Part shown: positions 1 to 64,000 of the stretch, piece by piece
Layout of the letters: every line of letters begins with the position of its first letter
Position numbering within the stretch: the first letter of the stretch is position 1
Source of the DNA: Streptacidiphilus pinicola
GTDB taxonomy: Bacteria; Actinomycetota; Actinomycetes; Streptomycetales; Streptomycetaceae
Direction: 5' to 3'
Assembly (NCBI RefSeq): GCF_003258295.1
Contig: NZ_QKYN01000127.1
Span: 1-64,000 of the forward strand
Length of the DNA stretch: 64,000 nucleotides
Made by a program: the position numbers and the translations under genes
Notes under the pieces: model-generated
Database searches by the model: none
Seen by the model: only the letters and a program-made list of their open reading frames with translations
Told to the model about the DNA's origin: nothing

Positions 1-371
1 TCGTCGACAACACCCCCGGGGTGTCGCACACCGTGGTGGTCTCCGCTGACGGTCTGCTGCTCGCGATGTCCGAGGGCTTCCCCCGGGACCGGGCGGACCA
101 GCTCGCGGCGGTGGCCTCCGGCCTCACCTCGCTGACCCAGGGCGCGTCCCGGATCTTCGAGGGCGGCAAGGTCTCGCAGACCGTGGTGGAGATGGAGCGC
201 GGCTTCCTCTTCCTCATGGCCGTCTCCGACGGCTCCTCCCTCGCCGTGCTCGCCTCTCCGGACAGCGACATCGGCCTGGTGGGCTACGAGATGGCGCTGC
301 TCGTGGACCGCGCCGGCACGGTGCTGACCCCGGCGCTCCGCGCCGAACTCCAAGGCAGCCTGCTGCACTGA
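1..371 (+). CDS. cvnB: CvnB, roadblock/LC7 domain protein of first conservon (5' end outside window)
   Basis: The reading frame is open from base 3 to the TGA at 369-371 and gives 122 residues; the true start lies upstream of the window. Against the complete paralogue at 5170-5592 it aligns from residue 19 onward with only about two substitutions, so only some 18 N-terminal residues are missing. It is a Roadblock/LC7 protein. In conservons this component binds the CvnA kinase-like sensor and the CvnD GTPase at the membrane and is thought to act as a regulator of the GTPase. It is followed by cvnC and cvnD on the same strand. The matching cvnA should lie just outside the window. Confidence 0.93.
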
Positions 372-619
372 CGTGGTGTCGGTTCCGTGAAGGACCGATG
401 AGAGATAGACCACCTCGGCCCGTGAATCCCGACCCGGTCGGTTCTCACGGGCCGTGGGCCCCGTACACTCCGGTGCCACTCCTGCCCGAGGCTTCGGCCC
501 CGGGGAGGACGACCCTCAGGCACCACGAGCAGCACCCCGCAGCACGCCAGGCCCGCAACACGCAGGACCCGCCTCGCCGCGGAAAGCACGACGGCCGCTG
601 CAGCGCACTAGGAGGACCG

Positions 620-994
620 ATGACGACACCGCACGGAGGCCACGGCGGCGCACGCCAGCCGCTGGTGCGCCCGTATGCGATGACGGGCGGCCGGACTCGT
701 CCGCGCTACCAGCTCGCCATCGAGGCGCTGGTGACGAGCACGCCACAGGCCTACCGTTCCGGCACCCTGCTGCCGGAGCACGCGCGGATCGTGAACCTGT
801 GCCGCGAGGTGAAGTCGGTGGCGGAGGTCTCCGCCCTCGTCCCCATGCCGCTGGGTGTCGCCCGCATCCTCGTCGCCGACCTGGCCGAGGCCGGCCTGGT
901 CGCCATCCACCAGCCCGCGGCCGCCTCCGAGACCGGCGGCGCCCCCGACGTCACGCTGCTCGAAAGGGTGCTCAGTGGACTTCGCAAGCTCTAG
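620..994 (+). CDS. cvnC: CvnC, DUF742 protein of first conservon
   Basis: DUF742 family protein of 124 residues. I chose the ATG at 620 because AGGAGG lies a few bases upstream (about 610-615) and because the protein then begins just before the conserved block LVRPYAMTGGRTRP. The open frame continues upstream to 398, but that part is not family-like. DUF742 has a winged-helix-like fold, with the segment SVAEVSALVPMPLGVARIL resembling a helix-turn-helix. In conservons CvnC associates with CvnA, CvnB and CvnD. Unlike its paralogue at 5655, it lacks the roughly 70-residue Gly/Pro/Gln-rich N-terminal extension. Its last 20 bases overlap the start of cvnD. Confidence 0.93.
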   Translation: MTTPHGGHGGARQPLVRPYAMTGGRTRPRYQLAIEALVTSTPQAYRSGTLLPEHARIVNLCREVKSVAEVSALVPMPLGVARILVADLAEAGLVAIHQPAAASETGGAPDVTLLERVLSGLRKL

Positions 995-1559
995 TCCGGC
1001 CATGGCCGCCAGGGCCACCACCTCCGCGAAGATCGTGGTGGCGGGCGGCTTCGGCGTGGGCAAGACCACCCTCGTCGGCGCGGTGTCCGAGATCAACCCG
1101 CTGCGCACCGAGGCCGTGATGACCTCGGCCTCGGCCGGGATCGACGACCTGACCCACGTCGGTGGCAAGACCACGACCACGGTCGCCATGGACTTCGGCC
1201 GCATCACCCTCGATGCGGATCTGATCCTCTACCTGTTCGGCACGCCGGGCCAGGACCGCTTCTGGTTCATGTGGGACGACCTGGTCCGCGGCGCGATCGG
1301 CGCCGTCGTCCTGGTCGACACCCGCCGCCTGGCGGACTGCTTCCCGGCCATCGACTACTTCGAGAACAGCGGCCTGCCGTTCATCGTCGCGCTGAACAAC
1401 TTCGACGGCTTCGCCACCCACAGCCCCGAAGAGGTGCGCGACGCGCTCCAGTTGGGGCCCGACACACCGATCATCGCCACGGACGCACGACGACGGGACA
1501 GCGCCAAGTCGGCGCTGATCACGCTCGTCGAGCACGCGCTGCTCGCCAGGCTGCGCTGA
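975..1559 (+). CDS. cvnD: CvnD, small Ras-like GTP-binding protein of first conservon
   Basis: 194-residue ATP/GTP-binding protein. The start is a GTG at 975 inside the end of cvnC; the paralogous pair at 6214 has the same 20-base overlap, which supports it. The P-loop GGFGVGKTT lies near residues 23-31, a switch-II-like motif GTPGQDR follows, and the middle of the protein has hydrophobic strands of a Ras/MglA-like fold. The protein is thought to be the G-protein-like effector of the conservon, held at the membrane by CvnA/B/C until signalling. It differs from the second CvnD (6214-6810) mainly in the first 15 residues and a few surface positions. Confidence 0.93.
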   Translation: MDFASSSPAMAARATTSAKIVVAGGFGVGKTTLVGAVSEINPLRTEAVMTSASAGIDDLTHVGGKTTTTVAMDFGRITLDADLILYLFGTPGQDRFWFMWDDLVRGAIGAVVLVDTRRLADCFPAIDYFENSGLPFIVALNNFDGFATHSPEEVRDALQLGPDTPIIATDARRRDSAKSALITLVEHALLARLR

Positions 1560-1618
1560 GACCCCCGACGGACGCCGTCACCGTTCCCGAGCCGGGGACG
1601 ACCGCGCGCTGAACTTTC

Positions 1619-1624
1619 TATAAC
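1619..1624 (+). promoter_or_regulatory. Candidate -10 element upstream of second conservon
   Basis: TATAAC stands out as an AT-rich hexamer in the 300-base gap between the first cvnD and cvnA. No matching -35 element is visible at 17-18 bases, so this is only a candidate for the promoter of the complete cvnABCD operon. Confidence 0.25.
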
Positions 1625-1857
1625 GGTTCGGCACGCATTTCCCACCCGGCTCTCACCAGCGGTAGGCGAACGCACACGCTGTGCCCACAGCAGCGTGGAC
1701 ATTCGCCGCCCGTGGGTGTTTATGTCCCATTTACAGCTGGATCCCAACGAACCGGAGGGTGTTTGGCCCAGGCCATTCGCCCGTGCTGAAATGCCAGCCA
1801 CCGCCGGATGACCCCCGGATGCACGACAAGGCCGCCCCGGCCGAGAGGTTGAGTCGA

Positions 1858-4800
1858 GTGAGCCACAACGAGGCAGCTCCAGGTGCCGGTAGCGCACCCA
1901 AGGTCCGGCCTGCGGGTCGGCTCTCCCTGAGCAATCGCCGCCTGCCCTTCAAGCTGATCGCGATCCTCTTGGTCCCGGTCGTCACGGCACTGGCCTTCGC
2001 CGGCCTACGCGTCCAGAGCTCCTACACCACGTGGAAGGCAGCCCAGGACGCGGTGAAGACCGCGCAGATCGTCGAGGCGGCGACCGAGGTCGCACAGGAC
2101 CTGGACGAGGAACGCGACAGCTCACTGCCGTACCTGATCAAGGGCGACACGAAGAATCCGGTGGTCACCGAGGCCCAGGCGAAGAGCAACGCCGCGATCT
2201 CGAACTTCCAGGCGCTGGCTGCGAACGCACCGAACGTGGGTCACCTCCAGGACCGTGTCAAGACGGCCAACGCGGAACTGAAGGGCCTGACCGACCTCCG
2301 GAACGGCACCTACCAGACGTACGACACCCAGACCGAAGAGGGATACTCCCACCTTCTGTCCGCGCTCCAGGCTCTCGACAACGAGCTCGTCGTCGGCAAC
2401 GGCAGCAGCATCAACTCCGACGCCCGCTCCATCTACGCCATCACGCTCACCAAGGACGCGATGTCGGTGGACCGCGCCATCGGCCTGCACATGCTGCTGG
2501 AGAAGGTGCCCACCACCAAGGACGAGATCACCGGCCGCCAGAGCCAGATGATCCACCTGTGGAGCTTCCTCTTCCTGGAGCAGGTCGCCGAGAACGAGTT
2601 CGACAACGCGGCCGACCCGCAGTTCAAGCAGGCCCTCGCCAACGCGGAGGCCCAGGCGGCGCAGCAGGGCAAGACCCTGGCCACCCAGGCCGCGCAGCAG
2701 GCCGCGCAGGCCGGCAAGAGCTACGTGCCTCCGCCGGCCAACATCCAGGACATGGTGAACGACATCGCCAGCGGCTCGCTGAGCAACAAGCAGCTGGCCG
2801 CGAAGGGTGTCACCGTCCAGAACTGGACGGCCGTCATGACTCTCTCGTTCAACGCCTTCCGCGGCGTCGAGAAGCAGCTGACCTCCACCTCCGTGCAGCA
2901 GGCCTCGGCCGACGCCAACAAGGCCCGCAACGACGCGATCATGAACGGCGCCATCGTGCTCGGCGCCGTCCTGCTGGCCGGCCTGATCAGCGCGATGGTC
3001 GCCCGCTCGATGATCCGCAACATGCGCCGCCTGCGGGACGGCGCCCAGCAGATCGCCCAGCAGCGCCTGCCCGACCTGGTGCGTCAGCTCTCCAAGACCG
3101 ACCCGGGCAAGGTCGACCTGACGGTCGCCCCGATCCAGGTGTCCGGCAAGGACGAGATCGCCGAGGTCGCCCGCGCCTTCGACGAGGTCCACAGCGAAGC
3201 CATCCGACTCGCCGCCGAGCAGGCCATGCTCCGTGGCAACGTCAACGCGATCTTCACCAACCTGTCCCGCCGGTCTCACGGCCTGATCGAGCGCCAGCTG
3301 GCGCTGATCACGGACCTGGAGAACAACGAGGCCGACCCGGACCAGCTGGAGAACCTCTTCAAGCTCGACCACCTGGCCACCCGCATGCGCCGCAACGGCG
3401 AGAACCTGCTGGTTCTCGCGGGCGAGGACGCCGGGCGTACCTGGGGTGAGCCGATCCCGCTGGTGGACGTGCTCCGCGCGGCCGCCTCCGAGGTGGAGCA
3501 GTACGAGCGCGTCGAGCTGGCCGGCATACCCGAGACCGACGTGGTCGGTCCCGCGGTCACCGACCTCGTGCACCTGCTCGCCGAGCTGCTGGAGAACGCC
3601 ACCACCTTCTCCAGCCCGCAGACCAAGGTCCGGGTCACCGCGACCCGCCTGCCCGACCAGCGCGTGCTGGTCGAGATCCACGACAAGGGCATCGGCCTGA
3701 CCGCCGACGACTTCGCGGAGATCAACGCCAAGCTGGCCGACCCGCCCACCGTGGACGCCTCCGTCTCCCGCCAGATGGGCCTCTTCGTGGTCGGCCGCCT
3801 GGCCGAGCGCCACGACGTCCGGGTCCAGCTGCGCCCCTCCGGCGAGTCCGCCGGCACCACCTCGCTGGTCATGCTGCCCGAGCGGCTCACCCAGGTCGGC
3901 GCCGTCACGCAGCCCGAGGAGGAGTTCACCGTCTCCCGCATCTACCCCGACTCGGGGCAGGGCGGCGACGCGCAGGGCATGCGCACCGCGAGCGAGCTGG
4001 GCTTCGACGACAGCCGCTACGACCGGTCCCTGGAGCCCGGCGACGGTTCGGCCCTGGACTCGGTGCAGCGCTCGCTGCGCCTCGGCCAGCGCCGCCAGCA
4101 GGCCGCGCTGGAGTCGGGCGACCCGTACGCCCCCGGCGCCCCCCAGGCTCCGGCCGCGGAGTACGGCGGGTTCGACGGCCAGCCGTACGGCGGCGGCCAG
4201 AACCTCGGTGGCCAGAACCTCGGCGGCCAGAACCTCGGCGGTCAGAACCTCGGCGGTCAGAACCTCAGCGGCCAGAACCTCAGCGGCCAGAACCTCAGCG
4301 GCCAGAACTTCGGCCAGAGCGCCGGTGGCCGGGACTTCGACGCCGAGTACCGCGCCGAGTTCGGGGCACAGTACGGCGCCGACTCCGGCGGCGGCTACAG
4401 CCGTGGTTACGGCGCGGAGGCCCCGACCGGCCACCCGCAGGACCTCGGCCAGGACCGCGGTCACGGCCGGCAGTCGTCCGGCTACCCGGCCCAGGACGGC
4501 GGCTACGAGGCCGGTCGCTACACCGCCCAGAACTTCGAGTCCGGCGTCGCCGAACAGGGCGGCTACGGCGCGGAGTACGGCGAGGACACCTACCTGACCC
4601 CCGGCTCCACCCCGGGCATGCAGCACTACGGCACCGGCAGCCAGGGGTACGAGCCCGGCCCGGCCCCCACGCAGGGCGCACAGCCGTCCGCCGGGGCCCC
4701 CGGCGGCCTGCCGACCCGGCGCCCCGGCGCCGCGCTCGGCGGCAACGCCATCGGCGCCCGGGAGACCGGCGAGCGCCCCAACTGGTTCACCGGGGCCAAG

Positions 4801-5163
4801 GAGTCCGGCCAGACCACCAGCGCCATGCCGGTCATGCCGCCCGCGAACGGCCGCCCCGCGGCCGCGCTGCCGGCGGCCGGCCCGGCCGGATCCGCGGCCC
4901 GGGAGACCAGCGACGGCGGCACCACCACGGCCGGTCTGCCCCGGCGCGTGCCCCGCCAGAACCTGCTGCCCGGTCAGATCCAGGACCCGGACGCCGCAGG
5001 CAACCCCGATCCGACGTCGTCGCAGCCCCAGCTGTCCCGCTCCCCCGAGGAGGTCCGGGGCAGGCTGACCAACCTGCGCCGCGGCATCCAGCAAGGACAC
5101 AACGCGGGCGACACCCCCCACCAGGGCTCTGGCCCGTACGGCACCAACCCCCAGGAGCGTTGA
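1858..5163 (+). CDS. cvnA: CvnA, nitrate-sensing-domain histidine-kinase-like sensor of second conservon
   Basis: Membrane sensor of about 1101 residues. A transmembrane helix at residues about 31-51 is followed by an extracytoplasmic sensing region of some 300 residues (NIT-like), a second helix at about 361-384, HAMP, a dimerisation-like helix, and a HATPase_c domain with N-box LLENATTF (about 575) and G-box DKGIG (about 609). The last 400 residues are low-complexity Gly/Gln/Pro-rich sequence with eight GGQNL/SGQNL repeats. Conservon CvnA proteins look like sensor kinases but work with CvnB, CvnC and CvnD rather than a response regulator. I prefer the GTG at 1858, with GAGAGG ahead of it; an ATG at 1819 and a GTG at 1681 are in frame and cannot be excluded. 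Confidence 0.9.
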   Translation: MSHNEAAPGAGSAPKVRPAGRLSLSNRRLPFKLIAILLVPVVTALAFAGLRVQSSYTTWKAAQDAVKTAQIVEAATEVAQDLDEERDSSLPYLIKGDTKNPVVTEAQAKSNAAISNFQALAANAPNVGHLQDRVKTANAELKGLTDLRNGTYQTYDTQTEEGYSHLLSALQALDNELVVGNGSSINSDARSIYAITLTKDAMSVDRAIGLHMLLEKVPTTKDEITGRQSQMIHLWSFLFLEQVAENEFDNAADPQFKQALANAEAQAAQQGKTLATQAAQQAAQAGKSYVPPPANIQDMVNDIASGSLSNKQLAAKGVTVQNWTAVMTLSFNAFRGVEKQLTSTSVQQASADANKARNDAIMNGAIVLGAVLLAGLISAMVARSMIRNMRRLRDGAQQIAQQRLPDLVRQLSKTDPGKVDLTVAPIQVSGKDEIAEVARAFDEVHSEAIRLAAEQAMLRGNVNAIFTNLSRRSHGLIERQLALITDLENNEADPDQLENLFKLDHLATRMRRNGENLLVLAGEDAGRTWGEPIPLVDVLRAAASEVEQYERVELAGIPETDVVGPAVTDLVHLLAELLENATTFSSPQTKVRVTATRLPDQRVLVEIHDKGIGLTADDFAEINAKLADPPTVDASVSRQMGLFVVGRLAERHDVRVQLRPSGESAGTTSLVMLPERLTQVGAVTQPEEEFTVSRIYPDSGQGGDAQGMRTASELGFDDSRYDRSLEPGDGSALDSVQRSLRLGQRRQQAALESGDPYAPGAPQAPAAEYGGFDGQPYGGGQNLGGQNLGGQNLGGQNLGGQNLSGQNLSGQNLSGQNFGQSAGGRDFDAEYRAEFGAQYGADSGGGYSRGYGAEAPTGHPQDLGQDRGHGRQSSGYPAQDGGYEAGRYTAQNFESGVAEQGGYGAEYGEDTYLTPGSTPGMQHYGTGSQGYEPGPAPTQGAQPSAGAPGGLPTRRPGAALGGNAIGARETGERPNWFTGAKESGQTTSAMPVMPPANGRPAAALPAAGPAGSAARETSDGGTTTAGLPRRVPRQNLLPGQIQDPDAAGNPDPTSSQPQLSRSPEEVRGRLTNLRRGIQQGHNAGDTPHQGSGPYGTNPQER
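4192..4311 (+). repeat. Eight tandem 15-bp repeats coding GGQNL / SGQNL in CvnA
   Basis: Eight in-frame 15-base units at residues about 779-818 of CvnA: five read GGQNL, two SGQNL and the last SGQNF. The units are near-identical at DNA level, differing only in third positions and GGC/AGC, which points to recent unit duplication. The repeat lies in the disordered C-terminal tail. Confidence 0.9.
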
Positions 5164-5169
5164 TCCAAG

Positions 5170-5592
5170 ATGAGTCAGATGAGCCAGGCGGCCCAGAACC
5201 TCAACTGGTTGATCACCAACTTCGTCGACAACACCCCCGGGGTCTCGCACACCGTGGTGGTCTCGGCTGACGGTCTGCTGCTCGCCATGTCGGACGGCTT
5301 CCCCCGCGACCGGGCCGACCAGCTCGCCGCCGTCGCCTCCGGCCTCACCTCGCTGACCCAGGGCGCGTCCCGCATCTTCGAGGGCGGCAAGGTCACCCAG
5401 ACCGTCGTGGAGATGGAGCGCGGCTTCCTCTTCCTCATGGCCGTCTCCGACGGCTCCTCCCTCGCTGTGCTCGCCTCTCCGGACAGCGACATCGGCCTGG
5501 TCGGCTACGAGATGGCGCTCCTGGTCGACCGAGCCGGTACGGTGCTCACTCCGGCGCTCCGCGCCGAACTGCAGGGCAGCCTTCTGCACTGA
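5170..5592 (+). CDS. cvnB: CvnB, roadblock/LC7 domain protein of second conservon
   Basis: 140-residue Roadblock/LC7 protein that starts six bases after cvnA. Two in-frame ATGs, at 5170 and 5179, are possible. The body ([20 protein letters not shown], then [16 protein letters not shown]) is the typical conservon CvnB sequence and is almost identical to the partial copy at 1-371. In the family it dimerises and bridges the CvnA sensor to the CvnD GTPase. Gene order and tight spacing place it in one operon with cvnA, cvnC and cvnD. Confidence 0.94.
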   Translation: MSQMSQAAQNLNWLITNFVDNTPGVSHTVVVSADGLLLAMSDGFPRDRADQLAAVASGLTSLTQGASRIFEGGKVTQTVVEMERGFLFLMAVSDGSSLAVLASPDSDIGLVGYEMALLVDRAGTVLTPALRAELQGSLLH

Positions 5593-5654
5593 AACGGCGT
5601 CAGCTGACGCCGAAGCGAACCACGTCCGCACCATTTCGACTGTGAGGAGGAACC

Positions 5655-6233
5655 GTGACACCGCCCGAGGACCAGAACGGCCAGTACGGCGCTGCCTATC
5701 CGGGAACAGGCCATGACGCGTTCGGCGGTCCCGCCGGCGGCTACGCCCCGGCTCCTGGGTACCCCGGTTACCACCAGGCGCCCCACGCCGGGCAGTCCGG
5801 CTACTGGCAGGACCAGCAGCCGCAGGAGTGGCAGCAGCAGTCCGCACCGCACAACGGGCGCCCGCAGGCGCCGGTCGAGCCGGAGCCGGACGAGGAGCCG
5901 CTCATCCGCCCGTACGCGATGACCGGCGGCCGGACGCGTCCGCGGTACCAGCTCGCCATCGAGGCGCTGGTGTCGACCACGGCCGCCCCGGAGCGGATCG
6001 GTTCGCTGCTGCCCGAGCACCAGCGCATCTGCAGCCTGTGCAACGACATCAAGTCGGTCGCCGAGATCTCGGCGCTGCTGTCGATGCCGCTCGGTGTGGC
6101 CCGCATCCTCGTCGCGGACCTGGCCGAGTCCGGCCTCGTCGCGATCCACCAGCCTGCCGCCGGGGGCGAATCCGGCGGAACGCCTGATGTGACACTGCTC
6201 GAAAGGGTGCTCAGTGGACTTCGCAAGCTCTAG
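5655..6233 (+). CDS. cvnC: CvnC, DUF742 protein of second conservon
   Basis: 192-residue DUF742 protein starting at GTG 5655, with AGGAGG at 5645-5650. The first 80 residues are a flexible Pro/Gly/Gln/Tyr-rich extension not present in the other copy at 620. The conserved domain runs from LIRPYAMTGGRTRP to the C-terminus VTLLERVLSGLRKL. The end overlaps cvnD by 20 bases, so translation is probably coupled. The role is as a CvnA-associated component of the membrane signalling complex; the molecular function of DUF742 is not established. Confidence 0.93.
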   Translation: MTPPEDQNGQYGAAYPGTGHDAFGGPAGGYAPAPGYPGYHQAPHAGQSGYWQDQQPQEWQQQSAPHNGRPQAPVEPEPDEEPLIRPYAMTGGRTRPRYQLAIEALVSTTAAPERIGSLLPEHQRICSLCNDIKSVAEISALLSMPLGVARILVADLAESGLVAIHQPAAGGESGGTPDVTLLERVLSGLRKL

Positions 6234-6810
6234 GCCGACTGCCCCGGCCGCGACCGGGGGCCGCAGCACGACCTCCGCGAAGATCGTGGTGGCGGGCGGC
6301 TTCGGCGTGGGCAAGACGACCCTCGTCGGCGCGGTCTCGGAGATCAACCCGCTGCGTACCGAGGCCGTGATGACCTCGGCCTCGGCCGGGATCGACGACC
6401 TCAGCCACGTCAGCGGCAAGACGACCACGACGGTCGCCATGGACTTCGGCCGCATCACCCTCGACGAGGACCTGATCCTCTACCTGTTCGGGACTCCGGG
6501 CCAGGACCGCTTCTGGTTCATGTGGGACGACCTGGTCCGCGGCGCGATCGGCGCCGTCGTGCTCGTGGACACCCGCCGCCTGGCGGACTGCTTCCCCGCG
6601 ATCGACTACTTCGAGAACAGCGGCCTGCCGTTCATCGTCGCGATCAACGCCTTCGACGGCAGCCAGACCCACACCCCGGACGAGGTCCGCGAGGCCCTCC
6701 AGCTGGGCCCGGACACCCCGATCATCACCACGGACGCCCGCCGCCGTGACAGCGCCAAGTCCGCGCTGATCACCCTGGTCGAGCACGCCCTGCTCGCCCG
6801 CCTGCGGTAA
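6214..6810 (+). CDS. cvnD: CvnD, small GTP-binding protein of second conservon
   Basis: 198-residue P-loop GTPase. GTG start at 6214 within the end of cvnC. It has GGFGVGKTT near residue 28 and the GTPGQDRFWFMWDDL block, both shared with the first conservon copy. It is the last gene of the operon and is followed after about 10 bases by a strong hairpin. In the characterised Streptomyces conservons this protein hydrolyses GTP and associates with the membrane complex; the effect on development or antibiotic production differs between conservons and cannot be predicted here. Confidence 0.94.
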   Translation: MDFASSRPTAPAATGGRSTTSAKIVVAGGFGVGKTTLVGAVSEINPLRTEAVMTSASAGIDDLSHVSGKTTTTVAMDFGRITLDEDLILYLFGTPGQDRFWFMWDDLVRGAIGAVVLVDTRRLADCFPAIDYFENSGLPFIVAINAFDGSQTHTPDEVREALQLGPDTPIITTDARRRDSAKSALITLVEHALLARLR

Positions 6811-6821
6811 GTCGCCGAACA

Positions 6822-6862
6822 GCCGAAAGGGGCGCGAGGAACCCTCCTCGCGCCCCTTCGGC
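6822..6862. terminator. Bidirectional terminator between cvnD and cimA
   Basis: Inverted repeat with arms at 6822-6840 and 6845-6862 (GCCGAAAGGGGCGCGAGGA against TCCTCGCGCCCCTTCGGC, one bulged base, loop of 4). It lies between the convergent ends of cvnD (6810) and cimA (6869) and can serve both strands. Confidence 0.85.
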
Positions 6863-6868
6863 GTTTCG

Positions 6869-8458
6869 TCAGGGATTCAGGCCGGCGCGCACGAGACCGA
6901 AGGTGTAGGCGTCGTCCAGGGCCTGCCAGGAGGCGCCGATGACGTTCTCGGCGACGCCGACCGTGGACCAGGTGGACTCGCCGTCGGTGGTCTCGATGAG
7001 GACGCGGGTCTTGGAGCCCGTGCCGTGCTGGCCCTCCAGGATGCGGACCTTGTAGTCCGTCAGTTCCAGCTTGGCCAGCTGCGGGTAGAAGCGGCCCACG
7101 GCGGCCCGCAGCGCGGCGTCCAGCGCGTCGACGGGACCGTTGCCCTCCCCCGTGGCGACGAGGCGCTCACCCTTGGCCCAGAGCTTCACCGTGGCCTCGT
7201 TGGCCGTCGAGCCGTCGGCCCGCTGCTCGGCGATCGCGCGCCAGGACTCGAGGGTGAAGAAGCGGTCCTGCGCGCCCTGCACCTCGGCGCGGAGCAGCAG
7301 TTCGAAGGAGGCGTCGGCGGCCTCGAAGGTGTAGCCGGCGAGCTCCTTCTCCTTGACCCGGTCGACCACGCGGCCCGCCAACTCACGGTCGGTGGACAGG
7401 TCGTAGCCGAGCTCCCGGCCCTTGAGCTCGACCGAGGCGCGGCCCGCCATGTCGGAGACGAGCATCCGCATGGTGTTGCCCACCAGGGCCGGATCGGTGT
7501 GCTGGTAGAGGTCGGGGTCGACCTTGATCGCCGAGGCGTGCAGGCCGGCCTTGTGGGCGAAGGCTGAGACGCCGACGTAGGGCTGGTGCGTGGAGGGGGT
7601 GAGGTTGACGACCTCGGAGATCGCGTGCGAGATCCGGGTCATCTCCGCCAGGCGGCCCTCCGGCAGCACACGCCGGTCGTGCTTCAGCTCCAGCGCGCCG
7701 ACGACCGGGAAGAGGTTGGCGTTGCCGACCCGCTCGCCGTAGCCGTTGGCGGTGCACTGCACGTGCGTCGCGCCCGCGTCCACCGCGGCGAGGGTGTTGG
7801 CGACGGCGCAGCCGGTGTCGTCCTGGGCGTGGATGCCCAGGCGCGCGCCGGTCTCGGCGAGGACGTCGGCGACGATCTCACGGACGCCGCCGGGCAGCAT
7901 GCCGCCGTTGGTGTCGCAGAGCACCACGACGTCGGCGCCGGCCTCGTGCGCGGCGCGGACGACGGAGAGGGCGTAGGTGCGGTTGGCCTTGTAGCCGTCG
8001 AAGAAGTGCTCGCAGTCGATGAACACCCGCTTCCCCTGGGCGCGCAGGTACGCGACGCTGTCGCGGACCATCGCGAGGTTCTCGTCCAGCGTGGTGCGCA
8101 GCGCCAGGTCCACGTGCCGGTCGTGGGACTTGGCGACCAGGGTGACCACCGGTGCGCCGGAGGCCACGAGCGCGCGCAGCTGGGCGTCGTCCTCCGCGGT
8201 GCCGCCGGCTCGCCGCGTCGCGCCGAAGGCGACCAGCTGGGCGTTCTCCAGCTTGAGTTCGGTCGCGGCCCGGGCGAAGAACTCGGTGTCCCGCGGGTTG
8301 GCGCCCGGCCAGCCGCCCTCGATGAAGCCCACGCCGAACTCGTCCAGGTAGCGGGCGATGGCGAGCTTGTCCGCGACGGTGAGGTTGATGCCCTCGCGCT
8401 GCGCGCCGTCGCGCAGCGTGGTGTCGAAGACGTGGAATTCGTCGGAGAGGGAACTCAT
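6869..8458 (-). CDS. cimA: Citramalate synthase (LeuA-like)
   Basis: 529-residue HMGL-like enzyme. It begins with the metal-binding block FDTTLRDGAQREGI, has SHDRH and HAQDDTG in the TIM barrel, and carries a C-terminal LeuA-type regulatory dimer domain (about residues 390-529). CimA condenses pyruvate with acetyl-CoA to (R)-citramalate, an alternative route to 2-ketobutyrate for isoleucine; the Streptomyces protein at this locus is annotated this way, though substrate choice is not provable from sequence. I use ATG 8458, preceded by AGGAG, rather than the longer open frame to 8533, which runs through the attenuator hairpin. Upstream lie a leader peptide and an attenuator. It neighbours ilvE and leuB. 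Confidence 0.9.
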   Translation of the reverse strand: MSSLSDEFHVFDTTLRDGAQREGINLTVADKLAIARYLDEFGVGFIEGGWPGANPRDTEFFARAATELKLENAQLVAFGATRRAGGTAEDDAQLRALVASGAPVVTLVAKSHDRHVDLALRTTLDENLAMVRDSVAYLRAQGKRVFIDCEHFFDGYKANRTYALSVVRAAHEAGADVVVLCDTNGGMLPGGVREIVADVLAETGARLGIHAQDDTGCAVANTLAAVDAGATHVQCTANGYGERVGNANLFPVVGALELKHDRRVLPEGRLAEMTRISHAISEVVNLTPSTHQPYVGVSAFAHKAGLHASAIKVDPDLYQHTDPALVGNTMRMLVSDMAGRASVELKGRELGYDLSTDRELAGRVVDRVKEKELAGYTFEAADASFELLLRAEVQGAQDRFFTLESWRAIAEQRADGSTANEATVKLWAKGERLVATGEGNGPVDALDAALRAAVGRFYPQLAKLELTDYKVRILEGQHGTGSKTRVLIETTDGESTWSTVGVAENVIGASWQALDDAYTFGLVRAGLNP

Positions 8459-8498
8459 GGCCGGGGATCTCCTGTCGGCGGGGGCTGCTCGTTGAACG

Positions 8499-8528
8499 AA
8501 AAAGACCCCTCGCGGGATGCGAGAGGTC
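8499..8528 (-). promoter_or_regulatory. Transcription attenuator of cimA
   Basis: On the minus strand the RNA forms a hairpin with arms GACCTCTCGC and GCGAGGGGTC (one mismatch, loop about 5) followed immediately by a run of five U. It sits between a leader ORF with Leu/Ile codons (8559-8603) and the cimA start at 8458, the layout of ribosome-mediated attenuation. The ilvB leader at 27818-27935 has the same design. Confidence 0.75.
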
Positions 8529-8558
8529 TGCACGCTGGCTGGTTCTGCTTCCGAGAAC

Positions 8559-8603
8559 TCAGGCCGGCGCGCTGCAGCTAATAATCAGTGCGAGCTTGGG
8601 CAC
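8559..8603 (-). CDS. Leader peptide of cimA attenuator (14 aa)
   Basis: A short ORF, GTG 8603 to TGA 8559, encodes MPKLALIISCSAPA. Leu, Leu, Ile, Ile fall in positions 4-8, matching the end products of the pathway (isoleucine and other branched-chain amino acids). About 30 bases after its stop the RNA forms a hairpin followed by U5. No clear Shine-Dalgarno sequence precedes the GTG, and CAGACT lies six bases upstream at a -10 position, so a leaderless transcript is possible. The call rests on position and codon content. Confidence 0.65.
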   Translation of the reverse strand: MPKLALIISCSAPA

Positions 8604-8634
8604 GTTCGCAGTCTGGCACACAATCCACAGGACG

Positions 8635-8667
8635 GGCCGCGCATCTTGGGATACGAGATACGCGGCC
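8635..8667 (-). terminator. Terminator of ilvE
   Basis: Arms at 8635-8647 and 8655-8667 pair over 12 positions with one G-U wobble when read as minus-strand RNA (on the plus strand the same pair is a C-A mismatch), so it works in the ilvE direction. It starts 20 bases after the ilvE stop codon. Confidence 0.65.
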
Positions 8668-8686
8668 GTCCTCGTAGTCGGCGGGG

Positions 8687-9784
8687 TCAGACGATCGGGT
8701 GCATCCAGCCGTGGGTGTCCTCGCGCCGACCGGTCTGCAGCGCCAGCAGGGTCTCGCGCAGCTTCATGGTGACCGGGCCGGGCTTGCCGTCGCCGACCTG
8801 CCAGTCGCCACGGGCGGACTTGACCGAGCCGACCGGGGTGATCACGGCGGCGGTGCCGCAGGCGAAGACCTCGGTGAGCGCGCCGGAGGCGTTGCCCTCG
8901 CGCCACTCGTCGGTGGAGATCTTCCGCTCCTCGGTGGCGTAGCCGAGGTCGCCGGCGATGGAGAGCAGCGAGTCGCGGGTGATGCCGGGCAGCAGCGAGC
9001 CGGACAGCTCGGGGGTGACGACCTTCGCGTTCTCGCCCTCGCCGAAGACGAAGTAGAGGTTCATGCCGCCCATCTCCTCGATCCAGCGGCGCTCCACGGC
9101 GTCCAGCCAGACCACCTGGTCGCAGCCCTGCTCGGCGGCCTGGGCCTGGGCGACCAGCGACGCGGCGTAGTTGCCGGCGCACTTGGCCGCGCCGGTCCCG
9201 CCGGGGGCGGCACGGACGTACTCCTCGGAGATCCACACCGAGACCGGCTTGACGCCGCCGGGGAAGTAGGCGCCGGCCGGGGAGGCGATCAGCATGAAGA
9301 GGTACTCGTTGGCCGGACGCACGCCCAGGCCCACCTCGGTGGCGAACATGAAGGGGCGCAGGTAGAGGCTGGCCTCCTCCTGGGTCGGCACCCACGCCTG
9401 GTCCTGGTTGACCAGGGCCTCGACGGCGCCGACGAACAGCTCCTCGGGCAGCTCCGGCATGGCCAGGCGCGCGGCGGAGGCCTGGAAGCGGCGGGCGTTG
9501 GCCTCGGGACGGAAGGTCTGGATCCGACCGTCGGCGGTGCGGTACGCCTTCAGGCCCTCGAAGATCGACTGACCGTAGTGGATGGTCATGTTGGCGGGGT
9601 CGATCTCCAGCGGGCCGTAGGGCACCAGCTGCGCGTCGTGCCAGCCCCGGCCCTCGGTCCAGCGGATGGTCACCATGTTGTCGGTGAAGAAGCGACCGAA
9701 GCCGGGAGAGGCCAGGCGGGCCTCCCGCTCGACGGCGGGAAGCGGGTGAGCCGAGGGCTTGAGCTCGATAGAGAGGGAGGTCAT
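8687..9784 (-). CDS. ilvE: Branched-chain amino acid aminotransferase
   Basis: 365-residue fold-type IV PLP enzyme that interconverts Leu, Ile and Val with their 2-keto acids. The PLP lysine is in [15 protein letters not shown]. The core block [13 protein letters not shown] and the C-terminal [15 protein letters not shown] are typical of class I/II bacterial IlvE. ATG 9784 with GAAGGA upstream is the start; the open frame runs further, to 9904, without family similarity. It lies between leuB (upstream, own terminator) and cimA (downstream, own leader), so the three BCAA genes are probably separate transcription units. Confidence 0.96.
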
Positions 9785-9910
9785 CGACGTTTGTCCTTCA
9801 CCGTGTCGTCTGGTCGGGGTGCTCGGCGGGGGCGAGTCCCCACGGTCGATAGTCGCACCGATCGGGTTGCGAGCGACAGCCAGGTGGTGTGGTGAGGAGC
9901 GCAAACGCGC

Positions 9911-9938
9911 AGCACCGGGCCGTCGCCGGCCCGGTGCT
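9911..9938 (-). terminator. Terminator of leuB
   Basis: Perfect 11-base inverted repeat, AGCACCGGGCC with GGCCCGGTGCT, loop of 6, beginning 28 bases downstream of the leuB stop. It has no U tract, as is common in high-GC actinomycetes. Confidence 0.75.
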
Positions 9939-9965
9939 GTGGTTGAGGCAGAGGGAGCCGGCGGG

Positions 9966-11012
9966 TCAGCCGGCTACTCGGGCGGCGAGCGCGTCGCCGA
10001 TCTCCGAGGTGCTGCGCGGCGCCGCGAGGGCGGCGCGCTCGGCCAGGTCGGCGGCGACGGCCACCTCGATCTTCGCGGCCTCCGCGGCGTAGCCGAGGTG
10101 GCCCAGCAGCATGGCGACCGACAGGATCGTGGCCGTCGGGTCGGCCTTGCCCTGGCCGGCGATGTCCGGGGCGGAGCCGTGGACCGGCTCGAACATGGAC
10201 GGGAAGGCGCCGGAGGGGTTGATGTTGCCCGAGGCGGCCAGGCCGATGCCGCCGGTGACGGCCGCGGCGAGGTCGGTCAGGATGTCGCCGAAGAGGTTGT
10301 CGGTGACGATCACGTCGAAGCGCTCGGGCTGGGTGACGAAGAAGATCGTCGCCGCGTCGACGTGCAGGTAGTCGGTGGCGACCTCGGGGTACTCGGCGGC
10401 GACCGCGTCGAAGATCCGCTTCCACAGGTGACCGGCGTGGACCAGCACGTTGTTCTTGTGGACCAGCGTCAGCTTCTTGCGCGGGCGCGCCTGCGCGCGG
10501 GCGAAGGCGTCGCGGACGACGCGCTCGATGCCGAACGCCGTGTTGAGGCTGACCTCGGTGGCGATCTCCTGGTCGGTGCCGGTGCGCAGCGAGCCGCCGT
10601 TGCCGACGTAGGGGCCCTCGGTGCCCTCGCGGACCACGACGAAGTCGATGTCCGGGTTCCCCGCCAGCGGGGAGGCGACGCCGGGGAAGAGCTTGCCCGG
10701 GCGCAGGTTCACGTGGTGGTCGAAGGCGAAGCGCAGCTTCAGCAGCAGCCCGCGCTCCAGCACCCCGGAGGGAACGGACGGGTCGCCGATGGCACCCAGC
10801 AGGATCGCGTCGGCGCCCTTGAGCTCCTCCAGCACGCTGTCCGGCAGGGTCTCGCCGGTCGCGTGGTAGCGGCGCGCACCGAGGTCGTACTCGGCGGTCT
10901 CCACCTTCACGTCGGCGGGGAGGGCCGAGGTAAGGACCTTCAGCCCTTCGGCCACGACCTCCTGGCCGATACCGTCACCAGGGATCACTGCGAGGCGGAG
11001 AGTGCGAGACAT
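9966..11012 (-). CDS. leuB: 3-isopropylmalate dehydrogenase
   Basis: 348-residue NAD-dependent decarboxylating dehydrogenase of leucine synthesis, converting 3-isopropylmalate to 2-oxoisocaproate. It opens with [15 protein letters not shown]; substrate arginines lie in [38 protein letters not shown] and [20 protein letters not shown] are the metal and NAD regions. ATG 11012 gives the usual short N-terminus MSRTLRLAV; an in-frame ATG at 11024 and an open frame to 11039 also exist. It is the first gene of the minus-strand BCAA group, transcribed divergently from the PIG-L gene. Confidence 0.96.
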
Positions 11013-11245
11013 GTCGTCGACCATACTCCGCGCGTCCATCAGCTGACATCGACTGTCCGCGATACGGACCGCGCGGAGGCACGGAACCAGAACGTGTTCC
11101 TGGGCGTCCTTCCGGTGAACACCGCGTAAGGGGCGAAGAAACCTGCTCTTACCGCATGCTCTTGCACGTCTGGTCTATCGTGCAGCGGCAACCTTTAGGC
11201 AAGACGAGCGACACCCAAGCCGGAGTTGGTAGGGCTCCCCCCGCG

Positions 11246-13486
11246 ATGAGGAACATTCAGGAGATGGCACCCATCACCCGCCGTCAGGCTCTGTGGCTGA
11301 CCGGCGGCGCCGCCGCCACGGTGCTGGGGGCCGCGGGGGTGTGGCAGCTGATGCCCTCTGACTCGAGCCCCACGGACAACTCCGGCGGTGGCACCGGGAC
11401 CGCCCAGAAGGCCGGGGATCTGCACGCCGCGTCCTATGTGCACGTGATCGCGCACGCGGACGACGGCCTCTTCTTCCACAACCCCGATCTGCGGCTCGCG
11501 ATAGCCTCCGGCGCGCCCGCCGTCACCGTCTGCCTCACCGGCGGCGAGTCCGACGGCGTGAACGAGCCGCTGATCCTGCGCCGCAAGGACAAGGGGAAGA
11601 AGTTCCCGTCCAACCGCGCGAACTTCGTCCGGGCCCGGATGAACGGCCTGCGCGCCGCCCACGCCTACATGGCGACCGGCCGCTGGGACGCCCCCTGGAC
11701 GATCGACACCGAGGAGCTGGTCCCCGGCTTCCAGGTCGAGAAGAACACGCTGCGGGACTTCCCGAACGTCAAGATCTACTGGATGGAGCTGCAGGAGGCG
11801 CGGGCGCTGGTCGCCCCGCGACCGGTCAGCCTGCGCGGCCTCTGGGTCGGTGCCACGGCGACCCTGCCCACCCTGCTCCCCACCGAGAGCCCGGTCGAGG
11901 GCCAGTACGCCTACAGCCGGCAGAACCTGATCGACAGCCTGGTCAGGATCTTCAGCCAGTACAACCCCACCGTGGTGCGCACCCTGGACCCGAGCCCGAT
12001 CCACCGGCCGGCCCAGGACCCGAACTTCGACAACGGCAAGGGCGGGCCCCCGGTGCCGTCACTGCGGCTCCCGGAGTACCTGGACCACCAGGACCACACC
12101 TACGCCACCTACTTCGCCCAGCAGGCGCTCAACGAGTTCTGGGCGGCGGCGAAGACCACCCAGCACACCTCGGTCGAGCACTACCGCGGCTACATCAACG
12201 CGAACCTGCCCAACAACCTCGGCCCGGTCCTGCTCGGCCCGAAGCAGGAGGCCACCCAGCTGTACTCCTGGAGCGACGACCGCGACTGCGGCGACCCGGC
12301 CGGCTGCGGCGACCTCAAGGTCAGCACCTACGCCAGCGGCCCCTGGTCCCGCTCGACCCGCACCACCGCGCCCGGCTCGACGGACTGGGTCGCGCAGCTG
12401 AGCGACGGCCGCCTGGCCGCGTTCGCCCTGGTGAACGGCGGCGCAGTGGTCTGGACGGAGCGCCGGGCAGGCCAGGACGACTGGAACGAGCCGATCCGGA
12501 TCCCCGGCAACGGCCTCTTCGGCGAGATATCCGCCGTCCGGCGCCCGGACGGCAAACTGACGCTCTTCGCGGTGCGCACGACGCTGGCGCAGGACGCCAC
12601 CAAGCAGTTCCGCGAGGTGGTCACCTGCGCGCAGACCGGCTTCGACGCGCAGCAGGCGCCGACCTTCGGCGCCTGGCAGAGCCTCGGCTCGCCGGAGAAC
12701 GACCCGCTCAAGTCGATCGAGATGGGCTTCCCCTCGGTCCTGGCCGACGGCAACGGCACCATCACCATGGTGGTCCGCAACTGGGCCGGCTCGATCAGCT
12801 ACCGCCAGCAGCCCGCGAACGGCGCCTGGTCCGGCTGGACCTCCGTCGCTCCGCCGCCCGGCTCCGGCCCGGCCCCGAGGCAGCCCTGGGTCGGTGTCCA
12901 GGACGGCCTCGGCCTGGCCGCGACCCCCGACGGCAACCTGCACGTCTTCGGCGCGGCGACCACCGCCGTGGTGCAGTGGTCGACCAACGGTCCGGGGACC
13001 CCGCTGCGACCGGGCCAGCCGACGGGCCTGCCCGCCTCGTGCACCCCGGTCTCCGCGCTGGCCCTGCAGGACGGCACGATCCGGCTGATGTACCGGGAGC
13101 CCAACAGCGCCCAGGTGATCGTCGCGGACCTGCCGCAGGGCAGCCAGAGCTGGCGGGTCACCGACACCCTGGACACCGTCGGCGGCTACGGGCGCGTCGT
13201 CGGCGTCGAGGTGAACCCGAGCAGCACGCCGGGCCTGGTCCTGGCCACCCGGAACAACCTCGGCGGGGTCTCCGTCGCGGCGGCCTCCGGGGTCCCGGCC
13301 AGCTGGGCCGACGGCAACCGGTTCCACGTCCACGTGCCCGGCATCGCCCTGGACGCGAAGGGGCGCGCGGTGGTCGTCGCCCTGGGCTCCGACGGGACGC
13401 TGAGCTCGATCCGCAAGACCAGGGCGAGCGCCGACTCGCCGCTGACCCAGTGGCCCACCGCCGCACCGATCAGTCATTCGAATTGA
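11246..13486 (+). CDS. Exported PIG-L (LmbE-type) deacetylase with C-terminal propeller-like domain
   Basis: About 746 residues. The N-terminus carries a twin-arginine-like signal (TRRQALW followed by a hydrophobic stretch), so export by Tat and possibly retention by an anchor is likely. The PIG-L domain begins with HVIAHADDGLFFHNPDL, the zinc-binding AHxDD motif of N-acetylglucosaminyl deacetylases, and continues to about residue 330. The C-terminal 400 residues contain repeated W/DG blocks like a beta-propeller or lectin-like domain. I chose ATG 11246; ATG 11264 and the open frame from 11156 are alternatives. It heads a plus-strand group of sugar-related membrane genes, so a sugar N-deacetylase acting on a surface glycan is a reasonable inference. 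Confidence 0.82.
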   Translation: MRNIQEMAPITRRQALWLTGGAAATVLGAAGVWQLMPSDSSPTDNSGGGTGTAQKAGDLHAASYVHVIAHADDGLFFHNPDLRLAIASGAPAVTVCLTGGESDGVNEPLILRRKDKGKKFPSNRANFVRARMNGLRAAHAYMATGRWDAPWTIDTEELVPGFQVEKNTLRDFPNVKIYWMELQEARALVAPRPVSLRGLWVGATATLPTLLPTESPVEGQYAYSRQNLIDSLVRIFSQYNPTVVRTLDPSPIHRPAQDPNFDNGKGGPPVPSLRLPEYLDHQDHTYATYFAQQALNEFWAAAKTTQHTSVEHYRGYINANLPNNLGPVLLGPKQEATQLYSWSDDRDCGDPAGCGDLKVSTYASGPWSRSTRTTAPGSTDWVAQLSDGRLAAFALVNGGAVVWTERRAGQDDWNEPIRIPGNGLFGEISAVRRPDGKLTLFAVRTTLAQDATKQFREVVTCAQTGFDAQQAPTFGAWQSLGSPENDPLKSIEMGFPSVLADGNGTITMVVRNWAGSISYRQQPANGAWSGWTSVAPPPGSGPAPRQPWVGVQDGLGLAATPDGNLHVFGAATTAVVQWSTNGPGTPLRPGQPTGLPASCTPVSALALQDGTIRLMYREPNSAQVIVADLPQGSQSWRVTDTLDTVGGYGRVVGVEVNPSSTPGLVLATRNNLGGVSVAAASGVPASWADGNRFHVHVPGIALDAKGRAVVVALGSDGTLSSIRKTRASADSPLTQWPTAAPISHSN

Positions 13487-13580
13487 GCACTCCGGTAGGC
13501 TTCGGAGTTCGGCCCGTGAGCGCGCGCCGTCGGCGTGTCGCCCACACCCGTGTCAAGCGCAGGAAGCAGGTAGGCAAGAG

Positions 13581-16184
13581 GTGTCCGCCACCGCCGATTC
13601 CACGACCGAGGCGAGCGGCATAACGGGAGCGCCCGACGCGGCGACCTCCCCCGTGCCGACGCTGCGGCCCCGGACGGAGCTGCTGGCCGGTCTGCTGGCC
13701 GCGGTTCTCGCCATGCTCGCCTACTGCGTCGCCATGGCCGCCCGCGGCACCTACCCCTTCGGCTCGCGCGGCCGCGCGATCAACGACCTGGGCAACCAGT
13801 TCGTGCCGTTCCACGCCCACCTGTGGGACCTGGCGCACGGCGCCGCCCCCGGCGACCTCTTCTACAACTGGAACAGCGCCTTCGGCGTGCCGTTCCTGGG
13901 CGACGCCTTCACCTACCTGGCCAACCCGTTCTCGTGGCTGACCGTCGTCTTCCCGCGCGACATGGTGGACCTGCCGGTCTTCCTCACCACGCTGCTGAGC
14001 ATCGGGCTCGGCACCGGGCTGATGACGCACTACCTGGGGCGCCTGCGTCCCGGCTCGCCGTGGCTGCGGGCGCTGCTGGCCGTCGGCTTCGGCCTGTGCG
14101 CCTGGGCCGTCAACGACGCCTCCCCCGACCCGATGTGGTGCTGGGGCCTGGTCTCGGTGCCGCTGATCGGCATCGCGGCGGACTGGGCGCTGCAGGGCCG
14201 CCGCTGGGTGCTGGGCTCGCTGGCGGTCGCGCTGTGCTGGTTCGGCAACTTCTACACCGCGGCGATGGCCACCCTGGCGATCGGCCTGGTCACTCTCGTC
14301 CGCGTCTTCCTGCGCGACGAGGACCGCCGGGCGAAACTGCTGGGCCTGGCGCGGGCCGCCGGGATGGTCGTGGTCGGCGTGGCGCTGGCCGCGCCGGTGC
14401 TGCTGGTCTCGCTGAACGCCAGCAAGTCCGCGGCACCGATGCCGGACACCACGCTGAAGATGACGTCGATCGTCGACCAGGTCGCCATGCTGCTGCCGGC
14501 CTCGCGCTACAGCACCTCGGTGCCGAACATCGCGGTCGGCATGCTCGGGCTGATCCTGCTGCTGACCTTCCCGTTCGTCCGGCGCGTGCCGGTGCGCGAG
14601 CGGGTGGCCTGGCTGGTCATGCTCGCCGTGACCTGGGCCTCGATGATGCTCCCCGCCACGCTGATCCTCTGGCAGGGCGGCGCGAAGCCGAACGGCAGCC
14701 CGTTCCGTGACGTCTTCGTCTTCAGCGCGATGACGATCATGGTGGCCTGGCTGGCGCTGAGCCGCCGCCCTCAGCCCAGGGAACTGCTGGGCGGCACCGG
14801 CCTGCTGCTCGTGGTGGTGCTCTGCGCGGCCTTCGGCCCGGTCTCGCAGCACCACGGCTCGCAGGAGTACGTGTGGATCACGCTGGCCCTGTGCGGCGCG
14901 CTGACCCTCGGCGGACTGCTGGCGCTCAACTTCACCCGCGGCAAGACCGGCCCGACCCGCGCCGTCGGCGCGGTGCTGGCGTTCTCCGTCCTCGCCTGCG
15001 GCACGCTGTCCGTCTACGCCATCGACACGCTGCGCGACCGGGACCGGCCCTTCTTCACTCCGCACGCCACCGTGAACAGCCAGACCAAGGCGGCCAGGGC
15101 GGCACTCGCGGCCACCAACGACTTCCCGGTCTCACGGACCGACCCCGGCCCGCACCTGTTCGTCAACAACGACTCCGAGCTGCTGAACGGCCAGGGCGCC
15201 GACTACTACAGCAGCTACACCCCGCAGCAGACCGCCGAGGCCCTCGGCGCGCTGGGCTTCCCGTACACGATGGCCGGCCGGCACGTCTTCAGCCCGTCCG
15301 ACCCGGCCTCGCGCGCGATCTTCGGCATCACCTCCTACCTGGAGACCGACAAGACGAACCCGAACGGCTTCGTCCAGCGGCACCAGGCGGCCTCGCCGCT
15401 GCTCACCGTGCACGGCGCCGCGCCGGCCGGCAAGGCGGCGGTCAACCCCTTCGCCAAGATGAACGACCTGCTCGGCGCGGACGTGTGGACCGTCCCCACG
15501 CTGACGCAGACCCGCGGCCCGGCGGCGACCCAGCACGCCGACGGCAGCATCACCGTGCCCGCGCACGCCAAGGGCTCCGCCTTCCCGACCTTCACCGCCA
15601 CCGGCTGCACCGTCGGCGCCCCGGTCTACGTCAACACCGCCTTCGCCGCCGGCACCCTCCAGGTGAACGGCCAGACGGCGGACCTGGCCGGCACCTACCC
15701 GATGACCAAGGCGGGCCTGCGCCAGGTCGGCACCGTCGGCGCCGACGGGAAGATCTCGCTGGCGCTCGGCTCGTTCAAGGAGCAGAAGCTCCCCGCGGGC
15801 GTGCTGGGCTGCCTGGACACGGGCAGGCTCGACGGCGCCGTCGCCGCACAGAAGGCCGCCGCGCCGACCGACCTCAAGGTCGGCGGGCACGGCTTCAGCG
15901 CCACGCTCCCCAGTGGCAGCACCGGCTACGCGGTCATGGCCACCACCGTGCGCGACGGCTGGAGCTGCACGGTCGACGGACGCAGCGTCAAGCCGGTCGA
16001 CTACGACGGCCTCTTCGGGATCCCGCTGGGAGCCCACGGGGCCAAGAACCTCTCCTGCTCGTACACTCCCCCCGGGCTCAAGTCCGGCCTCGCCGGCACC
16101 GGCGTGGGTCTGCTCGGGCTGCTCTCCCTGCCCGGCTACGCCTGGCTCCGTCGCCGCTCCACTCTCCCCCGCGCCCGCGCCTGA
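13581..16184 (+). CDS. YfhO family multi-spanning membrane protein
   Basis: 867 residues. After a short Thr/Ala-rich N-terminus there are about a dozen transmembrane helices (residues about 30-480), then a soluble extracytoplasmic part of 330 residues, and a last helix before the basic tail WLRRRSTLPRARA. This layout matches the YfhO family (GT-C-like membrane proteins; Bacillus YfhO glycosylates lipoteichoic acid). The early loop contains RGRAINDLGNQFVPFHAHLW, the expected position of the acidic GT-C residue. GTG 13581 is the start. It is followed 18 bases later by the GtrB gene, so it probably uses polyprenyl-phosphate sugar made by that enzyme. Confidence 0.82.
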   Translation: MSATADSTTEASGITGAPDAATSPVPTLRPRTELLAGLLAAVLAMLAYCVAMAARGTYPFGSRGRAINDLGNQFVPFHAHLWDLAHGAAPGDLFYNWNSAFGVPFLGDAFTYLANPFSWLTVVFPRDMVDLPVFLTTLLSIGLGTGLMTHYLGRLRPGSPWLRALLAVGFGLCAWAVNDASPDPMWCWGLVSVPLIGIAADWALQGRRWVLGSLAVALCWFGNFYTAAMATLAIGLVTLVRVFLRDEDRRAKLLGLARAAGMVVVGVALAAPVLLVSLNASKSAAPMPDTTLKMTSIVDQVAMLLPASRYSTSVPNIAVGMLGLILLLTFPFVRRVPVRERVAWLVMLAVTWASMMLPATLILWQGGAKPNGSPFRDVFVFSAMTIMVAWLALSRRPQPRELLGGTGLLLVVVLCAAFGPVSQHHGSQEYVWITLALCGALTLGGLLALNFTRGKTGPTRAVGAVLAFSVLACGTLSVYAIDTLRDRDRPFFTPHATVNSQTKAARAALAATNDFPVSRTDPGPHLFVNNDSELLNGQGADYYSSYTPQQTAEALGALGFPYTMAGRHVFSPSDPASRAIFGITSYLETDKTNPNGFVQRHQAASPLLTVHGAAPAGKAAVNPFAKMNDLLGADVWTVPTLTQTRGPAATQHADGSITVPAHAKGSAFPTFTATGCTVGAPVYVNTAFAAGTLQVNGQTADLAGTYPMTKAGLRQVGTVGADGKISLALGSFKEQKLPAGVLGCLDTGRLDGAVAAQKAAAPTDLKVGGHGFSATLPSGSTGYAVMATTVRDGWSCTVDGRSVKPVDYDGLFGIPLGAHGAKNLSCSYTPPGLKSGLAGTGVGLLGLLSLPGYAWLRRRSTLPRARA

Positions 16185-16202
16185 TCCGACCCGGAATCGC
16201 CC

Positions 16203-17141
16203 ATGAGACTGTCGATCGTCGTCCCCTGCTACAACGAGGAAGCCGTCCTCGCGCTGTTCGACGCCAAGATCCGGGAGACGCTCGACGAGCTGCCGCTCGA
16301 GTACGAGCTCTGCTACGTCGACGACGGCAGCCGTGACGGGACCCTGAACCAGCTGCGGATGCTGGCCAAGGACAACCCGGAAACCACCAAGTACGTCTCC
16401 TTCAGCCGCAACTTCGGCAAGGAGGCCGGCATGCTGGCCGGCCTGAAGGAGTCCACCGGCGACGCCGTCGTGCTGATGGACGCCGACCTGCAGCACCCGC
16501 CGGCGCTGATCCCGCGGATGCTGGAGCTCTACCAGCACGGCCACGACCAGGTCATCGCGCGGCGCTCCCGCGAGGGCGACAAGTTCGTCCGGACCGTGTT
16601 CAGCAAGCTCTACTACCGCCTGATCAACCGCGTGGTCGACGTCGAGCTGACGGACGGCGTGGGCGACTTCCGTCTGCTGTCGCGTCAGGCCGTGGACGCG
16701 CTGCTGTCGCTGCAGGAGTACAACCGCTTCTCCAAGGGCCTGTTCTCCTGGATCGGCTTCGACACCGTCACCTTCGACTACAAGAACGCGAGCCGCGAGG
16801 CGGGCGAGACCAAGTGGCGCTTCAGCTCGCTGCTGAACTACGCCATCGACGGTCTGATCTCCTTCAACAACCGCCCGCTGCGTCTGGGCATCCACGTAGG
16901 CCTGCTGCTGACCGCGCTCGCGGCGGCCTACGCGGCGATCATCACCATCCTGGCCATCGTCAACGGGATCACCGCGCCGGGGTATGTCACCCTGATCGTG
17001 GCGATCGTCGGCCTCGGCGGCCTGCAGATGGCCATGATCGGCCTGGTCGGCGAGTACATCGGCCGGATCTACTACGAGACGAAGCGACGCCCGCACTACC
17101 TGGTCAAGGAGCGCGCGGGGGATCGGCTGGACCGGCGGTGA
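16203..17141 (+). CDS. Polyprenyl-phosphate glycosyltransferase, GtrB/DPM1-like (GT2)
   Basis: 312 residues. The GT2 catalytic domain has VPCYNEE, DDGSRDGT and DADLQHPP (DxD metal site) in the first 110 residues, and QEYNRFSKGLFSWIGF in the acceptor region. Two C-terminal transmembrane helices (about 223-250 and 260-285) end in the GtrB-type block EYIGRIYYETKRRPHYLVKE. The enzyme transfers a hexose from a nucleotide sugar to undecaprenyl (or polyprenyl) phosphate on the cytoplasmic face. Its stop overlaps the start of the GtrA gene, the usual partner flippase. Confidence 0.92.
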   Translation: MRLSIVVPCYNEEAVLALFDAKIRETLDELPLEYELCYVDDGSRDGTLNQLRMLAKDNPETTKYVSFSRNFGKEAGMLAGLKESTGDAVVLMDADLQHPPALIPRMLELYQHGHDQVIARRSREGDKFVRTVFSKLYYRLINRVVDVELTDGVGDFRLLSRQAVDALLSLQEYNRFSKGLFSWIGFDTVTFDYKNASREAGETKWRFSSLLNYAIDGLISFNNRPLRLGIHVGLLLTALAAAYAAIITILAIVNGITAPGYVTLIVAIVGLGGLQMAMIGLVGEYIGRIYYETKRRPHYLVKERAGDRLDRR

Positions 17142-17539
17142 CGACCTTGACCACGGCGCGCGTGGACCGCAAGGACCTCTGGCAGATCATCAAGTTCGGC
17201 ATGGTCGGCGGCGTCAACACGGCCACCTTCTACGGCTGCTACCTGCTGCTGCACCCGCACATGCCGTACTTCCTGGCCTACACGCTGGCGTTCGTGATCA
17301 GCATGGTCGGCTCGTTCTTCATGAACACCTACTTCACCTACCGGACCAAGCCGACCTGGGCGAAGTTCATCCGCTTCCCGCTGACCAACATCACCAACTA
17401 CGTGATCACCAGCGTCGGGACGGTCGCGCTGGTCAGCGGCGTCGGCATGAACAACAAGATCGCGCCGCTGGTCGCGGCCGTCGTGGCGATCCCGTTCACC
17501 TTCGTGCTGTCCCGGAAGATCCTCACGAGGACGGCATGA
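17138..17539 (+). CDS. GtrA family membrane protein (putative lipid-linked sugar flippase)
   Basis: 133 residues with four transmembrane helices and the GtrA signature: IIKFGMVGGVNTATFYG in helix 1 and FVLSRKI at the C-terminus. GTG 17138 overlaps the GtrB stop (GTGA), which fixes the start and implies translational coupling. GtrA proteins are thought to flip polyprenyl-phosphate-linked sugars across the membrane. The 3' end overlaps the next gene by four bases (ATGA). Confidence 0.9.
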   Translation: MTTLTTARVDRKDLWQIIKFGMVGGVNTATFYGCYLLLHPHMPYFLAYTLAFVISMVGSFFMNTYFTYRTKPTWAKFIRFPLTNITNYVITSVGTVALVSGVGMNNKIAPLVAAVVAIPFTFVLSRKILTRTA

Positions 17540-19131
17540 CACAGCAGGTCGAAGCCGGGTCCATAGCCACCGGCGGGACCCGGCCCGGGAGTGCGGCCAC
17601 GGCCGGGGCGAGGCGCCTGGCGACCGTACCGGTCTGGGTCTGGCCCGCCGCGCTGACCCTGGTGCTGACGCTCTGGCAGATCGGCCGGCCGCAGCTGTGG
17701 CGGGACGAGAACGCCACCTGGAGCGGGGTGAGCCGCAGCTTCGGCGAGCTGCTGCACCTGCTCGGCAACGTGGACGCGTCCACCGGCGCCTACTATCTGG
17801 TGCTGCACACCTGGACGCAGGCCTTCGGGCTCTCCGCCGTCGCCATGCGGGTCCCGTCCGCGCTGTTCATGACCGTGGCCGCCGGGGCCGTCGCCTGCGT
17901 CGGCCGCCGCCTCTTCGGCGGCGCGGCCGGCCTGTCCGCCGGTGTGCTCTTCGCCCTGCTGCCCACCGTCTCGCGCTACGGCCAGGAGGCACGCGCCTAC
18001 GCGCTCGTCGTCATGGCCGCGGCTCTGGCGACGCTGCTCCTGCTGCGCGCCCTGGAGCGCCCCGGCGTCACCCGCTGGGCCCTGTACGGGGTGGCGGCGG
18101 CACTCACGGGCGCCGCGCACCTGGTGGCGCTCACGGCGCTGCTCGGCCACGCCGCCGCGGTGCTGCTGCACGTGCGCCGCACCCGCTCGTGGAAGCCCGC
18201 CGTGGGCTTCGGCGTCACCGTGGCCTGCGTGGCCGCCGCGCTCTCCCCGCTGCTGCTGCTCAGCCACGCGCAGGTCGGCCGGCAGCTCTACTGGGTGCAC
18301 CACCCCGACCTCACCCGCCCGTGGTCCACCTTCGGCGGCCTGGCCCAGGCCCTGGTCGGCTCGACCGCCGGGGCCGTGGTGCTCGCACTGTTCGTCCTGG
18401 CCGGGCTCTGCGTGGTCCGCGGGCGGGGCCCGGCACCGGCCGTCGCCGCCGCCGGTGCGGTGCTGCCGATCCTGGCCGTGGTGGTGGTGTCGGAGTTCGG
18501 CACCTCCTACTTCCTGGCCCGGTACCTGCTCTTCACGCTGCCCTGCTGGGCGGTTCTGGCCGGGGCCGGCCTCGCCGAGATCGGCCGCCGGGCGGCCCGC
18601 CCGCTGCCCGCCCTGGCAGGCCGGCGCGGGGTGGCCCTGGTCGCCGCCTGCGGCCTGGCACTGACCGGTGCGGTCACCCTGCACGACCAGCACGAGCTGC
18701 GCGGCTTCCGGGCCCACGAGTGGATCAGCTACCCGCTGCGGCCGCTGGACACCTACTTCTCCTACCAGGGCGCCGCGAACACGATCCTCGCCCACGCGCG
18801 CCCGGGGGACGGCCTGGTGTACGTGGCCTACTGGGGCGACATGATCGACCTGGGCGTGGACTACTACCTCGGCTCCCACGAGAGCTCGCTCGACCAGTTC
18901 TTCATGGCCCGCACCCCGCAGGCGAACGGCACCTACCGGCCGACCTACTGCAAGAACCCGGCCACCTGCGTCACGGGCGCCCCCGACCGCGTCTGGCTGG
19001 TCCGCCAGACGTCCGGCTTCACCCACCCCGGCGTTCCGTTCGACGCGCAGCTGGCGGTGCTGAAGCAGCAGTACCGGGTGGTGCACACCTACCGCCTGTC
19101 CCGGGTGGACGTCACGCTGCTGCAGCGCTGA
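17536..19131 (+). CDS. GT39-type polyprenyl-sugar-dependent membrane glycosyltransferase
   Basis: 531 residues with about ten or more transmembrane helices, rich in Leu/Ala. The first periplasmic loop contains WRDENATW, the acidic pair expected for the catalytic site of GT-C enzymes (PMT/ArnT-like). QEARAYAL and FGTSYFLARYLLF are further family-like blocks, and an extracytoplasmic C-terminal region holds a C...C pair (YCKNPATC). It starts at ATG 17536, overlapping GtrA. It probably transfers the flipped sugar onto a surface polymer or protein; the acceptor is unknown. Confidence 0.85.
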   Translation: MTQQVEAGSIATGGTRPGSAATAGARRLATVPVWVWPAALTLVLTLWQIGRPQLWRDENATWSGVSRSFGELLHLLGNVDASTGAYYLVLHTWTQAFGLSAVAMRVPSALFMTVAAGAVACVGRRLFGGAAGLSAGVLFALLPTVSRYGQEARAYALVVMAAALATLLLLRALERPGVTRWALYGVAAALTGAAHLVALTALLGHAAAVLLHVRRTRSWKPAVGFGVTVACVAAALSPLLLLSHAQVGRQLYWVHHPDLTRPWSTFGGLAQALVGSTAGAVVLALFVLAGLCVVRGRGPAPAVAAAGAVLPILAVVVVSEFGTSYFLARYLLFTLPCWAVLAGAGLAEIGRRAARPLPALAGRRGVALVAACGLALTGAVTLHDQHELRGFRAHEWISYPLRPLDTYFSYQGAANTILAHARPGDGLVYVAYWGDMIDLGVDYYLGSHESSLDQFFMARTPQANGTYRPTYCKNPATCVTGAPDRVWLVRQTSGFTHPGVPFDAQLAVLKQQYRVVHTYRLSRVDVTLLQR

Positions 19132-19202
19132 TTTGGGGCGCAAAACGTACGAATGGGAAGCGGCCGTAAGGTGAACATCCCGATCCGGTATATCGTCTCC
19201 GG

Positions 19203-20426
19203 GTGCAGACCTCAGCAGCGCCCCGCCGCCTGATACACCACAGCGGGGACACCGGCCGATCGGCGACGCGCCTCGACGCGCTGACCAGCCTGCGGTTCTT
19301 CGCCGCGTTCGCCGTGTTCGTGCACCACTTCAACGGCTTCGCGAAGAACGGCGGAGTCGCCCGGGTGCCGCTGCTGTACCCGTGGTCCACGATCGGCGCG
19401 CACGGGGTCACCTTCTTCTTCGTGCTCTCCGGCTTCCTGCTCACCTGGAGCTGGCGTCCCGGGCGGCAGAGCCTCGGCGGCTACTACTGGCGTCGCTTCG
19501 GGCGGATCTGGCCGGCCCATCTGGTCGCCACGATCCCGGCGATGCTGCTCTTCTACGACATCGGCTGGGGCTCGGACCACACCAACCTGCTCTCCACCGT
19601 CTCCTCGCTGTTCCTGCTCCAGACCTGGTTCCCCGGGGTGCAGCCCACCCTGCCCGGCAACCCGGTCACCTGGACGCTCAGCGTCGAGCTGCTGTTCTAC
19701 GCGCTCTTCCCGTTCTTCGTCCGCTGGTTCGGCCGGCTGCGCACGCGCACGCTGATGCTGGTCAGCGGGGCGGGGCTGACGGCCATGTGGGCGGTGGACG
19801 TGTGGGCCTACTACCAGGCGCCCACCATGGAGTCCTGGATCCTGCGCACGCCGGTGGTCTATCTGCCGGAGTTCGCCCTCGGCATGGCGTTCGCCTTCGC
19901 GATCCGTCGCGGCTGGCGGATGCGGCTGCGCCCGTGGGTGGTCCTGGTGGCACTCGCCGCCTACGTGCCGGTGTACGCGCTGCACGCGGTCGGCCCCTAC
20001 GGCTTCTACGGCATCCAGATCGAGGCGAGCGTGCGACCGACCGTCGCGGTGCTGTCGGTGCTGCTGATCGCCGCCTTCGTCCAGCGCGAGCTGGAGGGCC
20101 GCCGCGGGCTGCTGCACTGGCGGCCGCTGGTACTGCTCGGCGCCTGGTCGTACTGCTTCTACCTGGTGCACCAGCTGGTCATCCAGGCCATGTACGACAT
20201 GGGCCTGTGGCAGCCCGCGGGCAACCGCAACATCTGGATCCTGCTGGTGACCTCGGCGATCGGCACCTTCTTCGCCTGGGCGCTCTACACCTTCGTCGAG
20301 GAGCCGGCCCGCAAGTGGTGGTCCGCGCGGGTGCCCCGCGCGGTGGAGAACTGGCGCAGGCCGGAGCCGAGCGGCCCCGCCGTCGCCGTCGAGCGGCCGT
20401 ACACGCGGGACCGCGTCAGCTCCTGA
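19203..20426 (+). CDS. Membrane acyltransferase (acyltransferase 3 family)
   Basis: 407 residues with about ten transmembrane helices. The N-terminal block LDALTSLRFFAAFAVFVHHF has the conserved R and H of the family, followed by FFFVLSGFLLTWSW and YYWRRFGRIWPAHL. The family O-acylates extracellular sugars or lipids. The GTG at 19203 has no Shine-Dalgarno sequence, and TATCGT lies seven bases upstream, so the transcript may be leaderless. It follows the four sugar genes on the same strand after 71 bases and may acylate their product. Confidence 0.85.
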   Translation: MQTSAAPRRLIHHSGDTGRSATRLDALTSLRFFAAFAVFVHHFNGFAKNGGVARVPLLYPWSTIGAHGVTFFFVLSGFLLTWSWRPGRQSLGGYYWRRFGRIWPAHLVATIPAMLLFYDIGWGSDHTNLLSTVSSLFLLQTWFPGVQPTLPGNPVTWTLSVELLFYALFPFFVRWFGRLRTRTLMLVSGAGLTAMWAVDVWAYYQAPTMESWILRTPVVYLPEFALGMAFAFAIRRGWRMRLRPWVVLVALAAYVPVYALHAVGPYGFYGIQIEASVRPTVAVLSVLLIAAFVQRELEGRRGLLHWRPLVLLGAWSYCFYLVHQLVIQAMYDMGLWQPAGNRNIWILLVTSAIGTFFAWALYTFVEEPARKWWSARVPRAVENWRRPEPSGPAVAVERPYTRDRVSS

Positions 20427-20444
20427 GGTCCTGGACGTGAGGTC

Positions 20445-20597
20445 CTAGACGGCGGCCGGGGTCTGCGTGTGCAGCTCGTGCCCGGTGGCGCCGCCGTTGT
20501 CGCGGCGGTCCAGCGCGCGCTGCAGCGCGGCGGCGGCCTGGGCGCGGTCCTTGGCGGTGGCGGAGGTACGACGGGTACGCGTCTTGACAGCGTGCAT
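20445..20597 (-). CDS. Small basic conserved-looking protein (50 aa)
   Basis: 50 residues from ATG 20597 to TAG 20445, starting MHAVKTRTRR and very basic at the N-terminus, with an Ala-rich helix in the middle (DRAQAAAALQRALDRR). AGGAG lies eight bases before the ATG, a better ribosome binding site than most large genes here. The frame continues upstream without one, so the short form is preferred. I do not recognise a function; the basic helix could bind nucleic acid, but that is a guess. Confidence 0.6.
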   Translation of the reverse strand: MHAVKTRTRRTSATAKDRAQAAAALQRALDRRDNGGATGHELHTQTPAAV

Positions 20598-20834
20598 GGG
20601 GAGACTCCTGGGGAGAGAGTACGGTCCGGTTTCTGGTGGGGATGCGGGCCGGACAGGGGTCTCCTGCGCGAAGGCCGAGCCGGACATGGCCGTGGATACG
20701 GCAGACCATCCGACTGCTTGCCATTTCACGTTACGACAAGGTTCTCCAACTGTCTCCACAGATACTTGGATTTCCTACTATCCGAGACGGGCGATCGGTC
20801 GGCGCCGTGCGCAACCGGGGTCTAGCCTCGGACT

Positions 20835-21473
20835 ATGAGCTTCCAGGGTTGGCCGGCCGAGGCCCTCGAGTTCTACGAGGGCCTCGAGGCGGAGAACAGC
20901 AAGGAGTACTGGACGTCCCACAAGGACGTCTACGAGCGCTGCGTGCGGGAGCCGATGGAGGCCCTGCTGGAGGAGCTGGCGCCCCGGTACGGGGAGGCCA
21001 AGATCTTCCGCCCCAACCGGGACATCCGCTTCTCGGCGGACAAGTCCCCGTACAAGACCCACATCGGGGCGGTCCTGGAGCACGGCGGCTACGTCCAGCT
21101 CTCCGCCGACGGCCTCGGCGCCGGCAGCGGTTGCTACCAGATGGGGCCGGGCCAGCTCGCCCGGTACCGGGAGGCCGCGGCTGACGAGAAGTCAGGCAAG
21201 GCCCTGCTCTCCGTCATCGCCAAGCTGACCCGGGCCGACATCGAGCTCATGTCCCACGACCGCCTCAAGTCCGCGCCGCGTGGCTACCCGAAGGACCACC
21301 CGCGCATCGAACTGCTGCGCAACAAGAGCCTGGTGGCCTGGCAGCAGTGGCCGGTCGAGCCGTGGCTCGGCACACCGGAGGCCAAGACCCACGTGGCCGG
21401 CTTCCTGAAGGCGACCCGGCCCCTGGGCGACTGGCTCGCGGAGCACGTGGGCCCGGCGGACGACCGGCCCTGA
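20835..21473 (+). CDS. DUF2461 family protein
   Basis: 212 residues of the DUF2461 / TIGR02453 family: N-terminal FYEGLEAENSKEYW, then the hallmark RPNRDIRFSADKSPYKTHIG, and GCYQMGPGQLARYREAA. Members are widespread single-copy proteins of unknown function. ATG 20835 is preceded by TAGCCT 12 bases upstream, a possible -10, so the mRNA may have almost no 5' leader. It converges on the methyltransferase gene at 21498. Confidence 0.92.
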   Translation: MSFQGWPAEALEFYEGLEAENSKEYWTSHKDVYERCVREPMEALLEELAPRYGEAKIFRPNRDIRFSADKSPYKTHIGAVLEHGGYVQLSADGLGAGSGCYQMGPGQLARYREAAADEKSGKALLSVIAKLTRADIELMSHDRLKSAPRGYPKDHPRIELLRNKSLVAWQQWPVEPWLGTPEAKTHVAGFLKATRPLGDWLAEHVGPADDRP

Positions 21474-21497
21474 GCCAGGCCGTAGACCGCGCGGCCC

Positions 21498-22205
21498 TCA
21501 GCCGGCCGGGGTCTCGACGGGCTGCTTGGGGCGGCCGCAGTCGGGACGCCCGGGGAGCGGCTCGGGCAGCGGGGTCCTCTCGACACCACCGATCCGGTTG
21601 GCCCACCAGACGGTCAGCTCGCGGACCGCGAAAAGCGGAATCCTCGGGTATTTATTGGTCTTGCGGAAGACGCCGACCGTGTCGCCCCAGTAGGCGTTCT
21701 TGGCGTCGATCTCGCCGTACTGGTGCCAGATTCCGTTCTTCGGCGGGAAATCCGTGAACGCCTCACGCAGTTCGAGCCCGGAGAAGGCGGCCATGGCCCG
21801 GTAGCCGTCCGGGTAGTACCGCCAGCAGTCCTGCGCGTCGTGGACGTGGCCGCGCGAGGGCGCGGTGATGAAGGCGTGGCCGCCGGGCTTCAGGATGCGG
21901 GCGATCTCCAGCATCGAGGCCCAGAAGAACGGGATGTGCTCGAAGGCCTGGCCGGAGAAGACGTAGTCGGCACTCGCGGACCGCACCGGGATCCGGTACG
22001 GCTTCTTCATCACCCGGTCGACGTTCGGCCCGTCGAGCACGTCGACGCCGATGTAGTCGATCTCGTGCTCGGCGAGCAGGGCGCGGTGCGTCAGCGTCTG
22101 CTTCGGGGAGATCCGGGAGCCCAGGTCGACCACGCGGTGGCGGCCCTGCGGCGGCATGTACTCCTTCACGCACAGTTCCATGTGTTCGTAAGCAGACCTG
22201 TGCAT
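21498..22205 (-). CDS. Class I SAM-dependent methyltransferase
   Basis: About 235 residues from ATG 22205. The SAM-binding motif I is RVVDLGSRI, the acidic residue ending strand 2 is in IDYIGVDVLDG, and ADYVFSGQAFEHIP followed by ILKPGGHAFITAPS corresponds to motifs II and III of a Methyltransf_11-like fold. The C-terminal part (DTVGVFRKTNKYPRIPLF) is not typical of any subfamily I know. Substrate unknown; small-molecule or sugar methylation would fit the fold. Local base composition is slightly more AT-rich (about 21640-21730) than its surroundings. Confidence 0.8.
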   Translation of the reverse strand: MHRSAYEHMELCVKEYMPPQGRHRVVDLGSRISPKQTLTHRALLAEHEIDYIGVDVLDGPNVDRVMKKPYRIPVRSASADYVFSGQAFEHIPFFWASMLEIARILKPGGHAFITAPSRGHVHDAQDCWRYYPDGYRAMAAFSGLELREAFTDFPPKNGIWHQYGEIDAKNAYWGDTVGVFRKTNKYPRIPLFAVRELTVWWANRIGGVERTPLPEPLPGRPDCGRPKQPVETPAG

Positions 22206-22266
22206 GGCGCCCCAATTCACAACAGCTGAACAGTACGGACCGAGCAAGTGCACAGCATCCAACAGA

Positions 22267-22299
22267 GAGCCCCGCCGGGACAAGGTCCCGGCGGGGCTC
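22267..22299 (-). terminator. Terminator of serA
   Basis: Perfect 15-base inverted repeat, GAGCCCCGCCGGGAC with GTCCCGGCGGGGCTC, loop of three bases (22282-22284), starting 14 bases after the serA stop. It overlaps the open frame upstream of the methyltransferase ATG, another reason to prefer the short start for that gene. Confidence 0.85.
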
Positions 22300-22312
22300 G
22301 ACTTCGCTGCGA

Positions 22313-23905
22313 TCAGGCCGAAAGGTTCACGCTACGAGCGAACTTGGCGCCGATCTCGGCGGTGATCTCGGCCAGCAGGTCCTGCGGGATCTCGCTGTCG
22401 ACGGTGAGCGAGACGAGCGCGTCGCCGCCCTCCTCGTCACGGGAGACCTGCATCCCGGCGATGTTGATGCCGGCGTCACCCAGCAGCTTGCCGAGGGTGC
22501 CGACGACGCCCGGGCGGTCCTCGTAGCGGAAGAAGCCCATGTGGTCGGTGAGCGCGACGTCCACGTCGAACTCGTTGACGCCGACGATCTTCTGCTGGCG
22601 CTTCGGGCCGGTGAGCGTGCCCGCCACCGAGATCTCGCGGCCGTCGTTCAGGGTGCCGCGGACGGTGATGACGTTGCGGTACTCCGGGCTCTCGCTCAGC
22701 GTGGTGAGGCGCACCTCGAGGCCGCGCTCCTGGGCGAAGAGCGGGGCGTTGACGTAGGAGACCGTCTCCGCGACGACGTCCTCGAAGACACCCTTGAGCG
22801 CGGACAGCTCCAGCACCTTCACGTCGTGCTGGGTGATCTCGCCGCGCACCTCGACGTCCAGGCGGACGGCGACCTCGCCGGCCAGCCCGGTGAAGATGCG
22901 GCCCAGCTTCTCGGCCAGCGGCAGGCCCGGACGGACGTCCTCGGCGATGACGCCGCCCTGGACGTTGACCGCGTCCGGCACCAGCTCGCCCGCGAGGGCG
23001 AGACGCACCGAGCGGGCGACGGAGATGCCGGCCTTCTCCTGCGCCTCGTCGGTGGAGGCGCCCAGGTGCGGGGTGGCCACGACGTTGTCGAAGCCGAAGA
23101 GCGGCGAGTCGGTGCAGGGCTCCTTGACGAAGACGTCCAGGCCCGCGCCGGCGACCCGGCCCTCCTTGAGGGCGGCGGCCAGCGCCTCCTCGTCGACGAT
23201 CCCGCCACGGGCGGCGTTGACGATGCGGACGGTCGGCTTGACCTTGTGCAGCGCCTCGTCGCCGATCAGGCCCACGGTCTCCGGGGTCTTCGGCAGGTGG
23301 ACGGTGATGAAGTCGGAGACCTCCAGCAGCTCGTCCAGGGTGAGCAGCTTGACGCCCATCTGCGCCGCGCGCGCGGCCTGGATGTAGGGGTCGTAGGCGA
23401 CGATCTTCATCCCGAAGGCGGACATGCGCTGCGCGACCAGCACGCCGATCCGGCCGAGGCCGACGACGCCGAGGGTCTTCTCCGCCAGCTCGACGCCGGT
23501 GTACTTGCTGCGCTTCCACTCGCCGCCCTTGAGGGCGTGGTTGGCGGCGGGGATGTGACGGGCCGTCGACAGCAGCAGGCCGCAGGCGAGCTCGGCGGCG
23601 GTGACGATGTTGGAGGTCGGCGCGTTGACCACCATGACGCCCGCCTTGGTGGCGGACGGGACGTCCACGTTGTCGAGACCGACGCCGGCGCGGGCGACGA
23701 CCTTGAGCTTCTTCGCCGCGGCGATCGCCTCCGCGTCCACCTTGGTGGCGGAGCGGATCAGGATCGCGTCCACGTCCGCGATCGCGGGCAGCAGCTCGGC
23801 GCGGTTGGCGCCGTCGCAGTGGCGGATCTCGAAGTCCGGGCCGAGCGCGTCGACGGTGGCAGGAGAGAGCTCTTCAGCGATGAGAACTACAGGCTTGCTG
23901 CTCAC
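22313..23905 (-). CDS. serA: D-3-phosphoglycerate dehydrogenase
   Basis: 530 residues, the long actinobacterial form. NAD-binding GLGRIGVLVAQRM, catalytic Arg in NAARGGIVDEEAL, Glu in DVFVKEPC and His in PHLGAST are all present, followed by an ASB-type intervening domain and a C-terminal ACT domain (GDAGINIAGMQVSR) that binds serine for feedback inhibition. It catalyses the first step of serine synthesis. The GTG at 23905 with AAGGAC upstream gives the usual N-terminus SSKPVVLIAEELSP. It lies downstream of ilvC but is separated by a terminator and 309 bases, so it probably has its own promoter. Confidence 0.96.
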   Translation of the reverse strand: MSSKPVVLIAEELSPATVDALGPDFEIRHCDGANRAELLPAIADVDAILIRSATKVDAEAIAAAKKLKVVARAGVGLDNVDVPSATKAGVMVVNAPTSNIVTAAELACGLLLSTARHIPAANHALKGGEWKRSKYTGVELAEKTLGVVGLGRIGVLVAQRMSAFGMKIVAYDPYIQAARAAQMGVKLLTLDELLEVSDFITVHLPKTPETVGLIGDEALHKVKPTVRIVNAARGGIVDEEALAAALKEGRVAGAGLDVFVKEPCTDSPLFGFDNVVATPHLGASTDEAQEKAGISVARSVRLALAGELVPDAVNVQGGVIAEDVRPGLPLAEKLGRIFTGLAGEVAVRLDVEVRGEITQHDVKVLELSALKGVFEDVVAETVSYVNAPLFAQERGLEVRLTTLSESPEYRNVITVRGTLNDGREISVAGTLTGPKRQQKIVGVNEFDVDVALTDHMGFFRYEDRPGVVGTLGKLLGDAGINIAGMQVSRDEEGGDALVSLTVDSEIPQDLLAEITAEIGAKFARSVNLSA

Positions 23906-24174
23906 GACAGTTGTCCTTACTGTCCGGTGTCCCCGAAGCCGTGCGATGGGGGTGGCACCCGCGTTGCGGCGGTGACGGCATGGAGGGGGAGGGTGGCATG
24001 CCGCGTTGGAGACGCACGACGCTGTGAGCCTGACGCGCAGATTGAGTCTATCGGCGGAGGCGCATCCGCCAGGCGCCCCAGCGGAAGAATCACCCGCCGG
24101 GGACCGTACGATCCGTACAACAAGAGGTGCGCGGCGCAGCCGCCCGAACAAGGGTGGTGGTGGGCGACGGGCGG
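23906..24174 (-). other. Non-coding leader/promoter region of serA
   Basis: No gene is supported in this stretch. Read on the minus strand it contains TAGACT (24048-24053), the best -10-like hexamer, and an inverted repeat GTACGGATCGTAC near 24105-24117. Two C-rich tracts lie around 23985. No clear -35 element accompanies the hexamer. Confidence 0.4.
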
Positions 24175-24202
24175 GCGGGGGCGGTCCGCAGACCGCCCCC
24201 GC
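24175..24202 (-). terminator. Terminator of ilvC
   Basis: Perfect 12-base inverted repeat, GCGGGGGCGGTC with GACCGCCCCCGC, loop CGCA, starting 12 bases after the ilvC stop codon. It closes the ilvBNC unit. Confidence 0.82.
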
Positions 24203-24214
24203 GGACAAGGCGGC

Positions 24215-27734
<3,520 letters not shown>

Positions 27735-27817
27735 CTGCTGTTCCTTCGTGGCTGCTCGGACTTCTCGGAGGGGGATCTCTAGGGCGGTTCGCGCTGCGCC
27801 GGCTGCCTCACGGCAAC

Positions 27818-27853
27818 AAAAAACCCCTCGTGCCCGTGCGGGCATGCGAGGGG
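27818..27853 (-). promoter_or_regulatory. Transcription attenuator of ilvBNC
   Basis: In the minus-strand RNA, CGCATGCCCG and its partner CGGGCACGAGGGG form a strong stem (outer CCCTCG/CGAGGG, one bulged base) followed by U6. A second hairpin, GGGAG-TTGA-CTCCC (about 27877-27890), precedes it right after the leader stop codon. This is the standard attenuator arrangement: ribosome stalling on Ile/Leu/Val codons would favour the alternative pairing. Confidence 0.88.
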
Positions 27854-27893
27854 TAGCGCGTCGGCCTGGTCAGCTCGGGAGTTGACTCCCGGC

Positions 27894-27935
27894 TCAGCCG
27901 ACGCGCCCGCCAAGTACGAGAATTCGGGTGCGCAT
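27894..27935 (-). CDS. ilvB leader peptide (13 aa)
   Basis: ATG 27935 to TGA 27894 encodes MRTRILVLGGRVG, with the run Ile-Leu-Val-Leu at residues 5-8. This matches the known actinobacterial ilvB leader pattern. It is followed by pausing and terminator hairpins. A promoter-like TTGACA with 18-base spacing ends so that transcription would start at the A of this ATG, making the peptide leaderless. Confidence 0.9.
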   Translation of the reverse strand: MRTRILVLGGRVG

Positions 27936-27942
27936 GCTGACG

Positions 27943-27972
27943 ACCATCCTCCGACGCCCAGGGGAGTGTCAA
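27943..27972 (-). promoter_or_regulatory. Candidate promoter of ilvB leader / ilvBNC
   Basis: On the minus strand TTGACA (27967-27972) is followed after 18 bases by GATGGT (27943-27948). Seven bases further is the ATG of the leader peptide. The -35 is a perfect consensus, the -10 is weak. Confidence 0.6.
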
Positions 27973-27993
27973 GCTCACTCGTTTCGTGTCTCA

Positions 27994-30933
27994 TCATGCG
28001 GAATCATCCTCGGACGTCCTGGCATTCGCCAGGAGCAGTTCCTGCAGTTCATCCTCCCTCATCGGCGGCGCGAAGTGCAGCCCCTGGCCACGTGAACAGC
28101 CGAGATCCCGCAGGATCCGGGCCTGCTCGGCGCGGTCCACGCCGTCGGCGACGGTCTCCAGCCCGAGCTCCCGGCCGATCCGCAGCACGGTCGAGGCCAG
28201 GGTGCGCAGGAACGCCGAGTCGAGCAGCCCGTCGACGACGCCGCGCTCCAGCTTGAGCGCGTCCACGGGCAGCCGGCGCAGCTCGCTGAGCGGCGTCGCG
28301 CCGCCGCCCAGCCCGTCCAGGACCAGGCCGACGCCGAGCTGCTTGAGCCGCCCGAGCCGCTGCACCAGCTCGTCGACGCCGTGGGCCCGCCCGTCGGGGA
28401 GGCCGCCCGGACCGCTCTCGCCGAGCTCCACCACCAGCCGGGTGGCGGGCAGGCCGCAGCGCCGCAGCGCCGCCTCCGCGGCCTCGACCAGCCCCGGCGC
28501 GGTGAGCGCGCGCGGTGAGAGCCGGACCGTGACGGGCAGCGCGCCGCCGCGCCGGGCGGCCTGCTGGACGGCATGCTCGACCATCCAGCGGGCCAGCCGC
28601 AGCGCGCGCTCCCCGCCGCCGGCGGCGTGCAGGAACTCCGCCGGGGTCAACAGCAGGCCCTGCGCGGAGCGCCAGCGGGCCTGCGCGGCCAGGCCGCTCA
28701 CCGTGCCGCCGCGCAGCTCGACGATCGGCTGGTGGACCAGGGTGAACTCGCCCTCGCGCACCGCGACGCGCAGCCGCTGGTCCAGCTCGGTGCGACGGCG
28801 CAGCTCACTGCGCAGCTCCGGCGAGTACTCGTGCACCCGGTCCTTGCCGCGCTTCTTCGCCTGGTACATCGCCAGGTCGGCGCTGCGCAGCAGCTCGGCC
28901 GCGCCCTCGGGCCCGGCGCCCGCCTCGGCGAACGCGATGCCGATGCTCGCGGCGACCGTGTGCTCCTCGCTGGCGACCGCGTAGGGCGCCGAGACCGCGA
29001 CGCGCAGCCGCTCGGCGATGCCGAAGGCCCGCTCCCGGTCGACCTCGCCGACCAGCAGCACCGCGAACTCGTCGCCGCCGAGCCGGGCGACGGTGTCGCC
29101 CTCGCGCACCGACTCGCGCAGCCGCTGCGCGGCCACCACCAGCAGCTCGTCGCCGACCTGGTGGCCGGCGGTGTCGTTGACGGCCTTGAAGCCGTCGAGG
29201 TCGACGAAGAGCACGGCCACGTCGGGGCGGCGCTCGGCCCTGGTGGTGAGCGCCTCCCGGCCGCGCTTGAGGAACAGCGCCCGGTTGGGCAGCCCGGTCA
29301 GCGTGTCGTGGAACGCGTTGTGCTCCAACTGCGCCTGCAGCCGCACGCGTTCGGAGACGTCACGACAGTTGAAGATCAGCCCGTCCCGGTAGCGGTTGAC
29401 GGTGGACTCCACGTCCAGCCACTCCCCCGCGCCCGAGCGGACCCGGCACTCGATCCGCGCGGTCGGCTCCGTCGTCGTGCCGTGGGCCGGGGCCTTGGCG
29501 AGGTAGCGCTGCACCTCCCACAGCACGTGGCCGAGGTCGTCCGGGTGGACCATCTCCGGCAGCCGGGTGCCGACCAGCTCCTCGGCCGGGCGCCCGTAGA
29601 CGCCCGCGGCGGCCGGGCTGACGTAGCGCAGCACGCCGTCCGGATCGGCGATCATGATGACGTCGCTGGAGCCCTGCACCAGCGAGCGGAAGTGCCGCTC
29701 CTGGTGGCTCAGCCGCTGCGCCAGCGCCAGGTTGTCCAGCAGCATCACGCCCTGACGCAGGATCAGCGCGATGACGACGGTGCAGCTGACGATGAGGACG
29801 AAGCGGTCCAGGTGGTGCTGGCCGAGCGCGTTGTAGAGCAGGCCGACGGTGCAGACGCCGGTGGCGGCGTAGGGCGTCAGCGCGCTGAAGGTGGACGCCA
29901 CCCGCGGCCGCCGCACGGACTCGCGGGTGAGCGCGCGGCCCCCGCCCGCCCAGGGCGCCCAGGCCAGCAGCATCGAGCCGCAGAACCAGCCGGCGTCCAG
30001 CAGTTCGCCGGAGTGGTAGGCGTCCTTGAACGACTGGCTGGTGAAGACCGCGTCGCAGACCACCGTCAGGGCGAGACCCACGGTGGCCGTGTGCGCCGCC
30101 GCGCGGTTGCCGTCCTGGCGGCGGAAGCGCAGGCCGAGGACCATGCTGATGAGCAGGATGTCCAGCAGCGGGTAGGCGAGCCCGACCGCCAGCCGCAGCG
30201 GGCTGTGCTGGTCGCCGGAGGCGGTCCTGGCCAGCGCGAGCGACCAGCTGAGAGTCAGCAGCGAGCCGGCGATCAGCCAGCCGTCCAGCGCCAGGCAGAG
30301 CCAGCCGGCGGCGTTGCGCGGCCGCTTGGACAGCATCAGCAGCCCGAGGATGGCGGGCGGGGCGAAGAAGAGGAAGACGAAGTCGGCGATCGAGGGCGAC
30401 GGCAGCGACTGGCCGAGCACGCACTCGTACCAGCCCCAGATGCCGTTGCCGAGCGCGACCATCAGCGAGCTCAGCCCGAAGCAGAACCAGGCGCCGCGGT
30501 GCCGCCCGCCGGAGAGCAGGCCGTAGCCGAAGCAGGAGAACGAGGCGGTCAGCGCGGCACCGGCCAGGCCGAAGTCGCCCATGAAGTCGGCCAGCCCCGG
30601 CGACCCCCAGCCGTAGGCCGCCCCCGCGAGGTAGAGCAGGCACACGAGCATCGCGAGTATCCGCGGCAGCCGGGCCGCGGCCTGGGAGAGCCGGAGTGGC
30701 TCGTGTGCGGTCACGTCGTGGCCCGCCGCGTCCGGCGACGGCGGCCCCGCGACGAGGTCGTCGGGGTGCTCCTGCTCCATCAGGTCGCTCTCGCCGTAGG
30801 CGAACGGCGAGGCGGCGGATCTGCCGTGCTCCTCGTCCGGCCAGGCCTGGCCGGACCGCGCGGACCGGCCAGGCTGGCCGGGCAGCAACCCCTCGGTGGT
30901 CAGTTCGGTCGTGCTCAGCTCAGTGCTCAGCAT
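27994..30933 (-). CDS. Membrane diguanylate cyclase with PAS, GGDEF and degenerate EAL domains
   Basis: 979 residues. About eight to ten transmembrane helices (65-395), a PAS domain (about 412-520; FRSLVQGSSDVIMIADPDG), GGDEF (RLGGDEFAVLL near 618, intact) and an EAL-like domain whose signature is GLAAQARW instead of the EAL motif (near 748). It should therefore make c-di-GMP, with the EAL part sensory or structural. Position next to ilvB fits Streptomyces CdgC (SCO5511, from memory). ATG 30933 has GGAGGGGG upstream; a TTG at 30939 is less well spaced. c-di-GMP controls development in streptomycetes through BldD. Confidence 0.88.
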   Translation of the reverse strand: MLSTELSTTELTTEGLLPGQPGRSARSGQAWPDEEHGRSAASPFAYGESDLMEQEHPDDLVAGPPSPDAAGHDVTAHEPLRLSQAAARLPRILAMLVCLLYLAGAAYGWGSPGLADFMGDFGLAGAALTASFSCFGYGLLSGGRHRGAWFCFGLSSLMVALGNGIWGWYECVLGQSLPSPSIADFVFLFFAPPAILGLLMLSKRPRNAAGWLCLALDGWLIAGSLLTLSWSLALARTASGDQHSPLRLAVGLAYPLLDILLISMVLGLRFRRQDGNRAAAHTATVGLALTVVCDAVFTSQSFKDAYHSGELLDAGWFCGSMLLAWAPWAGGGRALTRESVRRPRVASTFSALTPYAATGVCTVGLLYNALGQHHLDRFVLIVSCTVVIALILRQGVMLLDNLALAQRLSHQERHFRSLVQGSSDVIMIADPDGVLRYVSPAAAGVYGRPAEELVGTRLPEMVHPDDLGHVLWEVQRYLAKAPAHGTTTEPTARIECRVRSGAGEWLDVESTVNRYRDGLIFNCRDVSERVRLQAQLEHNAFHDTLTGLPNRALFLKRGREALTTRAERRPDVAVLFVDLDGFKAVNDTAGHQVGDELLVVAAQRLRESVREGDTVARLGGDEFAVLLVGEVDRERAFGIAERLRVAVSAPYAVASEEHTVAASIGIAFAEAGAGPEGAAELLRSADLAMYQAKKRGKDRVHEYSPELRSELRRRTELDQRLRVAVREGEFTLVHQPIVELRGGTVSGLAAQARWRSAQGLLLTPAEFLHAAGGGERALRLARWMVEHAVQQAARRGGALPVTVRLSPRALTAPGLVEAAEAALRRCGLPATRLVVELGESGPGGLPDGRAHGVDELVQRLGRLKQLGVGLVLDGLGGGATPLSELRRLPVDALKLERGVVDGLLDSAFLRTLASTVLRIGRELGLETVADGVDRAEQARILRDLGCSRGQGLHFAPPMREDELQELLLANARTSEDDSA

Positions 30934-31170
30934 GGGCAATCCCCCTCCGGCCCCGGGCGTGATCGGACCAGCGGGGCGGACAACTCCGTACCGGTTCTCC
31001 CGGTCGGGAACCTACACCACAGTCGTCACTCAGAGACATGCACACTCAACTCAGAGTAATGGCGACCGTCGAGGTAGCTGTACCCGATTCGGACGAAAGC
31101 GTCCGGTGCTGCTGCGCAGGAAGGGGGTGCCCTGGGCGCACGCCGGGGGCGCACGGACGCGCGGTGCGCG

Positions 31171-32082
31171 TCAGCTCAGGTCGCCGAAAGGCTCACCGCG
31201 CTCGTAGCGGAGGATCTGCTCGCGCAGGATGCGCTTGGCCCGAGGCAGGAACGCACTGCTGGGCCCGCCGACATGAGGCGTGATCAGCACGCCGGGGGCG
31301 AGCCAGAGCGGGTGGTCCGCCGGCAGCGGCTCCGGCTCCGTGACGTCCAGCGCGGCCCGCAGTCGCTGCATGGTCAGCTCCTTGAGCAGGGCCTCGGTGT
31401 CCACGACGGGCCCGCGCGCCACGTTGACCAGCAGCGCCCCGTCCTTCATCCGGGAGAGGAACCCCGCGTCGACGAGGTGACGGCTCTCAGGGGTGAGCGG
31501 CGTCAACAGGACGACGACGTCGGCGGACGGAAGCAGAGCCGCCAACTCGTGTGCGCCGTGCACCTCCTCCTCGGGGCGCGCGCGACGTGCGACGCGGACC
31601 ACGTCGCACTCGAAAGGCCGCAGACGTGCGTCGAGCGCGCGGCCGATCGAGCCGTACCCGAGGATCAGCACGCGCTTGTCCGCGAGGGACTGATGGAACT
31701 CCTGGCTCCAGCGGCCCTGGTCCTGCAGCCGGGTGAAGTGTGGGATCCCGCGCAGCGAGGCCAGGATCAGCGTCACCGCCAGCTCGGCGGTGCTGGCGTC
31801 GTGCAGCCCGCGCGCGTTGCACGCGGCGACCCCGGCGGGCACGTGCGGCAGCACGTCGTCCATCCCGGCGGTCAGCGTCTGCACCACCTTGAGCGCCGGC
31901 AGGCGCGGGATCACCGACAGCGCGGCGGCGTGCCGCATGTACGGCAGGCAGAAGAACTCCACCCCCGCCAGCTTCTCGTCCCCGGGCAGCGGCCCGTCCC
32001 CGTCCCACACCAGGGCGTCGAGTCCGGCGGGCAACCCGCCGATGGCGTCAGGAGCGTACGGGAGCAGATAGCGAGCACTCAT
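31171..32082 (-). CDS. NAD-dependent 2-hydroxyacid dehydrogenase
   Basis: 303 residues of the D-isomer-specific 2-hydroxyacid dehydrogenase family. Rossmann motif LGYGSIGRALDARL, catalytic Arg in NVARGPVVDTEAL, Glu in DVTEPEPLPADHPLW and His in ITPHVGG are all present. It lacks an ACT domain, so it is not a SerA paralogue of the long type. Substrate unknown; glyoxylate or hydroxypyruvate reduction is common in this subgroup. ATG 32082. It is 28 bases from the LAL regulator stop on the same strand. Confidence 0.9.
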   Translation of the reverse strand: MSARYLLPYAPDAIGGLPAGLDALVWDGDGPLPGDEKLAGVEFFCLPYMRHAAALSVIPRLPALKVVQTLTAGMDDVLPHVPAGVAACNARGLHDASTAELAVTLILASLRGIPHFTRLQDQGRWSQEFHQSLADKRVLILGYGSIGRALDARLRPFECDVVRVARRARPEEEVHGAHELAALLPSADVVVLLTPLTPESRHLVDAGFLSRMKDGALLVNVARGPVVDTEALLKELTMQRLRAALDVTEPEPLPADHPLWLAPGVLITPHVGGPSSAFLPRAKRILREQILRYERGEPFGDLS

Positions 32083-32110
32083 GCCTCGACCTTAGCCACG
32101 CTCGCACCCC

Positions 32111-35100
32111 TTAGCGGGTGGCAACGAGCCGTAGGCGGTGGGCGACCGCGGCGGCTTCGCCGCGGCCGGTGACGTCGAGCTTGGCGAGGATGTTGGAGAC
32201 GTGGACACTCGCCGTCTTCGGGGAGATGAAGAGCTCCTCCGCGATCTGGCGGTTGGTGCGGCCCAGGGCGAGGAGCTTGAGGACGTCCTGTTCGCGCGGG
32301 GTGAGGTGGAAGGTCTCGTCGTCCTCCTGCTGCGTCGCCGTCGTCGGCGGCGCGAGCCGGGCGCGGCCGGTGAGGGCCTGGAGGTCGTCGAGGAGGAGCT
32401 GGTTGCCCTGCTTGCGGGCGAGTTCGCCGGCAAGCAGGGCGGCCTGGGCCGCCTCCGCGCGGTCGCCCTCGGCGGCCAGGGACTCGGCGAGGCGGAAGAG
32501 GGCCAGGCCGCGGGGGAAGGGGCACTCCAGCACGGCGAGGGCGTCGGTCGCACGACGCCAGTGCGCGGTCGTCACCGTCCCCTCCGCGCGGGCGAGTTCC
32601 GCGTCGAGGACGGCCTGCCAGCCGGCGTACAGCGGGAGCTCGACGGTGAGGCCCGTGGCAGTGCACCGGATCCGGTCGAGGATCTCGGCCTGGCCGGGGG
32701 CCATCGTGGGCAGTCGGCGGGCGTCCGCCTCCACCGCCGCGCCGGCGGCCAGCAGGGCCCACCAGCTGCGGTCGTGGCCCTCGGGGCGGCCGCGGTCCAG
32801 GACCGAGACGAGCTCCGCGCGGGCCTCCGCGTACCGGCCCTGCGCCGCGGCGATCCGCATGGCCAGCAGCGACGTCGGGACGTACTTCTGCGGCTGCCAC
32901 AGCACGCCCACCCGCCGGACCTCGGCGAGATGCTCGGCCGCGCCCGCGACGTCGCCGCGCAGCAGCGCGATCTCGCCGCGCAGCCGGTGCATGAAGTCGC
33001 GGTGGGCGCGCTGGCCGGACCAGTCGGGCTCCTCGGCGAGCAGCCGCTCCGCCTCGTCGAGCTCGCCGAGTGAGATCAGCGGCTCGGCGAGGTTGCCGAG
33101 GATGATCGTGCCGGAGTAGCCGGTCATGCCGTTGGCGCGGATCATCGCCAGGCCGGTGCGGGCCACCTCGGCGGCCTCGCGGGAGCGGCCCTGGGTCTCG
33201 TGGTGGCTGGAGAGGTTGGTGTAGACGCGGCTCAGCAGGTTCACGTCGCCGGCGGCCTCCGCACGCTCGCGGATCTGCGCGAGCAGCGCCGCGCCCTCCT
33301 CCAACTCGCCGAAGGAGCAGTGCAGCATGCCCAGCGTCAGCTGCGCGTGCAGCTTCAGCGACGCGGCGCCGACCTGCTCGGCGATCTCGACGGCGCGCCG
33401 GGCGCAGTCCAGGTGCTCCCGGCCGGGGATGCCCAGCATGCCGTCCAGGGCCTGACGGTGCAGCAGCTCGGCGAGGACCGCCGACGGCTTGCGGCCCTCC
33501 AGAAGGCCGAGGGCTTCCAGCATCTCCTTGTCCGGCCGGGCGCCGACGTCGTAGCTGAGCGCGTGGGCGCGGGCCAGCATGAACCAGACGGCGCGCTCAG
33601 GGGACTTCTTCTCGTCGATCAGGCGCAGCGCGCGCTTGGTGTAACGCAGGCTGCGGTCGGTCTCGCCGCTGAAGCGGGCGGCGACGGTGGCCTCGGCGAG
33701 CAGGTCGACCAGCTGGATCGCGCTGCAGTCGCCCGCGCAGTCACAGCCGCCCTCACAGGAGCAGGCCGGATAGCTCTCGTCGGCGTGGTCGTAGTCGCGC
33801 AGCGTGTCGCGGACCTCCGCCGGGACGTCCTCCCACAGCTCCAGGGCCCGGTCGAGCATCCGCAGCTGCTCGGCGAAGGCGTTGCGACGGCGGGCCTCGC
33901 GGCCGGCGTCGAGCACGGCGGGGACGGCGCGGGCCGCGTCGTGGGAGCAGTACCAGTAGCCGGCCAGGCGGGAGGCGCGCTGGTCGGTGGAGACGAGCGT
34001 GGGGTCGGCCTCGAGCGCCAGCGCGTAGCGGCGGTTGGCGCGGGTGACCTCACCGGGCATCAGGTCGTCGGAGACGGCCTCACGGACCAGGGCGTGGCGG
34101 AAGCGGTAACCGTCCCCGTCCGAGGTCTGCTGGATGATGTTGGCGCCGACGGCGGTGCGCAGCGCGTCGATCAGCTCGTCCTCGTCGAGGGTGCCGGTCG
34201 CCTCGACGACCGCGGCGAGCAGGCCGTGCTCGACGCGGGAGCCGCCCTGGGCGAGGAGGCGCAGCATCGTCTGGGTGGTCTCGGGCAGCGTCTCGATGCG
34301 GACCAGCAGCAGGTCGCGCAGCGTCTCGGTGAGGCCGGTGCGACACCCCTGCTGGGAGGCGACCGCGAGCTCCTCGACGAAGAACGGGTTGCCCTCGGAG
34401 CGCTTGAAGATCTGGTCGACCAGCTCGGCCTTGGGCCGGTCCGGGCTGAGGATGCCGGCCAGCTGACGGGCCACCTCGCGGCGCGCGAGGCGCGGCAGTT
34501 CCAGCCGCTGGACGGTGCGCAGCCGCTCCAGCTCGGCGAGGTAGGGGCGGACCGGGTGGCGCCGGTGCAGGTCGTCGCTGCGGTAGGTGGCGAGCAGGAC
34601 CAACCGCGCCCGGTGCAGGGTGCGGATCAGGTAGGCGAACAGCTCGCGGGTGGACCGGTCGGACCAGTGCAGGTCCTCGACGGCCAGGACGAAGGTCCGG
34701 TCCGCCGCCAGCTGCTCGAAGAGCTGCGTGGTGTGCTCGAAGAGGCGGGCGCGGGCGTACTCGTCGTGGGCCTCGGGCGGGGCCTCGCCCATGTCCGGCA
34801 GCAGCCGGGCGAGGCTGCTCTCGCGTCCGACGGCGGCGGCGTCCAGCTCGGGGCCGATGGCCCGGTGCAGTCGGCGCAGGATCGTGGCGAAGGGCGCGTA
34901 GGGCAAGCCCTCCGCGCCCACCTCCAGGCAGTTGCCGACCACGGCCGTGGACCCCCGTGCCACGGCCGTGGCCTCGAACTCCTCAAGCAGCCTGGACTTG
35001 CCGACCCCTGCTTCTCCCCCGATCAGCAGGACCTGCGGTTGCCCCCCGTCGGCGCGCTCCAGCGCGTCGGTGAGGGCGGCCATCTGCGATCCGCGTCCGA

Positions 35101-35143
35101 TGAACACGGGACTGACTGATATCCGCTCCACGTTCGGCAGCAT
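32111..35143 (-). CDS. Large ATP-binding LuxR-family (LAL) transcriptional regulator
   Basis: 1010 residues. N-terminal AAA/STAND ATPase with Walker A GGEAGVGKS (42-50) and a Walker-B-like FVLAVEDLHW, a long TPR-like helical middle (about 380-900) and a C-terminal LuxR helix-turn-helix (TPREQDVLKLLALGRTNRQI and ISPKTASVHVSNIL, about 940-1000). LAL proteins are activated by ligand and nucleotide binding. A cluster of five cysteines interrupts the helical region at about residues 457-472 (CSCEGGCDCAGDC), unusual for the family. ATG 35143; a 56-residue ORF ends 18 bases upstream on the same strand. Confidence 0.92.
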   Translation of the reverse strand: MLPNVERISVSPVFIGRGSQMAALTDALERADGGQPQVLLIGGEAGVGKSRLLEEFEATAVARGSTAVVGNCLEVGAEGLPYAPFATILRRLHRAIGPELDAAAVGRESSLARLLPDMGEAPPEAHDEYARARLFEHTTQLFEQLAADRTFVLAVEDLHWSDRSTRELFAYLIRTLHRARLVLLATYRSDDLHRRHPVRPYLAELERLRTVQRLELPRLARREVARQLAGILSPDRPKAELVDQIFKRSEGNPFFVEELAVASQQGCRTGLTETLRDLLLVRIETLPETTQTMLRLLAQGGSRVEHGLLAAVVEATGTLDEDELIDALRTAVGANIIQQTSDGDGYRFRHALVREAVSDDLMPGEVTRANRRYALALEADPTLVSTDQRASRLAGYWYCSHDAARAVPAVLDAGREARRRNAFAEQLRMLDRALELWEDVPAEVRDTLRDYDHADESYPACSCEGGCDCAGDCSAIQLVDLLAEATVAARFSGETDRSLRYTKRALRLIDEKKSPERAVWFMLARAHALSYDVGARPDKEMLEALGLLEGRKPSAVLAELLHRQALDGMLGIPGREHLDCARRAVEIAEQVGAASLKLHAQLTLGMLHCSFGELEEGAALLAQIRERAEAAGDVNLLSRVYTNLSSHHETQGRSREAAEVARTGLAMIRANGMTGYSGTIILGNLAEPLISLGELDEAERLLAEEPDWSGQRAHRDFMHRLRGEIALLRGDVAGAAEHLAEVRRVGVLWQPQKYVPTSLLAMRIAAAQGRYAEARAELVSVLDRGRPEGHDRSWWALLAAGAAVEADARRLPTMAPGQAEILDRIRCTATGLTVELPLYAGWQAVLDAELARAEGTVTTAHWRRATDALAVLECPFPRGLALFRLAESLAAEGDRAEAAQAALLAGELARKQGNQLLLDDLQALTGRARLAPPTTATQQEDDETFHLTPREQDVLKLLALGRTNRQIAEELFISPKTASVHVSNILAKLDVTGRGEAAAVAHRLRLVATR

Positions 35144-35161
35144 CGCACACGACCCCGCTGA

Positions 35162-35332
35162 TCAGCACGCATTTAGCGCGCCGGCCGAGGAGCTCGCCCG
35201 CCCTCGGGGCCGACGGCGGTCACTCTCCCTCCGGGCCTTGTTCGCGCGTCGTACCTCGCGGACGAGACGCTCGTGCTCGGCCTGGGCGATGAGCTCGTTG
35301 GTGCGGCTGACGATGAACTGGTACTCGAACAT
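35162..35332 (-). CDS. Small charged protein upstream of LAL regulator (56 aa)
   Basis: ATG 35332 to TGA 35162 gives 56 residues beginning MFEYQFIVSRTNELIAQAE. The N-terminal 40 residues form an amphipathic charged helix (EHERLVREVRRANKARRESD), then Arg/Ser-rich. GGGAGAG is six bases upstream of the ATG. The codon pattern shows G/C third positions throughout. It lies 18 bases before the LAL gene and is probably co-transcribed. I cannot assign a function; a small regulator or partner of the LAL protein is possible. Confidence 0.65.
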   Translation of the reverse strand: MFEYQFIVSRTNELIAQAEHERLVREVRRANKARRESDRRRPRGRASSSAGALNAC

Positions 35333-35451
35333 CTTGGCTCTCCCCTGTGGGTGGGCTGTCTCCCTGACAACCTCTAATTTCCTCTCCCAGGGGGGTGCCC
35401 GGCATCGGGCGCATGCCTGATCTTGGGCGCTCAGGAGGTCTTAGAAACGAA

Positions 35452-35495
35452 GGACCGCCGCCCTGAGTACACCTAAGTACTCAGGGCGGCGGTCC
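35452..35495 (-). terminator. Strong terminator downstream of gatB
   Basis: Perfect 19-base inverted repeat, GGACCGCCGCCCTGAGTAC with GTACTCAGGGCGGCGGTCC, loop ACCTAA, followed on the minus strand by a U-rich stretch. It starts 25 bases after the gatB stop and closes the gat transcription unit. Confidence 0.93.
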
Positions 35496-35519
35496 GTTCG
35501 GGCTAAGACGTCTTACTGC

Positions 35520-37031
35520 CTACTCCGGAGTGACGCCGAGCTTCTCGAAGATCAGCTCCTTGACGCGGGCGGCGTCGGCCTGACCGCGCGTCGCCTTCAT
35601 GACCGCGCCGACCAGCGCGCCCGCCGCGGCGAACTTGCCCGAGCGGATCTTGTCGGCCACGTCCGGCTGGGCCGCCAGCGCCGCGTCGATCGCGTCGCCG
35701 AGCGCGGAGTCGTCGGAGACGACGGCCAGGCCGCGCTTGGCGACGACCTCGTCCGGCTCGCCCTCGCCGGCCAGCACGCCCTCGATGACCTGACGGGCCA
35801 GCTTGTCGTTCAGCTTGCCCTCGGCCACCAGCGCCGAGACCTTGGCCACCTGGGCCGGGCTGATCGGCAACGCGGCCAGCTCGACGCCGTCCTCGTTGGA
35901 GCGGCGGGCCAGCTCGCCCAGCCACCACTTACGGGCCTGGTCGGCCGGGGCACCGGCGTCGATCGTGGCCAGGATCAGGTCGATGGCACCGGCGTTGAGC
36001 GCGGACTGCATCTCGGTGGCCGAGATGCCCCACTCCTCCTGCAGACGCTGACGCCGCACCCGCGGCAGCTCCGGCAGCTCCCCGCGGAGCTGCTCGACCC
36101 ACTCGCGCGAGGGCGCGACCGGCACCAGGTCGGGCTCGGGGAAGTAGCGGTAGTCCTCCGCCTCCTCCTTGATCCGGCCCGAGGTGGTGCTGCCGTTGTC
36201 CTCGTGGAAGTGACGCGTCTCCTGGACGATCGTGCCGCCGTCGTCGAGCACCGCGGCGTGGCGCTGGATCTCGAAGCGGGCGGCGCGCTCGACGCTGCGC
36301 AGCGAGTTGACGTTCTTCGTCTCGCTGCGGGTGCCGAACTTGGTCGCGCCCTTGGGCATCAGCGACAGGTTGACGTCGCAGCGCATCTGGCCCATCTCCA
36401 TGCGGGCCTCGGACACGCCGAGGGCACGGATGAGCTCACGCAGCTCCGCGACGTACGCGCGGGCGACCTCGGGCGCGCGGTCACCGGCGCCCACGATCGG
36501 CTTGGTGACGATCTCGATCAGCGGGATGCCGGCCCGGTTGTAGTCCAGCAGCGAGTACTCCGCGCCGTGGATGCGGCCGGTGGCACCGCCGACGTGGGTG
36601 GACTTGCCGGTGTCCTCCTCCATGTGGGCGCGCTCGATCTCCACGCGGAAGACCTCGCCGTCCTCCAGCTCGACGTCCAGGTAGCCGTTGAAGGCGATCG
36701 GCTCGTCGTACTGCGAGGTCTGGAAGTTCTTCGGCATGTCCGGATAGAAGTAGTTCTTCCGGGCGAAGCGGCACCACTCGGCGATCTCGCAGTTGAGCGC
36801 GAGACCGATGCGGATCGCGGACTCCACGCCGGTCGCGTTGACGACCGGCAGCGAGCCCGGCAGACCCAGGCAGGTCGGGCAGACCTGGGTGTTCGGCTCC
36901 GCGCCCAGCGCGGTCGAACAACCGCAGAACATCTTGGTCTTGGTTCCCAGCTCGACGTGGACCTCAAGGCCCATCACCGGGTCGTACGAGGCGAGAGCCT
37001 CCTCGTACGGGACCAGGTCAATGACGCTCAC
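35520..37031 (-). CDS. gatB: Asp-tRNA(Asn)/Glu-tRNA(Gln) amidotransferase subunit B
   Basis: 503 residues. GatB core with [19 protein letters not shown] at the N-terminus (conserved Cys pair), the tRNA and Mg region ([18 protein letters not shown]), and the C-terminal YqeY-like helical domain. With GatA and GatC it transamidates mischarged Glu-tRNA(Gln) (and Asp-tRNA(Asn)). GTG 37031 with AAGGA upstream. It is last in gatC-gatA-ORF79-gatB. Confidence 0.97.
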
Positions 37032-37067
37032 TAAGGCGTCCTTTCGGGGTAAGGCTTGCGGTCTTGG

Positions 37068-37307
37068 TCAGTCGGCGAGGACGTCGTTCTTGGCCAGCTG
37101 GCGCAGCTCGCGGACGAGCAGCAACGTGCTCGTGACCAGGGCGAGCGCACCGACCGCGGCGTTGATGAGCTTGAGGGTGTCCGCCTCGGAGCGGGCCTTC
37201 TTCAGGTCCTTGACGATGCCGAAGGCACCGAAGGCGCTGCCGCCGATGCCCAGCATCAGGCCCGGCTTGGAGTGCTTGAAGCCCTTTGCCGTCTCGAGCT
37301 TGCTCAT
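37068..37307 (-). CDS. Small membrane protein between gatA and gatB (79 aa)
   Basis: 79 residues starting [17 protein letters not shown]. Two hydrophobic segments (about 18-31 and 48-66) separated by a charged stretch ([12 protein letters not shown]) suggest a two-helix membrane hairpin. ATG 37307 overlaps the gatA stop codon by four bases (ATGA), so translation is coupled. The position between gatA and gatB is also seen in Streptomyces genomes (from memory). Function unknown; nothing shows a role in amidotransfer. Confidence 0.82.
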
Positions 37308-38797
37308 AGTGCCGGTGCCTCCTCCAGCAGGGGGTGTCCCCACTTGTCGTTGAGAGCCGCCTCGACCGCCGCACCCACGCGGTACAACCGGTCGTCGGCC
37401 AGCGCGGGCGCGATGATCTGCAGGCCGACCGGGAGATTGTCCTCCGGGGCCAGGCCGCAGGGCACCGACATGGCCGCGTTGCCGGCCAGGTTCGACGGAA
37501 TGGTGCACAGGTCCGCCAGGTACATCGCCATCGGGTCGTCGGCGCGCTCGCCGATCGGGAAGGCGGTGGTCGGCGTGGTCGGGGAGATCAGCACGTCCAC
37601 GTCCGCGAACGCGCGGTCGAAGTCGCGGGTGATCAGCGTCCGGACCTTCTGCGCCGAGCCGTAGTAGGCGTCGTAGTAGCCCGAGCTCAGCGCGTAGGTG
37701 CCGAGCATGATGCGGCGCTTGACCTCGGGACCGAAGCCGGCCTCGCGGGTCAGCGCGGTGACCTCCTCGGCCGAGCGCTCGCCGTTGTCTCCGACGCGCA
37801 GGCCGTAGCGCATGGCGTCGAAGCGGGCCAGGTTGGAGGAGCACTCGGACGGCGCGATCAGGTAGTACGCCGGGAGCGCGTAGGTGAAGGACGGGCAGGA
37901 GATCTCGACGATCTCCGCACCGAGGCTGCGGAGCAGCTCCACCGACTCGTGGAAGCGCTGCATCACGCCGGCCTGGTAGCCCTCGCCGCCGAACTCCGTG
38001 ACGACGCCGACACGCATGCCCTTGACGTCCGCCTGCCGCGCCGCGGCGACGACCGCCGGGACGGGGGCGTTGATGGACGTCGAGTCCATCGGGTCCCAGC
38101 CGGCGATGGCCTCGTGCAGCAGGGCCGCGTCGAGGACGGTGCGGGCGCAGGGGCCGCCCTGGTCCAGCGAGGAGGAGAAGGCGATCAGGCCGTAACGCGA
38201 GACGCTGCCGTAGGTCGGCTTCACGCCGACCGTGCCGGTGACGGCGCCCGGCTGACGGATCGAGCCGCCGGTGTCGGTACCGATCGCCAGCGGCGCCTCG
38301 TACGCGGCGAGCGCGGCGGCGGAGCCACCACCGGAACCGCCGGGGATCCGGGAGAGGTCCCACGGGTTGCCGGTCGGGCCGTAGGCCGAGTTCTCGGTGG
38401 AGGACCCCATGGCGAACTCGTCCATGTTGGTCTTGCCGAGGATCACCACGCCCGCCTCCTTGAGGCGGCGGGTCAGGGTCGCGTCGTACGGCGGGCGCCA
38501 GCCCTCCAGCATCTTCGAGCCGGCGGTCGTCGGGATGCCCTTGGTGGTGAAGACGTCCTTCAGCGCGAGCGGCACGCCGGCCAGCGGGCCGAGCTCCTCG
38601 CCCGCGGCGCGCTTGGCGTCCACGGCGCGGGCGGCCTCGAGCGCGCCCTCGGTGTCCACGTGGAGGAAGGCGTGCACCTTCTCGTCCACGGCGCCGATGC
38701 GGTCCAGGTGCGCCTGCGCGACCTCGACGGCGGAGACCTCGCCGGAGGCGATCGCGTTCGCGGTCTGGGCCGCGGTGCTGCGGATCAGGTCAGTCAC
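37304..38797 (-). CDS. gatA: Asp-tRNA(Asn)/Glu-tRNA(Gln) amidotransferase subunit A
   Basis: 497 residues of the amidase-signature family. The catalytic triad is visible: Lys in [10 protein letters not shown], cis-Ser in [14 protein letters not shown] and nucleophilic Ser in [12 protein letters not shown]. GatA releases ammonia from glutamine for the GatB-bound tRNA. GTG 38797, five bases after the gatC stop. Confidence 0.97.
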
Positions 38798-38802
38798 GTT
38801 TC

Positions 38803-39099
38803 TCAGTCCTCCCCGAGGATCTGGGGGACACGGAAGCGCTGCTCTTCCGCGGCGGGCGCGGCGGCCAGCACCTCGTCCGGACGGAGCGAGGGACGGACCT
38901 CGTCGGCGCGCATGACGTTCGTCAGCGGCAGCGGGTGCGAGGTCGGCGGAACGTCTTCGGCGGCGATCTCGCTGACGCGGGCGACCGCGTCGACGATGTC
39001 GTTCAGCTGCTCGGCGAAGTGGTCAAGCTCTTCGCTCTTGAGCTCCAGCCGCGACAGCCGGGCGAGGTGGGCGACCTCCTCGCGCGTAATGCCAGGCAT
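38803..39099 (-). CDS. gatC: Asp-tRNA(Asn)/Glu-tRNA(Gln) amidotransferase subunit C
   Basis: 98 residues, normal GatC length. [22 protein letters not shown] at the N-terminus, and the C-terminal belt [24 protein letters not shown] wraps GatA in known structures. ATG 39099 is preceded by AGAGGA; the open frame continues to 39357 through the upstream spacer without similarity. It heads the gat operon; directly upstream the lasso cluster ends at 39200 on the same strand. Confidence 0.96.
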
Positions 39100-39199
39100 G
39101 CAGCGATCCTCTGATGGGTGAAGGAAACGGACCTGGCCGAGTCTATTGACACGGAGGTGTCCCCATCCTACGGAGGTCCGGCGCCCGCCCGCAGCCGCG

Positions 39200-39622
39200 T
39201 TAGCGGCCGGCGCGTGGTGCCACGCTGAGCAAGGGGCGGAAGAAGCCCGCCGGGTGGGGTTCGCCCACGGGCTCGTCGTCGACCTGGATCCAGGCGTGGG
39301 CGGCGAAGGGGTGGGTGCGCACCCCCGTGCACCAGGTCGGCCAGCTGCCGCGGGCACGGCAGAGCAGCGCGGCGGCGATCGAGCGTTGGAGACAGTTGTT
39401 GCCCGCGCAGCGCATGCTCACGGAAACCACGTCCTCGCGGGCGCGCAGCGCCTGCTCCGCGCTCGCGGGCCTCGCCCCGCGGCGGGTGAACTCCAGGACC
39501 GTGCGCAGCTTCGCGGGCTTGACCCGCGCCAGGAGGCGGGCCGCGCCGACGGCGAGCAGCGGAAGGGGTCGGCGCCACAGCGGGAGGACCGCCCGGGCGT
39601 CCAGGGACATCTGCACGCTCAT
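39200..39622 (-). CDS. Lasso peptide leader peptidase B2 (transglutaminase-like)
   Basis: 140 residues of the lasso-peptide B2 family. The Cys-His-Asp protease triad is seen as Cys77 in GNNCLQRS, His109 in AHAWIQ and an Asp at 115/116. A basic hydrophobic N-terminus precedes it. B2 removes the leader of the precursor, guided by the B1 RRE protein. ATG 39622 overlaps the B1 stop codon by four bases. It is the last cluster gene; gatC follows after 100 bases. Confidence 0.93.
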
Positions 39623-39870
39623 GGCAGCACCAGCTCCGCCGAGGCCAGCTGCGCCAGAACCGCCTTGACGTCGTCCTTGGCCCGCTCCGCGGCGACGCCG
39701 TGGGCAGTGGCGAGGGCGGTGGCGACCGCGGACGGCGCCTGGCCGCCGAGGAGGCCGTGGAGGACCTCCCGACCCGTCAGGTTGAGCTGGAAGTAGCGTC
39801 CGGTCCGGCCGTGCAGCAGGACGGTGCCGTCGTCGGTGTCGGTCATGGTGACGTCGGGATGGAGCCGCAT
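39619..39870 (-). CDS. Lasso peptide RRE protein B1 (PqqD-like)
   Basis: 83 residues with the PqqD/RRE fold: three N-terminal strands (GTVLLHGRTGRYFQLN), a helix beginning TGREVLHGLLGG, then two C-terminal helices. It recognises the precursor leader (Tyr-x-x-Pro-x-Leu motif) and brings it to the B2 peptidase. ATG 39870 is two bases beyond the cyclase stop, and its end overlaps B2, so C, B1 and B2 are translationally linked. Confidence 0.92.
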   Translation of the reverse strand: MRLHPDVTMTDTDDGTVLLHGRTGRYFQLNLTGREVLHGLLGGQAPSAVATALATAHGVAAERAKDDVKAVLAQLASAELVLP

Positions 39871-39872
39871 GA

Positions 39873-41690
39873 TCAGTCCTCAGGGCCGGAACGGGGGAGC
39901 GCGCGGAGCCAGGTCTCGCAGCCGACGAGGCTCTCCAGCGCCTGGACGGCGCTGTTGTCGGCCTGCGGGCCGGTGAGCCGGACGCGCAGGGCCGCCGGGT
40001 CGAGCAGGCCGCGGGCGGCCAACTGCGAGTCGGGGCCGAGCAGATCGAGCAGCGCGGGCAGGTGGGCGCGCAGGCCGCGCCGCACGTCCTCGCCGAACTC
40101 GCCCTTGGTGGCGCGGGTGCGGACCCGCTCGGGGACGATGCCGCGCATCGCCTCCGCCAGCAGCGGCTTGAAGCGCCACGGGCCGGCGTGCTCCTCGGGA
40201 CGCACCCGCAGGACCGCCTCGACGACCCGGTCGTCGAGACAGGGCGCGTCGAGGGCGATGCCGCGCTCGGCGTAGAGGTCGCCGAGCAGGCGGTAGGTGC
40301 TGGTGTTGGAGCGGATCACGACCAGCGTCTGGTGTGAGCCGAGGTCCCGCGCGAGCGGCTCGGCGGTCTCCGCGGTGCGGCGCAGCGCCGCCCGGGCGAG
40401 GTCGGCGCCGGCCGGGGTGACCCAGCCGGGGGCGCGGATCGGTCCGAGGCCCCAGCCGAGGGCGGCGCGGCGCAGCGGCGGGCGCGGTTCGGTCAGCGCC
40501 TCGGCCTCACCGGCCCACCAGTCGGCGAACGAGCTCGGGCGCAGCAGTTCGGCGAGCGTGGCTCGCATGGGCCAGCGCCGTAGGGCGACGTGGGCGCGCA
40601 GGTGCCGCAGTGCGGTGAGCGGGCGGCGGCGCAGCAGCGGATGCAGGTAGCCGGGCATGGGCGAGAACAGCTCGTCTCCGCCGTGGCCGGACAGGTGCCG
40701 GACGGAGCCGTGTTCGGCCAGCAGCTCGGCGGTACGCCGGATCCGCGCGGTGGCGCGGGTGAGCGGGCTCGGCATTTCCGCGCTCACCGGAATTCCGGAA
40801 TCGGCGAACATGTCCGGGAGCTCGCCCTGCGCGACGACGAGGTGCTCGGCCCGGTCGAGTTCCTTTGTCGCGAATTCCGCGAAAACGGTGTCGTCGTTTC
40901 CGCTGTCCGCCTCACCCCAGCGGAATGTGAGGATTTCGGGGTCCGCCCGGGCCGCGAGAAAGCAGATGGAACTGGAATCCAGTCCGCCGGAGAGATCGGC
41001 GCTGAGCCTTCCCTTTTCTGGTGACTTTCCCGCAGTCGCCGCCGACAGGGCGCTGCGCACCGCCTCGGCCCCCGCGGAAAGCGACAGTTCGGGTGCGGGC
41101 GGCTGCCACCAGCGGAGCTCGCCGAGGGTGTCGGCGTCCCACTCCAACGCGTGGTCCGGCGCGAGCGCGGAGACGCCCGACCAGAGGCTGCGGGCGTTCG
41201 CGGGGTAGGGCAGCTGCAGTCCGCAGACCACGCGGAGCGCGAGCGCCTCCTCGTCCAGGCCTGCTCCGGTGAGCGTGGCGAGCAGGTCGGCGCGGTCGGT
41301 GGCGACGGCGACGCCGCCCTGCCGGGCATGGAAGAGGCGGCGCAGTCCGGAGGCGCTGCCCTGGAAGCGAGACCAGTCCGGCAGCGAAACGCCCAGGTGA
41401 CAGCTGCCGCGCAGGCCGGCGAGGACACGTGCGGCGTCGGCCGGGCCGCTGATCCGGCCGGCGAGCTCGGTCAGCCGGGAGCGGCTGACGGGAAGGTCGC
41501 CGACGACCGCGAGCCGCACCGGGCCGGCCTCGGCCATCGTCAGCGCCTCCACCGGCCAGTGGCCGAGAAGCCAGGGACGCCCGGAGGCGTGGGCGACGAC
41601 GCGGGCGCCCTCCAGCAGGGGACGCGGAAGGCGCGGGAGGAGGTGCTCGGCCTGCGGCCGGTCCGGCAGGACCACGAACCCGGATCTCAT
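39873..41690 (-). CDS. Lasso peptide cyclase C (asparagine-synthetase-like)
   Basis: 605 residues. The N-terminal glutaminase-like domain lacks the Cys2 nucleophile (protein starts MRSGF), as in all lasso cyclases. The ATP-pyrophosphatase loop SADLSGGLDSSS lies near residue 235, and HLSGHGGDELFSP follows. It adenylates the core Asp side chain and joins it to the Gly1 amine. ATG 41690; GGTGGAAG lies upstream. A patch inside the gene (about 40780-41040) uses more A/T-ending codons than the rest. Confidence 0.95.
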   Translation of the reverse strand: MRSGFVVLPDRPQAEHLLPRLPRPLLEGARVVAHASGRPWLLGHWPVEALTMAEAGPVRLAVVGDLPVSRSRLTELAGRISGPADAARVLAGLRGSCHLGVSLPDWSRFQGSASGLRRLFHARQGGVAVATDRADLLATLTGAGLDEEALALRVVCGLQLPYPANARSLWSGVSALAPDHALEWDADTLGELRWWQPPAPELSLSAGAEAVRSALSAATAGKSPEKGRLSADLSGGLDSSSICFLAARADPEILTFRWGEADSGNDDTVFAEFATKELDRAEHLVVAQGELPDMFADSGIPVSAEMPSPLTRATARIRRTAELLAEHGSVRHLSGHGGDELFSPMPGYLHPLLRRRPLTALRHLRAHVALRRWPMRATLAELLRPSSFADWWAGEAEALTEPRPPLRRAALGWGLGPIRAPGWVTPAGADLARAALRRTAETAEPLARDLGSHQTLVVIRSNTSTYRLLGDLYAERGIALDAPCLDDRVVEAVLRVRPEEHAGPWRFKPLLAEAMRGIVPERVRTRATKGEFGEDVRRGLRAHLPALLDLLGPDSQLAARGLLDPAALRVRLTGPQADNSAVQALESLVGCETWLRALPRSGPED

Positions 41691-41722
41691 GCTGCTTCCA
41701 CCGTTTTCGGATCGACCGCGGA

Positions 41723-41743
41723 CCGGGCCCGAAAAAAGCCCGG
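41723..41743 (-). promoter_or_regulatory. Hairpin between lasso precursor and cyclase genes
   Basis: CCGGGC and GCCCGG flank TTTTTTCGG as read on the minus strand, in the 79-base gap after the precursor stop. It could slow or partly stop transcription so that the precursor is made in excess. The U run lies in the loop, so it is not a classical terminator. Confidence 0.35.
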
Positions 41744-41769
41744 CCCGCAGCAAGGATCAGCTCGACGAA

Positions 41770-41898
41770 TCAGTAGATCATGTTGAAGAACCAGTCCGGG
41801 ACATTGCCCCAGCCGCCGAGGGTGTCCTCATTGAACTCACCGACCTCGACCAGAGCCGGTGCCATGTACTCGTTCGACTGCTCGGTGCTCTCAGCCAT
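41770..41898 (-). CDS. Lasso peptide precursor, RES-701-like core
   Basis: 42 residues. The leader has the B1 recognition pattern Tyr11-x-x-Pro14-x-Leu16-x-x-x-Gly20 and the conserved Thr26 at position -2. The predicted core is residues 28-42, GGWGNVPDWFFNMIY, with an isopeptide ring between Gly1 and Asp8 and a bulky tail (Trp9, Phe10, Phe11, Tyr15) able to act as plugs. PDWFFN is identical to a block in RES-701-1 (GNWHGTAPDWFFNYYW), which has a nine-residue ring. No Cys, so class II. ATG 41898, GGGAGG immediately upstream. Cyclase, B1 and B2 follow on the same strand. Confidence 0.95.
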   Translation of the reverse strand: MAESTEQSNEYMAPALVEVGEFNEDTLGGWGNVPDWFFNMIY

Positions 41899-41959
41899 GG
41901 GAGCCTCCCAGATCCGAATCCGCCTTGACAAACCCCGGGAATTCCCGAGGGCGGGCCCG

Positions 41960-41988
41960 AATCTAGCATGTACACGCTCAGCGGTTAA
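41960..41988 (-). promoter_or_regulatory. Candidate promoter of the lasso cluster
   Basis: On the minus strand TTAACC (41983-41988) and TAGATT (41960-41965) are separated by 17 bases, about 60 bases before the precursor ATG. The area is the most AT-rich in this neighbourhood. Confidence 0.35.
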
Positions 41989-42076
41989 GTGATCCACGTC
42001 ACGCGATTTTCGGCCACGAATTCAGGCCGATTTCGTACGACAAGGTTTAGGTACGGATTGGCTGAATCGTGCCGGG

Positions 42077-43579
42077 TCAGCGCTGGTGCGGCGCGGTGAC
42101 TCGGCTGCGCAGCCAGGCGGTGGCCTGGTCGGCCGGCATGGCCTTGGAGACCAGCCAGCCCTGGACGGCGTCGCAGCCCATGCCCTGCAGGCGCTTCCAC
42201 GTCTCGTCGTCCTCGACGCCCTCCGCGACGACCGTCAGGCCGAGCGAGTGCGCGAGCTGGACGCTGCAGAGCACCACGGCCGCGTCGTGGTCGTCGGCGA
42301 CCATCCGACTGACGAAGGAGCGGTCGATCTTCAGCTCCGCGACCGGCAGGCGGCGCAGCCGGACCAGCGAGGAGTAGCCGGTGCCGAAGTCGTCCAGCGA
42401 CATGCCGACACCGTGGCCGCGCAGCTCCTCCAGCGTCTCGGCGGCCCGCTGGCCGTCCTCCAGCAGCAGCCGCTCGGTGATCTCCAGCTGCAGCGCGCCG
42501 GCCGGCACGCCGTACCGCTCCAGCCGCCCGGCGACGCCCGCGGCGAAGCCGGGACGGAGCACATCCCGCGGGGAGATGTTGACCGCGACGGGCACCTCGA
42601 TGCCGTCCGCGCGCCAGCGGGCGAGCTGGGAGACCGCGGCCTCCAGCACATAGTCCGTCAACTGCGGCATCAGGCCGCTGGATTCGGCGAGCCCGACGAA
42701 CTCCTCGGGGCTGACCGGCCCGCGGTCGGCGCGGGACCAGCGCACCAGCGCCTCCAGGCCGACGACGCTGCCGTCGAAGGCGACCTTGGGCTGGTAGTGC
42801 ACCTGCACCTCGCCCTGGTCGAGCGCGCGGCGTAGCTCGCCCAGCAGGCCGAGGCGGAGCGGGGTGTCCTCCTCCTGGCCCGGCTGATAGAGCGTCACCC
42901 CGGCGCGGCTGCGCTGCGCGTGGACCATGGCGATGTCGGCGCGGCGCAGCAGCGACTCGGCGTCCGGGGCGTGGTCGGGCAGGACCGCTATGCCGGTGCT
43001 GGACTCCAGGATCAGCTGCAGGCCGCCGAACTGGATCGGTGCGGCGACCTCGGCCGCGAAGGCACGCGCGAGCCCGAGCAGCGCGCCGGACTCCTCCGGC
43101 GGCTCGGGCACCAGCACGGCGAACTCGTCCCCGCCGAGGCGCGCCACGAGCGCGCCGGTGTCGAGCGCGAGGGACTGCAGCCGTTGCGCGACCTGCACCA
43201 GCAGGCGGTCGCCGGCGAAGTGGCCCAGGGTGTCGTTGAGGGAGCGGAACCGGTCCAGGTCGATCAGCACGAGCGCGCTCCGGGCGCGCACCGTGGCCGC
43301 CTGCATCGCCGCGAGGTGCAGCGCGGCGCGGTTCGGCAGCCCCGTCAGCTGGTCGGTCACCCCCTCCCGCACCCGCTGCCGCCCGAACCACCAGGCGGCG
43401 AAGAGCACGGCGATGGGCACGCCGAAGAGTGGCAGCAGCGCGGGCGAGTGCCGCGCCACCACATCGGCCAACGGCACCAAGGGCGCCGCCCCGGCGAAGC
43501 CAACGCCGAGGAACACCGCCGCCCGGACGGCGAACCCGGCACGGTCAGGACCCAGCACTGACCGAGGCGTGCGCTCCAT
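42077..43579 (-). CDS. Membrane GGDEF-EAL protein, RmdB-like
   Basis: 500 residues. Two N-terminal transmembrane helices (about 18-38 and 45-67), GGDEF with RLGGDEFAVLV near 150, and an EAL domain with the full set of catalytic blocks: GLEALVRW (near 276), NISPRD, ITERLLLEDG, LDDFGTGYSS, KIDRSFV and VVAEGVED. Both halves look intact, so it could make or degrade c-di-GMP. Its position just beyond ligA matches Streptomyces RmdB (SCO5495, a phosphodiesterase; from memory). ATG 43579. Confidence 0.9.
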   Translation of the reverse strand: MERTPRSVLGPDRAGFAVRAAVFLGVGFAGAAPLVPLADVVARHSPALLPLFGVPIAVLFAAWWFGRQRVREGVTDQLTGLPNRAALHLAAMQAATVRARSALVLIDLDRFRSLNDTLGHFAGDRLLVQVAQRLQSLALDTGALVARLGGDEFAVLVPEPPEESGALLGLARAFAAEVAAPIQFGGLQLILESSTGIAVLPDHAPDAESLLRRADIAMVHAQRSRAGVTLYQPGQEEDTPLRLGLLGELRRALDQGEVQVHYQPKVAFDGSVVGLEALVRWSRADRGPVSPEEFVGLAESSGLMPQLTDYVLEAAVSQLARWRADGIEVPVAVNISPRDVLRPGFAAGVAGRLERYGVPAGALQLEITERLLLEDGQRAAETLEELRGHGVGMSLDDFGTGYSSLVRLRRLPVAELKIDRSFVSRMVADDHDAAVVLCSVQLAHSLGLTVVAEGVEDDETWKRLQGMGCDAVQGWLVSKAMPADQATAWLRSRVTAPHQR

Positions 43580-43779
43580 CGGTTTTCCTCTTGCTCCCCG
43601 GTCGCCCGGATGGGCCGCACAGGACGTACGGACCGACAGGATCGGGCTACCTCCAGCCTAGGCTGACTGCCCCTCGCGAGAGTGGCAATCAGCGGAGCTG
43701 TGACCGAGCGGTGTCCTCAGCCGATGGAATAATGACCTGATTACTCCCCTATGCCCGACAGCAGGGTGAGTAAAGAAAC
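43580..43779. other. Intergenic region between rmdB-like gene and Rhs remnant
   Basis: No gene supported. It contains the upstream region of the rmdB-like gene and the AT-richer stretch ATGGAATAATGACCTGATTA (43723-43742), which may hold a promoter for either side. Confidence 0.4.
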
Positions 43780-44037
43780 ATGACAGACCACCACGGACCG
43801 CACCCACGGCGCGACTCCGCGTCACCTGACGCAGGGTCACCCCGCGCGGTGGCCCGCCGCCAACGCACCGCTGATAGCGTGCCCCTGACAGTCGGCGCAC
43901 GGGGTCGTTCGGTGAGTCAGATCGCGCATGCCTTGGCGGAGGCGGCCCGAAAGGCCGGCCAGGGGCTCGCCAGGGACTTCTCGTCTGACGACCACGCGCT
44001 ACGCCTACGACGCACACGGACGACTGGTCGAGGCTGA
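43780..44037 (+). CDS. Short ORF at the 5' edge of the Rhs remnant (85 aa, doubtful)
   Basis: ATG 43780 with AAAG at 5-8 bases upstream opens an 85-residue frame, MTDHHGPHPRRDSASPD, with a helix SVSQIAHALAEAARKAGQGL in the middle. It overlaps the Rhs frame from 43928 and loses coding character after about 43985, where Rhs repeats begin in another frame. It is either a small gene or the 5' piece of a gene broken when the Rhs end was joined here. Confidence 0.25.
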   Translation: MTDHHGPHPRRDSASPDAGSPRAVARRQRTADSVPLTVGARGRSVSQIAHALAEAARKAGQGLARDFSSDDHALRLRRTRTTGRG

Positions 44038-45718
44038 CTCACCGGCCTCGGGAAAGCTCGCCCGGACCTTCGACGCGGTGGGCAGGCTGCTCAACGAAAC
44101 GGTCGACGGCCGCACCCTCCGGTTCGGATACGACGCTCTCGGCCGTCCGACGCACCGTAGGACGCCGCGAGGTCATGGCACCGCCTGGTCCTATGACGAC
44201 GCCGACCGGCCCGTACGGGTCGACTGCACGGGCGGCACCCTCGACTTCGCCTACGACGAGGCGGGACGCGAGCTGCGGCGCGTCCTGGCCGGCACGCTCA
44301 AGCTCACCAGCGACTGGGACGAGCGGGACCGGCTCATCAGCCAAACGCTGACCGCCGCCGGCAGCGGCCCCGACCGTCCGCTCCAGAGGCGACGCTGGAA
44401 CCGGCGCCCGGACGGGCACCTGATCGGCGTCGACGAACAGACGGGCACGGCACGGTCGTTCGACCTGGACGCGGTCGGCCGGGTCACCGCGGTCCACGCC
44501 GAGGGTTGGTCCGAGCGCTACGCCTACAACGGCGCGGGTGACGTCACCGACGCCTCCTGGCCCGCCACAGCAGCCACGCGGGCAGCCGAAGGGCCACGCG
44601 AGTACGCCGGCAGCCGCCTGCTGTCCGCCGGGCGAGTACGTTATGAGCACGACGCGGCAGGCCGGGTGACGTTGCGCCAGGTGACCCGTCTCTCCCGCAC
44701 GCCGGACAACTGGCGCTACCGCTGGAACGCGGAGGACCAGCTCACCGAGGTCACGACCCCGGACGGGACAGTCTGGCGCTACCGCTACGACCCGCTCGGT
44801 CGCCGCAGCGCGAAACTGCGCGTCGGCGCGGACGGTGCGACGGTGGTCGAGCGCACCGAGTTCACCTGGGACGGCGCAGTCCTGTGCGAACAGACCACCG
44901 AGGCCGACTACCTACCGGGTTCGCACACCCTGTCCTGGGACCACGACGGCTTCACGCCGCTCGCCCAGACCGAGACCATCACGGCGCAGGAGCGTTCCGA
45001 TCGGCGCTTCTTCGCTATCGTCACCGACCTCGTCGGCACTCCGACCGAGCTGATCGACACCGGGACGCAGACCATCGCCTGGCGCGCGACCAGCATGTTG
45101 TGGGGCAATACGACCTGGCCGGCCGACAGCACCACCTACACCCCGCTGCGCTTCCCCGGGCAGTACTTCGACCCGGAGAGCCGCCTCCACTACAACGTCA
45201 ACCGCTACTACGACCCCGAGACCGCCCGCTACACCTCGCCCGACCCGCTCGGTCTGCTCCCCGGCCCCAACCCGTGCGGCTACGTGGGCAACCCGCATGC
45301 GTGGACGGACCCGCTGGGGCTCTCGCCACACCCCCACGACGAGGATCCGGAGGTCTTCTACCGGGCCATGAGCGAGAAGGAGTACCGCCAGCTCGGGCCC
45401 AAGGGCGAGATCACCGTGAAGGGGACGGAGAACTTCGTCACGCAGTCCCGCGAGTACCTCCAGGGCTTGCGTGACCGCTTCACCAGGCGCGGCGGTCGAA
45501 ACGCCGAGAAGTACACCATCCTGATGCGGTACGAAATGGCTCCCGGCACCCGCGACGCGATGGTCGCGGCGGGCAAGCTGCCCGAGGACATAGGCTCGGA
45601 CATCAACGCCATCCACCTGAAGAGCGAGCGCGGCTCGGACACGTTCGGCCTGCGGCCAGGCTCCGTGGGGGTGTTCAACTCCAACATTCTGAAATCCGAA
45701 CGAATGGATGACTGGTGA
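43928..45718 (+). CDS. Rhs repeat protein, N-terminally truncated, with C-terminal toxin-like domain
   Basis: 596 residues, far shorter than typical Rhs/YD proteins. YD repeats run from about residue 24 (TTRYAYDAHGRL, RFGYDALGRP, WRYRYDPLGRR), and the core ends with the hallmark RYTSPDPLGLLPGPNPCGYVGNP (about 430-455). After PLGLSP comes a variable tip of about 130 residues: FYRAMSEKEYRQL, then ENFVTQSREYLQGL, and GVFNSNI. The early Arg and the later FVTQS strand resemble the R and S positions of ADP-ribosyltransferase-like toxins, but I cannot see a clear ExE. No signal or secretion domain remains. It overlaps the next gene by one base. Confidence 0.75.
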   Translation: MPWRRRPERPARGSPGTSRLTTTRYAYDAHGRLVEADSPASGKLARTFDAVGRLLNETVDGRTLRFGYDALGRPTHRRTPRGHGTAWSYDDADRPVRVDCTGGTLDFAYDEAGRELRRVLAGTLKLTSDWDERDRLISQTLTAAGSGPDRPLQRRRWNRRPDGHLIGVDEQTGTARSFDLDAVGRVTAVHAEGWSERYAYNGAGDVTDASWPATAATRAAEGPREYAGSRLLSAGRVRYEHDAAGRVTLRQVTRLSRTPDNWRYRWNAEDQLTEVTTPDGTVWRYRYDPLGRRSAKLRVGADGATVVERTEFTWDGAVLCEQTTEADYLPGSHTLSWDHDGFTPLAQTETITAQERSDRRFFAIVTDLVGTPTELIDTGTQTIAWRATSMLWGNTTWPADSTTYTPLRFPGQYFDPESRLHYNVNRYYDPETARYTSPDPLGLLPGPNPCGYVGNPHAWTDPLGLSPHPHDEDPEVFYRAMSEKEYRQLGPKGEITVKGTENFVTQSREYLQGLRDRFTRRGGRNAEKYTILMRYEMAPGTRDAMVAAGKLPEDIGSDINAIHLKSERGSDTFGLRPGSVGVFNSNILKSERMDDW

Positions 45719-46269
45719 TGCAGGACGGACCGTCTCCTGAGCTCGACGACCTGCTGCTCGCCGGCTACTTCACGCCGGAGCGGGCCGCGGAGCTCGACGC
45801 GGCGCAGCCCGGTACCCGGGGCTCCGTGCTCGGCTGGGCACGCGAGGCGCTCGCGGCGGGGAACTGGGCCCGGGCCGGTGGGCTCGTCAACCTCGCGGCT
45901 GCCCTGAGGGTGCCCGGTCTCGGCGAACTGCTGTGTGGGCTCGTCGAGACCGGGGATGTCCGCCCCGGCGGGCCCAACCTCGAGGACGCGGTGGACATCC
46001 TCGGCGAGCTCCAGGACGAGCAGGCTGTCGGCCCGCTGTTCCGCCTCGTACAGCGGGTGGTCGAGGCCGGCACCGATGCGCCGGCGTTCTGGCTCTGCCA
46101 GAAGGCCGTCTTCTCTCTCGCCGAGATCGGCACGGACGAGGCCGATGCCCGCCTCATCGAACTGACCGGTGAGGCGTGGCCCGGCCCGGTCCGCTGGCAC
46201 GCCGCGGTCGCCCTGGGCGTCGAGGACGAGCTCGGATTCGACGAGGACGAGCTCCTCAACGAGCGCTGA
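45718..46269 (+). CDS. HEAT-repeat-like protein, candidate immunity protein
   Basis: 183 residues from ATG 45718, which shares its A with the Rhs stop codon (TGATG); a GTG at 45715 is also in frame. The protein is acidic and all-helical, with repeat-like segments (DAVDILGELQDEQAVGPLFRLV; FSLAEIGTDEADARLIEL; WHAAVALGVEDELGF) typical of HEAT arrays. Small acidic helical proteins directly after an Rhs tip are usually the cognate immunity protein, so that role is inferred from context. Confidence 0.65.
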   Translation: MQDGPSPELDDLLLAGYFTPERAAELDAAQPGTRGSVLGWAREALAAGNWARAGGLVNLAAALRVPGLGELLCGLVETGDVRPGGPNLEDAVDILGELQDEQAVGPLFRLVQRVVEAGTDAPAFWLCQKAVFSLAEIGTDEADARLIELTGEAWPGPVRWHAAVALGVEDELGFDEDELLNER

Positions 46270-46298
46270 GGCCGGGGACGGTCAGGGCTGCTCCCCCG

Positions 46299-49493
<3,195 letters not shown>

Positions 49494-49497
<4 letters not shown>

Positions 49498-50183
49498 CGA
49501 CCGGGCCGCACCGTCACGTCAGTGATCTCCGCGTCGCGCGGCAGGTCGATCGCCGTCAGCACGGCGGTGGCGACCGACTCCGGGGCGATCCACGCCTCGG
49601 CGTCGTATTCCCGGCCCTCCTGGGCGTGGACCTTGGCCTGCATCGGCGTCGCGGTGCGGCCCGGGTAGACGGTGGTGACCCGCACGCCCTGGCCGTGCTC
49701 CTCCTCCCGGAGCGCGTCCGCCAGCGCCTTCAGACCGAACTTGGACGCCGCGTAGACGCCCCACTCGGCGTTGGCGCGCAGGCCCGCACCGGAGTTGACG
49801 AAGACGACGTGGCCCTGCGAGACGCGCAGCGTCGGCAGGAAAAGGCGGGTCAGCTCGGCCGGGGCGAGCAGGTTGACGGCGAACGTCTCCTGCCAGACCT
49901 TGGGCGTCATGTCGCCGAGCGCGCCGAGCTCGACGACGCCCGCGACGTGCAGCAGCGAGTCGATCCGGTCCGGCTGCGGCTGGTGGCTGAAGGCCCAGCT
50001 GAGCCGGTCCGGCTGGGCGAGGTCTCCCACCAGCGTCCGTGCGCCGGGGAAGCGCTCGCGCAGTTCCGCCGCGCGGCGGGCGTCCCGGGCGAGCAGCCAC
50101 AGCTCCTCGCCCCGCTCGTCGAGCTTCGCGGCGACGGCCGCGCCGATGCCGGAGCCGGCTCCGGTGATCACATGCGTTCCCAT
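49494..50183 (-). CDS. Short-chain dehydrogenase/reductase
   Basis: 229 residues, classical SDR. Cofactor motif TGAGSGIG near the N-terminus, VNSGAG with the catalytic Ser, and YAASK (Tyr-x-x-x-Lys). The basic residues after strand 2 (LLARDARR) suggest NADP. Substrate unknown. ATG 50183; coupled to the MetE-core gene by a 4-base overlap and divergent from the two-RCK gene at 50286. Confidence 0.9.
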
Positions 50184-50285
50184 GGGTTCATGAGTACCAC
50201 GCCCGAGACCCTGTTCCGTGCGCCACCATGGTGATCATCAGCGCAGACGCGGACACTGGCTGCGGAGACGAGGGACGGGGAGACG

Positions 50286-52160
50286 GTGCGGGACGAGGGC
50301 GCGCACACGGAGGCCGGATCGGACGCGGGGCCGGGCGACGCGGCGAACGAGGAGCCGCGCGGGCACATGGTGGTGGTCGGCAACGACGCGCTGACCCAGC
50401 GTCTCGTCGGCGACCTGGCCAAGCTCTACCAGGAGCACGTGGTCGTCGTGGTGCCCGAGCCGCAGCAGGACCACGGGCCGCAACTGCTGGCGTTGCACCA
50501 GGAGTCGGGCCCGATCAGCGTCCTCGCCGGAGGCCGGCCCGACGAGGCGACACTGCGTCAGGCCGGTGTCGCCGACGCGGACGCGCTCGCGATCGTGCTC
50601 GACGACGACCAGGCCGTCACCGCCGCCGCGCTGACCGCGCGCAGCATCAACCCCACCGTCCGGCTGGCGCTGCGGGTGCACAGCAGCGCGCTCGGCAAGC
50701 GGCTGCAACGGCTGCTGGACCGGCCGGACGCGCCGACGAGCGTCGCCTCCGCCTCACAGACGGCCGCGCCCGCGCTGGTCTCCTCCGCGCTGCCGGACCA
50801 GGCGCAGGTGATCGCGGTCAACAGCGGCACCTGCACCGTCGTCTCCAAGGAGCTGTCACCGGAGGCGACCGCGTTGCCCGCCGGCCCGGACATCCCGATC
50901 GCGGTGCTGACGGAGGCCGAGGGAACGCTGCTGCCCGACCCGGAGAGCTGGGTGCCGCCGCAAGGCGAGCGCGTCACCGTGGTGGGGCTGCGGCACCACC
51001 AGGAGCCGCCCGCGCCGCAGGGCCCGGCCGCCTGGACGCGGGTGATGTCGGTGCTGCGCGCGTTCGTCTCGCGCAAGCTGCAGGTCGCCGCCGCCGGACT
51101 GTCCGCGGTGGTGGCCCTGTTGACGGTGCTGACCTGGCAGTTGACCGGCACCAACCTCGGCATGTCGCTCTACCTGGTGCTGCTGGACCTCTCCTCGGCG
51201 GGCAACCCGGCCTTCGGGCAGCCGCTGGCCCGTCAGGTGCTGCAGATCGTCACCATGTTCACCGGGATGCTGATCCTCGGCCTGGTCGCCGCCGTCGTGC
51301 TGGACACCGTCGGCGCGGTCCGTCCGAACGACGGCCCGCAGCGGGTGTCGCGCACGATGAACAACCACATCGTGCTGATGGGCATCGGCAGCGCGGGCAC
51401 CGCTGTAGTCTCCCGGCTCGCGGACATGCGGCGGCCGGTGGTGGTCGTCGAGCGCAATCCGAACGCCCGCAACCTCGCCGCCGTCCGGGCGCGCGGCGTG
51501 CCGGTCGTGCTGGGCGAGTTCACCCGCGACTCGGTCTGGCGGGCGGCGCGCGGCGACCGGGCCTCCGCGGTGATGGCGCTGACCAACAACGACAGCGCCA
51601 ACCTGCAGGCGGTCCTCTTCGCCCGGGAACGCCGCCCGGACGTGCCGGTGGTACTGCGCCTCTTCGACGAGGGCTTCGCCCGGACCGTCTACAAGGCGCT
51701 CCGCGAGGCGCACCCCCACTCACGCACCCGCAGCCGCAGTGTCTCCTACCTGGCCGCGCCCGCCTTCGCCGCGGCGATGATGGGCCGCCGGGTGCTGGCC
51801 GCGATCCCCGCTCGGCGCGAGATCCTGCTGCTGGCGGAGGTCACCGTCGCCGAGGGCGACGAGCTGGCCGGGCGGTCCGTCACCGAGGCCTTCCGGCCGG
51901 GCGAGTGGCGTGTGGTCGCGGTCCGTCCACCCGGGCGCGGCCAGCACTTCGACTGGAGCCCCGCCGGGACGCACCCGCTCGGCGTCGAGGACCGGGTCAT
52001 CGTCGTGGCCACCCGGGCCGGCCTCGGCCGCCTGCTGCGCCGCGCGGACGCGCCGGCCGCCGCCGCGCAGCAGCCCACCGCGCAGCGGCCGCGACTGCCG
52101 GCTCAGGCCGAGGCGGAGACCGCGTCGTCGGCAGAGCCGTCCACGGCTTCCTCGGCGTAA
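50286..52160 (+). CDS. Membrane protein with two TrkA-N/RCK domains (putative ion channel)
   Basis: 624 residues. First RCK-like Rossmann domain at about 28-150 (MVVVGNDALTQRLVGDL), two transmembrane helices at about 265-285 and 318-345 with a loop containing DLSSAGNPAFG, and a second RCK domain (HIVLMGIGSAGTAVVSRLAD, from about 357) with a C-terminal regulatory part. The loop has no TVGYG potassium filter; SAGNP recalls the filter region of CASTOR/POLLUX-type channels. GTG 50286. Its last 58 bases overlap the convergent LOG gene. Confidence 0.8.
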   Translation: MRDEGAHTEAGSDAGPGDAANEEPRGHMVVVGNDALTQRLVGDLAKLYQEHVVVVVPEPQQDHGPQLLALHQESGPISVLAGGRPDEATLRQAGVADADALAIVLDDDQAVTAAALTARSINPTVRLALRVHSSALGKRLQRLLDRPDAPTSVASASQTAAPALVSSALPDQAQVIAVNSGTCTVVSKELSPEATALPAGPDIPIAVLTEAEGTLLPDPESWVPPQGERVTVVGLRHHQEPPAPQGPAAWTRVMSVLRAFVSRKLQVAAAGLSAVVALLTVLTWQLTGTNLGMSLYLVLLDLSSAGNPAFGQPLARQVLQIVTMFTGMLILGLVAAVVLDTVGAVRPNDGPQRVSRTMNNHIVLMGIGSAGTAVVSRLADMRRPVVVVERNPNARNLAAVRARGVPVVLGEFTRDSVWRAARGDRASAVMALTNNDSANLQAVLFARERRPDVPVVLRLFDEGFARTVYKALREAHPHSRTRSRSVSYLAAPAFAAAMMGRRVLAAIPARREILLLAEVTVAEGDELAGRSVTEAFRPGEWRVVAVRPPGRGQHFDWSPAGTHPLGVEDRVIVVATRAGLGRLLRRADAPAAAAQQPTAQRPRLPAQAEAETASSAEPSTASSA

Positions 52161-52669
52161 CGCAGGGCCGTCGCGCCGTCGGGAGCGAAACGCACCAGCT
52201 CGTCCAGCGGGCGGGGCAGGAAGCCCTCCTGGTCCATCCGCCGCAGCTGGGTGCGCATACCGTCGTAGAAGCCGTCGGTGTCGAGCAGCACCACCGGCTT
52301 GTCGTGCAGCCCGTGCTTCTTGAGCTCCAGCACCTCGGTGACCTCGTCGAGGGTGCCCAGCCCGCCGACCAGCACGACGAGCGCGTCGGCGCGCTCCAGC
52401 AGCTGCGCCTTGCGCTCGGCCAGGTTCGCCGTGGTGACCAGCTCGTCCGCGCCGGAGTAGGCCTTGTGGGCCAGCATCTCCACCGAGATGCCGACCAGCT
52501 TCGCGCCCGCGGCCTTCGCCTCGTCCGCGACGACGCCCATCAGGCCCGCGAAGGAGCCGCCCCAGACCAGCGTGTGCCCGCGCTCGCCCAGCGCCCGCGC
52601 GAAGTCCCGGGCGGGCGCGGTGTAGCGGTCGTCGAGCGCGGCGGCGGAGCAGAAGACGGTGATGTTCAT
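52103..52669 (-). CDS. LOG family protein (cytokinin-phosphoribohydrolase-like)
   Basis: 188 residues of the TIGR00730 family. The Rossmann fold begins ITVFCSAAALDDRY, the nucleotide site is LVWGGSFAGLMG, and the LOG motif appears as VGGLGTLDEVTEVL. LOG proteins cleave nucleoside 5'-monophosphates to base and ribose 5-phosphate. ATG 52669 preceded by a G-rich tract. The 3' end overlaps the two-RCK gene on the opposite strand by 58 bases. Confidence 0.9.
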   Translation of the reverse strand: MNITVFCSAAALDDRYTAPARDFARALGERGHTLVWGGSFAGLMGVVADEAKAAGAKLVGISVEMLAHKAYSGADELVTTANLAERKAQLLERADALVVLVGGLGTLDEVTEVLELKKHGLHDKPVVLLDTDGFYDGMRTQLRRMDQEGFLPRPLDELVRFAPDGATALRYAEEAVDGSADDAVSASA

Positions 52670-52725
52670 GCGGGTCCCCCCGGTCGTTCGGTGGTTCGGC
52701 GGTTCGATGGCTGAGCCGTCCGCGG

Positions 52726-53892
52726 TCAGGCGGTGACGGCGGGCTCGGTCTCGACGCGCTCGGTGGTGGCGATGGTCGCGGAGCCGACGACGCGGGTGCC
52801 GTCGTAGAGGACCACCGCCTGGCCGGGCGCGATGCCGCGCAGCGGCGCGTCCAGGACGACCCGCAGGCCGCCGTCGGCGGCCACCTCGGCGGTGACCGGC
52901 ACCTGCTCGCCGTGCGCGCGGATCTGCGCGAGGTACCGCGCCGTCCCGACCGGGGCCTCGGCGCCGCACCAGCGCGGCTTCACGCCCGTCAGCGCGACGA
53001 TCTCCAGCGCCTCCGCCGGGCCGACGGTGACGCGGTTGTCCACCGGCGAGATGTCCAGCACGTAGCGCGGCTTGCCGTCGGCCGCCGGACGCCCGATCCG
53101 CAGGCCCTTGCGCTGCCCGATGGTGAAGCCGTAGGCGCCGCTGTGCTCGCCGACCACGGTCCCGTCGACGTCCACGATCTCGCCCGGTGCGGTGCCGAGG
53201 CGCTGGGCGAGGAAGCCCTGCGTGTCGCCGTCGGCGATGAAGCAGATGTCGTGGCTGTCCGGCTTCTTCGCCACGGCGAGGCCGCGGCGCTCGGCCTCGA
53301 CCCGCACCTGGTCCTTGGCGGTGTCCCCCAGCGGGAACATGGCATGCGCGAGCTGCGGAGCGTCCAGCACACCGAGCACGTACGACTGGTCCTTGGCCGG
53401 GTCGACGGCGCGGTGCAGTTCGCGTCCGCGCGCCGGGTCGTCGACGATCCGGGCGTAGTGCCCGGTACAGACGGCGTCGAAGCCGAGGGCGATCGCCTTG
53501 TCGAGCAGCGCGGCGAACTTGATCTTCTCGTTGCAGCGCAGGCAGGGGTTGGGCGTCCGCCCCGCCGCGTACTCGGCGACGAAGTCGTCGATCACGTCCT
53601 CACGGAAGCGCTCGGCCAGGTCCCAGACGTAGAACGGGATCCCGAGCACGTCGGCTGCGCGCCGGGCGTCCCGCGAGTCCTCCAGCGTGCAGCAGCCGCG
53701 GGCCCCGGTCCGGAAGCTCTGCGGGTTACTCGCCAATGCGAGATGCACCCCGGTGACCTCGTGCCCCTGTTCCACGGCCCGCGCGGCGGCGACGGCGGAG
53801 TCGACCCCACCGGACATCGCCGCGAGCACGCGCAGCTTGCCGCTGGGGAGCGCGGTGGCGGAAGGGTCTGGGGCGCCAGGGAAGTCAGACAT
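52726..53892 (-). CDS. mnmA: tRNA-specific 2-thiouridylase
   Basis: 388 residues. PP-loop [14 protein letters not shown] near residue 26, catalytic Cys pair in [12 protein letters not shown] and [11 protein letters not shown], and a C-terminal beta-barrel domain. It installs the 2-thio group on U34 of Lys, Glu and Gln tRNAs. ATG 53892 gives MSDFPGAPD; the open frame to 53922 is less likely. The cysteine desulfurase that should feed it sulfur is the next gene upstream on the same strand. Confidence 0.96.
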
Positions 53893-53926
53893 AGTGCCTA
53901 CAAGAATACGGGTCCGTTGCACTCAC

Positions 53927-54060
53927 CTCAGGGGCGCGGGGCTCTGCCGATGTGCGGCTCCGCCGCGTGGGCGCGAGAACCCACCCCAGGAGGATGGCCC
54001 TGTCCGCTCGGGATCTCAATGACCTGGGTGGCTTGGCGCGCAGTTCCCCGCGCCCCAGGC
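53927..54060. repeat. Dispersed Streptomyces-type GC-rich palindromic repeat
   Basis: The spacer between mnmA and the cysteine desulfurase gene has arms CCTCAGGGGCGCGGGGCTCTG (53927-53947, one base differs from the mirror) and GCGCAGTTCCCCGCGCCCCAGG (54038-54059). Near-identical sequences with the GCGCAGTTCCCCGCGCCCC block are very common between genes in streptomycetes. Between the arms lie smaller palindromes (GCGGCTCCGCCGC). It may act as a terminator for the desulfurase gene. Confidence 0.7.
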
Positions 54061-54070
54061 GGGAGTGCAG

Positions 54071-55249
54071 CTACCGCTTCGCGGTCGCGCTGGCCATGAG
54101 GGCCCGTTCCACGACCGGGGCGATCGCCTCGGCCAGCGCCTTCACGTCCGACTCGGACGACGTGTGGCCCAGGGAGAAGCGCAGCGAGGCCCGTGCCAGC
54201 GCGGGCTCCGCGCCCATCGCCAGCAGGACGTGGCTGGGCTGCGGCACCCCCGCAGAACACGCGGAGCCGGTGGAGCACTCGATGCCGCGGGCATCGAGCA
54301 GCATCAGCAGGGCGTCGCCCTCGCAGCCGGGGAAGGAGAAGTGGGCGTTGGCCGGCAGGCGGCCCGCCGGGGCCGGGTCGCCGTTGAGGATCGCGTCGGG
54401 GACGGCCGCGCGGACCTCACGGACCAACGCGTCGCGCAGCGCGCCGATCTCCGTGGCGAACCGCGGCCGGCGTTCCGCGGCGACCGCAGCGGCCGCGGCG
54501 AAGCCCGCGGTGGCCGGGACGTCCAGCGTCCCACTGCGGACGTCCCGCTCCTGGCCGCCACCGTGCAGCAGCGGGACCGGGGACGCGCTGCGCGACAGCA
54601 GCAGCGCGCCGACGCCGAAGGGGCCGCCGACCTTGTGGCCGGTGACCGTCATCGCGGAGAGGCCCGACTCCTCGAAGGAGAGCGGGAGCTGGCCGAAGGC
54701 CTGGACCGCGTCCGCATGCATCGGGATGTCGAACTCGCGGGCCACGGCCGCGAGTTCGTGGACCGGCTGGACAGTGCCGACCTCGTTGTTGGCCCACATC
54801 ACGGTGACCAGCGCGACGTCGTCGGGGTTGGCGGCGATCGCCTCCCGCAGGGCCTCGGGGTGGACCCGGCCGAGGGAGTCGACGGGGAGCCAGTCCACCC
54901 GGGCGCCCTCGTGCTGCTCCAGCCAGAGCACGGCGTCCAGGACGGCGTGGTGCTCGACCGGGCTGCACAGGATGCGACGGCGAGCCGGATCGGCGTCGCG
55001 GCGCCACCAGTACAGGCCTTTAACGGCGAGGTTGTCGGACTCGGTGCCGCCGGCGGTGAAGACGATCTCACTGGGGCGCGCACCGAGCACGGAGGCCAGC
55101 GTCTCCCGGGATTCCTCGACGACCCGTCTGGCCCGCCGGCCGGCGGCGTGCAGGGACGAGGCGTTGCCGGTGCGGCCGAACTGCGCGGTCATCGCCGCGA
55201 CCGCCTCGGGCAGCATCGGAGTCGTGGCGGCGTGATCGAGATATGGCAT
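54071..55249 (-). CDS. Cysteine desulfurase (NifS/IscS type)
   Basis: 392 residues. PLP lysine in [13 protein letters not shown], active-site Cys loop [14 protein letters not shown]-terminal [14 protein letters not shown]. It removes sulfur from cysteine as persulfide. ATG 55249 ([10 protein letters not shown]) is preferred over a TTG two codons upstream. Its neighbour mnmA points to tRNA 2-thiolation as its main use. It is divergent from the IclR gene. Confidence 0.94.
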
Positions 55250-55399
55250 GGCCAACCAAGTCTATGGCCCGCCGGGCCTCCGCCCTGCGGAAAGCCCACA
55301 TTCCGAATACGCATCAACCGTTGCAGCCCGCGCAACGGCTTCCTAGGATCCGGCGCACACGGTCCTGTCGGGGGACCCCGTCCGACGACAGGGGGACGG

Positions 55400-56146
55400 A
55401 TGTCGCAGTCGGTCGACCGGGCGCTGACGGTCCTGGCCTCGCTCGCGGACGGCCCCGCCTCGCTCGAGCAGGCGGCGGCCCGGATCGGCGTGCACAAGTC
55501 CACGGCACTGCGGTTGCTGCGCACGCTGGAGGAGCACGGTTTCGTGCACCGCCAGGCGGACTTCCGCTACCGCCTGGGCGGGGGGCTCTTCTCGCTGGCG
55601 CAGACCGCGCTGGAGAGCATCGACGTACGGGCGGTGGCCGCGCCGCATCTGGCCGCGCTGCACGCCGCCTGCGGGCACACCATTCACCTGGCCGTCTACG
55701 AGGACGGCGAGGCGACCTACGTCGACAAGCTGGAGAGCCGCTATCCGGTGCGGATCCACTCCCGGATCGGCAAGCGCGCGCCGCTGACCGCGACGGCGGT
55801 CGGCAAGGTGCTGCTGGCCGGGCTGCCGGAGGCCCGGCGGATCGAGCTGGCGCAGCGGCTGGAGTACCCCGCCTACACCCCGCGCTCGCTGCGCACGCCC
55901 GAGGCGCTGCTGGCGGAGTTGGAGACGGTGCGCCGGCAGGGCTGGGCGATGGACCGCAGCGAGCACGAGGAGAACGTCAACTGCATCGCGGTGCCGGTCC
56001 GCGGCATCGACGGCCGGGTGATCGCGGCCTGCTCGGTCTCCACGCCCGCGGTCGTGGCCCCGTTGAGCGCGCTGCGACGGCTGGTCCCGGAGCTGATTGC
56101 GACGGCGGACGCGATCTCCGGGGAGTACGGCGGCCGGAGCAGTTGA
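55400..56146 (+). CDS. IclR family transcriptional regulator
   Basis: 248 residues. N-terminal winged helix-turn-helix (LEQAAARIGVHKSTALRLLRTLEEHGFV, at about 20-50) and an IclR ligand-binding domain (KRAPLTATAVGKVLLAGL, ENVNCIAVPVRG). ATG 55400 with GGGGGA upstream; the frame is open much further 5' without similarity. Ligand unknown. It lies divergent from the cysteine desulfurase gene, and may regulate genes elsewhere. Confidence 0.92.
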   Translation: MSQSVDRALTVLASLADGPASLEQAAARIGVHKSTALRLLRTLEEHGFVHRQADFRYRLGGGLFSLAQTALESIDVRAVAAPHLAALHAACGHTIHLAVYEDGEATYVDKLESRYPVRIHSRIGKRAPLTATAVGKVLLAGLPEARRIELAQRLEYPAYTPRSLRTPEALLAELETVRRQGWAMDRSEHEENVNCIAVPVRGIDGRVIAACSVSTPAVVAPLSALRRLVPELIATADAISGEYGGRSS

Positions 56147-56154
56147 CCGCGTGC

Positions 56155-56814
56155 TCACGTCTCGCCGCTGTTGGAACTGCCGCGGTGCCAGGCGCGCGGC
56201 GCGCGCCACTCGTATCGGATGGCCAGCATGCGGATCCCGAAGGCGAACAGGGCCGAGGCGCTGCCGGTGACGCCGTCGAGACTGTCCGTGCTGATCAGCA
56301 GCGCCGTCAGCACGCTGCCGACGATGGCCGGCACGGCGTACAGGGAGCGGTCCCAACGCAGCAGGGACGGCGTCTCGTTGGCCAACACGTCGCGGATCAC
56401 GCCGCCGCCGGCCGCGGTGATGGTGCCGAGCGCGATCGAGGCGACCACACCGAGCCCGTAGTCGTGGGCCTTGGCCGTGCCGGTGACGCAGAAGAGCCCG
56501 AGGCCGAGCGCGTCCAGGGTCTGTACGGTGCGGTTGATCCGGGCGACCTCGGGGTGCAGGAAGAACACCACGACCGCGGCCAGCAGCGGGGTGACGAGGT
56601 ATCCGGTGTTGGTGAAGGCGGCGGGCGGCACCGCGCCGATGACCAGGTCGCGGATGACTCCCCCACCGAGCGCCGTCGCCTCGGCCAGGACGGCGATGCC
56701 GAAGACGTCGAAGTTCTTCCGCACCGCCAGCAGGCCGCCGGAGAGCGCGAAGACGAAGATGCCGGAGAGGTCGAGCACCTGCTCGACGTCGGGGGAGAAA
56801 AGCTGCGAGGTCAC
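56155..56814 (-). CDS. TRIC-type cation channel family protein (YadS/UPF0126)
   Basis: 219 residues with seven hydrophobic helices in two tandem repeats, each with the hallmark GGGVIRD (about residues 50-56 and 137-143). Bacterial members are K+-permeable trimeric intracellular cation channel homologues. GTG 56814 has no clear Shine-Dalgarno sequence and lies inside the perfect hairpin 56807-56848, which is also the probable terminator of the upstream ABC transporter gene. Confidence 0.88.
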   Translation of the reverse strand: MTSQLFSPDVEQVLDLSGIFVFALSGGLLAVRKNFDVFGIAVLAEATALGGGVIRDLVIGAVPPAAFTNTGYLVTPLLAAVVVFFLHPEVARINRTVQTLDALGLGLFCVTGTAKAHDYGLGVVASIALGTITAAGGGVIRDVLANETPSLLRWDRSLYAVPAIVGSVLTALLISTDSLDGVTGSASALFAFGIRMLAIRYEWRAPRAWHRGSSNSGET

Positions 56815-56848
56815 CTCGCATTTCTACAGGGAAATGCGAGGTGACCTC
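56807..56848 (-). terminator. Terminator of opp-type operon, overlapping start of the TRIC gene
   Basis: Perfect 18-base inverted repeat (arms 56807-56824 and 56831-56848, loop TACAGG), starting 10 bases downstream of the ABC ATPase stop. It also covers the first codons and start of the TRIC gene. Confidence 0.82.
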
Positions 56849-56857
56849 GGCAGGGGT

Positions 56858-58177
56858 TCAGCTCTTGGTCTCGCCCTTGGCGTCGGCGCCCTCGGTGGAC
56901 TCCGCAGCCTCGGTGGACTCCACAGCCTCGGTGGACTCCTCGGCGGCGGCCTCCGCAGCCTCGGGCTCGGCGTCGGCCGGAGCCTCCTCCGCCGCGGCGA
57001 CCTCGGCCACCTCAGCGGTCTCAGCGGCCTCAGCCGTCTCCTCGGCCTTGGCGGCGACGGCGGCCTCCGCGGCCTTGGCGACGGCCTCGCCCGCCTCCTT
57101 GGAGACGGTGATCGTCTCGGCGATCACGTCCGTCGGCGCGTTCTCCGGGTAGTGGCAGGCCACCTGGTGCCCGGTCTTCAGCGCCACCAGCGGCGGCTCG
57201 ATCTCCGCGCACTTCTCCGTCGCCTTCCAGCAGCGGGTGCGGAAGTGGCAGCCGGAGGGCGGGTTCACCGGGGAGGGGACGTCGCCCGTGAGCAGGATGC
57301 GGTTGTGCTCCTGCTTGCGGCTCGGGTCCGGCACCGGCACCGCGGACATCAGCGCGTTGGTGTACGGGTGCATCGGCGACGCGTACAGCGAGTCCCGGTC
57401 GGCGATCTCGACGATCTTGCCCAGGTACATCACCGCGACGCGGTCCGACACGTGGCGCACCACGGAGAGGTCGTGGGCGATCACCACGTAGGTGAGGCCC
57501 AGCTCCGTCTGCAGGTCGTCCAGCAGGTTGACGACCTGCGCCTGGATCGACACGTCCAGCGCGGAGACCGGCTCGTCCGCGACGATCATCTTCGGCCGCA
57601 GCGCGAGCGCCCGGGCGATGCCGATGCGCTGGCGCTGACCGCCGGAGAACTCGTGCGGGTAGCGGTTGTAGTGCTCCGGGTTGAGACCGCAGAGCTCCAG
57701 CAGGTCCTGGACCGCGGCCTTGGTGCCGTTCTCGGTCTTGATGCCCTGCAGCCGGAACGGCGCCCCGACGATCGTGCCGACCGTGTGCCTCGGGTTCAGC
57801 GAGGAGTACGGGTCCTGGAAGATCATCTGGATGTCGCGCCGGAGCGGACGCATCTTGGCCGTGCTCAGGTGGGAGATGTCCACACCCTCGAACGTGATCT
57901 TGCCGGAGGTGGGCTCCAGCAGACGCGTGATCAGTCGGCCCATGGTCGACTTGCCGCAGCCGGACTCGCCGACGACGCCGAGGGTCTCGCCCTGGCGGAC
58001 GTCGAAGGTCAGGCCGTCAACCGCCTGCACGGCGCCGACCTGACGCTGCAGCAGGCCCTTCTTGATGGGGAAGTGCTTGACCAGATCGTGGACCTGCAGC
58101 AGCGCCTCGCCCTCCGAGGCGGCGGGCGCCTTGGGCGCCGGGACGGTCGCGGTGGCCGTCGAGCTCTCTTCACTCAT
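56858..58177 (-). CDS. Oligopeptide/dipeptide ABC transporter ATP-binding protein (OppF/DppF type)
   Basis: 439 residues. Walker [11 protein letters not shown]-loop [10 protein letters not shown], signature [14 protein letters not shown], Walker [13 protein letters not shown] and the oligo_HPY C-terminal domain ([18 protein letters not shown], a Cys-rich segment). The last 85 residues are an Ala/Glu-rich acidic tail not part of the family. ATG 58177, 30 bases after the upstream ATPase stop. It is last in the five-gene transporter unit. Confidence 0.94.
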
Positions 58178-58207
58178 TGTCTCTTCGTCTCCTCGACTTG
58201 CTACCGG

Positions 58208-59289
58208 CTACAGCCGGGGAGCGATCTCCTCGGTGAAGATCTGCTGACGGACCTCCAGGGGCAGGTGACAGGCCGCCAGGTGGTCCTGGCCCACGCTGGT
58301 GAGCCGCGGCACCTCGGTCTTGGACAGGCCCTCGGTGCGGTCCGCGTACGGGCAACGCGGGTGGAACGCGCAGCCGTTCGGCAGGTTGATCAGCGACGGG
58401 GGGTTGCCCTGGACCGGGACGAGCCGCTCCTGCAGCTCGCGGTCGATGCGCGGCATGGAACCGAGCAGGCCCCAGGTGTAGGGGTGCTCCGGCTCACTGA
58501 AGATCTTGTCCGCCGGACCCTTCTCCACGCACTTGCCGCCGTACATCACCAGGATGTCGTCAGCGAGCTCGGCGACGACGCCGAGGTCGTGCGTGATGAT
58601 GATGACCGAGGAGCCGAACTCCTGCTGCAGGTCCCGGATCAGGTCCAGGATCTGCGCCTGCACGGTCACGTCGAGCGCCGTGGTCGGCTCGTCCGCGATC
58701 AGCAGCGAGGGGTTGTTGGCCAGCGCCATGGCGATCATGGCGCGCTGGCGCATACCGCCGGAGAACTCGTGCGGGTGCTGGTCCACCCGCTTGTCCGGCT
58801 GCGGGATGCCGACGCGGTCCAGCAGCTGGATCGCGTGGTCGCGCGCGGCCTTCTTGTTCGCCTGCGGGTTGTGCTGGCGGTAGCCCTCGATGATCTGCTG
58901 GCCGACCGTGTAGTAGGGGTGCATCGCGGTCAGCGGGTCCTGGAAGATCATCGCCATCTTCTGGCCGCGGAGCTTGCGCACCTCCTCCCGGCCGGCGCCG
59001 ATGAGCTCCTGGCCGTCCAGCCAGATCTCACCGCTCATCCGCGGGCCGTTCTTCTTGCCCACGTTGCGGTGCAGACCCATGATCGACAGCGAGGTCACCG
59101 ACTTGCCGGAGCCGGACTCACCCACGATGCCGAGGGTCTTGCCGCGCTCCAGCTCGAAGCTGATGCCGTCGACGGACTTCACCACGCCGTCGTCCGTGGG
59201 GAAGTGGCAGCGCAGGTCACGCACGGAGAGGAACGAGGTGGGGGCGGTGCCGCCGACCGTGGTCTCAGTGGTGCTGGTCTGGGAGTCGG

Positions 59290-59293
<4 letters not shown>
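58208..59293 (-). CDS. Oligopeptide/dipeptide ABC transporter ATP-binding protein (OppD/DppD type)
   Basis: 361 residues. Walker A GESGSGKSV, signature SGGMRQRAMIAMAL, Walker B LLIADEPTTALD and the C-terminal oligo_HPY region (FHPRCPYADRTEG). It pairs with the OppF-type subunit. ATG 59293 overlaps the stop of the OppB-type permease by four bases, so the two are translationally coupled. Confidence 0.95.
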
Positions 59294-60294
<1,001 letters not shown>

Positions 60295-60315
60295 TGCGCG
60301 CGGCTGGTCAGGGAT

Positions 60316-60350
60316 CCGGTCGCCGCCCCCTTGTGGGGGGCGGCGACCGG
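60316..60350 (-). promoter_or_regulatory. Hairpin between binding-protein and OppB-type permease genes
   Basis: Perfect 15-base arms CCGGTCGCCGCCCCC and GGGGGCGGCGACCGG with a five-base loop, 63 bases after the binding-protein stop and 22 bases before the permease start. It is probably an internal partial terminator or an mRNA stabiliser that keeps binding-protein levels above those of the membrane parts. Confidence 0.7.
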
Positions 60351-60412
60351 GGCCCGACCCGCCTTCACCTGCCCTTCGGTCTAGCTGTGCTTACAGGTGA
60401 GACGGTGTGGGG

Positions 60413-62170
60413 TCACTTACCGTCGGACGTACCGAGAGCGGAGAAGTCGAGCATCCCCAGCTCCTGGTTGAACATGACGTTGGTCAGACGCGGGTTGTAG
60501 TAGTTGAGCGACTGCTCGACGACACCCGGGAAGTACAGCGCCAGGTCCATGACGCGGTGGTTGATCTTGGTGTAGTCGGCAGCGGCCGTCGCCGGGTCGC
60601 TCGCCTTGGCGGCGTCGTCGATCCAGCCGTTGATCTGCGGGTCGTTGATCTCGGAGTAGTTGTTGTTGCCGGACTTCGAGATCAGGCGGCCGTCGATCAG
60701 GACGGACAGCATGCCGGAACCGGTCGGGTAGTCGGAACCCCAGCCGAAGACGTTCAGGCCGATGCTGTTGCTGTGCATCCAGTCGGGCGAACCGACGGTG
60801 GAGCCGGACTGCGAACCGTCGTACTGCTTGATGTCGGCGGTGACGCCGATCGCCTTCAGCGCGGCCTGGGCGGCGACGGCCTGCTTGACGTCCTTCGGGC
60901 TGGTGGAGCGAGCCGCGATGGTGGTCGAGAAGCCGTTCGGCTTACCGCACTTGGCGAGCTCGGCCTTGGCCTGGGTGACCTGCGACTGACCGGCGGCCAG
61001 GTTGTACGGGTCGTAGTTGTCCGAGCCCGGGATCGCCGGCGGCAGCATGTTGGTGGCCAGCTGGCCCGCCCACTTGCCACCACGCGCGGTCTGCTGGTCG
61101 GTGCCGGAGATCGCGTACTCGACGGCCTTGCGGCAGTCGACGTTGTCGAACGGCGCGACCTTGGTCTGGATGGAGATGTAACGGATCGTCGCGGCGGGCG
61201 CGTCGACCGTGTCGGCCTTCAGCGACGGCGTGGTCAGGATCTTGCCCTGAGCAGCCGTCTGGACACCACGCTGGGCGGCGTCGACGTCGATGGAGCCGTC
61301 GAGGAGGCGGCTGTCCAGGTCGTCGGCGTTGGTGGTCACCGTGAAGGTGATCTTGTCCGGCAGCGCCGAGTGCAGGGAGTCGGTCGACTTGTCCCAGTAC
61401 TTGTTGCGAACCATGTCGAAGCCCTTGTTGGCGACATAGTTCTCGATGACGTACGGGCCGGTCGAGAGCGGGTGCTTGGCGTAGTTCGCGCCGTCGTCCT
61501 TCGCCTGCTCGATCGGGGACGCGCCACCCATGGCCAGGTGGTACAGGAAGTCCGAGTTGGCCTGCTGCAGGTTGAAGACGATCGTGCTGTCGTCCGGCGT
61601 CTGGACGGACTTCAGGCCCTGCGGGTCCTTGTCCTTGTACGGGCCGGGGTACTTCTGGCCCTCGTCCAGGTCGGAGATCAGGTAGATCGGGCCGTTCGGC
61701 AGGACGTCCTGCGCGAAGACGCGCTCGATGCCGTACTTGATGTCCTTCGAGGTCACCGGGGTGCCGTCGGAGAACTTGATGCCGGACTTGAGCTTGAAGG
61801 TGTAGGTCTTGCCGTCGTTGGTGACGGTCGGCATGGCCGACGCCAGGTCGGGCTGCAGCTGCAGACCGGCGGCACCCGGCTTGGAGGGGTAACCCACCAG
61901 CGAGCGGACGTAGAAGCGCTGCAGGTCCCAGACGAAGGCGTAGTAGCCGATCGCGGGGTCGAGGGAGTCGACGTCCTGCGTGCTCCAGAGCTTCAGCGTG
62001 CCACCGGGCTTGGTGGACGGGTTCACGATGCTGGTCGCAGCGGCGTTGAAGGTCGAGCCGCCATTGCCGCCACCGCCGGTGGTGGACTTGGAGCTGCTGC
62101 AGGCCGAGGTGGTCAGCGCCAGGGCGCCCACCACCGCAACGGCGGCCAGCGCCTTGTTGCGTGTAATCAC
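60413..62170 (-). CDS. Oligopeptide/dipeptide ABC transporter substrate-binding lipoprotein
   Basis: 585 residues of the SBP_bac_5 family. Signal peptide with lipobox TSAC (Cys about residue 23), a Ser/Gly-rich linker, then DVDSLDPAIGYYAF and the typical GIKFSDGTPVTSKDIKYGIER. GTG 62170 with GGAGG 11 bases upstream. It captures peptides (or other ligands of this family) for the permeases. It lies between the two permease genes, which is less usual than at the front of the operon. Confidence 0.93.
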   Translation of the reverse strand: MITRNKALAAVAVVGALALTTSACSSSKSTTGGGGNGGSTFNAAATSIVNPSTKPGGTLKLWSTQDVDSLDPAIGYYAFVWDLQRFYVRSLVGYPSKPGAAGLQLQPDLASAMPTVTNDGKTYTFKLKSGIKFSDGTPVTSKDIKYGIERVFAQDVLPNGPIYLISDLDEGQKYPGPYKDKDPQGLKSVQTPDDSTIVFNLQQANSDFLYHLAMGGASPIEQAKDDGANYAKHPLSTGPYVIENYVANKGFDMVRNKYWDKSTDSLHSALPDKITFTVTTNADDLDSRLLDGSIDVDAAQRGVQTAAQGKILTTPSLKADTVDAPAATIRYISIQTKVAPFDNVDCRKAVEYAISGTDQQTARGGKWAGQLATNMLPPAIPGSDNYDPYNLAAGQSQVTQAKAELAKCGKPNGFSTTIAARSTSPKDVKQAVAAQAALKAIGVTADIKQYDGSQSGSTVGSPDWMHSNSIGLNVFGWGSDYPTGSGMLSVLIDGRLISKSGNNNYSEINDPQINGWIDDAAKASDPATAAADYTKINHRVMDLALYFPGVVEQSLNYYNPRLTNVMFNQELGMLDFSALGTSDGK

Positions 62171-62282
62171 TTTGGTGTCAACCTCCGAGAGTGCCCAGTG
62201 CCCAAGGTGCGGGCCCTGGCTGACTGATGGACGAGCCGCTGCTCTCCACCGGTGAGTGGACGGCGCTGGTGGCCGCCACGGT

Positions 62283-63281
62283 CTAGTTGCCCTTCGGGTC
62301 GAGCGCGTCGCGCAGCCCGTCGCCGAAGAGGTTGAAGGAGAGCACGGTGATGAAGATCGCCAGACCAGGGATGACCATGTAGGTCGGGTCCACCGTGTAG
62401 TACTGGATCGAGTCGGAGAGCATCTGGCCCCAGGACGGGGTCGGAGGCTTGACACCGACGCCGAGGAAGCTGAGCGCGGCCTCGTTGAGGATGTTGGTCG
62501 GGATCATCAGCGTCGTGTAGACGAGGATCGGCGCGACCAGGTTCGGCAGCAGCTCCTTGAACAGGATGTGCACGCTGCCGCCGCCGAGGCTGCGGGCCGC
62601 CTCGACGAACTCACGCTCACGCAGCGACAGTGCCTGACCGCGGACGATGCGGCCGATGTAGGGCCAGCCGAAGAAGCCGATGACGAAGATCAGCACGAGG
62701 ATGCGCGGACCACTGCCGGACAGACCGAACAGCTTGTCCGGCATGACCGAGAGCAGCGCGATGGAGAACAGCAGCTGCGGGAAGGCCAGCAGGATGTCCA
62801 TGACCCGGCTGATCACCGAGTCGACCCAGCCGCCGAAGAAGCCGGCCGCCATACCGGCGACGACGCCGATGATGACCGCGAGCAGCGCGGAGCCGAAGGC
62901 GACGATCAGCGAGATCTGCGCGCCGTAGACGACGCGGGAGAAGAGGTCGCGGCCGGAGATCGGGTCGATGCCGAGCAGGTGCGTGGAGCTCATACCGCCG
63001 AACGAGCCTGCGGGCGTACCGATCCCGAGCGAGGCGTCCAGCAGGTTGGTGTGGAAGGTGTCCGGGTCCTGACCGACCAGCGCACAGAGCACCGGTGCGA
63101 GGATTCCGACCAGGATCAGCAGGATCACCACGATGCCGCCGCCGAGGGCGACCTTGTCCTTCTTCAGACGGTTCCAGGCGATCCGCCCTGGAGAACGTCC
63201 AGTGATCTTGGCGCTCTCGGGAACCTGGTCAGCTGGAACCTCCAGTGTCGCGGTCCCGGAGTCGTGGAGTGGCGCAGTCAT
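62283..63281 (-). CDS. Oligopeptide/dipeptide ABC transporter permease (OppC/DppC type)
   Basis: 332 residues. A cytoplasmic N-terminus of about 45 residues with RIAWNRLKKDKVALGG, the OppC_N helix, five further helices and the EAA loop FVEAARSLGGGSVHILFKELLPN shown by EAARSLG. ATG 63281 begins MTAPLHDSG; the frame is open to 63344. It is the first gene of the transporter unit, 112 bases upstream of the binding-protein gene. Confidence 0.94.
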   Translation of the reverse strand: MTAPLHDSGTATLEVPADQVPESAKITGRSPGRIAWNRLKKDKVALGGGIVVILLILVGILAPVLCALVGQDPDTFHTNLLDASLGIGTPAGSFGGMSSTHLLGIDPISGRDLFSRVVYGAQISLIVAFGSALLAVIIGVVAGMAAGFFGGWVDSVISRVMDILLAFPQLLFSIALLSVMPDKLFGLSGSGPRILVLIFVIGFFGWPYIGRIVRGQALSLREREFVEAARSLGGGSVHILFKELLPNLVAPILVYTTLMIPTNILNEAALSFLGVGVKPPTPSWGQMLSDSIQYYTVDPTYMVIPGLAIFITVLSFNLFGDGLRDALDPKGN

Positions 63282-63770
63282 ATGGAGAAGACCCCCAAGC
63301 CGGTGGTGACCGGCACACGGTGCCCGGCCGACCGGCCAGGACACGCTCCGGGTTAAGGAGCGCTCCGAAGGACGCGGTCGCAGTTCACGAGTGGTGCCAA
63401 GTGCTGTGCGGAAAGCTGAAGTACGCGGTGATGCGGTGAAGCCGTGGTTCTACGTGCGGGAGCCGCCGATGGGTTCTCCCGGTGAGGGTGGTACCGGGAT
63501 TCCGTCGGCGACGGGGCCGAACCGACCCCTGGCCGCCGCGGCTTGTTGCAGAACTCTTCATCAATCCCGCGCCGGGGGGAAAGACCCGCCGGGCAATGGT
63601 TTCCTAACCGTGACCTGCGTCGATGCAAAGCCGCAACCTGCGAATACGCCGATTCACGGGCGTCAGGACAGTCCCTCGACCATCCAGGAGCCGCCTGGTG
63701 CAACGCGCGTAGAACGAATCCTCGCAGGTCAGGGCCTCAGATGACACCACTGCGGGAAGTGTCAGCGTTG
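63282..63770. other. Non-coding region upstream of transporter operon
   Basis: Nearly 490 bases with no supported gene. Short open frames occur on both strands but lack ribosome sites and family-like sequence. The middle part (about 63550-63720) is less GC-rich than coding DNA and probably holds the promoter of the transporter operon and the 3' region of the SseB-like gene. I see no convincing -35/-10 pair or palindrome. Confidence 0.4.
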
Positions 63771-64000
63771 TCAGCCACGCTCGTAAAAGGGCGGAACGCG
63801 CACCGTCATCCAGGACGCAACCTGGTCATAAGGGTCGGCAAGTGCAACCGTCGAGATCGGAAGTCCCTGCGGTGCATAGGGCAATGCCTGCCGCATCATG
63901 CGATGAATGGACGCAACGGATGAATCGGACGAATCGGTGATATCCAGACCAATGGCGACATAGGGTTCACCGTGTGACGGTTCCACCCAGGCCCGGCGCA
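63771..64000 (-). CDS. SseB-like protein, C-terminal part (5' end outside window)
   Basis: The minus-strand frame is open from the window edge to TGA 63771, giving 75 residues. The sequence WVEPSHGEPYVAIGLDI, then SIHRMMRQALPYAP and DQVASWMTVRVPPFYERG resembles the C-terminal domain of the enhanced-serine-sensitivity protein SseB family, which ends in a W-x(5)-EPFY-like pattern. This call rests on a small fragment; the role of SseB is poorly known. Confidence 0.5.
   Translation of the reverse strand, partial: RRAWVEPSHGEPYVAIGLDITDSSDSSVASIHRMMRQALPYAPQGLPISTVALADPYDQVASWMTVRVPPFYERG

Follow-up and report, generated by a model that had tools for sequence, protein, structure and literature searches.

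The citramalate synthase gene (cimA) of Streptacidiphilus pinicola is probably controlled by a ribosome-mediated transcription attenuator that senses isoleucine, in which termination would be countered by a conserved helix (helix A) abutting the terminator. CimA opens the threonine-independent route to isoleucine, and its leader would be an isoleucine-specific sensor. Comparison of related leaders demonstrates, at the level of sequence, a conserved short open reading frame (ORF), its isoleucine codons, helix A, the terminator, the abutment of the two hairpins, and codons matched to the downstream gene; comparative support for isoleucine-specific, ribosome-mediated transcription attenuation is accordingly strong. 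Translation of the leader, a leaderless start, the direction of regulation, and antagonism of termination by the abutting helix A are what we infer from these features. The original prediction had proposed attenuation of cimA by branched-chain amino acids. The attenuator is well supported by comparison, while the sensed amino acid narrows to isoleucine specifically.

The window analyzed here is the whole 64,000-nucleotide stretch of contig NZ_QKYN01000127.1 (positions 1 to 64,000, forward strand). Running from ilvE to cimA on the minus strand, it encodes a -10-like element, a leader ORF, a terminator hairpin, an AGGAG, and cimA. The extended -10-like element (TGTGC-CAGACT, 8610..8620) lies 6 nt 5' of the leader GTG start (8603-8601), and the 14-codon ORF (MPKLALIISCSAPA; 8559..8603) ends in a TGA stop. 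Codons 7 and 8, the putative sensing codons ATT-ATT (Ile7-Ile8, 8580..8585), fall in conserved columns. The last codons of the ORF contain the 5' strand of helix A (8563..8572), whose 3' strand (8530..8539) lies flush against the terminator stem; both strands come from RNAalifold without imposed structure and from covariation, the 3' strand also from individual folds. The intrinsic terminator (8499..8529) consists of an 11-bp stem with a 5-nt loop (8529-8503) followed by a TTTT U-tract (8502-8499), as identified by folding, a terminator scan, and covarying pairs. Downstream lie the AGGAG (8469..8473), a Shine-Dalgarno-like site, and cimA itself (6869..8458, ATG at 8458), which encodes a 529-residue citramalate synthase scoring 630.4 bits against TIGR00977 (cut-off 450). 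Among named sequences, this CimA is best matched by that of S. neutrinimicus, at 97%. The predicted succession of a 14-codon ORF, a terminator hairpin, and cimA is therefore present on the minus strand, with a GTG start and with the gene correctly named; helix A (8572-8563 with 8539-8530) was absent from that prediction. A cimA start at GTG 8533, which would place the terminator inside the gene, was rejected because close relatives differ by one base in the hairpin loop, which breaks the frame.

The leader RNA has a folding energy of -68.2 kcal/mol, lower than all 200 of 200 dinucleotide shuffles (z -3.6). A simple scan of positions 6700-11200 found four terminator-like sites, two of which are the cimA-leader hairpin, with 1.3 expected. 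A strict scan of both window strands (perfect stem of at least 7 pairs, loop of 3-8 nt, TTTT), which misses the longer-looped ilvB terminator, returned the cimA-leader terminator, with the ORF in front of it, as its sole site.

An intergenic-region DNA search of 41 genomes (S. pinicola and 40 relatives) returned loci from S. pinicola and 29 relatives; in each of these 31 loci, the window being counted twice, tblastn placed cimA beside the match. A -10-like element, an isoleucine-containing ORF, and a terminator were parsed in 27 of the 30 distinct loci. These 27 loci, selected by a filter that demanded an isoleucine residue and a loose -10 pattern, were aligned with MAFFT (alignment A1) and used to build a covariance model, R1. 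The window duplicate, L001, was left out of the counts, and L010, L012, and L017 failed the A1 filter; L010 and L017 do carry an isoleucine leader, and in L012 an insertion bounded by long terminal inverted repeats (TAGTGCTGCGTCAACCGAGGTTCGCC...) separates the terminator from cimA.

Conservation of the ORF and hairpin among relatives, the check proposed with the original prediction, was found throughout the family and order and in part of the class. In overlapping samples, R1 matches 199 of 200 family genomes (22 of the 200 had supplied model rows), 146 of 147 order genomes, 132 of 246 class genomes, and 28 of 396 phylum genomes, many of these last matches being weak; the sole family genome lacking a match is 71% complete. 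Since 22 of the 132 matched class genomes belong to the same family, 110 of 224 outside the family carry a match. TIGR00977 found cimA in 188 of the 246 class genomes. There are 124 class R1 matches outside the family, 84 of them in genomes whose cimA was among the matches listed, and 74 of these 84 lie 22-222 nt (median 58.5) upstream of cimA on its strand. Counting against the proposal, 55 of the 129 cimA genes outside the family among the matches listed have no adjoining R1 match; at those 55 genes the leader is absent or diverged. For the 42 class loci retrieved as cimA leaders, tblastn located the gene 6-213 nt downstream in every case, with 65-81% identity over the matched N-terminal part. 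The window and 35 of these 42 loci form a second, 36-row MAFFT alignment (A3), made, like A1, without reference to structure.

The TG of the -10-like element (T3 and G4) is invariant in 27/27 A1 rows and 36/36 A3 rows. Positions A7 and T11 are conserved in at least 90% of A3; in A1 both belong to the row-selection filter, so that their conservation there is preselected. The placement of this element 6 nt before the GTG suggests that the leader transcript may be leaderless, and the S. lividans leaders ilvL and leuL2 are leaderless by transcription start site data in the available text of PMC8079986. A consensus scan of positions 6700-11200 found no sigma-70 consensus promoter, which we count against the attenuator.

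The codon content of the ORF points to isoleucine. With the start codon chosen blind to content, an ORF is present in 68 of 69 cimA rows (27 family-order and 42 class), the exception being L159, which has no ATG or GTG ORF. Isoleucine occurs in 67 of the 68 parsed ORFs, as against 3/68 and 7/68 in the other two frames, and Ile-Ile occurs in 61/68 and in neither of the other frames. The lone ORF without isoleucine, in L005, is an out-of-frame ATG ORF; the GTG ORF of L005 contains isoleucine. Isoleucine was preselected in the 27 A1 rows, which counts against these figures, and not in the 42 class rows. Two or more leucines occur in only 19 of 67 cimA leader ORFs. Judged from these alignments, the conserved codons are those of isoleucine, with leucine absent or variable in many leaders. 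The Leu/Leu/Ile/Ile signature originally proposed thus survives in its isoleucine half and fails in its leucine half.

The choice among synonymous codons is also uneven. In the 74 leaders parsed from named genomes, 125 of the 142 isoleucine codons are ATT; the family-plus-class leaders give 98 of 143, and the coding sequences of the window 10 of 529. Among the named loci, 74 of 80 passed a filter favouring isoleucine peptides; the other six show the leader when the bases are read. The sensing codons of cimA, ilvB, and leuS leaders include the A/T-ending synonyms ATT, GTA, and CTT. GTA and CTT are rare codons, and A/T-ending sensing codons are perhaps tuned for slow decoding.

R1 matches that lie away from cimA, or in genomes without a listed cimA, precede leuS, ilvB, leuA, ilvA-like, and small ACT-like genes. 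The window itself holds one such match, the ilvB leader ORF MRTRILVLGGRVG (27894..27935, minus strand), which has the architecture of the cimA leader and is of a kind already published; it differs by one residue from the S. lividans ilvL peptide MRTRILVLGKRVG (PMC8079986). Other ilvB leaders resemble MRTRILVLGGRVG, leuS leaders read MRTARLLLSRPR and similar, and leuA leaders read MTNLLLT and MKHLLLIESARH. Among the downstream genes tested, leuS was confirmed in 4/4 loci, leuA in 2/2, and the large subunit of acetolactate synthase in 2/2, all above family cut-offs; four more products are thiamine-pyrophosphate enzymes, and the two ilvA-like proteins score below the cut-offs of the threonine ammonia-lyase models they match. 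Leu-Leu occurs in 5/5 leuS and 2/2 leuA leaders, isoleucine in 10/10 ACT-like and 2/2 ilvA-like leaders, and valine in 7/7 and isoleucine in 5/7 ilvB leaders, in per-gene codon counts (and geometry) for which the start codon was picked by Ile/Leu/Val content, a blind recount having been made for the cimA rows. On one shared layout, then, the putative sensed codon follows the downstream gene. This swap of codon with gene on a single chassis is our strongest argument that codon identity matters.

Two of these groups deserve separate description. At L092-L099 (second R1 matches), L109, and L119, an isoleucine leader stands in front of a stand-alone gene whose product has about 87-114 residues. 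The products show weak similarity to the ACT domain found in the small subunit of acetolactate synthase (best of three tested, E 2e-4, all below curated cut-offs), and such an ACT-like product is a possible unrecognised regulatory subunit of branched-chain amino acid synthesis. At L110 and L111, the isoleucine-containing leaders MQLHLMAIT and MQRHLMAITWARD precede threonine ammonia-lyase-like genes (below cut-off), and the cimA listed for each of these genomes has no adjoining R1 match. Isoleucine control may sit there on the other isoleucine entry enzyme.

RNAalifold, given no structure, finds two helices only in the 27 leaders of A1, helix A and the terminator, and the same two alone in the 36 leaders of A3. 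In A1, 6 of the 10 helix A pairs show changes on both sides, and one helix A position is unpaired in 23 of 27 rows. The terminator pairs covary in the class-wide rows of A3. None of 500 shuffles matches the whole-structure paired percentage, the both-side changes, or the covariation score of A1, and the same holds for A3; the number of further pair types is not unusual, being equalled by 210/500 shuffles (A1) and 151/500 (A3).

The geometry of these elements is tightly constrained. Of 94 minimum-energy folds, 82 were usable, the 12 others being dropped mostly because the tract after the stem pairs elsewhere; helix A and the terminator are separated by 0 nt in 68 of the 82, by 1 nt in 10, and by 2-3 nt in 4. 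The last isoleucine codon lies 3-9 nt from helix A in 65 of 66 measured isoleucine-type leaders, the remaining parse giving -13. The stop codon ends within 2 nt of where helix A begins (-2 to +2) in 27 of the 66 and 13-21 nt past its first base in the other 39. Because of this spacing, a ribosome at the stop codon would cover the 5' strand of helix A and one halted on isoleucine would leave most of it free. Minimal leaders comprise an ORF, a hairpin of 22-25 nt, and the terminator, and nothing more.

Ribosome occupancy was then modelled as a mask in partition functions for three states in 27 rows. The predicted probability of helix A is 0.77-1.00 in free RNA, 0.38-0.70 with the ribosome on the last isoleucine codon, and 0.0 with the ribosome at the stop. 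For the terminator, 23 of 27 rows give at least 0.95 irrespective of ribosome state, the exceptions being L019, L020, L026, and L030. The terminator 5' arm of L019 lacks three bases (ACC), and its predicted terminator probability is 0.33-0.69. In these predictions, helix A alone responds to where the ribosome sits.

These features suggest a route by which isoleucine supply could set cimA transcription. Transcription would begin at the GTG or beside it, with the short ORF translated as RNA polymerase advances. With ample Ile-tRNA, the ribosome would reach the stop and cover the 5' strand of helix A, the terminator would act alone, and transcription would end before cimA. With scarce Ile-tRNA, the ribosome would halt on ATT-ATT and helix A would form right beside the base of the terminator stem; termination would then become inefficient and cimA would be made. 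A duplex flush with the stem foot would hinder closing of the terminator's last pairs at RNA polymerase. For regulation to make sense at a biosynthetic gene, helix A would have to weaken termination; it counts against the proposal that this antagonism has no thermodynamic explanation, since the terminator dominates in the fold whatever the ribosome state in those 23 rows. As no antiterminator overlapping the terminator was found, the cimA leader offers a clean test case of whether a helix set against a terminator can switch it off.

The most serious competitor is a classical trp-type attenuator, in which a true antiterminator sharing terminator bases is transient, pseudoknotted, or helped by NusA or NusG, and is missed by equilibrium folding. 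Mutually exclusive terminators and antiterminators have been proposed for Corynebacterium ilvB-II and M. tuberculosis ilvB1 in the available text of PMC10272879 and PMC13236596, and an antiterminator is described for Streptomyces leuS in that of PMC1262725. In addition, the 5' arm of the terminator hardly varies in A1, which could signal a second pairing partner. Neither RNAalifold (A1 and A3) nor the partition functions (27 rows) found an antiterminator overlapping the terminator, a result that is not proof of its absence; instead, the alignments yield helix A and the terminator alone, and the terminator dominates in all modelled ribosome states in 23/27 rows. Room is also scarce. Of 57 flush cimA leaders, 36 have a complete helix A hairpin of at most 37 nt and 35 have a helix A loop of 3-6 nt, which leaves little space for pairing between loop and terminator. 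A Corynebacterium-style antiterminator, with the helix A loop paired to the terminator's right arm, was rejected, many members having no room for it. On balance we regard a trp-type switch as unlikely, though a genuine contender, and prefer the abutting-helix attenuator.

The remaining explanations dispense with codon-specific stalling. A riboswitch, T-box, or protein-binding leader that needs no translation of the ORF would accommodate a terminator sequence strongly conserved across the order, as well as the codon changes without effect in S. coelicolor ilvB reported in the available text of PMC1262725. Against it, no Rfam family matches the window at its gathering score, the two Rfam matches that 8400-8760 yields with E no greater than 5 fall far under their cut-offs, minimal members leave little room for a binding pocket, and the codons track the downstream gene; we consider such a leader improbable. 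Still less credible is ribosome arrest by the nascent leader peptide in place of Ile-tRNA shortage: the RRAGPQ end recurs in many Streptomyces leaders, but its codons overlap helix A, and the peptide after the isoleucines is often missing or unrelated outside the family (MSFWMIII, VHRTAIIIN). That the hairpin is a plain transcription terminator of ilvE and the ORF incidental is equally implausible and largely refuted. Of 110 cimA loci examined, 54, the window among them, have ilvE upstream and on the same strand, but the other 56 show no ilvE in the fetched flank (2 kb or less), and across the class the element adjoins cimA. A plain terminator would also have no use for conserved in-frame isoleucine codons, a -10-like element, or codons matched to the gene downstream.

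We tentatively raise the possibility, which we rate as no better than a minority prospect, of a class of minimal actinomycete attenuators with a leaderless micro-ORF, a hairpin, and a terminator placed end to end. Translation would gate the hairpin, and the hairpin would suppress termination by abutting the terminator foot while sharing no bases with it; the sensed codon would be swapped for each gene, among cimA, ilvB, leuS, leuA, ilvA-like, and stand-alone ACT-like genes.

Other features occur upstream of these leaders. A GAGAC-type motif (TGAGAC and near variants) precedes cimA, ACT-like, and ilvB leaders (18/27 and 18/68) at a fixed distance upstream of the -10-like element, in most cases 32-33 or 44 nt. 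It is present at 27993 (minus strand) in the window, upstream of many A1 cimA leaders, and at L093, L095-L099, L103, L106, L115, and L117. The TGAGAC hexamer by itself occurs 13 times in the window, and the point of interest is the fixed spacing. The motif is unlike the published NdgR motif; NdgR control of cimA was considered and set aside, as neither SCO5529 nor TGAGAC is among the NdgR targets and motif listed in the available text of PMC4340878. An inverted repeat without a U-tract (GGCCGCGTATCTCGTATCCCAAGATGCGCGGCC, about 8667-8635) lies upstream of the leader in the window, and similar repeats occur in L003-L008, which lack the TGAGAC motif there.

Among the matches listed in the open-access literature, no published leader or RNA control of cimA was found. 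Seliverstov et al. (2005) describe ilvB, leuS, leuA, trp, and cys leaders and ileS T-boxes, and none for cimA in the available text (PMC1262725); Table 4 for S. lividans TK24 holds eight leaders, none for cimA (available text of PMC8079986), and the available text of PMC11109978 and PMC8269248 does not name the gene; the latter reports S. clavuligerus term-seq data with a count of 150 premature transcription units. With the ilvB and leuS leaders already published, cimA is a new case of actinomycete branched-chain amino acid attenuation. It resembles the Streptomyces ilvB leader (ilvL) in its leaderless short ORF with branched-chain codons and in an ORF end that pairs beside an intrinsic terminator, and R1 matches the ilvB leader here; ilvB control involves Ile, Leu, and Val codons, whereas the cimA leader conserves isoleucine only. 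The Streptomyces leuS leader (leuL2) shares the architecture and is also matched by R1, but carries Leu codons before a tRNA synthetase gene and was published as a classical attenuator with an antiterminator (available text of PMC1262725).

Codon changes made in related leaders give a mixed picture. Substitutions in the S. coelicolor ilvB leader were without effect (Craster et al., 1999, as reported in the available text of PMC1262725), which counts against the cimA attenuator because the window ilvB leader shares its architecture. Leaders of the cimA type may also bear on the puzzle that these changes did not act as trp-type attenuation predicts. The Corynebacterium ilvB-II uORF motif and the M. 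tuberculosis ilvB1 leader likewise combine a uORF with branched-chain codons and a terminator stem, with expression rising at low branched-chain amino acids (PMC10272879 and PMC13236596, available text). Corynebacterium ilvB-II is expressed strongly in minimal medium and weakly in rich medium, and its regulation withstood a single Val-to-Glu change, a point against codon sensing (available text of PMC10272879); the M. tuberculosis ilvB1 leader lost induction when its LVVI was replaced by AAAA, a point in its favour (available text of PMC13236596). Both precede a gene other than cimA, and the antiterminator proposed for them shares terminator bases, a pairing of which none was found in the cimA leaders.

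In trp-type attenuators of E. coli, codon-specific ribosome stalling decides termination through a mutually exclusive antiterminator. In the cimA leader, by contrast, the helix that would be gated by the ribosome and the terminator share no bases, and the proposed mechanism, unlike trp-type attenuation, predicts readthrough if the leader is untranslated, which counts against it. Through its abutting helix, the cimA leader may nonetheless be a variant that works otherwise than the textbook attenuator.
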